Translations under genes and position numbers: made by a program | In this document: positions 1 through 64,000 of the stretch, in pieces | Position numbering within the stretch: the stretch's first letter is position 1 | Layout: every line of letters begins with the position of its first letter | Notes under the pieces: model-generated | Seen by the model: only the letters and a program-made list of their open reading frames with translations | Database searches by the model: none | Told to the model about the DNA's origin: nothing | NCBI RefSeq assembly: GCF_010725485.1 | Contig: NZ_AP022598.1 | Coordinates: forward strand, 3,844,001 to 3,908,000 | Direction: 5' to 3' | Length of the DNA stretch: 64,000 nucleotides | From: Mycolicibacterium parafortuitum | Lineage (GTDB): Bacteria; Actinomycetota; Actinomycetes; Mycobacteriales; Mycobacteriaceae

Positions 1-137
1 TCACGCTGCGCGCCATGCTGTCGTTCTTCGTCGCGCCCAACGACCCGTCGCGCTCACCTGAGGAGCTGCGGCGCTTTCTGCGGCGCTGGCTGGGCAGCGC
101 GATCCTGGCGCAGCGCGCCGACGGCCTCACGCGGTAG
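1..137 (+). CDS. C-terminal end of a gene cut by the window edge
   Basis: An open frame enters at base 3 and gives 44 residues before TAG at 135-137. The visible tail is helical and rich in Arg and Leu (EELRRFLRRWLG). Its last 11 bases overlap the end of the convergent oxidoreductase gene. No domain can be recognised from so short a piece. A helical C-terminus like that of TetR-family regulators would fit, but this is a weak guess. Confidence 0.5.
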   Translation, partial: TLRAMLSFFVAPNDPSRSPEELRRFLRRWLGSAILAQRADGLTR

Positions 138-768
138 CGAGATCCATCTCGGCCGGGTTCGATCCGGCGATCGCCTGCGACACAAAGCTCTTGGTGGTCA
201 GTGGTCCACCGAACTGCTGCAGCAGCCCGCCTCCGGCATTGCGGCCGAGATCCACCGGCTCGAATCCGAACTGCGAGATCAGTTGCGCGATATCGGCATT
301 GGCGCTCGGGTCATTCCCGGAGACGAAGAGTACCCGTCGGCCCCCGTGGCCGTCGCCGGGTTCGCGGGCGAGGATCCTCGCCCAGGTATGTCCGAATGCC
401 TTCACCACACGGGCCCCGACGGCCCACTCTGCGACCAGGTCCGAGGATGCCCGCCCACCCAGGTCCGCCGGACCGAAGGTCGCGAAGTCGATCGCGTTGG
501 TCGCGTCGACGACGATCCTGTCCTGCCAGTCGGTCACGCGGCCGACGAGCTCGCGCACACTGTCGAACGGCACCGCGAGGATGACGACGTCCGCGTCGAG
601 GGCCTCGGTCACCTCGACGGCGGTGACGTGCGGGCCGAGTGCGTCCGTGGTGCCGCGCAGCGCCTCGACACCGCGGGACGCGGCGAGGCCCACGTCGATG
701 CCGCTGCGGACGAAATGGCCGGCGAGCGCCGTCCCGATGTTGCCTGCTCCGATGATGGCGTATCGCAT
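127..768 (-). CDS. NADP/F420-dependent oxidoreductase-like Rossmann protein
   Basis: The 213-residue protein opens with a dinucleotide-binding fold (MRYAIIGAGNIGTALAGHF), followed by VILAVPF and a VVDATNAIDF segment, as in the Fno/NADP-oxidoreductase coenzyme F420-dependent family. Such enzymes pass hydride between NADP and F420 or act as small NAD(P)H reductases in the cytoplasm. The start is ATG at 768, because GGGGAG lies 7 bases upstream; a longer reading from 789 has no such site. It is divergent from narK across about 190 bases. The exact substrate cannot be read from the sequence. Confidence 0.75.
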   Translation of the reverse strand: MRYAIIGAGNIGTALAGHFVRSGIDVGLAASRGVEALRGTTDALGPHVTAVEVTEALDADVVILAVPFDSVRELVGRVTDWQDRIVVDATNAIDFATFGPADLGGRASSDLVAEWAVGARVVKAFGHTWARILAREPGDGHGGRRVLFVSGNDPSANADIAQLISQFGFEPVDLGRNAGGGLLQQFGGPLTTKSFVSQAIAGSNPAEMDLATA

Positions 769-957
769 GATGTGCTCCCCGTCCGGCATTTACATGATGC
801 GTCACGCAACTGCCGGCGGCCGTCGCCTATTCCCCGTGTTCCCGACCGGTTTCCCCTCAGCGCCTCACCGTGACCCCGGCCCAGATGTGAGAACGAGTTT
901 TCTCGGCGGTCACCGATGTGCAATGGACCGGGAATGACCTGGGCTTTCACTGGGCGC

Positions 958-2373
958 ATGGCGAAACGAACGCGCGATATCGAAACCTGGGATCCTGAGG
1001 ACGTCGAGGCCTGGGAATCCGGTGGCAAGGACATTGCGAAACGCAACCTGATCTGGTCGGTCGTGGCCGAGCACGTCGGCTTCTCGGTGTGGTCGATCTG
1101 GTCGGTCATGGTGCTGTTCATGCCGCAGGACGTCTACGGCATCGACGCGGCGGGCAAGTTCTACCTGGTCGCCGTCCCCACCCTGGTCGGCGCGTTCATT
1201 CGGATCCCGTACACCATCGCCCCGGCGAAGTTCGGCGGCCGCAACTGGACGATCGTCAGCGCGCTGCTGCTGCTCATCCCGACGCTGCTGACGCTGTACT
1301 ACATGAAGAACCCGGCGTCCTACACCACCTACATGGTGATCGCCGCGTTCGCCGGCCTCGGCGGCGGCAACTTCGCGTCGTCGATGACCAACATCAACGC
1401 GTTCTACCCGCAACGCCTCAAGGGCTGGGCGCTGGGACTCAACGCCGGCGGCGGCAACATCGGGGTGCCCGTCATCCAGCTGATCGGTCTGCTGGTCATC
1501 GCCACCCTGGGAAATGCCCGTCCCGAAATCGTCTGCGCCATCTACCTTGTCGCGATCAGCGCCGCCGCCCTCGGTGCCGCGCTGTTCATGGACAACCTGC
1601 GCAACCAGAAGTCGAACTTCCGCGCGCTGGTGGAGGCCATGAAGTACAAGCACTCCTGGGTGATGAGCTTCCTGTACATCGGGACCTTCGGCTCGTTCAT
1701 CGGGTTCTCGTTCGCATTCGGCCAGGTGCTGCAGATCAACTACCTCGCCGGTGGTGACACCCCCGCCCAGGCATCGCTGCACGCGGCCCAGATCGCTTTC
1801 CTGGGGCCGCTTCTCGGCTCCATCTCGCGCCCGTACGGTGGCAAGCTCGCCGACCGTGTCGGTGGCGGCAAGATCACCCTGTACGTGTTCGTCGCGATGA
1901 TGTTCGCCGCGGGCATCCTCGTCGTGACGGGCGTGATGGACGACGGCACGACCGGAGCGCCGACGGGAGCCCAGATGATCGGCTACGTCGCCGGGTTCAT
2001 CCTGCTGTTCATCCTGTCCGGGCTCGGCAACGGCTCCACCTACAAGATGATCCCGTCGATCTTCGAGGCCAAGGCCCAGGGCCGCGACGGCCTGAGCAAG
2101 GACGAGAAGGCGGCCTGGTCGCGCGCGATGTCGGGAGCCCTGATCGGCTTCGCCGGCGCGGTCGGCGCGCTCGGCGGTGTGTTCATCAACGTGGTGCTGC
2201 GCGCGTCCTACGTCAGCGACGCGAAGTCGGCCACCAACGCGTTCTGGGTCTTCCTGGCCTTCTACGTGGTGTGCGCGTTCGTGACCTGGTTCGTGTTCCT
2301 GCGGTTGCAGGAGGACCGCGTGCACAGCGGCGAGCACATCGGCCGCACCACGGCGCCGGTCCCCGTCGGGTAG
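958..2373 (+). CDS. narK: NarK-type nitrate/nitrite transporter (MFS)
   Basis: A 471-residue, twelve-helix major facilitator protein of the nitrate/nitrite porter family. The N-terminus (WDPEDVEAWESGGKDIAKRN) and AEHVGFSVWSIWSVMVLF resemble mycobacterial NarK3/NarU-type proteins from memory. Two Gly-rich signatures typical of nitrate porters are visible: GLGGGNFASSMTNINAFYP and GLGNGSTYKMIPSIF. It should import nitrate or export nitrite across the cytoplasmic membrane. The ATG at 958 is preferred by homology, although ATG at 934 is also in frame and no strong ribosome site marks either. Only 3 bases separate it from the nitrate reductase fusion, so the two are co-transcribed and probably coupled. 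Confidence 0.88.
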   Translation: MAKRTRDIETWDPEDVEAWESGGKDIAKRNLIWSVVAEHVGFSVWSIWSVMVLFMPQDVYGIDAAGKFYLVAVPTLVGAFIRIPYTIAPAKFGGRNWTIVSALLLLIPTLLTLYYMKNPASYTTYMVIAAFAGLGGGNFASSMTNINAFYPQRLKGWALGLNAGGGNIGVPVIQLIGLLVIATLGNARPEIVCAIYLVAISAAALGAALFMDNLRNQKSNFRALVEAMKYKHSWVMSFLYIGTFGSFIGFSFAFGQVLQINYLAGGDTPAQASLHAAQIAFLGPLLGSISRPYGGKLADRVGGGKITLYVFVAMMFAAGILVVTGVMDDGTTGAPTGAQMIGYVAGFILLFILSGLGNGSTYKMIPSIFEAKAQGRDGLSKDEKAAWSRAMSGALIGFAGAVGALGGVFINVVLRASYVSDAKSATNAFWVFLAFYVVCAFVTWFVFLRLQEDRVHSGEHIGRTTAPVPVG

Positions 2374-2376
2374 CGC

Positions 2377-5300
2377 GTGACCCGAACCGCCTGTTCCTAC
2401 TGCGGGGTCGGGTGCGGGATCTCAGTGGAGACCCGCACCGACCCCGCGACGGGTGCGCCCGTGATCGCCCGGGTGTCCGGTGACAAGCTGCACCCGGCCA
2501 ACTTCGGCAGGCTGTGCACCAAGGGGGCCACCCACGCCGAGTTGATGGCCGCCACCGACGGCCGGCTGACCACGGCGCTGCGGCGGCCGTCCCGCGGCGC
2601 CGATCCGGTCGCCGTCGGCGTCGACGAGGCGCTCGCCGAGGCCGGCACGCGGTTGCGCGCGATCGTCGACGAGCACGGCCCCGACGCGGTCGCACTCTAC
2701 GTGTCGGGTCAGATGTCGCTGGAGGCACAGTATCTGGCCACCAAACTGGCCAAGGGTTATCTGCGCACCGTGCACATCGAGTCCAACTCCCGGCTGTGCA
2801 TGGCCAGTGCGGGCACCGGGTTCAAACAATCTCTCGGCGCCGATGGACCACCGGGCTCCTACGCCGATTTCGACCGCACCGACCTGTTCTTCGTGATCGG
2901 CTCGAACATGGCCGACTGCCATCCGATCCTGTATCTGCGGATGGCCGACCGACTGAAGGCCGGTGCCGCGCTCATCGTGGTCGACCCGCGCCGCACCGCC
3001 ACCGCGGACAAGGCGGACCTGTACCTGCCGATCCGGCCCGGCACGGATCTGGCGCTGCTCAACGGGATCCTGCACCTACTCGTCGAAAACGACGCGATCG
3101 ACCGCGATTTCATCGCCGAGCACACCGAGGGCTGGGACGCGATGCCGGCGTTCCTCGCCGACTACCCGCCCTGGCGCGTCGCCGAGATCACCGGGCTGGA
3201 CGAGGCCGACATCCGCAGTGCCGCGGACATGATCGCCGCCGCCGGCGACTGGATGACCTGCTGGACCATGGGCCTGAACCAAAGCACCCACGGCACCTGG
3301 AACACCAACGCCATCTGTAATCTTCACCTGGCCACCGGCGCGATCTGCCGCCCCGGCAGCGGCCCGATGTCGCTGACCGGGCAGCCCAACGCGATGGGCG
3401 GACGCGAGATGGGCTACATGGGACCCGGTCTGCCCGGCCAGCGCGTGGTGTCCTCGGCCGACGACCGTGCGTTCGTCGAAACGCAGTGGGCCCTCGAACC
3501 CGGCACCATCCGCGCCGACGTCGGCCCGGGAACCGTCGAGATGTTCCGCCGCATGGGCAGCGCAGACATCAAGGCGGCGTGGGTGATCTGCACCAACCCC
3601 GTTGCCAGCGTGCCGAATCGGGATACCGTCATCGCCGGGCTGCGCGCCGCCGAACTGGTGATCACCCAGGACGCGTACACCGACACCGCCACCAACCGGT
3701 ACGCCGACATCGTGCTGCCCGCCACGCTGTGGGCCGAGGCCGACGCGGTGATGGTCAACTCAGACCGCACCCTGACGCTGCTGCAGCAGGCGCTGCCGCC
3801 GGCCGGGGACGCGCGGCCGGACTGGGAGCTGATCTGCGGGGTCGCCCGTCACCTCGGCTTCGGCGACGCGTTCGACTACAAATCCAGTGAGCAGATCTTC
3901 GACGAGATCCGCCGCTTCCACAATCCGCGCACCGGCTACGACCTGCGCGGGATCAGCTACGAGCGGCTCCGGGACACGCCGGTGCAGTGGCCGTGCCCGT
4001 CGCGGCACGCCCCCGAGGTCAACCCGATCCGCTATGTCAACGACGGTGTGTCGCAAGACCTCCACACCGACGCAGACGGCCGCATCCCGCGGCTGGCGTT
4101 CGCGACCCCGTCACGGCGCGCGGTGTTCCACGCCCGCCCGCACCTCGAGCCGGCCGAACTGCCCGACGAGGACTACCCGATGATCCTCAACACCGGCCGG
4201 CTGCAGCACCAGTGGCACACCATGACCAAGACCGGCAGGGTCGCCACCCTCAACAAGCTCAATCCCGGCCCGTTCGTCGAGATCCACCCCGACGACGCCG
4301 CCGCGCTCGAAATCGCCGACGGCCGCGACGTCGAACTCGTCACCCGGCGGGGCCGGGCGGTGCTGCCCGCGGTCGTCACGGAACGGATCCGCCCCGGCAG
4401 CACGTGGGTGCCGTTCCACTGGAACGACGAGCACGGCGAGAAGCTGACGATCAACGCGCTGACCAACGACGCCGTCGACCCGGATTCGCTGCAACCCGAG
4501 TTCAAGGTGTGTGCGGTGCGGCTGTGCCCGGTTGCGGTCGACGATGCCGCGCCGCGGCCTCGCAAGGAGCGGACCGGCGGTGCGGCGCACCCGCAGCAGC
4601 CCCTCGGACCGCTGGTGCTGTGGGCCTCGCAGACCGGCAATGCCGAGGAGTTCGCCGCAAAGCTGGGGGAGCGGCTCGGCGTCGGGCCGGTGCGGGCGAT
4701 GGACGACATCGACCTGGCGGAACTGTCTGCCGCCGGTGAGGCCGTGTTCGTGACGAGCACGTTCGGTGACGGCGGTCCGCCGGACAACGGGGCGGACTTC
4801 TGGGGTCGGCTCGAATCGCCGGACGCCCCGGCGCTGCACGGCGTGCGCTACACCGTGCTGGGCATCGGCGACCGGTCCTACGGCGACTTCTGTGGTCACG
4901 CCCGGTCGCTGGACGACCGGCTCGCCGACCTGGGCGCCACCAGGATGCTGGACCGTGCCGAATGCGAGGCTTACGAGGAGCAACCGATGACGGCGTGGGC
5001 GGAGTCCGTCGCCGAGCTGATCGGCGTGGGCATCGAGGGCCTCACCGGAGGGCCCGAAATCGCCGACGCACCTGCCGGTTTCACCCGGGCGAACCCGGTG
5101 GCCGTCCCGCTGTGCCGCAACGTGCGGCTCACCCCGGCCGGGTCGGACAAGGACGTCCGGCTGCTCGGGTTCGACATCAGCGCCCATGACGTCAGCTACA
5201 GCGTCGGTGACTCTCTCGGTGTCCGGGTGACCAATTCGGTTGCCGCCGTGCGGAGTTGGCTGGAATCTACGGGCCTGCCCGGTTCGGAGGCGGTGATCGT

Positions 5301-6174
5301 CGACGGCGTGCAGATGACGCTGGCAGAGGCGCTGACCTCGCACTACGACGTCTGCAAGGTGACGCCGAACCTGCTGTCCTTCGTCGCCGAGCACTGCCCG
5401 GAGGTGCGCGCCGGGAAGCGGCTGCGGGATATCGGTAACGGCATCGGTAACGCCCTCGACCTGGTCCGCGAATTCCCGGTGCGCGCCGATCCACTGCTGT
5501 GGCAGCAGGTGCTGGTACGGCTGACGCCGCGGCAGTACTCGATCTCGTCGAGCCCTCTGGTCAGCCCGCACGAGGTGCAGCTGACGATGTCGGTCGTGCG
5601 CTATCGCGGCGCCGACGGCACCGTCCGCGGCGGCGTCGCGTCGACGTATCTGGCCGACCTGCCCCCCAACACTGCAGTCCCGGTGTTCGTGCAGCGCTCC
5701 CCGCACTTCCGGCCGCCCGCCGAATCCCACACCCCGATGATCATGGTCGGACCCGGCACCGGCATCGCGCCGTTCCGCGGGTTCCTGCAGGAGCGGCGCG
5801 CACTCGGGCACTGCGGCCCCAACTGGCTGTTCTTCGGCGACCGGCACCGCGAACAGAACTTCTACTACCGAGACGACCTGCTCGACATGGTCGACGACGG
5901 ATTCCTGAACCGTCTGGATCTCGCGTTCTCCCGGGACCAGCCGACACGGGTCTACGTGCAACACAAGATGCTCGACTACGGCGCCGACGTGTGGCGCTGG
6001 CTCGACGACGGGGCCCACTTCTACGTGTGCGGCGACGCGACCCGGATGGCGCGCGACGTCGACGACGCGCTGACCGAGATCCTGCGCACGCACGCGAAGA
6101 TGAGCTCCGACGCCGCGCGTGAGTACAAGCGCGAGATGGTCGCGGAGAAACGCTACGTGCGCGACGTGTACTGA
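2377..6174 (+). CDS. narB: Assimilatory nitrate reductase fused to a CysJ-like diflavin reductase
   Basis: One intact frame encodes 1265 residues. The first ~690 residues are a molybdopterin (bis-MGD) oxidoreductase of the NasA/NarB type with an N-terminal [4Fe-4S] site (Cys6, Cys9, Cys13, Cys47) and a MGD-binding C-terminal part (LNTGRLQHQWHTMTKTGR). From about residue 745 a flavodoxin domain follows (WASQTGNAEEFA), then an FAD domain (RQYSISSSP near 1050) and an NADP-ferredoxin-reductase domain (GPGTGIAPFRGF near 1123; FYVCGDATRMARDV). This predicts direct NADPH to FAD to FMN to Fe-S to Mo electron flow in one cytoplasmic polypeptide reducing nitrate to nitrite. GTG at 2377 directly follows narK. 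Similar fusions are annotated in other mycobacteria from memory. Confidence 0.92.
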   Translation: MTRTACSYCGVGCGISVETRTDPATGAPVIARVSGDKLHPANFGRLCTKGATHAELMAATDGRLTTALRRPSRGADPVAVGVDEALAEAGTRLRAIVDEHGPDAVALYVSGQMSLEAQYLATKLAKGYLRTVHIESNSRLCMASAGTGFKQSLGADGPPGSYADFDRTDLFFVIGSNMADCHPILYLRMADRLKAGAALIVVDPRRTATADKADLYLPIRPGTDLALLNGILHLLVENDAIDRDFIAEHTEGWDAMPAFLADYPPWRVAEITGLDEADIRSAADMIAAAGDWMTCWTMGLNQSTHGTWNTNAICNLHLATGAICRPGSGPMSLTGQPNAMGGREMGYMGPGLPGQRVVSSADDRAFVETQWALEPGTIRADVGPGTVEMFRRMGSADIKAAWVICTNPVASVPNRDTVIAGLRAAELVITQDAYTDTATNRYADIVLPATLWAEADAVMVNSDRTLTLLQQALPPAGDARPDWELICGVARHLGFGDAFDYKSSEQIFDEIRRFHNPRTGYDLRGISYERLRDTPVQWPCPSRHAPEVNPIRYVNDGVSQDLHTDADGRIPRLAFATPSRRAVFHARPHLEPAELPDEDYPMILNTGRLQHQWHTMTKTGRVATLNKLNPGPFVEIHPDDAAALEIADGRDVELVTRRGRAVLPAVVTERIRPGSTWVPFHWNDEHGEKLTINALTNDAVDPDSLQPEFKVCAVRLCPVAVDDAAPRPRKERTGGAAHPQQPLGPLVLWASQTGNAEEFAAKLGERLGVGPVRAMDDIDLAELSAAGEAVFVTSTFGDGGPPDNGADFWGRLESPDAPALHGVRYTVLGIGDRSYGDFCGHARSLDDRLADLGATRMLDRAECEAYEEQPMTAWAESVAELIGVGIEGLTGGPEIADAPAGFTRANPVAVPLCRNVRLTPAGSDKDVRLLGFDISAHDVSYSVGDSLGVRVTNSVAAVRSWLESTGLPGSEAVIVDGVQMTLAEALTSHYDVCKVTPNLLSFVAEHCPEVRAGKRLRDIGNGIGNALDLVREFPVRADPLLWQQVLVRLTPRQYSISSSPLVSPHEVQLTMSVVRYRGADGTVRGGVASTYLADLPPNTAVPVFVQRSPHFRPPAESHTPMIMVGPGTGIAPFRGFLQERRALGHCGPNWLFFGDRHREQNFYYRDDLLDMVDDGFLNRLDLAFSRDQPTRVYVQHKMLDYGADVWRWLDDGAHFYVCGDATRMARDVDDALTEILRTHAKMSSDAAREYKREMVAEKRYVRDVY

Positions 6175-6192
6175 TCCTTTTCCCGCGAGCGT

Positions 6193-6236
6193 GCGTGTCT
6201 GCAGCCGACACGCCGCGCAAAGTGTCAACTTTGCGC
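6193..6236. terminator. Double hairpin between convergent genes
   Basis: Two adjacent perfect stems lie between the convergent stops of the nitrate reductase and the acyltransferase. The first is GCGTGTC (6193-6199) with GACACGC (6207-6213). The second is a 9-base stem GCGCAAAGT (6215-6223) with ACTTTGCGC (6228-6236) and a 4-base loop. The symmetric placement suggests a bidirectional terminator. The first stem shares its sequence with the element at 19868-19931. Confidence 0.7.
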
Positions 6237-6247
6237 ACGTTGGCGGC

Positions 6248-7573
6248 TTACGTGTGTGTCTGCGCTCTGACTCGCGGGCGGGCCCCGACGAGCAGGGCGC
6301 CCGCGACGAACAACACCGCCGTCGCCGTCGGAAACTCACCGTGCGGTGCGAAACCGTTCGCCGACAACAGGCTCAACGCCAGCGCGCACGCCCCGGTCCC
6401 GGCGTACAGCATCCCCTCGGCCACCCCGGTGGGCACCGGCACCGCGAAGGTCGGCGCCGCCGCCGCGAAGAACCGGCGCTGCCAGAACAACAGGCACAGC
6501 AGCGCCGCGGTCACCACGGCCAGCACCAGCTCCCACTCCAGCCGGGCCAGCCACCAGGCGCCGGAACCGAGTGGTGGCTGCGGCAGCAGACCGGCCGGAT
6601 ACGCGACGACGGTCACGACGATGACCGGCATCATGTGCCACAGGTACAGCGCCATCACGTTGTTGTTCGCGACGCCGAGGATCCTGGGCCACGCCCCGCG
6701 GGTGAGCGCACGGTTGAGCAGCGGCACGATCGCGAACAACACCCCGATCTGCACCGTGGCCAGCGCGAGCAGCGCCGCCGACGGCGGCGCGGAGTTCTCC
6801 ACCCGGTCGCCGGGCACCCCGATCATCGCGACCGGGTAGGGCCCCCACGTCACCAGCAGCGGAAGCGCGACCGCCGCGGCCACCGCCATCCCGACCAGGA
6901 TGCGCCGGCCCAGAAGACCGCCGTGCCAGGCAATTCCGAGCTGGTAGACAGCCGCCCAGCAGAAGAAGTAGTTCGCCATCCGGATCTCGTTGTGACCCGT
7001 GACGATGCCCACCACGTCGACGACGACCAGGCATACCGCGAGTGTGGCCGGCACGGCGAGACCCCAGCGCCGGTGCGCGGCGACGGCGAGCGGCGTCAGC
7101 GCGACGACCATCAGGTACACGGCCAAAAACCACAGGTGCATCGCGACCGCCCAGCCGCCGAGCTCGAGGACTGCGCCGTCGATGCCGCCGATCTTCAGCG
7201 CGCCCATCACGACGAGCACGAACCCGGCGTAGACGGCGGTCGGGCCGAGTACCCGGGCCACCCGGCGGCGGACCCAATCCTGGCGTGAGGTCGTGGCGTC
7301 GCGCCGGCCCCATGACACCGCGCTCGCGTAGCCCGCGACCGCGAAGAACACCGGCACCACCTGGAAACCCCAGGTGAGCCACTGCGTCCACGGCATCAGG
7401 ACCAGCGGATTGTCGCGGCCGAACTCGCCGTCGTGGTAGGTCATCACCGACAGCAGCCAGTGGCCGATCACCACGAGCATCACCGCGGCCGACCGGTACA
7501 GGTCGAGGGCGAGCTCGCGAGGAGGAGTGCCGGGGTGAGCTCGTGAGGAGGAGTGCTGGGTCATCGCGACCAT
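6248..7573 (-). CDS. Acyltransferase-3 family integral membrane protein
   Basis: The 441-residue protein has about ten predicted membrane helices and opens with the family's LALDLYRSAAVMLVVIGHW, whose His is a usual catalytic position in acyltransferase-3 proteins, followed by VVPVFFAVAGYASA. Members O-acylate sugars or lipids at the cytoplasmic membrane using acyl-CoA. The C-terminus is short and basic (RPRVRAQTHT). Start is ATG at 7573 or the second Met at 7564; neither has a clear ribosome site. It lies next to tRNA-Leu on the same strand. The acceptor is unknown. Confidence 0.78.
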   Translation of the reverse strand: MVAMTQHSSSRAHPGTPPRELALDLYRSAAVMLVVIGHWLLSVMTYHDGEFGRDNPLVLMPWTQWLTWGFQVVPVFFAVAGYASAVSWGRRDATTSRQDWVRRRVARVLGPTAVYAGFVLVVMGALKIGGIDGAVLELGGWAVAMHLWFLAVYLMVVALTPLAVAAHRRWGLAVPATLAVCLVVVDVVGIVTGHNEIRMANYFFCWAAVYQLGIAWHGGLLGRRILVGMAVAAAVALPLLVTWGPYPVAMIGVPGDRVENSAPPSAALLALATVQIGVLFAIVPLLNRALTRGAWPRILGVANNNVMALYLWHMMPVIVVTVVAYPAGLLPQPPLGSGAWWLARLEWELVLAVVTAALLCLLFWQRRFFAAAAPTFAVPVPTGVAEGMLYAGTGACALALSLLSANGFAPHGEFPTATAVLFVAGALLVGARPRVRAQTHT

Positions 7574-7580
7574 TCTGGAG

Positions 7581-7666
7581 TGTCCGAGGGGGGACTTGAA
7601 CCCCCACGCCCGTTAATAGGGCACTAGCACCTCAAGCTAGCGCGTCTGCCATTCCGCCACTCGGAC
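7581..7666 (-). tRNA. tRNA-Leu (anticodon GAG)
   Basis: A class II tRNA of 86 nt. The 7-bp acceptor stem pairs GTCCGAG (7666-7660) with CTCGGAC (7588-7582) and the discriminator is A at 7581. The anticodon stem is CTAGC/GCTAG around loop TTGAGGT, placing GAG at 7633-7631, which reads CUC and CUU. A long variable arm and a T-loop GGTTCAAGTCC are present. CCA is not encoded. Confidence 0.95.
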
Positions 7667-7745
7667 CCGATGTGAGCGCCTAAGGCTAACGGATGAGCCG
7701 CCCCGGGCCCAAACCGGCAGACCCGTGCAGTGTTACAAAGGGACT

Positions 7746-9080
7746 GTGACTGGTCAGCCCACGCCGAGTGACGAGGTCGTCGGCCTCGTCAGCTCGCTCA
7801 TCCGGTTCGACACCTCCAACACCGGGGAGCCGGCCACCACCAAGGGCGAGGCCGAATGCGCGCGCTGGGTCGCCGACCAGCTCTCCGAGGTCGGTTACAC
7901 CTGCGAGTACGTCGAGGCCGGCGCGCCGGGGCGGGCCAACGTGTTCGCGCGGCTGGAAGGCGCCGACCGCTCCCGCGGCGCGCTGATGTTGCACGGACAC
8001 CTGGACGTCGTGCCCGCCGAGGCGTCGGACTGGAGCGTGCACCCGTTCTCCGGGGCGGTCGAGGACGGCTACGTCTGGGGGCGCGGCGCGGTCGACATGA
8101 AGGACATGGTCGGGATGCTGATCGCGGTCGCCCGGCACTTCAAACGCGCGGGCATCGTGCCGCCGCGCGACCTGGTGTTCGCGTTCGTCTCCGACGAGGA
8201 GGCCGGCGGCAACTACGGCTGCAAGTGGCTGGTCGAGAACCGTCCGGACCTGTTCGACGGTGTCACCGAGGCGGTCGGCGAGGTCGGCGGATTCTCGCTG
8301 ACGGTGCCGCGCCGCGACGGCGGGGAACGCCGGCTGTACCTGATCGAGACCGCCGAGAAGGCGATGCTGTGGATGCGCCTGACCGCGCGGGGCCGCGCCG
8401 GGCACGGCTCGATGGTGCACGACGACAACGCCGTCACCGTGCTGTCGGAGGCCGTCGCCAGGCTCGGCAGGCACCGTTTCCCGATCGTGCTGACCGAATC
8501 GGTCGAACAGTTCCTCACCGCCGTCTCCGAGGAGACCGGCTACGCGTTCGACCCCGCATCACCCGATCTCGACGGCACGATCGCCAAGCTCGGCGGCATC
8601 GCGCGCATCGTCGGCGCCACGCTGCGCGACACCGCGAACCCGACGATGCTCAAGGCCGGCTACAAGGCCAACGTGATCCCGGGCACCGCGGAGGCCGTGA
8701 TCGACTGCCGTGTGCTGCCGGGCCGGCTCGCCGCCTTCGAGCGCGAGGTCGACGAGATCATCGGCCCCGACGTCACCCGGGAGTGGATCACCAACCTGCC
8801 GTCGTACGAGACGCCGTTCGAGGGGGCGCTGCTCGACGCGATGAACGGCGCGATCCTGGCCACCGATCCGGATGCGCGCACCGTGCCGTACATGCTCTCC
8901 GGCGGTACCGACGCAAAACACTTCGCGCGCTTGGGAATTCGCTGCTTCGGTTTCGCCCCGCTGCGGCTGCCACCCGACCTGGACTTCGCCGCCCTGTTCC
9001 ACGGCGTCGACGAACGGGTACCTGTCGATGCGCTGCAGTTCGGCGCGCAGGTGCTCGAGCACTTCCTGCTGCACTCGTAG
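7746..9080 (+). CDS. M20/M25/M40 family metallopeptidase-like hydrolase
   Basis: A 444-residue di-zinc hydrolase, the counterpart of M. tuberculosis Rv2141c from memory. The M20 metal-site motifs are visible: HGHLDVVPAE, GRGAVDMKDM and SDEEAGGNYG, followed by a dimerisation lid region (GRAGHGSMVHDDNAV) and a C-terminal metal His in the GGTDAKHFARLG region. It probably cleaves peptides or N-acyl amino acids in the cytoplasm. GTG at 7746 is chosen because AAAGGGA sits directly before it; GTG at 7725 is in frame but less favoured. It is followed after 27 bases by the PEBP gene. Confidence 0.88.
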   Translation: MTGQPTPSDEVVGLVSSLIRFDTSNTGEPATTKGEAECARWVADQLSEVGYTCEYVEAGAPGRANVFARLEGADRSRGALMLHGHLDVVPAEASDWSVHPFSGAVEDGYVWGRGAVDMKDMVGMLIAVARHFKRAGIVPPRDLVFAFVSDEEAGGNYGCKWLVENRPDLFDGVTEAVGEVGGFSLTVPRRDGGERRLYLIETAEKAMLWMRLTARGRAGHGSMVHDDNAVTVLSEAVARLGRHRFPIVLTESVEQFLTAVSEETGYAFDPASPDLDGTIAKLGGIARIVGATLRDTANPTMLKAGYKANVIPGTAEAVIDCRVLPGRLAAFEREVDEIIGPDVTREWITNLPSYETPFEGALLDAMNGAILATDPDARTVPYMLSGGTDAKHFARLGIRCFGFAPLRLPPDLDFAALFHGVDERVPVDALQFGAQVLEHFLLHS

Positions 9081-9107
9081 AAATCCAACCGAAAGGATCT
9101 TCCCCTC

Positions 9108-9644
9108 ATGGCGTTTGACTACGACCCGTATTCGTTCCTGCCGCAGCTGCCCACCTTCACCGTCACTTCGGAGTCGTTCACCGACGGGCAGCCGTGGGGC
9201 AACGATCAGGTCAGCGGCATCATGGGCGCGGGTGGCTCCGACATCTCGCCGCAGCTGAGCTGGTCGGGCTTCCCCGAGGAGACCCGCAGCTTCGCCGTGA
9301 CCGTCTACGACCCCGACGCGCCGACGGCGTCGGGTTTCTGGCACTGGGCCGTGTTCAACCTGCCCGCGACGGTCACCGACCTGCCCGCGGGTGTCGGGGA
9401 CGGCAGCGCGCAGGGATTCCCCGGTGACGCAGTCACTTTGGCCAACGACGCCGGACTGAAGCGGTTCATCGGGGCTGCCCCGCCCGCCGGTCACGGCCCG
9501 CACCGCTACATCGTCGCGGTGCACGCCGTCGGCGTCGAGAAGCTCGACGTGCCCGCCGACGCGACCCCGGCCTACCTCGGGTTCAACCTGTTCGGGCACG
9601 CGATCGCCCGTGCCCTGATCACCGGCACCTACGAGCAGAAGTAG
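9108..9644 (+). CDS. YbhB/YbcL-type PEBP family protein
   Basis: A 178-residue phosphatidylethanolamine-binding protein/Raf-kinase-inhibitor-like protein, counterpart of Rv2140c from memory. Family features are [20 protein letters not shown], the anion-pocket segment [20 protein letters not shown] and [15 protein letters not shown]. Bacterial members bind small anionic ligands; the physiological role is not settled. There is no signal peptide. Start ATG follows GAAAGGA at 9089-9095. It converges on pyrD. Confidence 0.9.
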
Positions 9645-9651
9645 CGCGGCG

Positions 9652-10713
9652 CTACCGCGCCGCCGAGCCGACCGCCTCCGCCAGCCCGGAGAACCCGTGT
9701 GCGCGGAGGTGTTCGGCGATGCCGTCGTTGATCGACTTGGCCCACGTCCCGCCGCCGTAGACGAACCCGGTGTAGCCCTGCAGCAGTGACGCGCCCGCGG
9801 TGATCCGTTCCCACGCGTCGTCGGCGGTCTCGATGCCGCCGACGCTGATCAGCACCAGCCGGTCACCGACGCGGGCGTGCAGGCGGCGCAGCACCTCCAG
9901 CGCGCGGCGGGCGACCGGCGGACCCGAGACGCCCCCGGCGCCGAGGTCGGCGGCCCCGGGGGTGGCCAGCCCGTCACGCGAGATCGTGGTGTTGGTCGCG
10001 ACGATCCCGGCGAGGCCGAGTTCCACTGCGAGGTCGGCGATCTCGTCGATGTCTCGGTCGGCGAGGTCGGGGGCGATCTTGACCAGCACCGGCGTCGACG
10101 TCTCGGCCAGTACGGCGGACAGGATCGGTCGCAGCGATTCGACCGACTGCAGGTCCCGCAGCCCAGGGGTGTTCGGCGAGCTGACGTTCACCACCAGGTA
10201 GGCGGCCAGCGAGCCGAGCAGCCTGGCGCTCTCGGCGTAGTCCGCCGGGGCGTCCTCCGGCGCGGTGATCTTCGTCTTGCCGATGTTCACGCCGATCGGC
10301 ACGTCCGGTGCGCTTCGGGCGAGTCGCTGCGCGAGCGCGGCCGACCCGTGGTTGTTGAAGCCCATCCGGTTGAGCAGGGCGCGGTCGGCGGGCAGCCGGA
10401 ACAGCCGCGGCTCCGGGTTACCGGGCTGCGCCTGCGCGGTCACCGTGCCGACCTCGGCGTAACCGAATCCCAGTGCGCCCCAGGCGTGTACGCCCAGACC
10501 GTCCTTGTCGAAACCCGCGGCCAGGCCCAGCGGCGCCGGAAAGCGCACCCCGAACACGGTGGAGGCCAGCACCGGATCGTGCGGTGCGAGACGCCGTGCC
10601 AGCCCGCGGCGCAGCGGAGCCGGTCCGGTGGCGGCCCGCAACCCGGCGAACACCCAGGTGTGGATGGTTTCGGGCGGGACCAGGAACAGGGCTTTGCGCA
10701 GTGCCGTGTACAT
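9652..10713 (-). CDS. pyrD: Dihydroorotate dehydrogenase (quinone), class 2
   Basis: The 353-residue enzyme oxidises dihydroorotate to orotate with FMN and passes electrons to membrane quinone (fourth step of pyrimidine synthesis). The N-terminal amphipathic helix region ([19 protein letters not shown]) is the class 2 membrane-attachment part. The active-site loop [14 protein letters not shown] carries the catalytic Ser, and FMN-binding segments include [12 protein letters not shown] and [12 protein letters not shown]. The ATG at 10713 overlaps the upstream stop as TGATG, which fixes the start and implies coupled translation with the DUF5703 and LppL genes. Confidence 0.95.
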
Positions 10714-10973
10714 CACAGCCCCGGCTGATCGGGTCCGGCGGGACCGTCTGCGCGCTTCTTGCGGCGCAGCAGCACCCGTCGTGACCCGTCGGTGTACAGC
10801 CGGACCCGGTTGAGTTCCCAGCCGCGGTACTCGGCCTCGATGGACAGCCGGATCGATGCGGTCACCCTGGTCACGTCGGGCGGCAGGCGCAGCGGGATCC
10901 ACTCGTACTCGCTGGAGTCCTCGGCGACGGCCTGGCTCCACGCCGCGGGCATCCTGCCCCGGCCCACACTCAT
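10713..10973 (-). CDS. DUF5703 family small protein
   Basis: An 86-residue basic protein with conserved-looking core [15 protein letters not shown] and [19 protein letters not shown], ending in a Lys/Arg-rich tail. No signal peptide or membrane segment. It is translationally coupled at both ends: ATGA overlap with lppL upstream and TGATG with pyrD downstream. Function unknown. Its fixed position between lppL and pyrD in mycobacteria suggests co-expression, nothing more specific. Confidence 0.8.
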
Positions 10974-12010
10974 CCGGCACCGCCGGCACCGGTGATGACC
11001 TGCACCCCGGCGCCGGATCCCGACACCACGAACAGGGTGTCGGTGGTGTCGGCGTAGGCCAGGGAGTTCGGTTGCTGCACGGTCGGGTATCGCACCTTCT
11101 CGACGGGGATTCCGGTCGCCAGATCGTAACCAACCACGGTGTTCGATGCCGTCTGCGCCACCCAGGCGAGCCCCTGCGGGTTCTGCGAGCCCGCGACTCC
11201 GTACGGCGCGTCCGGCACCGGGTAGCGCTGGCGCAGGATCAGCGGGCGGACCCCGTACACCAGCAGCTCGTCGCCGCGGGTGTCGGCCACGAGCACGCGG
11301 CCGGCGCCGTCGGTGGCCATCGTGGTGGCGCCGTCGCCGGCGCGCAGCGCGTGCTCGGAGTTCGTCCCGTCCGCGTTCAGCGTCGTCACCGATGTCTGCC
11401 CGCGGTCCAGAACGACGACGATATCGTCTTGTGTGACAAGGGCATCCACGCGCGCGAACATCTTCAGGCGGGCATCGACCCCGCCGTCGGGCGAGGTCGT
11501 GACGACGGCGCCGTCGGCGCTGCCGAGCACAATCCGGCCGTCGGCGCGGCGGGTGATCGCGGTGAACTCGACGTCCTGCTGCCCGTCCACGTCGACCCGT
11601 GTCACCTCACCGGTGCCGATGTCCAGGCGCAGGTACCCACCCCGGGTCGCCAGGTACGCCGTGCCGTCGCCGTCGCCGGCCACCGCGGTCGCCTCGGATT
11701 CCAGCTCCACCGCGGTCGGCGCGGCCGCCGCGTCGATCAGCGTCACCGTCGAGCGGTCCGCGCCGGACGACAGCACCACCAGGCGCGCCGTCGTGGCGTC
11801 GAACACCGCGGCCTGCCCCGGCTGTGCCAGGGGGAGCACCGTCCCGGCTGGGGCCTCGGCGGGGGCGGGGGAGTCCGCGGCCCGCGCAGGCGTGATCGTC
11901 GGTGGCGGCGCGTCGACGGGATTGGACGAACACCCGGCGATCACCACCAACGCCAGTGCGGAGGCGGCCCAGCGACCGGCCCGGACTGCGGAGTTTGGGT
12001 GGGCAGACAA
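10970..12010 (-). CDS. lppL: LppL-like lipoprotein with beta-propeller-type repeats
   Basis: A 346-residue exported lipoprotein. The signal peptide ([10 protein letters not shown]) has a lipobox with Cys27, followed by a Pro/Ala-rich linker and then a repetitive region of short strands with Asp/Gly turns ([48 protein letters not shown]), as in NHL/quinoprotein-like propellers. It should sit on the outer face of the membrane. First gene of the lppL-DUF5703-pyrD operon and counterpart of Rv2138 from memory. The ligand is unknown. Confidence 0.85.
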
Positions 12011-12131
12011 CGGGTAGCTCTCGTTTCGGGTGGGTTGAAATTCGACCGAGGAGCCAGTCTATGCAACAGCGTGCAGTCGACCCATGGGCTCTGAGGCACC
12101 GGTTCGATCAGAGGGCGGTATGGTACATACC

Positions 12132-12443
12132 ATGACCCTTGCGGCGGACAATGATGTGGCCCGACAGGGATTCGTCGTCGAGGACGTCACCACCGGTGTG
12201 CACGCCAGCGGTTTCGGCCAGCTCGGCGACGGCCGCAGCTTCTCCTTCTACGTCGAGCGCCAGTCACTCGTGGTCGAGGTGTACCGCCCCCGGCTGCGCG
12301 GACCGGTACCGCAAGCCGAGGACATCGTCGCCACGGCCAGCCGCAAGCTCACCGACATCGACATGACCGACGAGCGCAGCGTGATCGCCGCGGTCCGTGA
12401 CACCGTCGCCGACGCGCAACCGGTGACGCGCCCCGTGCGCTGA
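12132..12443 (+). CDS. Conserved mycobacterial protein (Rv2137c-like)
   Basis: A 103-residue protein with segments [27 protein letters not shown] and a C-terminal helix of Asp/Glu and Thr. No signal peptide or membrane segment. ATG at 12132 is preferred over in-frame upstream Met codons. Directly before it lies an inverted repeat, GGTATG (12117-12122) with CATACC (12126-12131), which could hide or mark the initiation region. It leads into uppP after 46 bases. Function unknown. Confidence 0.75.
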
Positions 12444-12489
12444 CAGCCGCGCCAAGCCCCGCCTCCGACGCCACGGTACGGTCGTCGTC

Positions 12490-13332
12490 GTGACAGGGGA
12501 GATGTCGTGGCTGCAGGTCGTCGTCCTGTCGGTGATCCAGGGACTCGCCGAGTTCCTGCCCGTCTCGTCGTCCGGTCACCTCGCCATCACCTCACGGGTG
12601 TTCTTCGACGACGATGCGGGCGCGTCGTTCACCGCGGTCAGCCAGCTCGGCACCGAGGCCGCGGTACTGGTCTTTTTCGCCCGCGACATCGTGCGGATCG
12701 TCAAGGCGTGGTTCGCCGGTCTGTTCACCGCAGGGCGGCGCGACGCCGACTACTGGCTGGGCTGGTGGGTGATCATCGGCACCATCCCGATCAGCGTCAT
12801 CGGCCTGCTGTTCAAGGACGAGATCCGGACCGGTGCGCGCAATCTGTGGCTGGTCGCGACCGCGATGATCGTGTTCTCGTTCGTGATCGCCGCCGCCGAA
12901 TACGTCGGCAGGCAGACCCGCCGGGTCGAACAGCTGACCTGGCGCGACGCGGTGATCGTCGGCTTCGCCCAGTGTCTGGCGCTGGTGCCCGGCGTGTCGC
13001 GCTCGGGCGCGACGATCAGCGCGGGCCTGTTCCTCGGTATGGAGCGCGAGTTGGCGGCCCGGTTCGGGTTCCTGCTCGCCATCCCGGCGGTGTTCGCGTC
13101 CGGCCTGTTCTCGCTGCCCGACGCGTTCGCGCCGGTCGGGGAGGGGATGAGCGCCACCGGCCCGCAGCTGGTGGTGTCGATCGTGGTCGCGTTCGTCGTC
13201 GGCTACGCCGCGGTGGCCTGGTTCCTGCGCTTCCTGGTCCGGCACAGCATGTACTGGTTCGTCGGATACCGCATCATCCTCGGCACGGTGGTGCTGGTGC
13301 TGCTCGCGACAGGGACGGTGGCCGCGATATGA
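12490..13332 (+). CDS. uppP: Undecaprenyl-diphosphate phosphatase
   Basis: A 280-residue polytopic membrane enzyme that removes a phosphate from undecaprenyl diphosphate, recycling the lipid carrier of peptidoglycan. Both catalytic signatures are present: the Glu/Ser/His motif [13 protein letters not shown] near residue 20 and [15 protein letters not shown] with its Arg. Start is GTG at 12490 or, by homology to mycobacterial orthologues, ATG at 12502; GGGGAG touches the latter too closely to act for it. The ATGA at 13329 overlaps the next gene. Confidence 0.95.
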
Positions 13333-14021
13333 CGGTTCTGCTGGTGCGGCACGGGCGCTCGACGTCGAACACCGCGCACACGCTGGCCGGTCGTTCGGAA
13401 GGCGTCGACCTCGACGACCGCGGCCGCGAACAGGCCTCGGGGCTGGTCGACCGGCTCGGCGGGCTCCCGATCCGGGCCATCGTCCGCTCGCCGCTGCTGC
13501 GCTGTGAGCGCACGATGGAACCGCTGGCCGCCGCACTCGGGCTGCAACCGGTCGTCGAGGACCGGATCACCGAGGTCGACTACGGGTCCTGGACCGGCCG
13601 CAAGATCGCCGAACTGGTCAAGGAGCCGCTCTGGGCGGTGGTGCAGCAGCAACCCAGCGCCGCGGTGTTCCCCGAGGGCGAGGGGCTGGCCGGTGTGCAG
13701 GCGCGCGCCGTCGCGGCGGTCCGCGAACACGACCGCCGGCTCGCCGATGAACACGGCGGCGACGTGTTGTGGGTCGCGTGCACGCACGGCGACGTCATCA
13801 AATCGGTACTGGCCGACGCGCTGGGCACCCACCTGGACAGCTTCCAGCGGATCAACGCCGACCCCGCATCGGTCAGCGCGATCCGCTACACGCCGATGCG
13901 CCCGTTCGTGATCCACGTCAACCACACCGGCGGTGCGCTGAACGCCGCCCTCAACCAGTCCCCGAGCGAGACGAAAGACGTCCCGGCCGGCGACGCGGTG
14001 GTGGGCGGGTCCACCGACTGA
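13329..14021 (+). CDS. Histidine phosphatase (phosphoglycerate mutase-like)
   Basis: A 230-residue branch-2-free histidine phosphatase, counterpart of Rv2135c from memory. The RHG motif ([19 protein letters not shown]) supplies the phospho-accepting His; [13 protein letters not shown] supplies Arg, EVDYGSWTG the acid, and [16 protein letters not shown] the second His. The C-terminus carries a low-complexity tail. Substrate unknown; such proteins act on small phosphate esters in the cytoplasm. Coupled to uppP by an ATGA overlap, which makes a link with cell-wall phosphate metabolism conceivable but unproven. Confidence 0.88.
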
Positions 14022-14058
14022 CGCCGCCCTGACCTTTGCCGGTATTTTGGACAGTGCC

Positions 14059-14643
14059 ATGGCCCGCGCAATCCACGTCTTCCGCACACCCGACCGCTTC
14101 GTGGCCGGGACCGTCGGCCAGCCGGGAAACCGGACCTTCTATCTGCAGGCCGTGCACGACAAGCGCGTCATCTCGGTCATTCTGGAAAAGCAGCAGGTGG
14201 CGGTGCTCGCCGAGCGGATCGCCGCACTGTTGCTCGAGATCAACCGCCGCTTCGGCACCCCGATCCCGCCCGAGACCAACGACGTCGAGGACCTCAGCCC
14301 GCTGGTCACCCCCGTCGACGCCGAATTCCGCGTCGGCACCATGGGCCTGGGCTGGGATTCTGAGGCCCAGACCGTCGTGGTGGAGCTGCTCGCGGTGTCC
14401 GAGACCGAGTTCGACGCCTCCGTCGTGCTCGACGACGCCGAGGACGGACCGGACGCGGTGCGGGTGTTCCTGACCCCCGAGTCGGCCCGCCAGTTCGCCG
14501 CCCGCTCCAACCGGGTCATCTCGGCGGGCCGGCCGCCGTGCCCGCTGTGCGAGGAGCCGCTGGACCCCGAAGGCCACATCTGCGTCCGGACCAACGGTTA
14601 CCGGCGCGGTGCCCTGAGCGGGTCCGACGATGACGAGCTCTGA
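14059..14643 (+). CDS. DUF3090 family protein
   Basis: A 194-residue actinobacterial protein of the DUF3090 family (Rv2134c-like). It begins ARAIHVFRTPDRFVAGTVG and ends with a probable zinc knuckle (CPLCEEPLDPEGHIC, Cys spacing 2 and 9). ATG at 14059 is used; a TTG at 14047 is also in frame. The last 14 bases overlap the kinase-like SCO1664 gene, and the two are adjacent in many actinobacteria, so they probably act together. Biochemical role unknown. Confidence 0.85.
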   Translation: MARAIHVFRTPDRFVAGTVGQPGNRTFYLQAVHDKRVISVILEKQQVAVLAERIAALLLEINRRFGTPIPPETNDVEDLSPLVTPVDAEFRVGTMGLGWDSEAQTVVVELLAVSETEFDASVVLDDAEDGPDAVRVFLTPESARQFAARSNRVISAGRPPCPLCEEPLDPEGHICVRTNGYRRGALSGSDDDEL

Positions 14644-15430
14644 GATCCTCCAGCGCGGTGAGCTGGTGGTGCTCGGCCGGATCCGGTCGGCGAGCAACGC
14701 GACATTCCTGTGTGAGGCGACCCTCGACGGCGCCACCGAGCACTGTGTCTACAAACCGGTGCGCGGGGAGGCGCCGCTGTGGGATTTCCCCGACGGCACA
14801 CTGGCGGGCCGCGAGCTGTCGTCGTATCTGATCTCCGCGGCGCTGGGCTGGAATGTGGTGCCCTACACCATCATCCGGGACGGGCCGGCCGGGCCGGGGA
14901 TGCTGCAGCGCTGGATCGACCAACCGGACGACGACGCGACGGAAGCCGCTGCCGGACCCGATCTGATCGACCTCGTCCCGGCGGGCAAGGTGCCGCCGGG
15001 GTTCCTGCCGATCCTGCAGGCCTACGACTATGCCGGCGACGAGGTGACCCTGGTGCACGCCGACGATGAGCGGCTGCGCCGAATCGCGGTGTTCGACGTG
15101 CTGATCAACAACGCCGACCGCAAGGGCGGACACGTCCTGCAGGGCATCGACGGCGGCGTCTACGGCGTCGACCACGGGGTCACGCTGCACGAAGAGGACA
15201 AGCTGCGCACCGTGCTGTGGGGTTGGGCGGGCAAACCCGTCGATGACGAAACCCTGACCGATGTCGAGAAACTCGGCGAGGCGCTGAAGTCCGATCTGGG
15301 CACCGAGCTGCGCGACCACATCACGCCGCGAGAAGTCGCCGCGTTACGGTCCAGAATCGTTGGCCTGCTGCGCAATCCGGTGATGCCGACACCTGACCGT
15401 CGGCGGCCGATCCCATGGCCCGCGTTCTGA
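14630..15430 (+). CDS. SCO1664 family kinase-like protein
   Basis: A 266-residue protein with a PI3K/PI4K-like or HipA-like kinase outline. [16 protein letters not shown] would hold the nucleotide-binding Lys, [17 protein letters not shown] the catalytic loop (Asn-Asp) and [17 protein letters not shown] the metal-binding Asp. This matches the SCO1664/Rv2133c family. It overlaps DUF3090 by 14 bases. Substrate unknown; an inositol- or protein-phosphorylating role is a hypothesis drawn from the fold only. Confidence 0.82.
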
Positions 15431-15447
15431 CGTGATGTACTGGCGCG

Positions 15448-16205
15448 GTGACTCTCACCGACGCAGCACTGGCCGCCACGGTGGCCGAGGAGGCCGGTGG
15501 GCTGCTGCTCGCGATGCGCGAGCAGATCGGTTTTACGATCCCTACGATCTCGGCGACGCCGGTGACGCGCGCGCGAACACGCTGATCCTGGACCGGCTGC
15601 GTCGCGCACGCCCGCACGACGCGATCCTGTCCGAGGAGGCCGTCGACGACGTGTCCCGGGTCGACGCCGACCGGGTCTGGATCGTCGACCCCGTCGACGG
15701 CACCCACGAGTACTCGATGCCGGGCCGCGCCGACTGGGCGGTGCACATCGCGCTGTGGCGGCGGGATGCGGGCACGATCACCGACGCCGCGGTCGCCCTG
15801 CCGGCCCGCGGCGAGGTGTACCGCAGCGACACCGTCGTGCCCCCGCCTCCGCGTGCCGACGGACCGATCCGGATCACCGCCAGTTCCAATCGTCCGCCCG
15901 CCGTGCTGTGGCGGATCCGCGAACAGCTCGACATCGAGCTCTACCGGATCGGGTCGGCAGGGGCGAAGGCCATGGCCGTGGTCCGTGGCGACGTGGACGC
16001 GTACCTGCACGCCGGCGGGCAGTGGGAGTGGGATTCCGCGGCACCGGCCGGTGTGCTGTGGGCGGCGGGCCTGCACGCGACCCGCCTCGACGGCTCCCCG
16101 CTGATCTACAACCGCCGCGACCCGTACCTGCCGGACCTGCTGATGTGCCGACCCGAGGTCGCCGGGGATCTACTGGAGACGATCTGGTCGGCCTACCGGG
16201 AATGA
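15448..16205 (+). CDS. cysQ: 3'-phosphoadenosine 5'-phosphate phosphatase CysQ (one frame break)
   Basis: An inositol-monophosphatase-fold enzyme that hydrolyses PAP/PAPS in sulfate assimilation (Rv2131c). Metal-binding motifs are visible: [28 protein letters not shown] and [16 protein letters not shown]. The N-terminus reads from GTG at 15448 up to MREQIGF near 15530. The conserved continuation ([17 protein letters not shown]) is in another frame, so one base is missing around GG-TTTT at 15528-15534. The rest is intact to 16205. About 252 residues if restored, normal for the family. Next to mshC, also thiol-sulfur metabolism. Confidence 0.85.
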
Positions 16206-16252
16206 ATCGGCCGTCGGAGTTGTCGCACACCACGATGTCTAAAGTCGACGCC

Positions 16253-17489
16253 ATGAAATCGTGGTCCGCGCCTGACGTTCCGGTGCTTCCGGGGCGCGGG
16301 CCCCAGCTGCGCCTCTACGACAGCGCCGACCGCCAGGTGCGGCCGGTGGCGGCGGGCACGACCGCCACGATGTACGTGTGCGGGATCACCCCGTACGACG
16401 CGACCCACCTCGGCCACGCCGCGACCTATCTGACCTTCGATCTGGTCAACCGGGTGTGGCGCGACGCCGGCCACGACGTGCACTACGTGCAGAACATCAC
16501 CGACGTCGACGATCCGCTGTTCGAACGCGCACAACGCGACGGCATCGGCTGGCGCGAGCTCGGCGACCGCGAGACCGAGCTGTTCCGCGAGGACATGGCC
16601 GCGCTGCGGGTGCTGCCCCCGCGCGACTACGTGGCCGCCACCGAGGCCATCGCCGAGGTGGTCGAGGTGGTGGAGAAGCTACTGGCCTCCGGGGCCGCCT
16701 ACGTCGTCGACGACGCCGAGTATCCCGACGTGTACTTCCATGCCGGCGCCACCGCCCAGTTCGGCTACGAGTCCGGCTTCGACCGCGACACCATGCTGGC
16801 GCTGTTCGCCGAACGCGGCGGCGACCCCGAGCGGGCGGGCAAACGGGATCCGCTGGATGCGCTGCTGTGGCGCGTCGAACGCCCCGGCGAGCCGAGCTGG
16901 CCGTCGCCGTTCGGCCCGGGCGGCCGGGCTGGCACGTGGAGTGCGCGGCGATCGCGATGACCCGCATCGGCAACGTGCTCGACATCCAGGGCGGCGGCAG
17001 CGACCTGGTGTTCCCGCACCACGAGTTCTCCGCCGCCCACGCCGAGTGCGTCTCGGGGAGCGGCGCTTCGCCCGGCACTATGTCCACGCGGGCATGATCG
17101 GCTGGGACGGGCACAAGATGTCCAAGAGTCGCGGCAACCTGGTGCTGGTCTCCCAGCTGCGGCGCGACGGTGTCGACCCGGCCGCGATCCGCCTCGGGCT
17201 CTTCGCCGGGCACTACCGTCAGGACCGGTACTGGAGCCCCGAGGTGGTCGACGAGGCGCTGCAGCGGCTGCACCGGTGGCGCAGCGCGACCTCCCTGGGC
17301 GCCGCGCCGGACGCCACCGACGTCGTCGCCCGCGTCCGCCGCTACCTCGCCGACGATCTCGACACCCCCAAAGCGCTTGCCGCACTGGATGGTTGGGCCA
17401 CCGACGCACTGTCCTACGGGGGTCACGACCCCGCCGCCGGGACGACGGTGGCCACCGCGGTCGACGCGCTGCTGGGCGTTCAGCTGTAA
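16253..17489 (+). CDS. mshC: Mycothiol ligase MshC (two frame breaks)
   Basis: Joins cysteine to GlcN-inositol with ATP in mycothiol synthesis; a cysteinyl-tRNA synthetase-like enzyme of about 412 residues. [17 protein letters not shown] holds the zinc Cys and HIGH-like motif, [16 protein letters not shown] follows, then [29 protein letters not shown] and the KMSKS loop ([13 protein letters not shown]). The frame breaks near 16921 (one C lost in a GGGC-CGG context) and near 17055-17058 (GGGG instead of five G), each by one base. All active-site residues are kept once frames are joined. mshC is required for mycothiol, so real loss would be costly. Confidence 0.9.
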
Positions 17490-17517
17490 AGCTGCTCCCG
17501 TGGAGTAGGTTTCGGCT

Positions 17518-18404
17518 GTGTCTACAGCGCGGTCGATCGCCGGGAGAACCGTCTTCATCACCGGAGGCGCCCGCGGCGTCGGTGCCGAGGTGGCACGCCG
17601 TCTGCACGCCAGGGGAGCCAACCTCGTCCTCACCGACCTCGACGCGGCGCCGCTGGCCGAACTGCGGGACCGGCTGGGCGCGCAGCGCGTGCACACCGCG
17701 GTCGCCGACGTGCGGGAGCTGACCGACATGCAGGCCGCCGCGGACGCGGCCGCCGAACGATTCGGCGGTATCGACGTGGTGATGGCCAACGCCGGGATCG
17801 CGTCCTACGGTTCGGTGCTGCAGGTCGATCCGCAGGCGTTCCGCACGTTGATGGACGTCAACGTGCTCGGCGTATTCCACACCGTGCGCGCCACCCTGCC
17901 GTCGGTGCTGCAGCGGCGCGGGTACGTGCTGGTGGTGTCGTCGCTGGCCGCATACGCGGCATCGCCCGGGCTGGCGCCGTACCACGCGTCCAAGGCCGCC
18001 GTGGAGCACTTCGCCAACGCGCTGCGGCTGGAGGTCGGTTACCGCGGGTGGACGTCGGCACGGCGCACATGTCCTGGATCGACACCCCGCTGGTCCGCGA
18101 CGCCCGGGCTGACCTGCCGACGTTCACCGAGATGGTCAGCAAGCTGCCGTTCCCGCTGAATCGGACCACGTCGGTCGAGGCCTGCGGCAAGGCGTTCGTC
18201 GCAGGCATCGAGCGGCGCAAACGGCGCATCAACTGCCCGCGATGGGTCGGGGCGATGCGGTGGCTCAAACCGCTGCTGTCGACACCGCTGGGCGAGACGC
18301 CGGTCGTCAAGCTGGTGCCCGAGTTGTTGCCGAGGATGGACGCCGAGGTGGCCGCCCTCGGCCGGTCGATGGGTACCCGCACCGCGGATCTGGAGGAACG
18401 GTGA
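17518..18404 (+). CDS. Short-chain dehydrogenase/reductase (one frame break)
   Basis: A classical SDR of about 295 residues, counterpart of Rv2129c from memory. The cofactor loop is [15 protein letters not shown], the NAG motif is [12 protein letters not shown], and the catalytic YxxxK is [11 protein letters not shown]. One G appears lost near 18046-18048: the first frame ends in nonsense after GYRG, while [15 protein letters not shown] continues in the next frame to 18404. GTG start at 17518 follows GGAG. The stop overlaps the next start as TGATG. Substrate unknown. Confidence 0.83.
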
Positions 18405-19855
18405 TGCGGACAGTGCGTCGTCTGACGGCCGTGTTGGCGGCGCTGATACTGCTCGCAGGCTGCGGCACGGACTCGGGGTCGCAGCAGGCCGACACGTCGA
18501 CCTCGCCGGCCCCGCCGCCCGTCGCCGCGGAGGTGACCCCCGAACAAGCCCGGGCGATCGCGAAAGAGGCCTACATCTACGGTTTTCCGCTCGTCGACAA
18601 CTACCGCGTGCAGTACAGCTACTTCGTCGACAAGCAGGACCCCGAGTACAAGGGCGGCTGGAACGCGATCCACAACACCGCGCGGGTCTACACGCCCGCC
18701 GACAAGGCCATCCAGACGCCGAACTCGGACACCCCGTACTCGTTCGTCGGGGCCGACCTGCGCGCCGAACCGCTGGTCCTGACCGTCCCGCCGGTCGAGC
18801 AGGACCGCTATTACTCGCTGCAGTTCGTCGACGGGTACACCTACAACTTCGCTTACGTCGGCAGCCGCACCACCGGCAACGGCGGTGGCAGGTACCTGCT
18901 CGCGGGACCGAACTGGAAGGGCGAGAAACCCGAGGGCGTCGACGAGGTGATCCGGTCGGACACCGAGCTCGCATTCGTGTTGTACCGCACGCAGCTGTTC
19001 GGCCCGACCGACCTCGACGCGGTCAAGAAGATCCAGGACGGCTACCAGGTTGCGCCGCTGTCGGTGTTCCTGAACCAGCCGTCCCCGGAACCGGCGCCGG
19101 CGATCGACTTCGTCCCGCCGCTGACCGCCGACCAGCAGCGCACCTCGCCGCAGTTCTTCGAGACCCTGAACTTCGCGCTGCGGTTCGCGCCGGTACTGCC
19201 CGACGAGCGTGAGCTGCGGGACCGGTTCGCCACGATCGGCATCGGGGCCGACGGCGACTACGACGCCGATACGCTGACGCCGCAGATGCGCGCCGCGGTC
19301 GAGGGCGGAATCGCCGACGCGTGGGCGGAGTTCGATGCGCTCAAGAAGAACGAGGTCGACACCGGCAAGGTCACCTCGGCGCAGTTCTTCGGCACCCGGG
19401 ACGAGCTCAAGGACAACTACCTGTACCGGATGGCCGGCGCGGCGCTGGGCATCTATGGCAACACCGCGGCCGAGGCGATCTACCCCGCCGCGTTCAACGA
19501 CGCCGCCGGGGAGCCGCTGACCGGCGCGAACAACTACGTGTACCGGTTCGCGCCCGGTCAGCTGCCGCCGGTGAACGCGTTCTGGTCGGTGACCATGTAC
19601 GAGTTGCCCGCCAGCCTGCTCGTCGACAACCCGATCGACCGCTACCTGATCAACTCGGAGATGCTGCCGACCCTGGTGCCCGACGTCGACGGCGGCTACA
19701 CGCTGTACGTGCAGAACAGCTCACCGGGCCCGGAGAAGGAGCCGAACTGGCTGCCCGCGCCGAAGGGACCGTTCGGGTTGGTGCTGCGGCTGTACTGGCC
19801 CAAACCGGATGCGCTCAACGGGAGCTGGACGGCTCCGGTGCCCGAGAAGGTCTGA
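18404..19855 (+). CDS. DUF1254/DUF1214 domain lipoprotein
   Basis: A 483-residue exported protein with signal peptide and lipobox ending at Cys20 (ALILLAGC), a short low-complexity linker, an N-terminal DUF1254 domain (KEAYIYGFPLVDNYR, YSFVGADLRAEPLVL) and a C-terminal DUF1214 domain (VNAFWSVTMYELPASLLVDN, YLINSEMLP). The family is widespread and its biochemistry is largely unknown. The ATG is coupled to the SDR gene by TGATG. A strong inverted-repeat terminator follows. Confidence 0.88.
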   Translation: MRTVRRLTAVLAALILLAGCGTDSGSQQADTSTSPAPPPVAAEVTPEQARAIAKEAYIYGFPLVDNYRVQYSYFVDKQDPEYKGGWNAIHNTARVYTPADKAIQTPNSDTPYSFVGADLRAEPLVLTVPPVEQDRYYSLQFVDGYTYNFAYVGSRTTGNGGGRYLLAGPNWKGEKPEGVDEVIRSDTELAFVLYRTQLFGPTDLDAVKKIQDGYQVAPLSVFLNQPSPEPAPAIDFVPPLTADQQRTSPQFFETLNFALRFAPVLPDERELRDRFATIGIGADGDYDADTLTPQMRAAVEGGIADAWAEFDALKKNEVDTGKVTSAQFFGTRDELKDNYLYRMAGAALGIYGNTAAEAIYPAAFNDAAGEPLTGANNYVYRFAPGQLPPVNAFWSVTMYELPASLLVDNPIDRYLINSEMLPTLVPDVDGGYTLYVQNSSPGPEKEPNWLPAPKGPFGLVLRLYWPKPDALNGSWTAPVPEKV

Positions 19856-19867
19856 CCCCGGAGTTTT

Positions 19868-19931
19868 CCGCGAGCGTGCGGGAAGTCCGTCCTGAGCCCG
19901 GCGTGTCGGCCGCCGACACGCACGCTCGCGG
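19868..19931. terminator. Inverted-repeat element between convergent genes
   Basis: A perfect 13-base inverted repeat, CCGCGAGCGTGCG (19868-19880) with CGCACGCTCGCGG (19919-19931), encloses an inner stem CGTGTCGG (19902-19909)/CCGACACG (19913-19920). TTTT precedes it on the plus strand. It lies between the convergent DUF1254 and PAC2 genes and shares CGCGAGCGTGCG with 6184-6195, so it is probably a copy of a mycobacterial intergenic repeat working as a bidirectional terminator. Confidence 0.7.
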
Positions 19932-19937
19932 TCGGGG

Positions 19938-20812
19938 CTAGCGGCCGCGGCGGCGCAGGTAGCGTTCGAACTCCGCGGCCAGCGCGTCACCGTCGATCTT
20001 GCCCAGTGCCTCGTTCAGGTCGACCTCGGCGTCGCCGCGTTCCTCCAGCGAGTGCACGTAGTCGGCGATCTCGTCGTCCTCCGAGGTCATCTCGGTGACG
20101 GCCTGCTCCCACTCCTCGGCCTGCGACGGCAGGTCGGCCAGCGGGACCTCGATGTCCAGGACGTCCTCCACCCGGCGCAGCAGCGCCACGGTGGCCTTCG
20201 GGTTCGGGGTTGCGACACGTAGTGCGGGACGGCGGCCCAGAACGTCACCGCCGGGATACCGGCCTGCACGCAGGCGTCCTGGAACACCCCGGCGATCCCG
20301 GTCGGGCCCTCATAGCGGGTCTCTTCGAGTCCGAACGTCTTCGCCGACTCGGCCGAATACGCCGCGCCGGACACTGGCACCGGCCGGGTGTGCGGGGTGT
20401 CGGCCAGCAACGCGCCCAGGATCACCACCGTCTGCACATTCAGCTTGTCGGCGATGGTCAGCAGTTCGGCGCAGAACGTCCGCCACCGCATGTTCGGCTC
20501 GACGCCGTGCATCAACACGATGTCGCGGTCGGCACCCGGCGGGCGGCAGTGCGAGATCCGCATCGACGGCCACACCAGCTCGCGGGTGACCCCGTCGATC
20601 TGGCGGATCACCGGCCGGTTCACCTGGTAGTCGTAGTAGGACTCGTCGTCGATCTCGACGATCGTCTCCGCCTCCCAGATCGCGTCCAGGTGCTCCAGCG
20701 CGTCGCTGGCAGCGTCGCCGGCGTCATTCCAGCCCTCGAACGCCGCGACGACGATCGTGTCGTGCAGGTCTGGCAGGTCGCGCTTCGGACCGCCGAAATC
20801 CGAGGGTGTCAC
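19938..20812 (-). CDS. PAC2 family protein (one frame break)
   Basis: A PAC2 (proteasome assembly chaperone 2-like) protein of about 291 residues, counterpart of Rv2125. Visible family segments are AAFEGWNDAGDAASDALEHL, the MHGVEPNMRW region and VVILGALLADTPHTRPV. The frame breaks near 20206-20209, where GGGG on the plus strand replaces an expected five; the C-terminal part (VALLRRVEDVLDIEVPL) continues in another frame to TAG at 19938. Function in bacteria is unclear. Divergent from metH. Confidence 0.83.
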
Positions 20813-20961
20813 GCTCCCAGCCTAAGCCTTGGACCGGCTCGATGATGGGCATCGACCCGCCCCCGAAGGTGAAATACGCACGACAGCAGCCTGGTTAACC
20901 TTGGGGAGTACGACTGCGCGGTAACAAGGCCAGGCGTCCAGCCGTCGGTGTGGTGACGACG

Positions 20962-20967
20962 TACACT
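20962..20967 (+). promoter_or_regulatory. Possible -10 box of the metH promoter
   Basis: TACACT lies 7 bases before the first paired base of the riboswitch at 20974, matching an actinobacterial sigma-A -10 box with transcription starting at the riboswitch. No convincing -35 box is seen about 17 bases upstream, so this is a tentative assignment. Confidence 0.4.
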
Positions 20968-20973
20968 CTCGGG

Positions 20974-21041
20974 GTCGAGAGGCGTTGCAACGGAGCCGGG
21001 TCTTCCCAGGTCCGCCACGCTCGGCAGAGTCAAGGACGCCT
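20974..21041 (+). ncRNA. Probable S-adenosylhomocysteine (SAH) riboswitch
   Basis: The leader of metH folds as the SAH riboswitch family requires. GTCGAG (20974-20979) pairs with CTCGGC (21020-21025) as the pseudoknot helix. AGGCGT (20980-20985) pairs with ACGCCT (21036-21041) as P1. Between them a hairpin CGGA.../...TCCG (20991-21014) forms P2. The core TTGCAAC, CCGCCACGCTCGG and TCAAGGACGCC resembles published SAH aptamers, with one difference (CCACG instead of CCAGG). SAH riboswitches are known upstream of ahcY, metF and metH and switch genes on when SAH accumulates, which fits metH. Confidence 0.68.
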
Positions 21042-21063
21042 TCCATGTTTCATGATGGAAGGG
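21041..21063 (+). promoter_or_regulatory. metH: Hairpin covering the metH ribosome-binding site
   Basis: TTCCAT (21041-21046) pairs perfectly with ATGGAA (21055-21060), hiding the GGAAGGG ribosome site (21057-21063) of metH. The left arm begins at the last base of riboswitch helix P1, so ligand binding could disfavour the hairpin and expose the ribosome site. This would be the expression platform of the SAH switch; the competition is inferred from base overlap only. Confidence 0.5.
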
Positions 21064-21069
21064 ATGCGT

Positions 21070-24784
<3,715 letters not shown>

Positions 24785-24961
24785 CCAGCCGAACAGGTGG
24801 CCGGTGACGCTGCTCACCCGCTCCGGTGGCGCGGGTTGCTGATCCGTGCGCGAAAGTCGTTCGCGCCCAGGCTGAACAGTTCGTCGAGGCCTCAGCCGCG
24901 GAGGTCTTCGATCGCACCGGCGCGGGCCGGCAACTCGGGCCGGCATGAGACAATCGCGGGT

Positions 24962-25645
24962 ATGCGAGCAGTGCTGTGGGATATGGACGGCACCCTCGTC
25001 GACTCCGAGAAGCTGTGGGATGTGTCACTTTCCGCGCTCTACCAGACGTACGGCGGCGTGATGAGCCGCGAGACCAGGACCGCGCTGGTCGGGGCGTCGG
25101 CGGAAGAGACGATGGTCACCGTGTACGCCGAACTCGGACTCGAGCCCGACCCGGCGGCGATGGCGGACTCCATCCGCTGGTTGCACAGCCACACCGCCGA
25201 ACTGTTCGACGGCGGTCTGCCCTGGTGCGACGGCGCCCGGGAGATGCTGGATTCCCTTTCCGCGGAACGTACTCCGATGGCATTGGTGACCAACACCAAC
25301 CGCGAGCTCGCCGACCGTGCGCTGGAAAGCATTGGGCGCCATTACTTCACGTTCACGGTGTGCGGTGACGAGGTGCCGCGCGGTAAACCCGCGCCGGACC
25401 CGTACCTGCGGGCCGCCGAACTGCTGGAACTCGATCCGGCCGAGTGTCTGGCCGTCGAGGATTCGGTGACGGGCGCCGCGGCGGCCGAGAAGGCCGGTTG
25501 TGCCGTGCTCGTGGTCCCCAACGACGTCCCGGTGCCCGGCGGGCTGCGCCGGCGCCACGCGAACTCGCTCGCCGATCTGGATCCCGCCGAGCTGCGCCGG
25601 ATCCACGCGGAGATCGAGCGCGAGCTGCGGGAACGGACCGCCTGA
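24962..25645 (+). CDS. HAD-superfamily phosphatase
   Basis: A 227-residue HAD hydrolase with nucleophile motif WDMDGTLVDSEKLW, motif II LVTNTNRE, motif III Lys/acid segment GDEVPRGKPAPDPYLRA and ECLAVEDSVTGAAAAEKAG. The alpha-helical cap between the first two motifs is of the beta-phosphoglucomutase-like type. Acts on a small phosphate ester, identity unknown. ATG at 24962 is used; the 177 bases after metH hold no other gene or clear terminator that I can see. Confidence 0.88.
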   Translation: MRAVLWDMDGTLVDSEKLWDVSLSALYQTYGGVMSRETRTALVGASAEETMVTVYAELGLEPDPAAMADSIRWLHSHTAELFDGGLPWCDGAREMLDSLSAERTPMALVTNTNRELADRALESIGRHYFTFTVCGDEVPRGKPAPDPYLRAAELLELDPAECLAVEDSVTGAAAAEKAGCAVLVVPNDVPVPGGLRRRHANSLADLDPAELRRIHAEIERELRERTA

Positions 25646-25726
25646 TCACCTTCCGGTGACGGTTCGGCGCGTAATCGGCCGATCTTTGGGGAACACCCTC
25701 CGACGACAAAGTTTCCAGTGCTTGAA

Positions 25727-25742
25727 TGTGATCTGCATCACG
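25727..25742 (+). promoter_or_regulatory. CRP-like binding site upstream of the sugar transporter
   Basis: TGTGATCTGCATCACG matches the CRP consensus TGTGA-N6-TCACA with one mismatch. It lies 24 bases before the transporter start, downstream of or overlapping a likely promoter. Mycobacterial CRP homologues use this motif, so cAMP-dependent control of sugar uptake is likely; the location close to the start would fit repression. Confidence 0.6.
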
Positions 25743-25765
25743 CACCGTTGCGGAAAGGTCGTCGC

Positions 25766-27246
25766 ATGGCCGGTCAGGGTGGTCCCGTCGGGGAGGGGCC
25801 CGACATCTACGACATCAACGACAGCGACCAGGGCTCATCCTCGGGGAAGACGGCCGTGCGCATCGCGTCGGTGGCGGCCCTCGGTGGCCTGCTGTTCGGC
25901 TACGACAGCGCGGTGATCAACGGTGCCGTCGACTCCATTCAGGAGGACTTCGGCATCGGCAACGCCGAACTCGGATTCGCGGTGGCATCGGCGCTGCTCG
26001 GCGCCGCCGCAGGGGCGATGGCCGCCGGGCGCATCGCCGACCGCATCGGTCGCATCGCGGTGATGAAGATCGCCGCGGTGCTGTTCCTGGTCAGTGCGTT
26101 CGGCACCGGCCTGGCGCACGAGGTGTGGGCGGTGGTGCTCTTCCGGATCGTCGGCGGCATCGGTGTCGGGGTCGCGTCGGTGATCGCGCCCGCCTACATC
26201 GCCGAGACCTCACCCCGGGCATCCGAGGCAGGCTCGGATCGCTGCAGCAGCTCGCGATCGTGTCCGGCATCTTCTTGTCCTTCGCGGTCAACTACCTGTT
26301 GCAGTGGCTCGCCGGCGGGCCCAACGAACCGCTGTGGCTCAACCAGGACGCGTGGCGGTGGATGTTCATCGCGATGGCGGTGCCCGCGGTCCTCTACGGC
26401 GCGCTCACGTTCACGATCCCCGAGTCGCCGCGCTATCTCGTTGCCACGCACAAGATCCCGGAAGCCCGCAAGGTGCTGACCAGGCTGCTCGGGCAGAAGA
26501 ACCTGGAGATCACGATCAGCCGCATCCGGCAGACGCTGGAACGCGAGGACCGGCCGTCGTGGCGGGATCTGCGCAAGCCGACGGGCGGGATCTACGGAAT
26601 CGTCTGGGTGGGCCTTGGTCTGTCGATCTTCCAGCAGTTCGTCGGCATCAACGTGATCTTCTACTACAGCAACGTGCTGTGGCAGGCCGTCGGCTTCAGC
26701 GCCGACGAGTCGGCGATCTACACCGTGATCACGTCGGTGATCAACGTGCTGACCACATTGATCGCGATCGCCCTGATCGACAAGATCGGCCGCAAGCCAC
26801 TGCTGCTCATCGGCTCCTCGGGCATGGCGGTCACGCTGATCACGATGGCGGTGATCTTCGGCAACGCCACGGTCAACGCTGACGGCACGCCGAGCCTGCC
26901 GGGTGCGTCCGGGGTGATCGCGCTGATCGCGGCGAACCTGTTCGTGGTCGCGTTCGGCATGTCCTGGGGTCCGGTGGTCTGGGTGCTGCTCGGTGAGATG
27001 TTCCCGAACCGGATCCGCGCCGCGGCGCTCGGGCTGGCGGCCGCGGGGCAGTGGGCGGCGAACTGGCTGATCACCGTCACCTTCCCCGGCCTGCGCGAAC
27101 ACCTCGGGCTGGCCTACGGCTTCTACGGTCTGTGCGCCGTGCTCTCGGGTCTGTTCGTGTGGCGGTGGGTGCTGGAGACCAAGGGCGTGTCCCTGGAGGA
27201 CATGCACGGCGAGATCCTGCAGCAGGACAAGACGGCCGCGGGCTGA
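25766..27246 (+). CDS. Sugar porter (MFS, SP family; one frame break)
   Basis: A twelve-helix proton/sugar symporter of about 493 residues. Sugar-porter signatures are present: GGLLFGYDSAVINGAV in helix 1, GRIADRIGRIAVM, PESPRYL in the central loop, FQQFVGINVIFYYSN in helix 7, and GPVVWVLLGEMFPNRIR before helix 11. The conserved ETSPPGIRGRLG is split near 26213-26216, where CCCC replaces five C; the two frames otherwise join cleanly. ATG 25766 follows GGAAAGG. A CRP-like site upstream suggests catabolite control. Glucose or another hexose is the likely substrate. Confidence 0.86.
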
Positions 27247-27294
27247 CGGGCCCAGCGTGCGCTTGCTGGGCGATGGCAATCCGGTTGCCCCGAC

Positions 27295-27576
27295 GTGACA
27301 GAATTGCCCAACGTGAAGACCTTCGATGCGCTGTTCGCCGAACTGAGCGAACGGGCGCGCACCCGCCCCGCCGGTAGCGGAACCGTGGCCGCCCTCGACG
27401 GCGGGGTGCACGGCATCGGCAAGAAGATCCTCGAGGAAGCCGGTGAGGTGTGGCTGGCCGCCGAGCACGAAGGTGACGACGCGCTGGCCGAGGAGATCAG
27501 CCAGCTGCTGTACTGGACCCAGGTGCTGATGCTCGCGCGCGGCCTGTCCCTCGATGACGTGTACGGAAAGCTGTAA
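27295..27576 (+). CDS. hisE: Phosphoribosyl-ATP diphosphatase
   Basis: A 93-residue MazG-fold enzyme hydrolysing phosphoribosyl-ATP to phosphoribosyl-AMP, the second step of histidine synthesis. [14 protein letters not shown] and the [15 protein letters not shown] helix carry the metal-binding Glu/Asp residues. GTG at 27295 fits the length of mycobacterial HisE. Only 2 bases separate it from hisG. Confidence 0.95.
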
Positions 27577-27578
27577 CC

Positions 27579-28424
27579 GTGCTCAGAGTCGCCGTCCCCA
27601 ACAAGGGGGCGCTCAGCGAATCGGCCTCGGAGATCCTGTCCGAGGCCGGGTACCGCCGCCGCTCCGATCCCAAGGATCTGACGGTGGTCGACCCGGCGAA
27701 CCAGGTCGAGTTCTTCTTCCTGCGTCCCAAGGACATCGCGATCTATGTCGGGTCCGGACAACTCGATCTCGGTATCACCGGACGGGACCTCGCGGCCGAC
27801 GCCGACGCGCCTGTGCGGGAGCGATTGGCGCTGGGTTTCGGGTCGTCCACGTTCCGCTACGCCGCCCCGGCGGGCCAGGACTGGCAGATCGCCGATCTGG
27901 CCGGCAAGCGGATCGCCACCGCGTATCCGAACCTGGTCCGAAAAGACCTGGCCGCCAAGGGGATCGATGCCACCGTCATCCGCCTCGACGGCGCGGTGGA
28001 GATCTCCATCCAACTCGGCGTGGCCGATGTGATCGCCGACATCGTCGGCTCCGGACGCACGCTGGGGCTGCACAACCTGGTGGCGTTCGGCGAATCGCTC
28101 TGTGATTCCGAGGCGATCCTGATCGAGCGGGCCGATTCCGATCCGGATCCCGCGCGCGACCAGCTCGCCGCCCGGGTTCAGGGTGTGGTGTTCGGCCAGC
28201 AGTACCTGATGCTCGACTACGACTGCCCGCGCGCGGTGTTGGACAAGGCCACCGAGGTGACCCCGGGCCTGGAGTCGCCGACCATCGCGCCGCTGGCCGA
28301 TCCGGCGTGGGTCGCGGTCCGCGCGCTGGTGCCGCGTCGGGACGTCAACGCGATCATGGACGAGCTCGCCGTCATCGGCGCGAAAGCGATTCTGGCCTCC
28401 GACATCAGGTTCTGCCGGTTCTGA
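27579..28424 (+). CDS. hisG: ATP phosphoribosyltransferase (long form)
   Basis: A 281-residue first enzyme of histidine synthesis, joining ATP and PRPP. It is the long, histidine-feedback-regulated form: catalytic domains ([27 protein letters not shown] loop [15 protein letters not shown]) followed by a C-terminal ACT-like regulatory domain ([21 protein letters not shown]). GTG at 27579 follows hisE by 2 bases, so both are in one operon. The convergent dehydrogenase ends 21 bases downstream. Confidence 0.95.
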
Positions 28425-28445
28425 TCCAGCTCGCAAACCGGTCCG

Positions 28446-29347
28446 CTACGAGGATCGGCCCCTGTCCGCGGCGATGAGATCGACGATCGTCGAGTCGTCC
28501 ATCGAGGCCATCCCCTGACGTACGCCGAGCAGGTAGATCTGCTCGGCTGCTGCGGCCAGGGTGGGCAGATTCGCCGCGCGCGACGTCTGCCCGACGATGC
28601 CCATGTCTTTGGCGAAGATGTCGACCCTGCTGTGGACCGCGTCCGAGTCATAGTCGGCCAGCATTCGCGCGCCGCGGTCGCGAAGCATGAACGACGAGGC
28701 GGCGCCGGCGTCCAGCGTCTCCCATGTCGCGCGGTCGTCGAGACCGAGGGCCCGGGCCAGTGCGATCGCCTCGGCCGCCGCGGCGATGTGGATGCCGCAG
28801 AGCAACTGGTTGACCGTCTTGAACGCCTGTCCGTCGCCGGGGCGGGGCCGATGATGCGCAGTGTCGACGCAAGGTGGTCGAGGCACTGCGCGACCAGGCC
28901 GGTGGGTTCACCGCCGACGGTGACGAGCAGATCCCCGCTACGCGCCCGGACGGGGCCACCGCTGACCGGCGCGTCGACGAGCAGCAGGCCACGCGGTGCC
29001 AGGCGCGCGGCGACATCACGCACGGCTTCCAGTCCGATCGTGCTCATCAGCAGGATGACCGAGCCGGTGGGCAGGTCGTCGGCGATACCGGCACTGCCGA
29101 ACAGGACCTCCTCCAACTGCGGGCCACTGCGAACGACCAGCACCACGACAGCGGCCGCCGCGCTTGCCGCCGCAGCGCTGTCGAAGGTCCGGATCCCTTC
29201 CTCGGCGGCAAGCTGCCGTCGCTCGGCGGCGACGTCGTAGCCGTGCACAGTCCACTGCTCGCCGAGTCGTAGGGCGATGGGCAGGCCCATCGCGCCCAGG
29301 CCGATCACCGCGATCCGGTCGGCCACGGCCGAACTGTCGGTACTCAT
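28446..29347 (-). CDS. 3-hydroxyacid dehydrogenase, LtnD/HIBADH-like (one frame break)
   Basis: A beta-hydroxyacid dehydrogenase of about 300 residues. It has the NAD(P) loop IAVIGLGAMGLPIALRL, the substrate motif VDAPVSGGPVRARSG and the catalytic-Lys motif GQAFKTVNQLLCG. One base is missing near 28837-28838 (plus strand CCGGGG), splitting the two halves. Paired with a four-carbon acid sugar kinase, the closest known context is threonate/erythronate catabolism, where such an enzyme makes the 2-keto acid that the kinase then phosphorylates. ATGA overlap with the kinase gene. Confidence 0.82.
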
Positions 29348-30651
29348 CGTGGTTCTCCCGAAGTCATGTGTGAGAGACGTTCGTAGACGTCATCGAGGGC
29401 CGTCGAGTCGCCGACATTCCCGGGGAACACGACGTACGGTGTCCCCGCCAGCGGGCCGGTCTCGATACGCCACAGCGCGACTATGCCGGGCAGCACCGGC
29501 CCCAGAATCGTTGCGCGAGTGACGCCGAGACCGTGCTTGGCGACATCGCTGGAGGTGATACCGCCCTTGGCGATGACGAACCGCGGCCGTAGGCCGTCGA
29601 GGGACTGCCGGACGGTGGCCGACACCGCATCCGATACCAGGCGTGCGAGCCGCAGACTGTCCTCCGGCGAAGCTTCGCGGCGCAGCGTCCGGGTGGTCTG
29701 CAGGATGGCGTCGCCCGCGACCAGAGCCGACCGCAGTTCCGCCGTCGCCGCGGCGACCTCGGCGGACCCCGAGGCGACCGCGTCGACGTCGAGCTCGATC
29801 ACCGGTAGCTCCGGTCGGCGCTCACGCAGGGTGGCGAGCTGCCGCGCGGTCACATCGACGTGGGAACCTACGACGATCAGTCCGCCGGCGGTGGCGTCCG
29901 CGACGCCGATCCCCAGCGCGCTGACGTCGACCGGGGCCGGTGACGGCCGGCCGAGCATCGCCCGCACGAAAGGCGGTCCCACCCGGTAGACGAAGCGTCT
30001 GCCGTTCGCCTGCGCCGCGCGTAGCAGGGATGCCGCTCGGGTGAGATCGTCGTCGGTTTCGGCGTCGACGACGATCACCGGCACCTGGTATCGCGATGAC
30101 CTCAACTCGTCGAGGGTCGTGTCGCGGTGCAGCACCGCGACATCGGCCGTCGAGTAGCGGCCGCCGGTCTTCTCGACCACCCATTCCCGCAGATCCGAAC
30201 TGCGGTATCCGAAGGTGGCATCGGAGGCGAACTCCGACATCGCCACGGGCACACGGCGGCCCCCGTCGAGCAGGTAATGCACACCGTCCACGGTGATCCG
30301 GCCTGCCTGCGGAAAGGCGGGCGCGAGCACCACCGTATCGACGGCGATACCCGCGGCGCGGCTCTGCGCGGCGAGAGCATCGGTCTCGGCCGGGAAGTGC
30401 CCGCGCAGGGTGGAATCGCTGCGGCTGACCAGGATCGCGTGGTGACCGAACGTCCTCAGTGCGGCCGCCGCTGCGTCGCTGGTGATGGCGAAAGCATCCT
30501 GCTCGCCCAGGCTTCGGCTGTTGGTCTGCAGGTAGACGGCCGGAGACTCCGCTGCCGCCCAGGCCAGGTCGTCTTCGGTCCAGCGGGTCAGGACCGGCAG
30601 ATCGCTGACCGACTGGGTGCCGGTGGGGTCGTCGTCGATGACGATCAGCAT
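29344..30651 (-). CDS. Four-carbon acid sugar kinase family protein (OtnK/DUF1537-like)
   Basis: An intact 435-residue kinase of the family once called DUF1537. The N-terminal sugar-binding domain starts LIVIDDDPTGTQSVSDLPV, contains YLQTNSRSLG and SRSDSTLRGHFPAE; the C-terminal nucleotide-binding domain has FVIAKGGITSSDVAKHGLGV and VVFPGNVGDSTALDDVY. It phosphorylates a 3- or 4-carbon sugar-acid derivative such as 3-oxo-tetronate. ATG 30651 follows GGAGAA. No aldolase or isomerase gene of the usual tetronate pathways is nearby, so the real substrate is open. Confidence 0.86.
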   Translation of the reverse strand: MLIVIDDDPTGTQSVSDLPVLTRWTEDDLAWAAAESPAVYLQTNSRSLGEQDAFAITSDAAAAALRTFGHHAILVSRSDSTLRGHFPAETDALAAQSRAAGIAVDTVVLAPAFPQAGRITVDGVHYLLDGGRRVPVAMSEFASDATFGYRSSDLREWVVEKTGGRYSTADVAVLHRDTTLDELRSSRYQVPVIVVDAETDDDLTRAASLLRAAQANGRRFVYRVGPPFVRAMLGRPSPAPVDVSALGIGVADATAGGLIVVGSHVDVTARQLATLRERRPELPVIELDVDAVASGSAEVAAATAELRSALVAGDAILQTTRTLRREASPEDSLRLARLVSDAVSATVRQSLDGLRPRFVIAKGGITSSDVAKHGLGVTRATILGPVLPGIVALWRIETGPLAGTPYVVFPGNVGDSTALDDVYERLSHMTSGEPR

Positions 30652-30674
30652 GATGAGTTCTCCGTGCGGGAAAG

Positions 30675-30709
30675 CGGTGGGGGTGGACCGGGGGAGTCCA
30701 CCCCCACCG
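30675..30709 (-). terminator. Perfect 14-base intercistronic stem
   Basis: CGGTGGGGGTGGAC (30675-30688) pairs exactly with GTCCACCCCCACCG (30696-30709) around a 7-base loop. It lies just past the stop of the substrate-binding protein gene (30713) and before the kinase start (30651) on the same transcript. It probably attenuates read-through or protects the upstream message, giving more binding protein than enzyme. Confidence 0.65.
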
Positions 30710-30712
30710 GCG

Positions 30713-31730
30713 TCACTTGGCGTACTCGGCGGCGGCCTTCTCGGCGAACGTGTTGTCCACGTTGGTCTCGAAGGACGTTGCCTCGCTTGGGTATTCCTTG
30801 ATGCTGCCGACGAACTCCGCGATCCGCATGTTGTTCTCCCATGCCTGTTCGGTGATCTCGACGTTCTCGGGTAGGCCCGGGCATCGAGCTCACGCCGCAC
30901 CGCGGTGGCGACCACTTCACCCTCGAGATCCGGGAAGTAGTTCTGCGCGACCGCGATCGCCTCGTCGGTGTTGGTGTAGATGAAGGTCGACGCCTGCTGG
31001 AAGGCGTTCACGACAGCCTGGGTGGCCTCCGGGTTCTCCGCCACATAGCGCTCGGTCGTCATCAGCGAGGAGAACGCGAAGGGTACCACCCCTCGATGTC
31101 GGAGAACGAGAACACCGCGTGCTTGCCCTGGGCCTCGACCTGGCTCACCTGTGGTTCGGTGGCGAGCGCGTAGTCGGCGCGGCCGCTGAGGAACGGCCCG
31201 AGCTCGTTGCCGACCGAGGCTTCGGTGATGGTGACCGCGTTCGGGTCCAGGGAGTTCTCGCGCATGAGGTAGTTGAAGAACGCCCATGTGCTGTCCGGTT
31301 CCGGCATCGTCACCACGGTGCTGCCCTCGAACCCGCGCACATCGTTCTGCAGCGAGGTGTCCTCGTTGCCGACCACCCACACCGCGGGCGCATTCTGGAT
31401 GGACGCGACAGCCAGTCCGGGCCCGTCGTTCTCATGGGAGATCGGCCCGAAGACCGGGTCGTGGATCGAGAAGTCATCGGTTCCCCCGAGCACAGAGGAC
31501 CAGGAATTCTGTCCGCCGCCACCGGTCGTCAGCGCGACATCGACGCCCTGCTCTTCGAAGAAGCCCTTGTCGATGGCGACGTACAACGGCAGGTACAGCA
31601 GCGACTGGAACGCCTGGTTGATGCGGACCTGGGAGCCTGCGTCGTCGCTTGACTGCGAGGAACACGAGGCGAGGGAGAGTGCCGTCACGGCGGCGAGTGC
31701 TGCGCCGAAAAGGCGGCGGGTGGTGGACAA
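30713..31730 (-). CDS. NMT1/THI5-like ABC transporter substrate-binding lipoprotein (two frame breaks)
   Basis: An exported solute-binding protein of about 339 residues. The signal peptide ends in a lipobox (ALSLASC, Cys23), then INQAFQSLLYLPLYVAIDKGFFEEQG is the start typical of nitrate/taurine/sulfonate/thiamine-precursor binding proteins. Start TTG at 31730 is inferred: it lies 4 bases after the permease stop and follows AAAGGA. Breaks near 31089-31092 (CCCC, one lost) and 30870 (one lost) separate ...DIEG, VVPFAFSSLMTTERYV and ENVEITEQAWENNMRIAEFV. Ligand unknown. Confidence 0.82.
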
Positions 31731-31734
31731 GAGA

Positions 31735-32573
31735 TCATTTCCTTTCGATGTGGTTGGCGCCGGGAAGAATTCGTTCGACAAATCGCATGGCGAGGCTGAG
31801 GACGCTCACCATCAAGACCACGACCACGAGTCCCGCGAAGACGGTCGACAGCGAGAAGGTTGCGCTGCCCCGCACGATCATGTGGCCGATACCGCTGCTG
31901 GACGAGATGAACTCCCCGACGATGGCGCCCACCACGGCGAATCCGACGTTGAGCCGCAGACCCTGCATGACCCACGGGCCGGCGCCGGGGACGATGATCT
32001 TGAAGAAGGTCTGAGTCTTGGTGGCCCGAAGGATCTCATCAGGTTGATCCAGTCCGCGTCGACCTCCTGTGCGCCGCGGTAGGAATTGGTCAGTGAGACG
32101 ACCACGCAGCTCAGCGCGACGATGACGATCTTCGACACGATGTCGGTGCCGAACCAGATGATGATCAGCGGCGCGATGGCCAGGATCGGGATGGCGCCTA
32201 TTGCGGTGATGAAGGGCCGTGTCAGCCCGGCGACGAAGCGTGAATACCACAGGGCCAGACCGAGAACCGATCCGCCGACGGCGCCCACGAGATACCCGAG
32301 CACCGTCTCGGTCATGGTGACACCGATGTCGGTCCAGAGCGCACCGGTTTCCGCACGTCGGGCCAGCACCTCGGCGATTCGGCTCGGCGAGGAGAACAAG
32401 AAGGTGTCGATGACGCCCGTGGCGGCGCCCAGCTCCCACGCCCCCAGCAGCCCCACGACGATCAGCACCTGCAAAGCCAGCACGAATCTGCTGCGCTCGG
32501 TGAGACGGGTCCGGCGAGGTTTGCGCGGCGGCGATGCGGACGGCGTCTGCTCGGTGTCTTTCATGACGGTCAT
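31735..32573 (-). CDS. ABC transporter permease, SsuC/TauC type (one frame break)
   Basis: An inner-membrane permease of about 280 residues with the binding-protein-dependent transport domain. Helix LQVLIVVGLLGAWELGAA, the conserved AIGAIPILAIAPLIIIWFG and the coupling (EAA-like) loop EVDADWINLMRSFGATKTQTFF are visible. The loop is interrupted near 32025-32027 by loss of one base. ATG 32573 overlaps the ATPase stop as ATGA. Works with the ATPase and binding protein on either side. Confidence 0.84.
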
Positions 32574-33349
32574 GAGGCCATCGCCTTGTCGCCGATGCTG
32601 CGCCAAATGGTCTCGTAGTACTCGTTGAACCTGGGGGCGAGGCGACGTTCGTTGATGCGTGTCGACTCGACCTGCAGATCGATCGCGATTTCCGAGATGA
32701 TCTCGCCGGGCCGTGCCTTCATGATGTACACCCGGTCGCTCAGGGTCACCGCTTCCTCGATATCGTGCGTGACGAAAATGACCGTCTTGCCAAGTGATTT
32801 GACCGTCTGGAGCAATTCGCTCTCCAGCGCGATCTTCAACGGGTAGTCCAGCGCCTTGTAGGCCTCGTCCATCAGGATCACGTCGGGGTCCATGACCAGC
32901 GTGCGCATGAGCGCCGCGCGCTGGCGCATACCACCCGAGATCGAGCCGGGAAGAGCGTTCTCATAGCCGGTCAGGTTGTACGACTCGAACAGCGGCTCGG
33001 CACGGGCGATGGCCTCTTTGCGGCTGACGCCGCGAACCTCGAGCCCGATGATGACGTTGTCGATGATCGTGCGCCAGGGCAGCAGCAGATCCTTCTGCAG
33101 GACGTACCCGACCTTCTTCGAGGCCCGGCCGGTGGTGTTCTCGCCCTCCACGAACACGTCACCTGTGGTCGGTTCCGTCAAACCCGCCACGATGTTGAAC
33201 AACGTCGACTTTCCGCAGCCACTGGGGCCGACGAACGAGACGAACTCATTCTCGTCCGCGTGGAAGGTGAGGTCGCGCAGGACCGCGTTCGGGTCCCCTC
33301 GGTTGACGAAAGTCATGCCTATGTTCCGGGCTTCGAGTCGGCGGACCAT
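32570..33349 (-). CDS. ABC transporter ATP-binding protein, SsuB/TauB type
   Basis: An intact 259-residue ATPase with Walker A GPSGCGKSTLFNIVAG, Q-loop YVLQKDLLLPWRT, signature SISGGMRQRAALMR, Walker B DVILMDEAYKALDYPLK and switch His in VIFVTHDIEEAVTLSDR. Walker B continues Ala-Tyr after the catalytic Glu region instead of the common Pro-Phe. ATG at 33349 follows AGGAGC. First gene of the catabolic operon, divergent from the GntR gene. Confidence 0.9.
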   Translation of the reverse strand: MVRRLEARNIGMTFVNRGDPNAVLRDLTFHADENEFVSFVGPSGCGKSTLFNIVAGLTEPTTGDVFVEGENTTGRASKKVGYVLQKDLLLPWRTIIDNVIIGLEVRGVSRKEAIARAEPLFESYNLTGYENALPGSISGGMRQRAALMRTLVMDPDVILMDEAYKALDYPLKIALESELLQTVKSLGKTVIFVTHDIEEAVTLSDRVYIMKARPGEIISEIAIDLQVESTRINERRLAPRFNEYYETIWRSIGDKAMAS

Positions 33350-33417
33350 GGATGCTCCTGTTCTCGTGTCGGCCGGGCCAACGCTAGGGCGGTACCAGCC
33401 GATTGCCAAGCTACATC

Positions 33418-33432
33418 AGACATCTGATGTCT
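33418..33432. promoter_or_regulatory. Palindromic operator 1 of the GntR-controlled cluster
   Basis: AGACATC-T-GATGTCT is a perfect 7-1-7 palindrome, overlapped by a second one, ATCAGA-CA-TCTGAT (33416-33429). It lies 69 bases before the ATPase start. Its half-site matches the site at 33598-33612, so both are likely bound by the divergent GntR-family regulator. Confidence 0.65.
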
Positions 33433-33597
33433 TGGTGGGGTTTCGGGAATGTTACGTAAATTCGCGGTGTGTGCCGATGTGCTGGGAGAACGGTTCCACT
33501 GTCTCAATACAAGAGTTAACACGAGGCAGGACAGGTCATCAGACTTCGCTGTTGTTCCGCGATGGCGGGTGGTGGTGCGCTAGTGTTGCCCTTCACC

Positions 33598-33612
33598 AGA
33601 CATCAGATGTGA
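33598..33612. promoter_or_regulatory. Palindromic operator 2 of the GntR-controlled cluster
   Basis: AGACATC-A-GATGTGA repeats operator 1 with one changed end base and a different centre. It ends 9 bases before the GntR start codon, where binding would block the regulator's own translation or transcription start. A further half-site, CATCAGAC, lies at 33537-33544. Confidence 0.65.
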
Positions 33613-33621
33613 GGACACGGC

Positions 33622-34336
33622 ATGCGGGATTCGCTCGTCGACCAGGTCGCAGGCAAGCTCCTCGCCGCGATCACCGACGGTGACATACCGCCCGACGGCG
33701 CACTGCCGTCGGAATCGGAACTTGCCGCGCAGTGGTCGGTGAGCAGGCTGACCATCCGCGAGGCCATCAAGTCGCTACGGGTTCGCAACATCGTCCGCGT
33801 CGAGCGCGGACGGGGAACGTTCGTGAACCCGTTGTCGGAGTGGACCGCGCTGGAACCGGCGCTACTCGCGGCGCGGGTGGCCAACGACCACGAAACCGCG
33901 CGCCAGCTCATCGAACTCAGGAAGATCGTCGAGACCGGCGCGGCGGAGGTCGCGGCCGCGCGACGGACGTATCGCGATCTCGCCGATCTCGCCGATTCGA
34001 TCTCCGACATGGAAACGGCCATGGAGGCCGAGGATCTCACCGCGATCGTCGCCGCGGACCTGAGATTTCACGAGGCCATCTTCGCCGCGACGCACAACCC
34101 GTTTCTGGCGGTTCTGCTCGAGCCGATCGGTGCGGCGGTCCTGGAGGGCCGCACGAAAACGTCCGCGGTGCCCGAGATCCGCCGTCACGCGCTGCAGTGT
34201 CATCGCCAGATCTTCGCCGCCATCGAGGCAGGCCTTCCGGTGCAGGCGCGGGAGGCGATGGCGGCCCATGGATCAGACCGCCGAGGACAGTGAACGTTTC
34301 CTGTCGAACCCGGCCCGCGAACAGGAGCAGGCGTGA
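33622..34336 (+). CDS. GntR/FadR-type transcriptional regulator with FCD domain (one frame break)
   Basis: A regulator of about 238 residues. The winged helix-turn-helix is clear (LPSESELAAQWSVSRLTIRE, VERGRGTFV), followed by an FCD ligand-binding domain whose metal-site residues are likely in DLRFHEAIFAATHNPFL and ALQCHRQIFAAIEAG. Two bases seem lost near 34266-34268, after which the C-terminus MDQTAEDSERFLSNPAREQ continues to 34336. It probably controls the divergent transporter-kinase operon and itself through the two palindromes. GTGA overlap with the amidase. Confidence 0.85.
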
Positions 34337-35746
34337 GTGTCGTAGATCTACCGCTGGTCGAGGTGTCCGACAGGATCCGGCGAGGCGAGCTGACCTCGCT
34401 GGCGGTGACCGAGGAGTTGCTCGATCGCATCGAACGGCTCGACGATGCGATCGGCGCCTTCTCGTTCGTCGCCGCCGAGGAGGCGCTGGCGCGGGCGGCG
34501 TCTTTGGATGCCGAAGTGGCGAAAGGGATGTCGCGGGGCGCGTTGCACGGCGTGCCGATCGCGGTGAAGGACATCTTCGATGTCGACGGGTGGCCGAGCG
34601 AGATCGGAATGCCGTCGCGTCGGGGTGCGGTGTCGCGTGGCTCGTGCACCGCGGTCACACGTTTGACCGAGCACGGCGCTGTGATCGTCGGGAAGGTCCA
34701 CACCACCGAAGGGGTGTACGCCGAACACACCGACCCTTTCCGCGCCCCGAAATCCGTGGAACCCGGATCGCTGGGTCGGGGCTTCGTCCAGTGGCAGCGC
34801 GGCGGCGGTGGCGGCTCGCCTGGCGTATGCCGCGCTGGCCTCCGACACCGGGGGCTCCATCCGGATGCCGTCCGCGGTGACGGGTTCGACCGGGATCAAG
34901 CCGACCTGGGGTCGTGTCAGCCGCGCCGGCGTGTTCGAGCTTGCGGCGTCGCTGGATCACGTCGGCGTGATGGCGCGAAGCGCGGTGGATGCGGCCGTCG
35001 TCCTCCAGGCGATCGCCGGGGCCGATGAGGCGGACCCGACAGCAGCCCTCGAACCTGTACCGCACTTCGACGCCCCGGTCGGGGATCTGCGCGGCGTCGT
35101 TGTCGGGGTGGACGGCGCCTGGATCGACGAGGACGTCGAGCCCGAGGTGGCGCACGCAGTGCGCCACATGGTCGATGTGCTGACATCCCTTGGCGCCCAA
35201 GTGCTCCCCGTATCCCTTCCGGATCCTCACCAGGCGAATGAAGACTGGTTCGGTATCTGCGGCGTCCAGGCCGCCCGCGGTCACCACGACAACTTCGCGG
35301 CCCGCGGCGGGGAGTACGGCAAGGCGTTGGCCGACCTCATCACTCTCGGTGCGGGTCTCACGGCCGTGGACTATGACCGGCTCCTGGTCCGCAGAGCGGC
35401 GTTCGCGGGGCGTATGCGCGCTGCGGTCGGCACCGTCGACGCCGTGGTCATGCCGGCGCTGCCTTTCGTCACACCGCCCGCGGCGGACATGGTGGCGATG
35501 TCCAGCGACACGGTGGCCCGCATCCACCGCTTCACTGTGCCTTTCACCATGAGCGGTCTGCCGTCGGTGACGCTGCCCGTCGGGTTCGATCGCGTTGGTA
35601 TGCCCATCGGAGGCCAAGTCGTGGCGGGTCCGTTCCGCGAAGACGTCACGGTGCGGATCGCCGCGGCTTTTCAAGCGGTCACGTCCTGGCATCTGGTTGC
35701 ACCCGAACTGGACCAACAGACCGCCGGAGTGTCCCAGCGCCACTGA
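34333..35746 (+). CDS. Amidase signature family hydrolase (one frame break)
   Basis: About 471 residues. The Ser-cisSer-Lys triad can be placed: Lys78 in GVPIAVKDIFDVDG, the cis-Ser in the GASSSGSAAAV stretch and the nucleophile in ASDTGGSIRMPSAVTG. Two bases appear lost near 34752, just before WNPDRWVGASSSGS; both halves are otherwise intact. It hydrolyses an amide to acid and ammonia in the cytoplasm. GTG 34333 overlaps the regulator stop, so regulator and amidase share a transcript. Its presence suggests the imported compound is an amide or releases one during breakdown. Confidence 0.84.
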
Positions 35747-35845
35747 GGGACTGTCGCGGGAATTCCGCATATGCGTCAGACCTCTCATCGCGCGGTCCGG
35801 CGTGTTAGCGTCCGGATGTCCCGCCACCGCACGGACGGAGGTCCG

Positions 35846-36331
35846 ATGACGCAGGTGCTCGTTCTGGTCTTGGCGCTGTTGATCGGGGTGATCGCGGGCC
35901 TACGTGCGATGACCGCCCCCGCGGTCGTGGCGTGGGGAGCGATGCTCGGCTGGATCGACGTCGACGACAAGTGGTCGGAGTGGACGGCGCATCCGATCAC
36001 AGTCACCGTGTTGACGATCTTCCTGCTCGGTGAGTTGGTCACCGACCAGTTGCCGAACACGCCGAGTCGCAAAGTGCCTCCGCAGTTCCTGACGCGGATC
36101 GTCACCGGCGGCTTCGCCGGAGCGGTGATCGGAAGCGCGTTCTTCCACACCTTCATCGGCGCCGGGGCCGGTGTCGTCGGCGCGGTGCTCGGCACGCTGG
36201 GCGGTGCGGCGCTGCGCGGCAAGCTGTTCTCGGCCAACAACGGCAACGACCGGCCCGGTGCGTTCCTCGAGGACCTGGTCGCCGTCGGCGGTGCGTTCCT
36301 GATCGCGTTCCTCGTCAGCCTGGTCCCGTAG
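35846..36331 (+). CDS. DUF4126 integral membrane protein
   Basis: A 161-residue protein with about four membrane helices (LVLVLALLIGVIAGLRAMTAPA; ITVTVLTIFLLGELVTDQL; glycine-rich GGFAGAVIGSAFF and GAGAGVVGAVLGTLGGAAL). This matches DUF4126, and a similar protein (Rv2120c) follows hisG in M. tuberculosis from memory. GGAGG precedes ATG 35846. Only 4 bases separate it from the flavin oxidoreductase. Function unknown. Confidence 0.82.
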   Translation: MTQVLVLVLALLIGVIAGLRAMTAPAVVAWGAMLGWIDVDDKWSEWTAHPITVTVLTIFLLGELVTDQLPNTPSRKVPPQFLTRIVTGGFAGAVIGSAFFHTFIGAGAGVVGAVLGTLGGAALRGKLFSANNGNDRPGAFLEDLVAVGGAFLIAFLVSLVP

Positions 36332-36335
36332 GCCC

Positions 36336-37716
36336 ATGTCTGCTGACGCCGTGCAGAAGTTCGACGCGATCATCATCGGCGCGGGGCAGGCCGGGCCTCC
36401 GCTGGCGGCGCGGCTCACCGAGGCCGGCCAGACCGTCGCGGTCATCGAGCGCAAGCTCGTCGGCGGCACCTGTGTGAACGCCGGTTGCATCCCGACCAAG
36501 ACGCTCGTCGCCAGCGCGCACGCCGCGCACCTCGCGCGCCGCGGTGCCGACTTCGGGATCCGCACAGGTCCGGTCACGGTGGACATGGCCGCGGTCAAGG
36601 CGCGCAAGGACCGGATCAGCGGCGGGGACCGCGAGGGCCTTGAGTCGTGGCTGGAGAACATGAAGGGCGCCACGCTGATTCGCGGTCACGCCCGGTTCGA
36701 GAGTCCGCACACGGTGCGCGTCGACGACCGGCTGCTGGAAGCCGACCGCATCTTCCTCAACGTCGGCGGCCGCGCGGTGGCGCCGGGCATCCCGGGCCTC
36801 GGCGACGTCGACTACCTGACCAACGTCGGGATCCTCGACCTCGACGTGGTCCCCGAGCATCTGGTGATCGTCGGCGGCAGCTATATCGCGCTGGAGTTCG
36901 CCCAGATGTATCGGCGCTTCGGCGCCGAGGTCACGGTCGTCGAAAAGGGGCCCCGGCTGACCGCGCGGGAGGACGAGGACGTCTCCGCGGCGATCAAGGA
37001 CATCCTCGAAAACGAGGGCGTCACGGTGGTGCTCGGCGCCGACGCGATCAGCGTCGCGCGGCACGAGCACGGGGTCGCGGTGACCCCGCGACGGCGCACC
37101 GCCGGTCGTCGGCAGCCACCTGCTCGTCGCGGTGGGGCGCATCCCCAACACCGACGATCTCGGGTTGGAGGCCGCCGGCGTCGAGACCGACAAGCGCGGC
37201 TACGTGGTGGTCGACGATCAACTGCGCACCACCGTCGACCACATCTGGGCGATGGGCGACTGCAACGGCCGCGGCGCGTTCACCCACACCTCCTACAACG
37301 ACTTCGAGATCGTCGCGGCCAACCTGCTCGACGACGATCCGCGCCGGGTCAGCGACCGCGTCACCACCTACGCGCTCTACATCGACCCGCCGCTGGGCCG
37401 GGCTGGCATGACCGCCGACGAGGTCCGGCGCTCGGGCCGAAAAGCGTTGGTGGGCAAGCGCCCGATGACGCGGGTCGGGCGCGCCGTGGAGAAGGGGGAG
37501 ACCCAGGGATTCATGAAGGTCGTGGTGGACGCCGAGACCGAGCAGATCCTCGGGGCCTCGATCCTCGGTGTCGGTGGCGACGAGGTCGTCCATCTGATTC
37601 TCGACGTGATGACCGCCAAGCTGCCCTACACCGCGATCTCGCGGACCATGCACATCCACCCGACGGTCGCCGAGCTGGTGCCGACCCTGCTGCAGGACCT
37701 CAGACCGCTGACGTAA
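36336..37716 (+). CDS. FAD pyridine nucleotide-disulfide oxidoreductase, mercuric-reductase-like (one frame break)
   Basis: About 460 residues. FAD site AIIIGAGQAGPPLAARL; redox disulfide GGTCVNAGCIPTKTLVASA; NAD(P) site LVIVGGSYIALEFAQMY; second FAD segment IWAMGDCNGRGAFTHTSYND; C-terminal catalytic His/Glu in MHIHPTVAELVP. About two bases are lost near 37090, between VAVTP and the ...VGSHLLVAVGRIPNT part. It is not mycothione reductase-like in its disulfide motif. A general NAD(P)H-dependent disulfide or quinone reductase is the safest reading. Confidence 0.83.
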
Positions 37717-37723
37717 CCGGGCC

Positions 37724-37763
37724 TTGACTGTGGCGTGCGTCACAGTAATATGACCACTGGTCA
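37724..37763 (+). promoter_or_regulatory. Promoter and TetR-type operator of the tetR-R2lox operon
   Basis: TTGACT (37724-37729) and TAATAT (37746-37751) form a near-consensus -35/-10 pair with a 16-base spacer. Starting at the last base of the -10 box is the palindrome TGACCA-C-TGGTCA (37751-37763). A repressor bound there would block the start site, so autoregulation by the TetR protein just downstream is likely. Confidence 0.7.
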
Positions 37764-37783
37764 CATCAAGCCTTGGAGGCGCG

Positions 37784-38473
37784 ATGCCGACGGTGACATG
37801 GTCTCGGCTGGGCGCGGATCGCCGCGCGGCGGTGGTGGCTGCCGCCGAGGCCGAGTTCGCCGCGCACGGGTTCTCCCGCGGCAGCCTCAACGTCATCGCG
37901 CGGCGTGCCGGCGTCGCGAAAGGCAGCCTGTTCCAGTACTTCGCGGACAAGCGCGACCTCTACGCACACATCACCGAGGTCGGCAGCCAGCGGGTGCGCC
38001 GCCACATGGAGGACCAGATCCGCCGGCTCGACCCGAGTCGGCCGTTCTTCGAATTCCTGACCGACCTGCTCGACGTGTGGGTGGCGTACTTCGCCGACCA
38101 TCCCCGTGACCGCGCGCTGCACGCCGCCGCCAGCTTCGAGGTCGACACCGACGCGCGGATCAGCGTGCGCGCCGTGATCCACCGCCACTACCTGCAGGTG
38201 CTGCGGCCGCTGGTGCTCGACGCGCGCGGCCGCGGCGATCTGCGTCCCGACGCCGACGTCGACACCCTGCTGTCGCTGCTGCTGATGATCCTGCCGCACC
38301 TCGCTCTGGCGCCGTACGTCCGCGGCATCGACCCCGTCCTCGGTCTGGACGAACTGTCCCCGGAACAGCCCGCCCTCGTGGTGCGCCGCTACGTCGCCGT
38401 GCTGTCCGCGGCGTTCGCGCAGCCCGACCACAGCCCCGCCGATCGGGCAACTCACAAAGGAGAACAGTCATGA
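37784..38473 (+). CDS. TetR-family transcriptional regulator
   Basis: A 229-residue regulator. N-terminal helix-turn-helix: [20 protein letters not shown] and [22 protein letters not shown]. The C-terminal ligand domain is helical with no recognisable ligand signature. GGAGG precedes ATG 37784. ATGA overlap with the R2lox gene; from memory the same regulator-oxidase pair occurs as Rv0232-Rv0233. The palindrome overlapping its promoter is the probable operator. Confidence 0.9.
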
Positions 38474-39408
38474 ACAGGACACGATCCGATTCCCTTGCCG
38501 CGGGCGGACTGAACTGGGACAGCCTGCCGCTGCGCTTGTTCGCCGGTGGCAACGCCAAGTTCTGGGACCCCGCCGACATCGACTTCTCCCGCGACCGCGC
38601 GGACTGGGAGTCGCTGTCGGAGTTGGAGCGGGACTGGGCCACCCGGCTGTGCGCGGAGTTCATCGCGGGCGAAGAGGCGGTGACCCAGGACATCCAGCCG
38701 TTCATGGCCGCGATGCGTGCCGAGGGGCGACTCGGTGACGAGATGTATCTGACCCAGTTCGCGTTCGAGGAAGCCAAGCACACCCAGGTCTTCCGGATGT
38801 GGCTCGACGCCGTCGGCGTCACCGGGGACCTGCAGTGCTACCTCGACGACCTGCCCGCCTACCGGCAGATGTTCTACGAGGAACTGCCGGCCTCGCTGGA
38901 CGCCTTGTCCAGCGACCCGTCGCCGCGGGCGCAGATCCGGGCGTCGGTCACCTACAACCACGTCATCGAGGGGATGATGGCGTTGACGGGATACTATGCC
39001 TGGCACCGCATTTGCATCGATCGCGGCATCCTGCCGGGGATGCAGGAACTCGTGCGCCGCATCGGCGACGACGAACGCCGCCACATGGCGTGGGGCACCT
39101 TCACGTGCCGGCGCCACGTCGCCGCCGACGACGCCAACTGGGCGGTGTTCGAGACCAGGATGAACGAACTGATCCCGTTGGCGTTGCAGAACACCGACGA
39201 CGCATTCGCCCTCTACGACGAGATCCCGTTCGGCCTGACCATCGACGAGTTCCAGCAGTACGCCGCCGACAAGGGCATGCGCCGCTTCGGCACCATCAGC
39301 AGTGCGCGTGGTCGTCCGCTGGAGGAGATCGACATCGACTACACGCCTCTGCATCTGGAGGACACCTTCGCCGACGAGGATCGCAAGGCGCTGGCTGCCT
39401 CTGCGTAG
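38470..39408 (+). CDS. R2-like ligand-binding oxidase (R2lox)
   Basis: A 312-residue ferritin-like protein with Mn/Fe cofactor. Counting from ATG 38470, all metal ligands fall exactly where they do in M. tuberculosis Rv0233: Glu68, Glu101, His104, Glu167, Glu202, His205. The Val71-Tyr162 pair that forms the ether crosslink is kept ([20 protein letters not shown]). It is not a ribonucleotide reductase subunit; the family binds a long-chain fatty acid and is thought to do oxidative lipid chemistry. Coupled to tetR by ATGA. Confidence 0.94.
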
Positions 39409-39415
39409 GGTCGGC

Positions 39416-39925
39416 CTACCGGGCCGCGCGCAGCAGGCGTAGTTGACCGATCTCGGCGGTGTTCTTCACCAGCTCGACGGTGACCCACAGCGTCGTGTCG
39501 GCGACCGTGCGGTTCGCGGCGGGACCCCATGGGAAGGCCGACGGGGCGGTCAGTCCGTCGGACGTCATGCCGGACAACAGATCCCGCCACTGGTCTGCCA
39601 GCGAGCGAACGCGGCGCACCGCCGCGGCCCCGTCGCCCGCCCAGGCGACCTCGGCGGGTGTGGGCGGCGTCCGGCCGCTCAGCGACGCCAGCGTGGCGCT
39701 CCACCAATAGTCGATATGCCACGTCAGCCACCCGATCGTCGGTACGGGAGCGGGCTGCGGCTCGACGTCGGCGAAGTCCGCGTACCAGCGTCCGGTGCCG
39801 TCCGGCCGGACCGTCCAGCACAGTGGCGCGGGTTCCCACAGGAAGTCGGCGCCGGAGAGTGCGGACAGGTGCAGGTCGGCCAGCGCCCACGCGAGGTCGA
39901 ACTGACGTCGGATCTCGGTGATCAT
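39416..39925 (-). CDS. DinB superfamily protein
   Basis: A 169-residue four-helix-bundle protein. EIRRQFDLAWALADLHLSALSG, the GWLTWHIDYWWSATLAS helix with possible metal His, and the closing VTVELVKNTAEIGQLR helix match DinB/DUF664-type metalloenzymes, some of which are mycothiol- or bacillithiol-dependent transferases. Overlaps the thioesterase gene as ATGA, so it is the last gene of the recB-thioesterase-dinB operon. Confidence 0.78.
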   Translation of the reverse strand: MITEIRRQFDLAWALADLHLSALSGADFLWEPAPLCWTVRPDGTGRWYADFADVEPQPAPVPTIGWLTWHIDYWWSATLASLSGRTPPTPAEVAWAGDGAAAVRRVRSLADQWRDLLSGMTSDGLTAPSAFPWGPAANRTVADTTLWVTVELVKNTAEIGQLRLLRAAR

Positions 39926-40725
39926 CCGAGGCGCTGCACCAGCAGGGTCTGTGCCGACGTGCCGATGAATCCGCGCCGGTCGAACAGTTCGGCGGTGGTG
40001 GCGCCGACGCCGTCCGGACCGATCGAGCCGCGGGCACGCACCCCGAAATCCTGCCCGTCGGGCAGCCGGTGCAGATGCACGACCGTGTCGGTGTTCATGA
40101 ACAGGAACCGTTGCGGATCCAGCGCCGCGCCGATGCCGTTGGCCGAGTCGACCACCATGGCCAGCCGCTGCAGGGCGGTGGTCGGCTCCGAATCGATGAG
40201 CGGCACAAGGGGACTCATCCAGGCGACGGCGGCGGAGGATCCGTTGTCGTCGGGCTGCTTACGCCAGCTCACCGTCTCGAGGTAACCGCGTGCGTTCTGC
40301 CAGGCGTGGGCGGCGCCGGTCACCGACTCACCCTCGATCAATGGTGGGTACCGGTCGACGACGGCGTCGGCGGTGTCGCTGGGCGCGAGCAGCCACGCGG
40401 TGACCCGGGCGACAGCCCGGCGCGTGCCGTCGGGGCGGTCGACGAGCATCTCGGCGGCCATCAGTGAGATCCTCGACCCCGGGCGTTCGACCCAGGCGCG
40501 CACTCGGACCGTCGTGACCGGGATTGCGCCGAGGATGTCGAGGGTGAGCCTGCCGATGCGCAGCCCGCTGCCCTGCGCGAGATCCTCGATCGCTCTGGTC
40601 AGCAGTGCCAGCGGCGGAGAGCCGTGCTGGATGTTCGGGTCCCAGTTGCTGCGGGTGCCGTCGGTGGACTCGAACACCGCGTAGTCGCCGTCGGCGCCGA
40701 GCCGGCGGTACAGGCAGTTGATCAC
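39922..40725 (-). CDS. Acyl-CoA thioesterase-like hotdog protein
   Basis: A 267-residue double hotdog-fold protein with YAVFESTDGTRSNWDPNIQHGSPPLALL at the N-terminus (the HG-P segment typical of the thioesterase fold) and a second half starting near SPLVPLIDSEPTTALQRL. GTG 40725 overlaps the upstream nuclease stop as GTGA. It probably hydrolyses acyl-CoA or only binds it; the substrate is unknown. Confidence 0.78.
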   Translation of the reverse strand: MINCLYRRLGADGDYAVFESTDGTRSNWDPNIQHGSPPLALLTRAIEDLAQGSGLRIGRLTLDILGAIPVTTVRVRAWVERPGSRISLMAAEMLVDRPDGTRRAVARVTAWLLAPSDTADAVVDRYPPLIEGESVTGAAHAWQNARGYLETVSWRKQPDDNGSSAAVAWMSPLVPLIDSEPTTALQRLAMVVDSANGIGAALDPQRFLFMNTDTVVHLHRLPDGQDFGVRARGSIGPDGVGATTAELFDRRGFIGTSAQTLLVQRLG

Positions 40726-41597
40726 GCCGCCGGCTCCGCCTGCAGCACCGCCTCGGGGTCTCCGTCGTCGAGCACCTCCGGCCAGCCCGGGTACGGCGGG
40801 GGAGTGCCGCCGTAGACGGGGCAGTGCACCTGATGGGCGCACCAGTTGCACAGCTTCGACGGGCTTGGTCGGAAATCGCCTGTGGCACCGGCTGATTGGA
40901 TGGCCCGCCAGATCGCCATCAACGTCTTCTCGAACCGTTCCAGCTCGGCCAGCTCCGGGCTGTAGTCGAGCACCTGATGATCGGCGAGGTAGAGCAACCG
41001 CAACCGGGTGGGCAGGATCCCGCGCGAACGAAGCAACGCCACCGCGTAGAACTTCATCTGGAACATCGCCTTGAACTCGGCGAGCGCCCGCGCCTCCGGC
41101 GGCGCCTTACCGGTCTTGTAGTCGACCACGCGCATCTCACCGGTCGGTGCGACGTCGATGCGGTCGATGTAACCGCGCAGCAGTGTCCCGTCGGCGAGTT
41201 CGACCTCGACGAGCTGCTCGCACGACTGCGGATCGAACCGGGTCGGGTCTTCCAGGCGGTAGTAGCCCGACAGCAGGATGCGCGCCTGCTCGAGCATCTC
41301 CGCGTGCAGCGCGGGTTCGATGTCGTCGGCCAGGGCCGGCTTCTCGGTCAGCATCCGCTCCCAGACCGGCGCGATCAGCGCGGTCGCGGTCTCGGGAACC
41401 CGGTCGGCGGCGGGCAGTGCGTAGAGCTCTTCGAGGGCGGCGTGCACCACCGAACCGCGCACCTGTGCGGTCGAGGACGGCTCCGGGAGCCGGTCGATCG
41501 CCCGGAACCGGTACAGCAACGGGCACTGTTTGAAATCGGCGGCGCGCGACGGCGACAGCGCGGGACGCCGCAGCGGTCGGGGCGTCGGCTCGGTCAT
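40722..41597 (-). CDS. RecB-family PD-(D/E)XK exonuclease
   Basis: A 291-residue nuclease like Rv2119. Motifs: LSPSRAADFKQCPLLYRFR with the first Fe-S Cys, RGSVVHAALEELY, the catalytic core GYIDRIDV and MRVVDYKTGKAPPE, Q-motif FQMKFYAVAL, and three closing Cys (LCNWCAHQVHCPVYGG) likely to hold a [4Fe-4S] cluster as in AddB/Cas4-like nucleases. Acts on DNA ends, partner unknown. Start ATG 41597; divergent from trmI. Confidence 0.88.
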   Translation of the reverse strand: MTEPTPRPLRRPALSPSRAADFKQCPLLYRFRAIDRLPEPSSTAQVRGSVVHAALEELYALPAADRVPETATALIAPVWERMLTEKPALADDIEPALHAEMLEQARILLSGYYRLEDPTRFDPQSCEQLVEVELADGTLLRGYIDRIDVAPTGEMRVVDYKTGKAPPEARALAEFKAMFQMKFYAVALLRSRGILPTRLRLLYLADHQVLDYSPELAELERFEKTLMAIWRAIQSAGATGDFRPSPSKLCNWCAHQVHCPVYGGTPPPYPGWPEVLDDGDPEAVLQAEPAA

Positions 41598-41611
41598 GCG
41601 AATCACACTAG

Positions 41612-42508
<897 letters not shown>

Positions 42509-42516
42509 CGGTCGGG

Positions 42517-42816
42517 TCAGTCCTCGTCGGTGCTCTTCGCCAGCCCCCGCCGGGTGGACAGCAGGTCGAACTCCGGCCGCGCGGCGACCAGCCGCTCGGC
42601 CGTGTCGAGGACGTCGACCACGTGGGCCCGGTCCGCGGCGACCAGGGCGATGCCAATTCCGGCGCGCCGATGCAGATCCTGGGTGGCGGTCTCGGCGGCC
42701 GACACCCCGAACCGGCGGGTCAGCTCGGCGATGACCGGCCGGACCGCCGAACGTTTCTGCTTCAACGACCGCACATCGCCGAGCAGGATGTCGAACTCCA
42801 TCCACCCGATCCACAT
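42517..42816 (-). CDS. DUF503 family protein
   Basis: A 99-residue protein (WIGWMEFDILLGDVRSLKQKRS at the start, typical of DUF503/YlxP) with ferredoxin-like fold expected. Counterpart of Rv2117. Two bases after the LppK stop. YlxP-type proteins are found near translation and ribosome-maturation genes, but the role is unproven here. Confidence 0.85.
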   Translation of the reverse strand: MWIGWMEFDILLGDVRSLKQKRSAVRPVIAELTRRFGVSAAETATQDLHRRAGIGIALVAADRAHVVDVLDTAERLVAARPEFDLLSTRRGLAKSTDED

Positions 42817-42818
42817 GC

Positions 42819-43304
42819 TCACCTCGGCGGGTCGTCCACGCTGAGCAGCAGATCGGCGGTATCGCGGGTCAGCTGCCACGACGGCCCGGCAGGCGCGAAC
42901 TCCAGCGGATAGCTGAACTCGCCGCGCTGCCGATCGGCGGGCCGGATCACCACGGTGGCGAGAACGTGCCCGGGCGCGGACTGCGACCACGCGAGGTCAT
43001 GCGCCTCGAACGTCCATGGGTACGACCCGTTGTCGCGCAGCGCGACGACGAACCGGTCCAGCCCGGCCCCTTCGGCGGCGGTGCCCTGTTCGATCAGCGA
43101 GATTTTTTCCATGCCGGGCACCGCCGGGTCGGTGAGCCTGGCCATCACGTCGGTCAGCGCCGCGGCCGGGGGCAGCGGCGGACCGCCGGGGGAGTCCGGG
43201 ATCGGTTCGGGGCGCGGCGTCGTCGTGGCAGACGGTGGCGGAGTGAACGGGGTGGCCGCCGGATGATCGGACTGACCGCACCCACTCACGCCGAACGCCG
43301 CCAC
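42819..43304 (-). CDS. lppK: LppK-like lipoprotein, start uncertain
   Basis: The mature part resembles Rv2116 (LppK) and the Mtb12 family: a Pro/Thr-rich linker after GVSGC, then AALTDVMARLTDPAVPGMEK, LDRFVVALRDNGSYPWTF and WQLTRDTADLLL. The only in-frame initiation codon, GTG at 43304, leaves eight residues before the lipobox Cys, too few for a signal peptide; upstream the frame has no ATG or GTG before a stop. A base is probably missing before 43304, or the annotated N-terminus lies in another frame. A perfect hairpin overlaps the GTG. Confidence 0.7.
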   Translation of the reverse strand: MAAFGVSGCGQSDHPAATPFTPPPSATTTPRPEPIPDSPGGPPLPPAAALTDVMARLTDPAVPGMEKISLIEQGTAAEGAGLDRFVVALRDNGSYPWTFEAHDLAWSQSAPGHVLATVVIRPADRQRGEFSYPLEFAPAGPSWQLTRDTADLLLSVDDPPR

Positions 43305-43318
43305 AAGAGTGTGGCGGC
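43297..43318 (-). repeat. Perfect 9-base hairpin at the LppK start
   Basis: GCCGCCACA (43297-43305) pairs exactly with TGTGGCGGC (43310-43318) around a 4-base loop. It covers the only available GTG of the LppK gene and follows the Mtb12-like stop by about 25 bases on the transcript. It may be a terminator or attenuator between the tandem paralogues. Confidence 0.5.
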
Positions 43319-43343
43319 GCTGCGGACGAAGAGGTGCGGGAGA

Positions 43344-43840
43344 TCAACCCACCGCGGACATCAGGGCCATCGCCGACTGCTTCGACAGCTGCCAGCCGGT
43401 CGGGCTCGGGCCTGCGATGAAGGTCAGCGGCTGGGTCGCCACGGCGCCGCTCGCGGCTGCCGCGGTGACGTTGGCGGTCACCACCGGGCCGTTCTGGTCG
43501 ATGTCGGCGACGGTGAAGTTCAGCGGGAAGTACCCCTGGGCCGCGGCGTTGGCGTAGCCGCTGTCGGCCACGCGGGCCTCGATCCGGCCCAGGCCACCCT
43601 GGATGAAGCTGGCCTTACCGCCCGCGAACGAGCCCGGTCCGGACAGCGCGCTCAGCGTCGATACGAGTGCGCCTTCGAGTTCGGGGCCGGTGCGGCCGGA
43701 ACAGGAGCGTTGAGGACCGGTGACGCAGACGCGATTCCCGCGCCCGCTGCAATGGAGGTCACACCCGCAGCCGCAGCTCCGACGAATGCGGCGGCTGCTG
43801 CTCCAGCGGTCAAGCTGGTAACGAGGGATTTCAGGGTCAC
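43344..43840 (-). CDS. Mtb12-family secreted antigen (one frame break)
   Basis: About 165 residues. Signal peptide LVTSLTAGAAAAAFVGAAAA ending near ASASPV, Pro/Ala linker, then LSALSGPGSFAGG, QGGLGRIEARVADSGY and a C-terminus GWQLSKQSAMALM, all characteristic of low-molecular-weight antigen Mtb12 (Cfp2). One base is lost near 43683-43686 (GGGG on the plus strand). GTG at 43840 follows AAGGA. Tandem to the related LppK gene; secreted function unknown. Confidence 0.82.
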
Positions 43841-43987
43841 GGCGGTCCTTCCGTTCGGACGAACTGATCTACAGAGGCTAACAGGGTCGCTGGTGTGTCG
43901 AATTCCCAGAGCACACACAATGTCTGAATCGCCGGTAGCTTTGAAGTTGTTACCGCACCAACATCGGGTGTGCGAAAGGAGCTCAGC

Positions 43988-45832
43988 ATGAGTGAGTCCG
44001 AGCGTCCAGAAGCCAGCGACGGCCCTGAAGCCTTTGGAACGTCCCCTGAAAGCCACCTGTCCAGCGAAGATGCGGCAGAACTCGAACAGCTGCGGCGCGA
44101 GGCCGCGCTCCTGCGCGACCAACTGGAGAACTCCGCCGGGTCCGGCGGCGCGCGTACGCGTGACGTCCACCAGCTCGAAGCGCGTATCGACTCGCTGGCC
44201 GCGCGTAACGCGAAACTGATGGACACCCTCAAAGAGGCGCGCCAGCAGTTGCTGGCGCTGCGCGAAGAGGTCGACCGGCTGGGCCAGCCGCCCAGCGGCT
44301 ACGGCGTGCTGCTGGCCGTCCAGGAGGACGACACCGTCGACGTGTTCACCTCGGGCCGCAAGATGCGCCTGACCTGCTCCCCGAACATCGACACCAAGAC
44401 CCTCAAGCAGGGCCAGACGGTGCGTCTCAACGAGGCGCTGACCGTGGTCGAGGCCGGTCACTTCGAGTCGGTCGGTGAGATCAGCACGCTGCGCGAGATC
44501 CTGGCCGACGGCCGGCGCGCCCTGGTGGTGGGCCACGCCGACGAGGAGCGCATCGTCTGGCTGGCCGAGCCGCTGGTCGCCGCGGAGAACCTGCCCGACG
44601 AGCAGGAGGACGACAGCGGCAACGACGATCGGCCTCGCCGGCTGCGTCCCGGCGACTCGCTGCTGGTCGACACCAAGGCCGGCTACGCGTTCGAGCGGGT
44701 GCCCAAGGCTGAGGTCGAGGACCTGGTGCTCGAAGAGGTCCCCGACGTCAGCTACAGCGACATCGGCGGTCTCGGCCGCCAGATCGAGCAGATCCGCGAC
44801 GCGGTCGAGCTGCCGTTCCTGCACAAGGAGCTCTACCGCGAGTACTCGCTGCGCCCGCCGAAGGGGGTGCTGCTCTACGGGCCCCCAGGCTGCGGCAAGA
44901 CGCTGATCGCCAAGGCGGTGGCCAACTCGCTGGCCAAGAAGATGGCCGAGGTCCGCGGCGACGACGCCCGCGAGGCCAAGAGCTACTTCCTCAACATCAA
45001 GGGCCCCGAGCTGCTGAACAAGTTCGTCGGTGAGACCGAGCGTCACATCCGGCTGATCTTCCAGCGCGCCCGGGAGAAGGCCTCCGAGGGCACCCCGGTG
45101 ATCGTGTTCTTCGACGAGATGGACTCGATCTTCCGCACCCGCGGCACCGGCGTGAGCTCCGATGTCGAAACCACCGTGGTGCCGCAGCTTCTCAGTGAGA
45201 TCGACGGTGTCGAAGGCCTGGAGAACGTCATCGTGATCGGCGCCTCCAACCGCGAGGACATGATCGACCCGGCGATCCTGCGGCCCGGCCGCCTGGACGT
45301 CAAGATCAAGATCGAGCGGCCGGACGCCGAGTCGGCGATGGACATCTTCAGCAAGTACCTGACCGAGGAACTGCCGGTGCACGCCGACGACCTCGCCGAG
45401 TTCAACGGCGACCGCGGGCTGACCATCAAGGCGATGATCGAGCGGGTCGTGGACCGGATGTACGCCGAGATCGACGAGAACCGGTTCCTGGAGGTCACCT
45501 ACGCCAACGGTGACAAAGAGGTCATGTACTTCAAGGACTTCAACTCCGGTGCGATGATCCAGAACGTCGTCGACCGGGCCAAGAAGTACGCGATCAAGTC
45601 GGTGCTGGAGACCGGGCAGCGGGGTCTTCGGATCCAGCATCTGCTCGACTCGATCGTCGACGAGTTCGCCGAGAACGAGGACCTGCCCAACACGACCAAC
45701 CCGGACGACTGGGCCAGGATCTCGGGCAAGAAGGGTGAGCGGATCGTCTACATCCGCACGCTGGTCACCGGCAAGAGTTCGTCGGCCAGCCGCGCGATCG
45801 ACACCGAATCCAACCTGGGCCAGTACCTGTAA
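43988..45832 (+). CDS. mpa: Mycobacterial proteasome ATPase (ARC/Mpa)
   Basis: An intact 614-residue AAA ATPase that binds pupylated proteins, unfolds them and feeds them to the 20S proteasome. An N-terminal coiled coil (about residues 30-95, [18 protein letters not shown]) binds Pup, then two OB folds, Walker [15 protein letters not shown] near 297, Walker [13 protein letters not shown], and a C-terminal Gln-Tyr-Leu tail that docks into the proteasome. AAGGAG precedes ATG 43988; GTG 43970 is a weaker alternative. Confidence 0.97.
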
Positions 45833-45866
45833 CGTCGAACCCGGCTCGGCCGGGGCCGCACAGGCG

Positions 45867-45883
45867 TACCTTCGAAGAAGGTA
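45867..45883. promoter_or_regulatory. Inverted repeat upstream of the PASTA-like gene
   Basis: TACCTTC (45867-45873) pairs with GAAGGTA (45877-45883) around GAA. It lies 27 bases before the ATG of the small secreted protein and 35 bases after mpa. It could be an operator or a weak terminator; no T-run follows. Confidence 0.4.
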
Positions 45884-45909
45884 GTGCTCAGCGACCCTGG
45901 AGAAGTGCC

Positions 45910-46239
45910 ATGAAGAATCAGGCTGTGCGAGTCCTGGGGACGACGTCGCTGTTCGCCGCCGCCGCGATCGTGGCGGCGGCGCCGGCAGCCGCCGACCAGT
46001 GGGTGATGCCCGATGTAACGGGTCAGGTTCTGCAGGACGCCCGGAATGCGGTGCTGGCGGCCAGCGAAGGTGTCGTCGAGCCTGCGACCACCACCGCCGA
46101 GGGCCCGCCGTTCGAGCAGGAGAACCTGACCAACTGGGAGGTGTGCGCGCAGGCGCCGTCGGCCGGGACCATCATCCCCGACGACACCCCGCCGACGCTC
46201 ATCGTGGCCCGGCCCGGCGAGTGCCCGTCAGGTGAGTAG
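45910..46239 (+). CDS. Small secreted PASTA-like protein
   Basis: A 109-residue exported protein: signal peptide FAAAAIVAAAPAAADQW, then one PASTA-like unit (MPDVTGQVLQDARNAVLAA) and Cys-containing C-terminal part (NWEVCAQAPSAGTIIPDD, RPGECPSG) likely forming one disulfide. PASTA domains bind peptidoglycan fragments. GGAGAAG precedes ATG 45910. Overlaps the convergent gene by 12 bases. Confidence 0.75.
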   Translation: MKNQAVRVLGTTSLFAAAAIVAAAPAAADQWVMPDVTGQVLQDARNAVLAASEGVVEPATTTAEGPPFEQENLTNWEVCAQAPSAGTIIPDDTPPTLIVARPGECPSGE

Positions 46240-46829
46240 CGAGTAGCTGTTGGCCAGATCGTCCTGCAGCACACTGGCTTTCCGAGTCGAGGTGTCCGCC
46301 CGCAGCGGCTGCTCCAGCGTCTGCGCTCGATAGCTCCAGCCGTCGGGCAGGTTCAGCCGGTCGCCGAGTGCGGTGAGGTCGTCCAAGTCAGGCCGGGGTC
46401 GACGGTCTGGCTGTAGGTCTGCATCACCCACCGGCGGCCGTCCGGGTCGACGAGTTCGAAAACCGTTGTGCCGGAGTCGTAGACGAACACCGCCTTCCGG
46501 TCCACCTCGTTGACCGAATAGGGGCCCGGATTCATCGATGACAGCGACACGGTGGCCTGCTGCAGCATTTCGATACCGCCGAAGGTCTCCCGCGGTGTCT
46601 CGGTGCCGCCGTCTTTCTCGATGCGGCTCATCAACCAGTAGCGGGGGCCGTTGAGCAGTGCGGCCGCGGCACCGTGTTCGGCGGCGATGGCCTGAGCGTC
46701 GAGCTTGGCCCACAGTTCGGCGGGGCAGTCGTTGAGCGGAAAGGTGTTGTACACGGTGGCTTCCGGACCGGTGGCGCCGATGCGCACCAGCAGGACCTCA
46801 CCATAGCGTTCACCGAACACGGTGCTCAT
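46228..46829 (-). CDS. Conserved hypothetical protein (one frame break)
   Basis: About 200 residues beginning STVFGERYGEVLLVRIGATG, with segment FPLNDCPAELWAKLDAQAIA, then a beta-rich half (AVFVYDSGTTVFELVDPDGR). One base is lost near 46383-46384; the rest (DDLTALGDRLNLPDGWSYRA) ends at 46228. No signal peptide or membrane helices. ATGA overlap with the upstream membrane protein makes it the last gene of the NsrR operon. I do not recognise the family. Confidence 0.65.
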
Positions 46830-47970
46830 CGCTGAACCTCCAGATAGGCGTCACGGCCCGCCAAGCTTACTGCGACGTCGGCGATCAGCGGGTCGAAGAA
46901 CCTCTGCCGGTACAGCGGGTCGACGCTGGTGCTGACGGTGAAGTACAGCCCGGACAGCACCGCCACGAACAGCGAGGTGTGTACCACCGTCTGCGGGACC
47001 GGGATGTGGATGCCGAACCACGTTCCCGCACAGGGCGGTACGCCCACCGCGCAGCTCTGCTCGCTCGCCCACAGCACCGTGACATCGTCGGGAATGGCGA
47101 TCAGGCCGAGGGCGAGGAAGAACCCGAACAGTCCGGCGGTGAACAGCACCACCTGGATCGCCTGCGCGACAACCATCACCGCGACCACGTTCGCCTGTTC
47201 GGCCAGCGACAGCGGGGTGCGCGCGACGGGACCGGTAGGGGTGGCCGCCAACGGGGTGTCTGCCAGCAGCGCGGTGGAATCCTCGCGCTCGGACCGGTCC
47301 TGGCGCAGCGCCGCGACCTCGTCGCGGATCGTGGCCACCATGAACAGCAGCGCTACCAGGCTCAGGAAACCGATGGTCTGCCAAAGCCTTTCGCGCGACA
47401 TGCGGGCAGACAGCTGCCACAGCTCGCCGGTGAAATACACCACGACGGTCAGCATCAGCAGCGGAAGAGCCCGGCTCATCAACGTTCCGAGCGCGCCGAG
47501 CTGAACCCACGCGAACCTGAACGCCCACAACGCGATCGAGCCGAAACCGAGATACGTCAACCACACCGCGATCAGCGAGATCACGATGAACACCGGCGTC
47601 TCGGCGGCGGCCGCGCCGGACCAGCCGCTGACCGTCAGCGGCATGATCACCACGAAGATCGTCATCACCAGCACGGCGGCCCACCGGCGCAGCACCTCGC
47701 CGACACGGGTACCGAGCCGATGCAGGAGCTCCAGCACGAACGGCGCCGCGATGAGCACCAGCGCGATCACCCCCAGCCGGGCCGCATAACCGTAGTCGGG
47801 GCTGTCGCCGGTCAGGTTCGCCAACAGCATCGTCAGCGCGGTCAGCGCGCCGACGGCGCTGACCATCGGCGCCGAGCGTTGCACCAGCTTGCGGGCGCGG
47901 ACGCGGCGCGGCAGCACCAGGGCAGCCCCCGGTGCAGGAACCACTCGTGCACCTGCCGCATGTCGGCCAC
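46826..47970 (-). CDS. Multi-pass membrane protein, paralogue A (one frame break)
   Basis: About 381 residues with eight or so membrane helices. The N-terminus EWFLHRGLPLVLPRRVRAR and C-terminus YRQRFFDPLIADVAVSLAGRD match the protein at 48407-49594 (ERWFLQRGLPAVLRPG and YRERFVDPLIDDLRLTL), so the two are paralogues. One base is missing near 47921. An extracytoplasmic loop between the last helices holds two Cys (SCAVGVPPCAG). GTG 47970 lies 1 base after the NsrR-like stop. No family recognised. Confidence 0.7.
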
Positions 47971-47971
47971 C

Positions 47972-48416
47972 TCAGCGGGCCGGGGTGGGCGGGCCCAGCG
48001 CGATGACCGTCAGCGCGGGACTCCTGGCCAGATCGGCGACGGTGTAGCGGTCGAGTTCGCGGTAGAAGGCCTCCTTGGCCTGGGCCAGTGCGTGGCGCAG
48101 CCGGCAGGCCGCGATCAGTGGGCAGGCCGTCAGCCCCTGGCAGTCGACGACCTCCCGGTCGCCTTCGAGTTCCCGCACCAGCCGGCCCACCGACGCGGTG
48201 CGGCCCGCATCGGTCAGCGACAGCCCGCCGATCCGGCCGCGGCGCTTCCACCAGCCCGAGTTCGACCAACCGGGACACGGCTTTGGCGATGTGGTTCTCC
48301 GACGCGCCCGCGTTCGCCGCGATCTGGCCGGTGGTGACCCGCCTGTCGGCGGACTCGCCGGCGGCCAGAAGCATCATCGCCCGCAGCCCCAGATCGGTGA
48401 ACCTGGTCAGTTGCAT
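47972..48416 (-). CDS. nsrR: Rrf2-family regulator, NsrR-like (one frame break)
   Basis: About 148 residues. The start QLTRFTDLGLRAMMLLA and helix-turn-helix ASENHIAKAVSRLVELGLVE are of the NsrR type. Cys spacing is C-x5-C-x5-C (DCQGLTACPLIAACRL), as in the [4Fe-4S] NO sensor NsrR of Streptomyces coelicolor. Two bases seem lost near 48241-48243 in a CG-rich run, between the wing (GRIGGLSLTDAG) and the DNA-binding half. Its ATG overlaps the end of paralogue B by 10 bases. Likely represses its own operon until NO damages the cluster. Confidence 0.78.
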
Positions 48417-49594
48417 GGGCGAAGAGTACTAATTCCGCCTTCGCGTTGCGTATTTTCGGGATCGGCGGTGACGGTCCGGTACCGGTCCCGGGCGACGAGC
48501 GTGAGCCGCAGATCGTCGATCAGCGGATCCACAAAGCGCTCCCGGTACTCCTTGTCGCCGACCGCGCGGGCGGCCAGGTACATGAACGTCAGCGCGATCA
48601 GGAACATCGTCACCTGGATCAGCGCGTCGGGCACCGGCAGCGTCATACCGAGGAACTGGCCGTCGGGGGAGCCGTGGTTCGTCAGCGCGGCGAGCAACTC
48701 CGGGCTGACCAGGATCAGCCCCAGCACGAAGAACAGCAGCCCGGTCACGATCGAGACCGTCATCACCTGCACGATCTGCGACATCGCCAGCACGAACCCG
48801 ACGTTGAGGCGTTCGGGGCGGGACAGATCGACGCGGCGCGGGCGGTCCGGCATCGCCTCGAACGGCGTCCCGACCAGGCGGGCGGCGTCTTCGGGTTGCT
48901 TGGCGTCCGGCGCCAGGATCGGCCGCACCCGCGACATCGTGCTGGAGAGCAGGAATGTGCCTGCGATCAGCATCAGGAACAGCAGCGCGAACCACAACCG
49001 CGGCCTGCTCACGGTCGACGCCATCGTCCACACCGGTCCGTTGAAGAACACCAGCACCGTCAACAGCATCACCGGCAGCGCGCCGAGCAGGAGGTTGCCG
49101 ATCGAGGCGAGGTTGGCCAGCGTCATCCGGACCGCCCAGCCCAGGATCGCGCCGGCTCCGGTCGCGGTGCAGACCACGATGACCGCGACGATCACGATCT
49201 CGGTGACGATGTCGACCCACACCCGGGGCTGGGACCGGCGTACACGCCGCCGAGGGTGGCGATGCCCAGCGACGCCCCGACACGATGGCACGGATCCGGA
49301 TGTCGTCGGTGCGCGAGACCAGCCAGCCGACGACCGCCGCGGCGGGCAACACCAGCACGATCACCGCGAGGACGAACCATTCGGTCCGGTTCGGCGTGCC
49401 GTCGATATCGATCGTGTACTTGGTGACCCCGACGATGATCATCGAGAACGCCATCATCACCGCGAGCGCGGCCAGCGCGGGCGCCGAGCGGGTCCACACG
49501 CGCTGTACCAGCACCCCGGGCGCAGCACGGCGGGCAGCCCGCGCTGCAGGAACCAGCGCTCGGCGGCCAGGCGGGATGCGGACTGCGCGGACAT
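48407..49594 (-). CDS. Multi-pass membrane protein, paralogue B (three frame breaks)
   Basis: About 396 residues with eight or so membrane helices. Starts SAQSASRLAAERWFLQRGLP from ATG 49594, continues with WTRSAPALAALAVMMAFSMI, TEWFVLAVIVLVLPAAAVVG, GASLGIATLGGVYAGPS, VWVDIVTEIVIVAVIVV, and ends EYRERFVDPLIDDLRLTL. Single bases are missing near 49513-49516, 49274-49277 and 49225-49228, each a run of four C or G. First gene of the operon and divergent from dop. Family not recognised. Confidence 0.68.
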
Positions 49595-49671
49595 AGCGGG
49601 TAGATCTCACCACGACGGACCGCGCAGGGCTCGTGACCTCGTCCGGCGCGGCGACCTCTAGGCTGGTCGCC

Positions 49672-51177
49672 ATGCAACGGATCATCGGAACAGAGGTCGA
49701 ATACGGCATCTCGTCGCCGTCTGACCCGACCGCGAATCCGATCCTCACCTCCACCCAGGCGGTGCTCGCCTATGCGGCCGCGGCCGGGATCCAGCGGGCC
49801 AAGCGGACCCGCTGGGATTACGAGGTGGAGTCGCCGCTGCGCGACGCCCGCGGATTCGATCTGAGCCGCTCGTCGGGACCGCCGCCGGTGGTCGACGCCG
49901 ACGAGGTCGGCGCCGCCAACATGATCCTGACCAACGGCGCCCGGCTCTACGTCGACCATGCCCACCCCGAGTACTCGGCACCCGAATGCACCGACCCGAT
50001 GGACGCGGTGATCTGGGACAAGGCCGGCGAGCGGGTGATGGAAGCCGCCGCCCGGCACGTCGCCAGCGTGCCAGGAGCCGCGAAACTGCAGCTGTACAAG
50101 AACAACGTCGACGGCAAGGGTGCGTCCTACGGGTCGCATGAGAACTACCTGATGAGCCGGCAGACGCCGTTCTCCGCGGTGATCGCGGGTCTGACCCGTT
50201 CCTGGTGTCGCGGCAGGTCGTGACCGGCTCGGGCCGTGTCGGGATCGGTCCCTCGGGGACGAGGCCGGCTTCCAGCTCTCGCAGCGCTCCGACTACATCG
50301 AGGTCGAGGTCGGGCTGGAGACCACGCTCAAGCGCGGCATCATCAACACCCGGGACGAACCGCACGCCGACGCGGACAAGTACCGCAGGCTGCACGTGAT
50401 CATCGGCGATGCCAACCTGGCCGAGACGTCGACCTATCTGAAGCTCGGCGCCACCTCGCTGGTCCTCGACCTGATCGAGGAGGGTCCGCAGATCGGGCTG
50501 GAACTGACCGATCTGGCGCTCGCCCGGCCGGTGCACGCCGTGCACGTGGTCTCGCGGGATCCGTCGCTGCGCGCGACGGTGGCACTGGCCGACGGCCGCG
50601 AGATGACGGCGCTGGCGTTGCAGCGGATCTACCTGGACCGCGTCGCCAAACTCGTCGACGCCCGCGACCCGGATCCCCGGGCCTCGCATGTGCTCGAAAC
50701 CTGGGCGCACGTCCTGGACCTGCTGGAACGCGATCCGATGGAGTGCGCCGACCTGCTCGATTGGCCGGCCAAACTGCGGCTGCTGGAGGGCTTCCGGCAC
50801 CGGGAGAACCTGGGCTGGAACGCGCCGCGGCTGCACCTGGTCGACCTGCAGTATTCCGATGTCCGGCTCGACAAGGGCCTCTACAACCGGTTGGTGGCCC
50901 GCGGATCGATGAAGCGACTGGTCACCGAGCAGCAGGTGCTCGACGCCGTCGAGAACCCGCCCACCGACACCCGCGCCTACTTCCGCGGCGAGTGCCTGCG
51001 ACGGTTCGGCGCCGACATCGCCGCGGCCAGCTGGGATTCGGTGATCTTCGATCTGGGCGGTGACTCGCTGGTGCGGATTCCGACCCTGGAGCCGCTGCGC
51101 GGGAGCAAAGCTCACGTCGGGGCCTGCTGGATTCTGTCGACAGCGCAGCCGAACTCGTCGAACAGCTGACGACCTGA
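49672..51177 (+). CDS. dop: Deamidase/depupylase of Pup, Dop (three frame breaks)
   Basis: A carboxylate-amine-ligase-fold enzyme of about 502 residues that deamidates the C-terminal Gln of Pup and removes Pup from proteins. It starts [20 protein letters not shown], the ATP/Mg Glu being in TEVEYG. The following Dop loop includes [40 protein letters not shown] follows. Single bases are lost near 50194-50196, 50255-50258 and 51123; the C-terminus restored is [17 protein letters not shown]. Pup here ends in Gln, so Dop is needed before ligation by PafA, which is outside this window. Confidence 0.92.
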
Positions 51178-51246
51178 CCCAGCTATCCCCGGTAATCCGC
51201 GAACCGGACGGTAGGGTGGGGAGACCATACTTACCAGGAGGCAGCA

Positions 51247-51441
51247 ATGGCTCAGGAGCAGACCAAGCGTGGCGGCGGGGGCGGGGAGGACGACGACCCC
51301 ACCGGCAGCACGGCCGCCGGGCAGGAGCGCCGCGAGAAGCTGACGGAAGAAACCGACGACCTGCTGGACGAGATCGACGACGTCCTGGAGGAGAACGCCG
51401 AGGACTTCGTCCGTGCATACGTGCAGAAGGGTGGACAGTGA
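51247..51441 (+). CDS. pup: Prokaryotic ubiquitin-like protein Pup
   Basis: A 64-residue intrinsically disordered modifier. N-terminal Gly/Asp-rich part, central Mpa-binding helix ([19 protein letters not shown]) and C-terminal GGQ, whose Gln is deamidated by Dop before attachment to lysines. AGGAGG precedes ATG 51247. Its stop overlaps the prcB GTG (GTGA), coupling tag and protease synthesis. Confidence 0.97.
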
Positions 51442-52349
51442 CCTGGCCGGATCGAGATAAGTCCGCCTTCCCGTCCGCTTTACCCGGCGCCTTCAGCGCG
51501 TCCTCGGCCATGACGCATGGCGGGGTGAACTTGTCGTCGTTCTCCGATTTCCTGCGTCAGCAGGCGCCGCATCTACTGCCGGGTGCGGTGCAACCGACCG
51601 GCGCGCCCACCGACGTGGTGCCGCACGGCACCACGATCGTGGCGCTCAAGTTCCCCGGCGGAGTGGTGATGGCCGGTGACCGGCGCGCCACCCAGGGGCA
51701 CATGATCGCCAGCCGTGACGTCCAGAAGGTGTACATCACCGACGATTACACGGTCACCGGCATTGCCGGCACTGCGGCGATCGCCGTCGAGTTCGCGCGC
51801 CTGTACGCCGTCGAACTCGAGCATTACGAGAAGCTCGAAGGTGTGGCGCTGACCTTCCCGGGCAAGGTGAACCGGCTGGCCACCATGGTGCGCGGCAATC
51901 TCGGTGCGGCCCTGCAGGGTTTCGTCGCGCTGCCGTTGCTCGCCGGATACGACCTCGACGACCCCAATCCCGAGGCCGCCGGGCGCATCGTGTCCTTCGA
52001 CGCCGCGGGCGGGCACAACCTCGAAGAAGAGGGTTACCAGTCCGTCGGGTCCGGCTCGATCTTCGCGAAGTCGTCGATGAAGAAGCTGTATTCCCAGGTC
52101 ACCGACGCCGACTCGGCGCTGCGGGTCGCGATCGAGGCGCTCTACGATGCGGCCGACGACGACTCGGCCACCGGCGGCCCGGATCTGGTGCGGGGCATCT
52201 TCCCGACTGCCGTCGTGATCACCGCCGACGGGGCGGTCGAGATCTCCGAGCAGCAGATCGCCGACACATGTCGTGAGATCATCCAGAGCCGTTCGCGGGC
52301 AGATACTTTCGGTCCTGACGCCAAGCCCGTTCGAGGTGACGAGCAGTGA
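51438..52349 (+). CDS. prcB: 20S proteasome beta subunit
   Basis: A 303-residue precursor. The propeptide runs to Gly64; cleavage before Thr65 (PHG then [20 protein letters not shown]) exposes the catalytic N-terminal Thr. Asp and Lys partners of the active site (GDRRAT; conserved Lys in VYITDD region) follow. Seven copies form each inner ring. Intact, GTG 51438, and its GTGA end overlaps prcA. Confidence 0.97.
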
Positions 52350-53110
52350 GCTTCCCGTATTTCATCTCGCCCGAGCAGGCGATGCGCGAGCGTTCCGAGC
52401 TCGCCCGCAAGGGAATCGCGCGGCCGCAGCGTGATCGCGCTGGCCTACGCCGACGGTGTGCTGTTCGTCGCGGAGAACCCGTCGCGGTCGCTGCAGAAGG
52501 TCAGCGAACTCTACGACCGGGTCGGCTTCGCCGCCGTCGGCCGGTTCAACGAGTTCAACAACCTGCGCAGTGGCGGCATCCGGTTCGCCGACACCCAGGG
52601 CTACGCGTACTCGCGCCGCGACGTGACCGGGCGTCAGCTCGCCAACGTGTACGCCCAGACGCTGGGCACCATCTTCACCGAGCAGGCCAAACCTTACGAG
52701 GTCGAGCTCTGCGTGGCAGAGGTCGCCCACTACGGCGAGACGAAACCCCTGAGCTGTACCGGATCACCTACGACGGGTCGATCGCCGACGAGCCGCATTT
52801 CGTGGTGATGGGCGGCACCACCGAGCCGATCTCGGCGGCGCTCAACGAGTCCTACACCGAGAACGCCGATCTCGCCGATGCGGTGCGGATCGCCGTCGCC
52901 GCGCTCGGCGCAGGCGGCAACGGCGCCGAACCCCGGACCCTCAGCCCGGCGACGCTGGAAGTCGCGATCCTCGACGCCAACCGGCCGAGGCGCGCCTTCC
53001 GCCGGATCACCGGGTCCGCGCTGGAGGCGCTGCTACCGGAGCCGGACTCCGGCGCTGCGGCCGACGCAGACAAGGCCCACGCAGACAAGCCCGACGCCCC
53101 CGACAACTAG
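52346..53110 (+). CDS. prcA: 20S proteasome alpha subunit (two frame breaks)
   Basis: About 255 residues forming the outer gating rings. N-terminus [20 protein letters not shown] is the gate segment, followed by [39 protein letters not shown] and [20 protein letters not shown]. Two bases are lost near 52420-52424 (CG run, within RKGIARGRS) and one near 52746-52749 (CCCC). The Ala/Asp-rich C-terminal tail is usual. GTG 52346 overlaps prcB. Confidence 0.92.
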
Positions 53111-53127
53111 TCGGAACTCGGTCCCGC

Positions 53128-53163
53128 ACGCACCCTGGCGCGTTCTCGAACGCCAGGGTGCGT
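53128..53163 (+). terminator. Intrinsic terminator of the dop-pup-prcBA region
   Basis: ACGCACCCTGGCG (53128-53140) pairs exactly with CGCCAGGGTGCGT (53151-53163) around a 10-base loop that can itself pair, followed by TTCTGCTTTT. A 13-base perfect stem plus T-rich tail 18 bases after the prcA stop. Confidence 0.88.
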
Positions 53164-53213
53164 TCTGCTTTTCCGGCAACCCTTGCGCAGTGGCCGCATT
53201 GGGTGAATGATTT

Positions 53214-55776
<2,563 letters not shown>

Positions 55777-55779
55777 TCG

Positions 55780-56916
55780 ATGAGCTACGACGTCATCGTC
55801 ATCGGGCTCGGTGGGATGGGCAGCGCGGCCGCCTACCACCTGGCCGCGCGCGGACAACGGGTCCTCGGGTTGGAGAAGTTCACCCCGGCCCACGACAAGG
55901 GCTCCAGCCATGGCGGATCCCGGATCATCCGGCAGTCCTATTTCGAGGACCCCGCCTACGTGCCGCTGCTGCTGCGCTCCTACGAGCTGTGGGGGAAACT
56001 CGCCGCCGACAGCGGGCGCGACGTGTACCGGATGACCGGCGGCCTGTTCATCGGACCCCCGGACTGTCTGACCGTCGCGGGCAGTCTGCGCGCGGCCAGG
56101 GAATGGGATCTGCCGCACGAACTGCTCGACGCCGCCGAGATCCGTTCGCGCTACCCGAACTTCACGCCGAACTCCGGCGACGTCGCGCTGTTCGAGGCGA
56201 AGGCCGGTTTCGCCCGCCCGGAGCTGACCGTGCAAGCCCACCTCGACCTGGCCCAGAAGGCCGGAGTCACACTGCGGTTCGATGAACAGGTGCTGGACTG
56301 GTCGGAGACGGCCGACGGGGTCGCGGTGCGCACCGCGACCGGGACCTTCACCGCCGGGCAGGTGGTGATCTGCCCCGGAGCGTGGGCACCGCAACTGCTC
56401 GCGGAGTTCGGCATCCCGATCAGCGTCGAGCGCCAGGTGCTGTACTGGCTGGATCCCGTCGGCGGCACGGCGGCGTTCGCCGACCATCCGATCTTCATCG
56501 ACGAGAACGCCTCCGGGATGCAGATCTACGGCTTCCCGGCCATCGACGGCCCGCGCGGCGGAGTCAAGGTCGCGTTCTTCCGCAAGGGCGTGCCGTGCAC
56601 CCCGGAGACGATCGACCGCACGGTCGGCGATCACGAGATCCGCGAGATGCGGGACCGGGTCCGTGAACTGTTGCCCGCGCTCGACGGCCCGTGCGTGCAT
56701 TCGGCGACGTGCATGTACGCCAACACCCCGGACCAGCACTTCGTGATCGCCCGGCACCCGGACAGCAGGCACGTGACGGTCGCGTGCGGATTCTCCGGGC
56801 ACGGCTTCAAATTCGTACCCGTGGTCGGCGAGATCCTCGCCGACCTCGCCATCTCCGGTGCGACGGCGCACCCGATCTCGCTGTTCGACCCCCGCAGATT
56901 GGTGACGACCCGATGA
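55780..56916 (+). CDS. solA: SolA-like N-methyl amino acid oxidase (monomeric sarcosine oxidase family)
   Basis: An intact 378-residue flavoprotein oxidase. FAD loop [39 protein letters not shown] with substrate Arg; and [19 protein letters not shown], whose Cys is where FAD is covalently attached in monomeric sarcosine oxidases. It oxidises sarcosine or a related N-methyl amino acid to the amine, formaldehyde and H2O2, which would finish the demethylation of betaine to glycine. Starts 4 bases after the previous gene; ATGA overlap with the Rieske gene. Confidence 0.88.
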
Positions 56917-58034
56917 GCGCACTGCTGGCCACCCTGCCCGGCCACTACTACACCAGCGGTGACCTCTTCGCCGCCGAGCAGGCGAACATCTTCGAGAGCA
57001 GATGGTTCTGCACGGTCCGCTCGGCGGACCTCGCCGAGCCGGGCCGGTTCAGGAAGGTTCAGGTCGGCCGCGAGAGCGTGCTGCTGGTGCGCGGACGCGA
57101 CGGGCTGTTGCGGGCGTTCCTCAACGTGTGCCGACACCGCGGTGCCCAACTGTGTACCGAATCCGAGGGGCAGGTGAGACGGAGCCTGCGATGCCCGTAC
57201 CACTCGTGGACCTACGGGCTGGACGGCCGGTTGATGGCCGCGCCCAACATCGGCACGCTGACCGACGACGCCGGATCGCCGATCGACCGGCAGCGCTACG
57301 GGCTGGTGCCGGTCGCGCTGACCGAATGGCTCGGCTACGCATGGGTGTGCCTGGCCGACGTCCCACCGCCGTTCGAGGACGTGGTGGCCGAGGCCACCGC
57401 CACGCTCGGCGATGCCGACGCGATCAACCGCTACGGCATCGGCGGGCTCGACGTCGGGCACCGCGTCGTCTACGAGGTCGCGGCCAACTGGAAACTGATC
57501 GTCGAGAACTTCATGGAGTGCTACCACTGCAGCTCCATCCACCCGGAACTGGTCGGCGTGCTGCCCGAGTTCACGAAAGGCGTGGCGGCGCAGGCCAATG
57601 TCGGACGCGGGGCCGAATTCGGTTCTCAGGTACAGGGTTTCACGGTGGACGGGGCGGCCGGCTTCGGGCGACTGCCCGGTCTGACCGAGGATCAGGATCG
57701 GCGGTACTACGCGATCACCGTCAAGCCGACGGTCTTCGTCAACCTGGTGCCCGACCATGTGATCTTCCACCGCATGTATCCGCTGGCCGCGGATCGCACC
57801 GTGGTGGAATGCGATTGGCTCTACCCCCGCGACGTGCTGAACTCCGGGCAGGACATGTCCCGCTCGGTCGAGTTGTTCCACCGGGTCAACGAACAGGATT
57901 TCGCCGCGTGCGAGCGCACCCAGCCGGCGATGTCCTCGCGTGCATACCGCAACGGCGGGGTACTCGTTCCGGCAGAACACCACCTCGCCGTGTTCCACGA
58001 ATGGGTACTGTCGAGGCTGGCGGCTGCGGTGTAG
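56913..58034 (+). CDS. Rieske [2Fe-2S] aromatic-ring-hydroxylase-type oxygenase, GbcA/choline monooxygenase-like
   Basis: An intact 373-residue oxygenase subunit. Rieske ligands CRHRGAQLC and [12 protein letters not shown]; mononuclear iron site [22 protein letters not shown] with two His and an acid. The closest known roles are choline monooxygenase and glycine-betaine monooxygenase (GbcA, giving dimethylglycine). With DMG- and sarcosine-type enzymes beside it, betaine demethylation is favoured. The reductase partner (GbcB-like) is not seen in the window. Confidence 0.83.
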
Positions 58035-58057
58035 GACGACGCGAGAGGGCCAGAGAC

Positions 58058-59557
58058 ATGGACGGCGAACCCGATCTGTGGATCGGCGGAACGTGGCGGC
58101 ATGCCTCCGACGGCGGAACCCGCGACATCATCAATCCTGCCACCGGCGGCATCGCCGCGGTGGTCGACGAGGCCACCCCGGACGACGCGGGGACGGCGGT
58201 GGCCGCGGCCCGCGCCGCATTCGACGACGGCCCGTGGCGCGCCACCACGGCCGCCGAACGCGCCGCGCTGCTCGATCGCGTCGCGGATCTGCTTCAGCGC
58301 GACAAGGAGTCGCTGGCCCGGCTGGAAACCGTGGACACCGGCAAGACACTGGCCGAGAGCCGCATCGACATCGACGACGTGACGACGGTGTTCCGTTACT
58401 ACGCCAAACTCGTCGGCGTCGAAGCCGACCGGGTGGTCGACGTCGGCGATCCCGCCGTGATCAGCCGTGTCGTGCGCGAGCCGATCGGGGTATGCGTGCT
58501 GATCGCCCCGTGGAACTACCCGCTGCTGCAGATGTCGTGGAAGGTCGCACCCGCGCTGGCCGCCGGATGCACGATGGTCGCCAAACCCAGCGAGGTCACC
58601 CCGCTGTCCACGATCGCGTTCGCCCGCCTGCTCGACGAGGCCGGCGTGCCTGCCGGTGTGGTCAACCTGATCCAGGGCAGTGGCGCGACGCTCGGGCCTG
58701 CGCTCACCGACAATCCCGACGTCGACTTCATCTCGTTCACCGGCGGTCTGGCCACCGGCCGCACCATCGCCAGGACCGCGGCCGAACACGTCACCAAGGT
58801 CGCGCTCGAACTCGGCGGCAAGAACCCGCACATCGTGTTCGCCGACATCAGGGACGGGGACGACGGCTCGAGTTGGGACGCCGCCGTCGACCACGTGCTG
58901 ACCGGGGTGTTCCTGCACTCGGGCCAGGTCTGTTCGTCGGGCACCCGGCTGATCGTCGAGGAGTCCATCGCCGACGAGTTCGTCGCCGCGGTGGCCGCGC
59001 GGGCGGCCAGGATCACGATGGGCGACGGCCTGGACCCGGCCAGCGAAACCGGGCCGCTGGTCTCCGAGCAGCACCGCGACAAGGTGGAACAGTATGTGCA
59101 ACTGGGGATCTCGGAGGGTGCGCAGCTTGTCACCGGAGGGGCCCGGCCCACCGATCCCGCGCTCGCCGACGGCTTCTTCTACCTCCCGACCGTCTTCGAC
59201 CGCTGCGATCGCTCGATGCGCATCGTCACCGAGGAGACCTTCGGGCCGATCCTGACCGTCGAGCGGTTCGGCACCGAAGCCGAGGCGATCGCGCTCGGCA
59301 ACGACACCGAATACGGTCTGGCCGCCGGGGTGCGCACCTCCGATGCGGCGCGCGGCGAACGTGTGGTGCGGGCGCTGCGGCACGGGACCGTATGGCTCAA
59401 CGATTTCGGCTACTACACCGCCGCGGCGGAGTGGGGCGGATTCGGCAAGTCGGGCAACGGCCGCGAGCTCGGCCCCACCGGCCTGGCGGAATACCAAGAG
59501 CTCAAGCACATCTGGCACAACACCGCTCCCGGCGCCGCGGGCTGGTTTAAAAATTAG
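58058..59557 (+). CDS. betB: Betaine-aldehyde dehydrogenase-like NAD(P) aldehyde dehydrogenase
   Basis: An intact 499-residue aldehyde dehydrogenase. APWNYPLLQMSWKVAPALAA, NAD-loop Lys/Ser KPSEVTPLST, catalytic Glu in LELGGKNPHIVF and nucleophile Cys in HSGQVCSSGTRLIVEE. It should turn betaine aldehyde into glycine betaine, matching the GMC choline dehydrogenase-like gene downstream. ATG 58058 lies 24 bases after the Rieske stop, same operon. Confidence 0.85.
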   Translation: MDGEPDLWIGGTWRHASDGGTRDIINPATGGIAAVVDEATPDDAGTAVAAARAAFDDGPWRATTAAERAALLDRVADLLQRDKESLARLETVDTGKTLAESRIDIDDVTTVFRYYAKLVGVEADRVVDVGDPAVISRVVREPIGVCVLIAPWNYPLLQMSWKVAPALAAGCTMVAKPSEVTPLSTIAFARLLDEAGVPAGVVNLIQGSGATLGPALTDNPDVDFISFTGGLATGRTIARTAAEHVTKVALELGGKNPHIVFADIRDGDDGSSWDAAVDHVLTGVFLHSGQVCSSGTRLIVEESIADEFVAAVAARAARITMGDGLDPASETGPLVSEQHRDKVEQYVQLGISEGAQLVTGGARPTDPALADGFFYLPTVFDRCDRSMRIVTEETFGPILTVERFGTEAEAIALGNDTEYGLAAGVRTSDAARGERVVRALRHGTVWLNDFGYYTAAAEWGGFGKSGNGRELGPTGLAEYQELKHIWHNTAPGAAGWFKN

Positions 59558-59583
59558 ACCGTCCGGGAAAGGACAGGCCCGAC

Positions 59584-61104
59584 ATGGTGATCAGACAACC
59601 GCATGCCGACAGCGGCATGGAGGACTTCGGGTACAAGGAGTCGCTGGACCGCAGCATCGGGAAGTTCGCCAGCTTCGCGGCGGGCGTCAGCTACATCTCG
59701 ATTCTGACCGGCACGTTCCAGCTCTTCTACTGGGGCTTCGGCACGGCCGGGCCGGCCTATCTGTGGTCGTGGCCGATCGTGTTCGTCGGGCAGATGGCCG
59801 TCGCGCTGTGCTTCATGGAGCTCGCCGCCAAGTATCCGGTGGCGGGGTCGGTGTACAACTGGAGCAAGAAGCTCGCCAGCCGACTGGTCGGGTGGACGTC
59901 GGGCTGGCTGATGCTCACCGCGTCGATCGTGACGATCTCCGCGGTCGCGCTGGCCTACCAACTCAACCTGCCGCGACTGTGGAGCGGCTTCCAGATCATC
60001 GGCGACGGGTCCGACGCCAGGTCGTATGCGGCCAACGCGGTGCTGCTCGGCACCGTCCTGATCGCGTTCACCACGCTGGTGAACGCGCTCGGAGTGCGCC
60101 TGATGTCGATGATCAACTCCAGCGGCGTGTTCATCGAGTTGATCGCCGCCGTGCTCATCGTGTTCCTGTTGGCGATCAACGTCCAGCACACGCCCGAGAT
60201 CTTCTTCTCCACCAACGGATACGGTGAGGGCCAGAGCCTGGGCTTCCTCGGTGCGTTCCTGATCGCGTCGCTGGCCTCGGGATACGTGATGTACGGCTTC
60301 GACACCGCCAGCTCGCTGGGGGAGGAGACGGTCGAACCACGACGAACCGCACCCAAGGCGATCGCCCGTGCGATCCTCGCGTCGTTCGTGATCGGCGGCG
60401 GCATCCTGGTTTTCGCGGTGATGGCCGCGCCGAACCTTCAGGACCCGCAGCTCGGGGAGAGCAGCGGTGGCCTGCAGTACATCGTCGAGCAGGTGATGTG
60501 GGGACCGCTCGGCAAGATCTTCCTGGTCTGCATCGTCATCGCCGTGACGGTCTGCACGCTGGCGGTGCACACCGCGGCGATCCGCCTTACGTTCGCGATG
60601 GCGCGTGACAATGCGCTGCCGTTCGGCGAGAAGCTGGCCACCGTGAACCCGAAGACCCAGACGCCGATCGTGCCCGCCGTGACCATCGGGGTGATCGCGG
60701 TGGCCATCCTGGTGCTCAACGTCGGCAACGCGCAGATCTTCACCGTGTTGACCTCGATCGCGATCATCATGATCTACCTGGCCTACCTGATGGTGACCGG
60801 GCCGCTGCTGAAGAAGCGTCTCCAAGGGCAGTGGCCGCCAAAGGATCTCAAGGAGGGTGGCTACTTCACCATGGGTCGCTGGGGCCTACCGGTGAACATC
60901 GTCGCGGTGGTGTGGGGCGTCGGGATGGCGCTGAACCTGGCCTGGCCGCGCACCGAGGTGTACGGCGAGCCCTGGTACAACACCTGGGGTGCGTTCGTCT
61001 ACATCGGGGTCATCCTCGGCTCCGGTCTGGTGTGGTACGCGGTGAAGGGCCGCCATCACATCGGGACCTTGAAATCGCATGCCGCGGAGTCGCTCGATGG
61101 GTGA
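59584..61104 (+). CDS. APC-superfamily permease
   Basis: An intact 506-residue transporter with about twelve helices. The APC signature is visible in the first helices (SYISILTGTFQLFYWGFGTAG and QMAVALCFMELAAKYPVAGS) and YGFDTASSLGEETVEPRRTA. By context it should import choline, betaine or another methylated amine; the sequence alone only shows an amino acid/polyamine/organocation carrier. Confidence 0.82.
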   Translation: MVIRQPHADSGMEDFGYKESLDRSIGKFASFAAGVSYISILTGTFQLFYWGFGTAGPAYLWSWPIVFVGQMAVALCFMELAAKYPVAGSVYNWSKKLASRLVGWTSGWLMLTASIVTISAVALAYQLNLPRLWSGFQIIGDGSDARSYAANAVLLGTVLIAFTTLVNALGVRLMSMINSSGVFIELIAAVLIVFLLAINVQHTPEIFFSTNGYGEGQSLGFLGAFLIASLASGYVMYGFDTASSLGEETVEPRRTAPKAIARAILASFVIGGGILVFAVMAAPNLQDPQLGESSGGLQYIVEQVMWGPLGKIFLVCIVIAVTVCTLAVHTAAIRLTFAMARDNALPFGEKLATVNPKTQTPIVPAVTIGVIAVAILVLNVGNAQIFTVLTSIAIIMIYLAYLMVTGPLLKKRLQGQWPPKDLKEGGYFTMGRWGLPVNIVAVVWGVGMALNLAWPRTEVYGEPWYNTWGAFVYIGVILGSGLVWYAVKGRHHIGTLKSHAAESLDG

Positions 61105-62631
61105 CTCGGGCACATTCGATTACGTGATCGCCGGGGGCGGCACCGCGGGGTGCGTGCTGGCGGCGCGGTTGTCCGAGGACCCCGACGTGACCGTGTGCCT
61201 GCTGGAGGCGGGACCGTCCGACGTCGACGACGACGCGATCCTGGTGTTGTCGGACTGGATGCGGCTGCTCGACTCCGGATACGACTGGGACTACCCGATC
61301 GAACCGCAGGAGCGCGGCAACTCGTTCATGCGCCACGCCAGAGCCAAGGTGCTGGGCGGGTGTTCGTCGCACAACTCGTGCATCGCGTTCCTCCCGCCTG
61401 CCGAAGCGCTCGACGAGTGGGCGGCGATGGGTGCGACCGGCTGGAGCGCCGCCGAGGTGCTTCCGCTGGCCCGCCGGCTGACCGAGACGGTGCTGCTGCG
61501 TGACGTTCCACCCGACGACCCTTGCGGCACAGCGGTTCTGGAGTCCGCCGCGCTGCTCGGCATCCCGACGGTCAAGTTCAACCGCGGTGAGACGGTTCGC
61601 AACGGAGCCGGCTGGTTCCAGATCAACGCCGGCGAGGACGGTATCCGCAATTCGACGTCGAAGGCGTTTCTGCACCCGATCCTCGGCACCCGCGGGAATC
61701 TCGAGGTCCGCACCGACTCATGGGTGTCGGAGATCCTGTTCGACGACGCGTCCCGTGCGACGGGAGTGCGCTATCAGCGCGCGGACCTGACCGGCTACGA
61801 CACGGTGTCGGCGCGCCGCGAGGTGATCGTCACCGCCGGTGCGATCGACACCCCGAAGTTGTTGATGCTCTCCGGGATCGGACCCACCGCGCACCTGCGC
61901 GAGATCGGTGTCGACGTCCGCGTCGACTCGCCCGGGGTCGGCGCCAACCTCGACGACCACGTCGAGGGGCTGGTGTTCTGGGAAGCGGCCGAGCCGATGG
62001 TCACGAGCTCGACACAATGGTGGGAGATCGGACTGTTCACCACCGTCGACCCGGTGCCCGACGGGACCCCGGCCCAGCCGGACCTGATGATGCACTACGG
62101 CAGCGTGCCGTTCGACATGAACACGCTGCGGCACGGCTATCCGACCACCGACAACGGATTCTGCCTGACGCCCAACGTGACCCAGGGCCGGTCTCGGGGC
62201 ACGGTGCGACTGCGCTCGCGCGATTTCCGCGACCGGGCCCGGGTGGATCCGCGGTATTTCACCGACCCCGACGGTTACGACGAGCGGATCATGCTGGCCG
62301 GTGTCCGGCTGGCCCGCCGGATCGCCGAGCAGGCGCCGCTGGCACCGTGGGTGGCCCGGGAACTGGCCCCCGGGCCGGCCGCGACGACCGACGACGAGCT
62401 GCTCGACTACATCCACCGGTGCCACAACACCGTGTACCACCCGGCCGGGACCGCCCGGATGGGAGCGGCAGGGATCCGATGGCGGTCCTCGACCCGCAGC
62501 TGAGGGTCAAGGGTGTGACGGGTCTGCGCGTCGTGGACGCATCGGCGATGCCGAAACTGCCTGCGGTCAATCCGAACATCACCGTGATGACGATGGCGGA
62601 GAAGTGTGCCGACCTCATCCGAACCGCCTGA
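61097..62631 (+). CDS. GMC oxidoreductase, choline dehydrogenase-like (one frame break)
   Basis: About 511 residues. FAD site [20 protein letters not shown], signature [19 protein letters not shown], second GMC signature [16 protein letters not shown], and catalytic His in [15 protein letters not shown] and in [14 protein letters not shown]. One base is missing near 62471-62473 (GGG). Expected to oxidise choline to betaine aldehyde. ATG 61097 overlaps the permease end by 8 bases. Confidence 0.84.
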
Positions 62632-64000
62632 CGGCGCCGATCTCTTGCCTGACGGCCCCGATCTCTTGCCTGACGGCCGCGATCTGCCGGCCTTCCTGGC
62701 CGAACACACCCCGTTCCAGGGGGCGACGGACGACGAACTCGCGGCGCTGGCCGCCGGTGCCGTGCTCGAACGCTTCCCGGCCGCCGCGGTGGTCGCGGAC
62801 TATTCGGCGCGGGTGCCCGACGAGGTGTGGATGGTGTGCGACGGCGGCGTCGCGTTGCGCTCGGTCGGCGACGGCTCCCTGATCGACGTCGTGACGCCGG
62901 GCGGCATCTTCGGCTACATGCCGCTGCTGGCTGGAGCCGGAATGGATTTCGAGGCCCGCACCACCGTGCCCAGCACCCTGGTCAAGTTGCCGGGTGCGCT
63001 GGTGCGGGCCCAGTTCGCCAAACCCGCGGGGCTGGCGTTCCTGGCGTCGGGATGGAATCTCGGCCGGGAGCGGCCGGCGATCGCGCCCGCCGTCGACAGC
63101 AGGCCGGTCGCCGGGCTCATCGGTGCCGACGCGCTGCTGGTCGCGCCGACCGATTCGGTACGCGACGTGGTCGTGCGGATGACCGAGCGCCACGTGTCCT
63201 GCGCGTTGATCCGGCTGCCCGGCGGCGGCCTCGGTATCTTCACCGACCGCGACCTGCGCACCCGGGTGGTCGCGGCCGGGCTGCCGGTCGACGTCGCCGT
63301 CGAGCGGGTGATGAGCGCCGGCGCGCACCGTCACCGCCGACCTGACCGCCGACAGCGTGCTGATGGAGATGCTCGAATGCGGTCTGCGGCACATGCCTGT
63401 GCTGACCGCGCGCGGCGAGGTGCTCGGCGTCCTCGAGGATGCCGACCTGCTGGCCGCCTCCGCGCGGCAGAGTTTCCAGCTGCGCCGCGCGATCGCGCAG
63501 CCGGTGACGCGGACCAGCTGCAGCAGGTCGGCGAGCGGGTCACCGCCACCGCGGTCGAACTGTTCGCCAACGGCACCAACGCCGCGGCGACCAGCGCGAT
63601 CCTGTCGGTGGTCATCGACAGCCTGATCCGCCGCGCCCTCGAACTCGTACTCGCACGGCCCGAGAACTCCGGCGCGGACGGCTTCGCGTGGCTGACGCTG
63701 GGCAGCATCGCGCGGCGTGAGGCGATGCCGTCCTCGGACGTCGACAGCGCGCTGTCGTGGCGCGACGACCTGGCCGGGCAAGATGGGCGGCTGCGCTCCG
63801 TGGCCGCCGAGGTGCACCGGTTGCTCGACGGTTGCGGACTGCCGGCCGACAGCAACGGCGCCATCGCCGCCGAGCCGGCCTTCGCGCGGTCGCAGTCGCA
63901 GTGGTCACGCGCGGCGCACGCGTGGGTCGAAGATCCGCTGCGCAACCGCGGCCTGATCATGTCGTCACTGCTGTTGGATGCGCGGGTGGGGTGGGGTGAC
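62606..64000 (+). CDS. cNMP/CBS-domain protein with nucleotidyltransferase domain, partial (two frame breaks)
   Basis: At least 466 residues, running off the window. Cyclic-nucleotide-like N-domain ([32 protein letters not shown]), two CBS domains ([40 protein letters not shown]), then a GlnD/DUF294-type nucleotidyltransferase ([20 protein letters not shown] with SD-x-D metal site). Breaks near 63321-63326 (-2, CG run) and 63499 (-1). GTG 62606 lies within the end of the GMC gene. Probably a signal-sensing regulator, target unknown. Confidence 0.75.
62627..62689 (+). repeat. Three 21-base tandem repeats inside the CBS gene
   Basis: Units begin CCTGACGGC at 62627, 62648 and 62669 and encode Pro-Asp-Gly-X-Asp-Leu-Leu/Pro with X = Ala, Pro, Arg. 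They form an acidic N-terminal extension directly overlapping and following the GMC stop. Confidence 0.85.

Follow-up and report, generated by a model that had tools for sequence, protein, structure and literature searches.

A candidate SAH-class riboswitch in the metH leader of Mycolicibacterium parafortuitum and its relatives

The gene for the cobalamin-dependent methionine synthase, metH, begins within a 64,000-nucleotide stretch of the Mycolicibacterium parafortuitum genome (assembly GCF_010725485.1, contig NZ_AP022598.1, positions 3,844,001 to 3,908,000 of the forward strand), referred to here as the window, and the locus raises the question of whether the short leader in front of this gene is an SAH riboswitch and, if so, how it would act on metH. 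The SAH riboswitch class, RF01057, was reportedly described by Wang in 2008 and by Edwards in 2010. An initial annotation, made from the letters of the window, had placed a member of this class before metH. The placement is supported by a full-length family match, the retained adenine contacts, a compensated pseudoknot and the occurrence of ahcY as a second target gene. The favored reading, held at a probability of about 0.84, is that an SAH-class riboswitch heads the metH mRNA and that its SAH-stabilized pseudoknot would free the Shine-Dalgarno site, acting as a translational ON switch.

The candidate aptamer occupies positions 20974-21041 of the forward strand and its 3' end lies 28 nt upstream of the metH start (Table 1). 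Read 5' to 3', the elements follow one another as TACACT, the 5' strand of P1, AGGCGT, TGCAA, P2, CCACG, the 3' strand of P1, the linker, ACGCCT, CCTTCCAT...ATGGAAGG and ATG. Both helices named in the initial annotation, GTCGAG/CTCGGC and AGGCGT/ACGCCT, pair as it had claimed, its internal hairpin was recovered as P2 on a CGGA/TCCG base, and the core similarity to which it had pointed is present as TTGCAAC at 20985-20991 and CCACGCTCGG at 21015-21024. The AGGCGT/ACGCCT helix crosses P1 and was therefore assigned as the pseudoknot helix of an SAH aptamer. When folded alone, the leader was no better than shuffled sequences (z -0.71), and P1 was absent from its minimum-energy fold computed without pseudoknots. 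The fold energy is thus unremarkable, and the evidence for the element is comparative.

Table 1 Features of the metH leader, in window coordinates
Feature	Position	Strand	Remarks
-10 promoter-like hexamer TACACT	20962-20967	+	Predicted transcription start near 20973-20975, at the base of P1
P1 5' strand GTCGAG	20974-20979	+	Partner 21020-21025
Pseudoknot 5' strand AGGCGT	20980-20985	+	Partner 21036-21041
Core TGCAA	20986-20990	+	TGC invariant in the 37-sequence alignment; adenine contacts G15 and C16
P2 hairpin	20991-21014	+	Base CGGA 20991-20994 / TCCG 21011-21014; inward extension with bulges; variable top
Core CCACG	21015-21019	+	A29 kept; position 30 is C (G in Rfam)
P1 3' strand CTCGGC	21020-21025	+	Six pairs with GTCGAG, one of them T-G
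Linker AGAGTCAAGG	21026-21035	+	Ten bases, ending in core CAAGG; position 46 is G (C in Rfam)
Pseudoknot 3' strand ACGCCT	21036-21041	+	Six Watson-Crick pairs; last three bases common to the sequestering hairpin
Sequestering hairpin CCTTCCAT/ATGGAAGG	21039-21062	+	Eight pairs; covers the Shine-Dalgarno site; in the minimum-energy fold
Shine-Dalgarno GGAAGGG	21057-21063	+	6 nt upstream of ATG 21070; read from the sequence
metH, cobalamin-dependent methionine synthase	21070-24784	+	Identified from translations; frame interrupted several times in the assembly

The covariance model of RF01057 aligned end to end with positions 20971-21048 at 24.1 bits (E 0.087), below the gathering threshold of 37 bits, and was the only Rfam family with a match at E up to 1 in the region 20000-22000. 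Across the 6.04 Mb genome of the organism the metH leader was the best match to this model (E 0.06), followed by a runner-up at 21.8 bits. That second match (G000:C1:3935260) was without the CCA-GCTCG half of the core and was set aside, a judgement made from its letters only. The initial annotation had named a score below the family threshold as a result that would speak against it, and such a score was obtained, but it is outweighed by the recurrence of the element at metH, by covariation and by the gene context in relatives. The low score probably arises because a nested model cannot reward the exchanged pseudoknot pairs, and from the shorter linker. The cut-off was reached at none of six mycobacterial loci, at three of 12 other actinobacterial loci and in none of 37 genomes of the genus. 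Relatives of the same architecture score above it (L007, 42.6 bits; L099, 39.6; L104, 39.5; L127, 37.5), and the cut-off therefore splits a single homologous group.

Recurrence was searched with RF01057 at E up to 1 in 61 genomes, comprising 37 of the genus (including that of the window) and 24 others of the order. In 32 of the 37 genomes of the genus the model matched the metH leader, and in 31 of them this was the top-scoring site of the genome (the exception being G014). Among the five genus genomes with no match at the metH leader, three carry a metH whose first 127 residues show 48-50% identity, and no metH match was obtained from the other two, whose completeness is 70% and 84%. In the 24 genomes from other families of the order, a match just 5' of metH was found in four (G043, G049, G054 and G056), and the remaining 20 showed no such leader in front of metH. 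At E up to 0.001, a model built from the 32 genus leaders, the window among them (R1), matched 133 of the 148 genomes of the genus that were searched, a count in which those 32 match by construction; the position relative to metH was located in 32 genomes. The 15 genomes missed by R1 consist of 12 with a divergent metH (46-50% amino acid identity), one in which the metH match is 35 residues long and contains a stop, and two with no metH match. Over 296 genomes of the phylum R1 gave seven matches, fewer than the scan of named genomes described below would suggest; R1 is probably adapted to the long P2 found in the genus, so that this count is no measure of spread in the phylum. A further model, R2, was built from 32 non-mycobacterial copies, whose source pattern fixed the core letters, and it scored the window element at 53.2 bits (E 1.2e-9 in the 64 kb and 1.1e-7 in the genome), with the next best match at 21.0 bits.

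Two alignments were used to assess covariation, and the counts from both are inflated by shared descent. The first held 37 sequences, 32 from the genus and five from elsewhere, one chance pattern match (L040) having been left out. In it 97.5% of the cells of the three helices were paired (P1, 99.1%; P2, 92.4%; pseudoknot, 100%), against 33.9-47.7% with slid strands, and its covariation score was reached by none of 500 shuffles. The number of pairs changed on both sides, three, was reached by 172 of 500 shuffles. These double changes fall on one pseudoknot pair and on the fourth and fifth pairs of P2, one of the double-changed P2 pairs is unpaired in 12 of the 37 sequences, and most pairs are invariant. 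The second alignment held 32 non-mycobacterial sequences chosen by the authors from at least 120 listed named copies, and here 99.4% of cells were paired (P1, 99.0%; P2, 100%; pseudoknot, 99.5%) against 23.2-45.8% with slid strands; both the covariation score and the number of double-changed pairs were reached by none of 500 shuffles, and the fourth pair of P2 again changes on both sides. Compared with the Rfam consensus pseudoknot (GAGCGC/GCGCUC), three of the six window pairs have both bases replaced, and all six are Watson-Crick.

Further copies were obtained by a pattern scan of named genomes, which returned at least 120 stretches. The core letters of the pattern were taken from the genus, so that the agreement of the core among these copies follows from the search itself, but their position before particular genes does not. 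The genera among the matches listed include Mycobacterium, Mycolicibacterium, Amycolatopsis, Actinoplanes, Micromonospora, Kribbella, Frankia, Streptosporangium and Nocardioides. Frames starting within 400 bases downstream, among the at least 120 matches listed, were metH in 84 cases, ahcY (adenosylhomocysteinase) in 24 and adenosine deaminase in two; of the other 10 listed, five had fewer than 400 bases left and five stood before other or unidentified genes. Among the matches listed, 28 of the 29 Mycobacterium and Mycolicibacterium copies precede metH, and the 29th stretch ends too early. Pfam searches on representatives returned AdoHcyase for both of two and A_deaminase for one, and for the remainder a methyltransferase, two MOSC proteins, an MFS protein and one frame without a family. 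The L007 copy precedes a frame that by eye resembles adenosylhomocysteinase. The aptamer stands before further genes (adenosine deaminase, methyltransferase, MOSC) in L097 and L123 (Micromonospora), in L145 (Nocardia carnea), in L201 (Saccharopolyspora) and in L209 (Saccharothrix). One contig titled as an Acidobacteria MAG (L172) carries the element together with a metH of mycobacterial type (83% amino acid identity), and is probably mis-binned.

The bases of the window presumably equivalent to G15, C16, A29 and C46 are named here by the numbering of the known aptamer. In the SAH riboswitch the adenine of the ligand sits between C16 and A29 and is bonded by G15, and its tail lies near C46 (PMC7057144, section 15). 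The three adenine-contacting bases G15, C16 and A29 are all present in the window and are invariant in the 37-sequence alignment. The family feature C46, near the homocysteine tail, is replaced by G in the window, and position 30 carries C where the Rfam consensus has G, giving two core differences. The initial annotation had reported a single deviation, CCACG in place of CCAGG; that difference is real, but the second change, CAAC to CAAG at 21031-21034, had been missed. Position 30 is C in all 155 actinobacterial copies counted, most of which were fetched with a pattern that fixes this base, and no base other than C at this position was found in 394 genomes of the class. Judged from these sequences, CCACG appears to be the actinobacterial norm and not an oddity. 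Position 46 is G in 152 of the 155 copies, and in the other three the script found no pseudoknot strand from which to read it. The changes at 30 and 46 could together represent a swapped pair that keeps a G-C partnership. Proteobacterial counterparts were sought among plasmids with the Rfam consensus, which returned one record, from Burkholderia glumae, with ahcY downstream, a match over 60% of the query and no pseudoknot strand found. In two pattern scans of viral_contigs, which listed at least 120 stretches and 90 stretches, none of those listed passed the check for P1 and P2 pairing. With a single partial proteobacterial copy, the Rfam consensus is therefore the sole reference for the swap at 30 and 46.

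With RF01057 the window element shares P1, P2, the pseudoknot, the UGCAA and CCA-GCUCG cores, the position before a gene of the SAH cycle and the predicted activation. It differs in its sub-threshold score, in three exchanged pseudoknot pairs and in the changes from G to C at position 30 and from C to G at position 46, and relative to the Rfam consensus the top of P2 is longer and the linker before the pseudoknot strand is shorter. Since the Rfam cut-off is not reached and base C46 is absent, the element is classed as an actinobacterial variant of the SAH riboswitch class and not as a plain member of RF01057. The SAM/SAH riboswitch (RF01727) and SAM-IV (RF00634) have ligands from the same cycle, and neither was among the Rfam matches at E up to 1 in 20000-22000. 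SAH riboswitches classically control SAH hydrolase (PMC7057144, section 15; PMC4239095). In Proteobacteria SAH regulons have a core of ahcY and metF, and metH is a taxon-specific target in Comamonadaceae (PMC4239095). The genes ahcY and metH are common to those regulons and to the copies found here, among which, in the at least 120 matches listed, metH is the commonest and ahcY the second. A report of 2013 (PMC3766115) records SAH riboswitches in Mycobacteriaceae, the same class in the same family of organisms, but its accessible part names neither the target gene nor the platform nor the sequence changes. The position before metH, which the initial annotation had called notable, is real but is not peculiar to this genome, and the class has been recorded in the family since that year. 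A genome-wide survey of 2019 by Pavlova and Penchovsky also includes SAH riboswitches in human pathogens, as cited in PMC9495176.

At the 5' side of the aptamer a TANNNT hexamer stands 5-7 nt before P1 in all 32 genus leaders (29 TAGACT, two TACACT and one TACAAT). In the five leaders from outside the genus it is 9-11 nt before P1 in four and absent in one. A sigma-70-type scan found no promoter. The recurrence of the hexamer at this distance within the genus makes it probable that the aptamer forms the 5' end of the message, at a start predicted from this motif.

At the 3' side, the predicted window hairpin has a free energy of -11.2 kcal/mol, which falls to -5.4 kcal/mol once the pseudoknot takes three of its bases, so that opening may be partial. 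Over the metH leaders the median shifts from -9.0 to -3.2 kcal/mol when the three shared bases go to the pseudoknot. The platform was surveyed in 155 distinct copies, two of which were too short. A pseudoknot strand was recognized in 149 of the remaining 153, with six pairs in 148 and five in one, using a search expression that favors such strands. The four copies with no recognized strand are all metH leaders and were left out, reducing 118 such leaders to 114 that were scored. Every one of these 114 has a stem with five or more pairs that starts in the pseudoknot strand and whose other side is Shine-Dalgarno-like, and in none is the stem followed by a T-run. All 24 ahcY leaders have the stem, with a Shine-Dalgarno-like side in 19 and a T-run in nine. 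Taken singly, the sequestering stems are unremarkable, the median number of shuffles that did as well being 20 of 200 for metH, 46 of 200 for ahcY and, for the window, four of 200. The two strands of the stem were CCTTCC/GGAAGG in 68 of 113 metH leaders, CCTCC/GGAGG in 42 and otherwise in three, and shuffling of strands among the metH leaders gave a mean of 58.5 and a maximum of 75 in 1000, although through shared descent these pairings represent fewer independent events than is apparent. Terminator-like hairpins with a T-run that overlap the pseudoknot strand were seen in L007 (1501-1591) and L154, both before ahcY, and in L102 (where the gene is cut off).

The elements with their conservation and covariation, their position, the overlap of pseudoknot and hairpin and the set of downstream genes are read from the sequences; SAH as the ligand, the ON direction and the translational level of control are inferred. 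These features are consistent with the following mechanism. When SAH is scarce, CCTTCCAT (21039-21046) would pair with ATGGAAGG (21055-21062), the Shine-Dalgarno site would be masked and metH would be poorly translated. A build-up of SAH would lead to its binding in the core and to stabilization of the AGGCGT/ACGCCT pseudoknot, which would capture the 5'-most three bases of the sequestering strand, weaken the hairpin and allow ribosomes to start at ATG 21070. The MetH so produced would consume the homocysteine released by SAH hydrolysis and regenerate methionine, and the block that SAH imposes on methyltransferases would be relieved.

The same aptamer and ligand could instead drive a transcriptional switch, through Rho access or an intrinsic terminator for example, with the Shine-Dalgarno hairpin a secondary matter. 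The T-run behind the same hairpin in nine of 24 actinobacterial ahcY leaders, and also in L007, implies that the aptamer can drive a terminator. At metH, however, no scored leader has such a run, each has a Shine-Dalgarno-like 3' side to its stem, and no terminator-like site was found in the window between 20880 and 21100, which makes control of transcription at this gene unlikely. It is less likely still that the ligand has shifted to another adenosine-containing metabolite (SAM, adenosine or methylthioadenosine), or that the aptamer fails to discriminate SAH from SAM. The two core positions that depart from the Rfam consensus, of which 46 is near the SAH tail in solved structures, would fit such a shift, as would the two adenosine deaminase genes among the at least 120 matches listed. 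Against these stand the retention of G15, C16 and A29 and the predominance of the SAH-cycle genes metH (84) and ahcY (24) among the same matches, and the changes at 30 and 46 may themselves be a swap that preserves the G-C partnership.

The interruptions of the metH frame in several places of the assembly would be expected if the gene were decaying and its switch idle in this genome. Pfam searches on the metH pieces returned S-methyl_trans, Pterin_bind, B12-binding, B12-binding_2 and Met_synt_B12, and relatives have an intact metH (an open frame of 1289 residues in G012 and of 1244-1268 in several named species). In a comparison over 18 kb with a close relative (window 14343-32268, 95.1% identical), single-base length differences are scattered and occur beyond metH as well, so that assembly error is likelier than gene decay, and no length difference from the same relative falls within the aptamer region; an idle switch is accordingly a very improbable account. 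Chance resemblance to an SAH aptamer might be suspected from the sub-threshold score and from weak RF01057 matches in a control set of 14 genomes, of which 10 gave one at E up to 10 and four at E up to 1. It was rejected on the recurrence at metH across the genus (32 of 37 genomes), together with conservation, covariation and gene context, and its probability is negligible. The preferred reading remains the SAH-responsive release of the Shine-Dalgarno site of metH.

A broader proposal is that the Actinomycetia possess an SAH-aptamer subclass of their own, marked by the swap from G30/C46 to C30/G46 and by exchanged pseudoknot pairs, with a selectivity that may differ from that of the proteobacterial aptamer and with two platforms, release of the Shine-Dalgarno site at metH and release from a terminator at some ahcY genes. 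This proposal is tentative and somewhat doubtful.

In mycobacteria metE is shut off by a cobalamin (B12) riboswitch, as described in the available text of PMC8088520 and PMC12713380, in which the terms SAH and adenosylhomocysteine do not occur. If the reading given here is true, metH would be under a riboswitch of its own, opposite in sign to that of metE and answering to the waste of methylation, and metE and metH would be set by two RNAs, the metE side being taken from the literature. Such an element is easily overlooked because all mycobacterial copies tested score below the Rfam cut-off. Part of the genus carries a divergent second type of metH, with 46-50% amino acid identity to the start of the window MetH. 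All 12 genomes in which this type was found (G010, G015, G029, G369, G372, G385, G386, G394, G402, G415, G424 and G456) are without an R1 match, and they form a natural comparison within the genus. Elsewhere in the genome of the window, a cobalamin riboswitch (L225, G000:C1:5000720-5000839, 83.2 bits) lies just upstream of a frame that by eye resembles a transporter substrate-binding protein.
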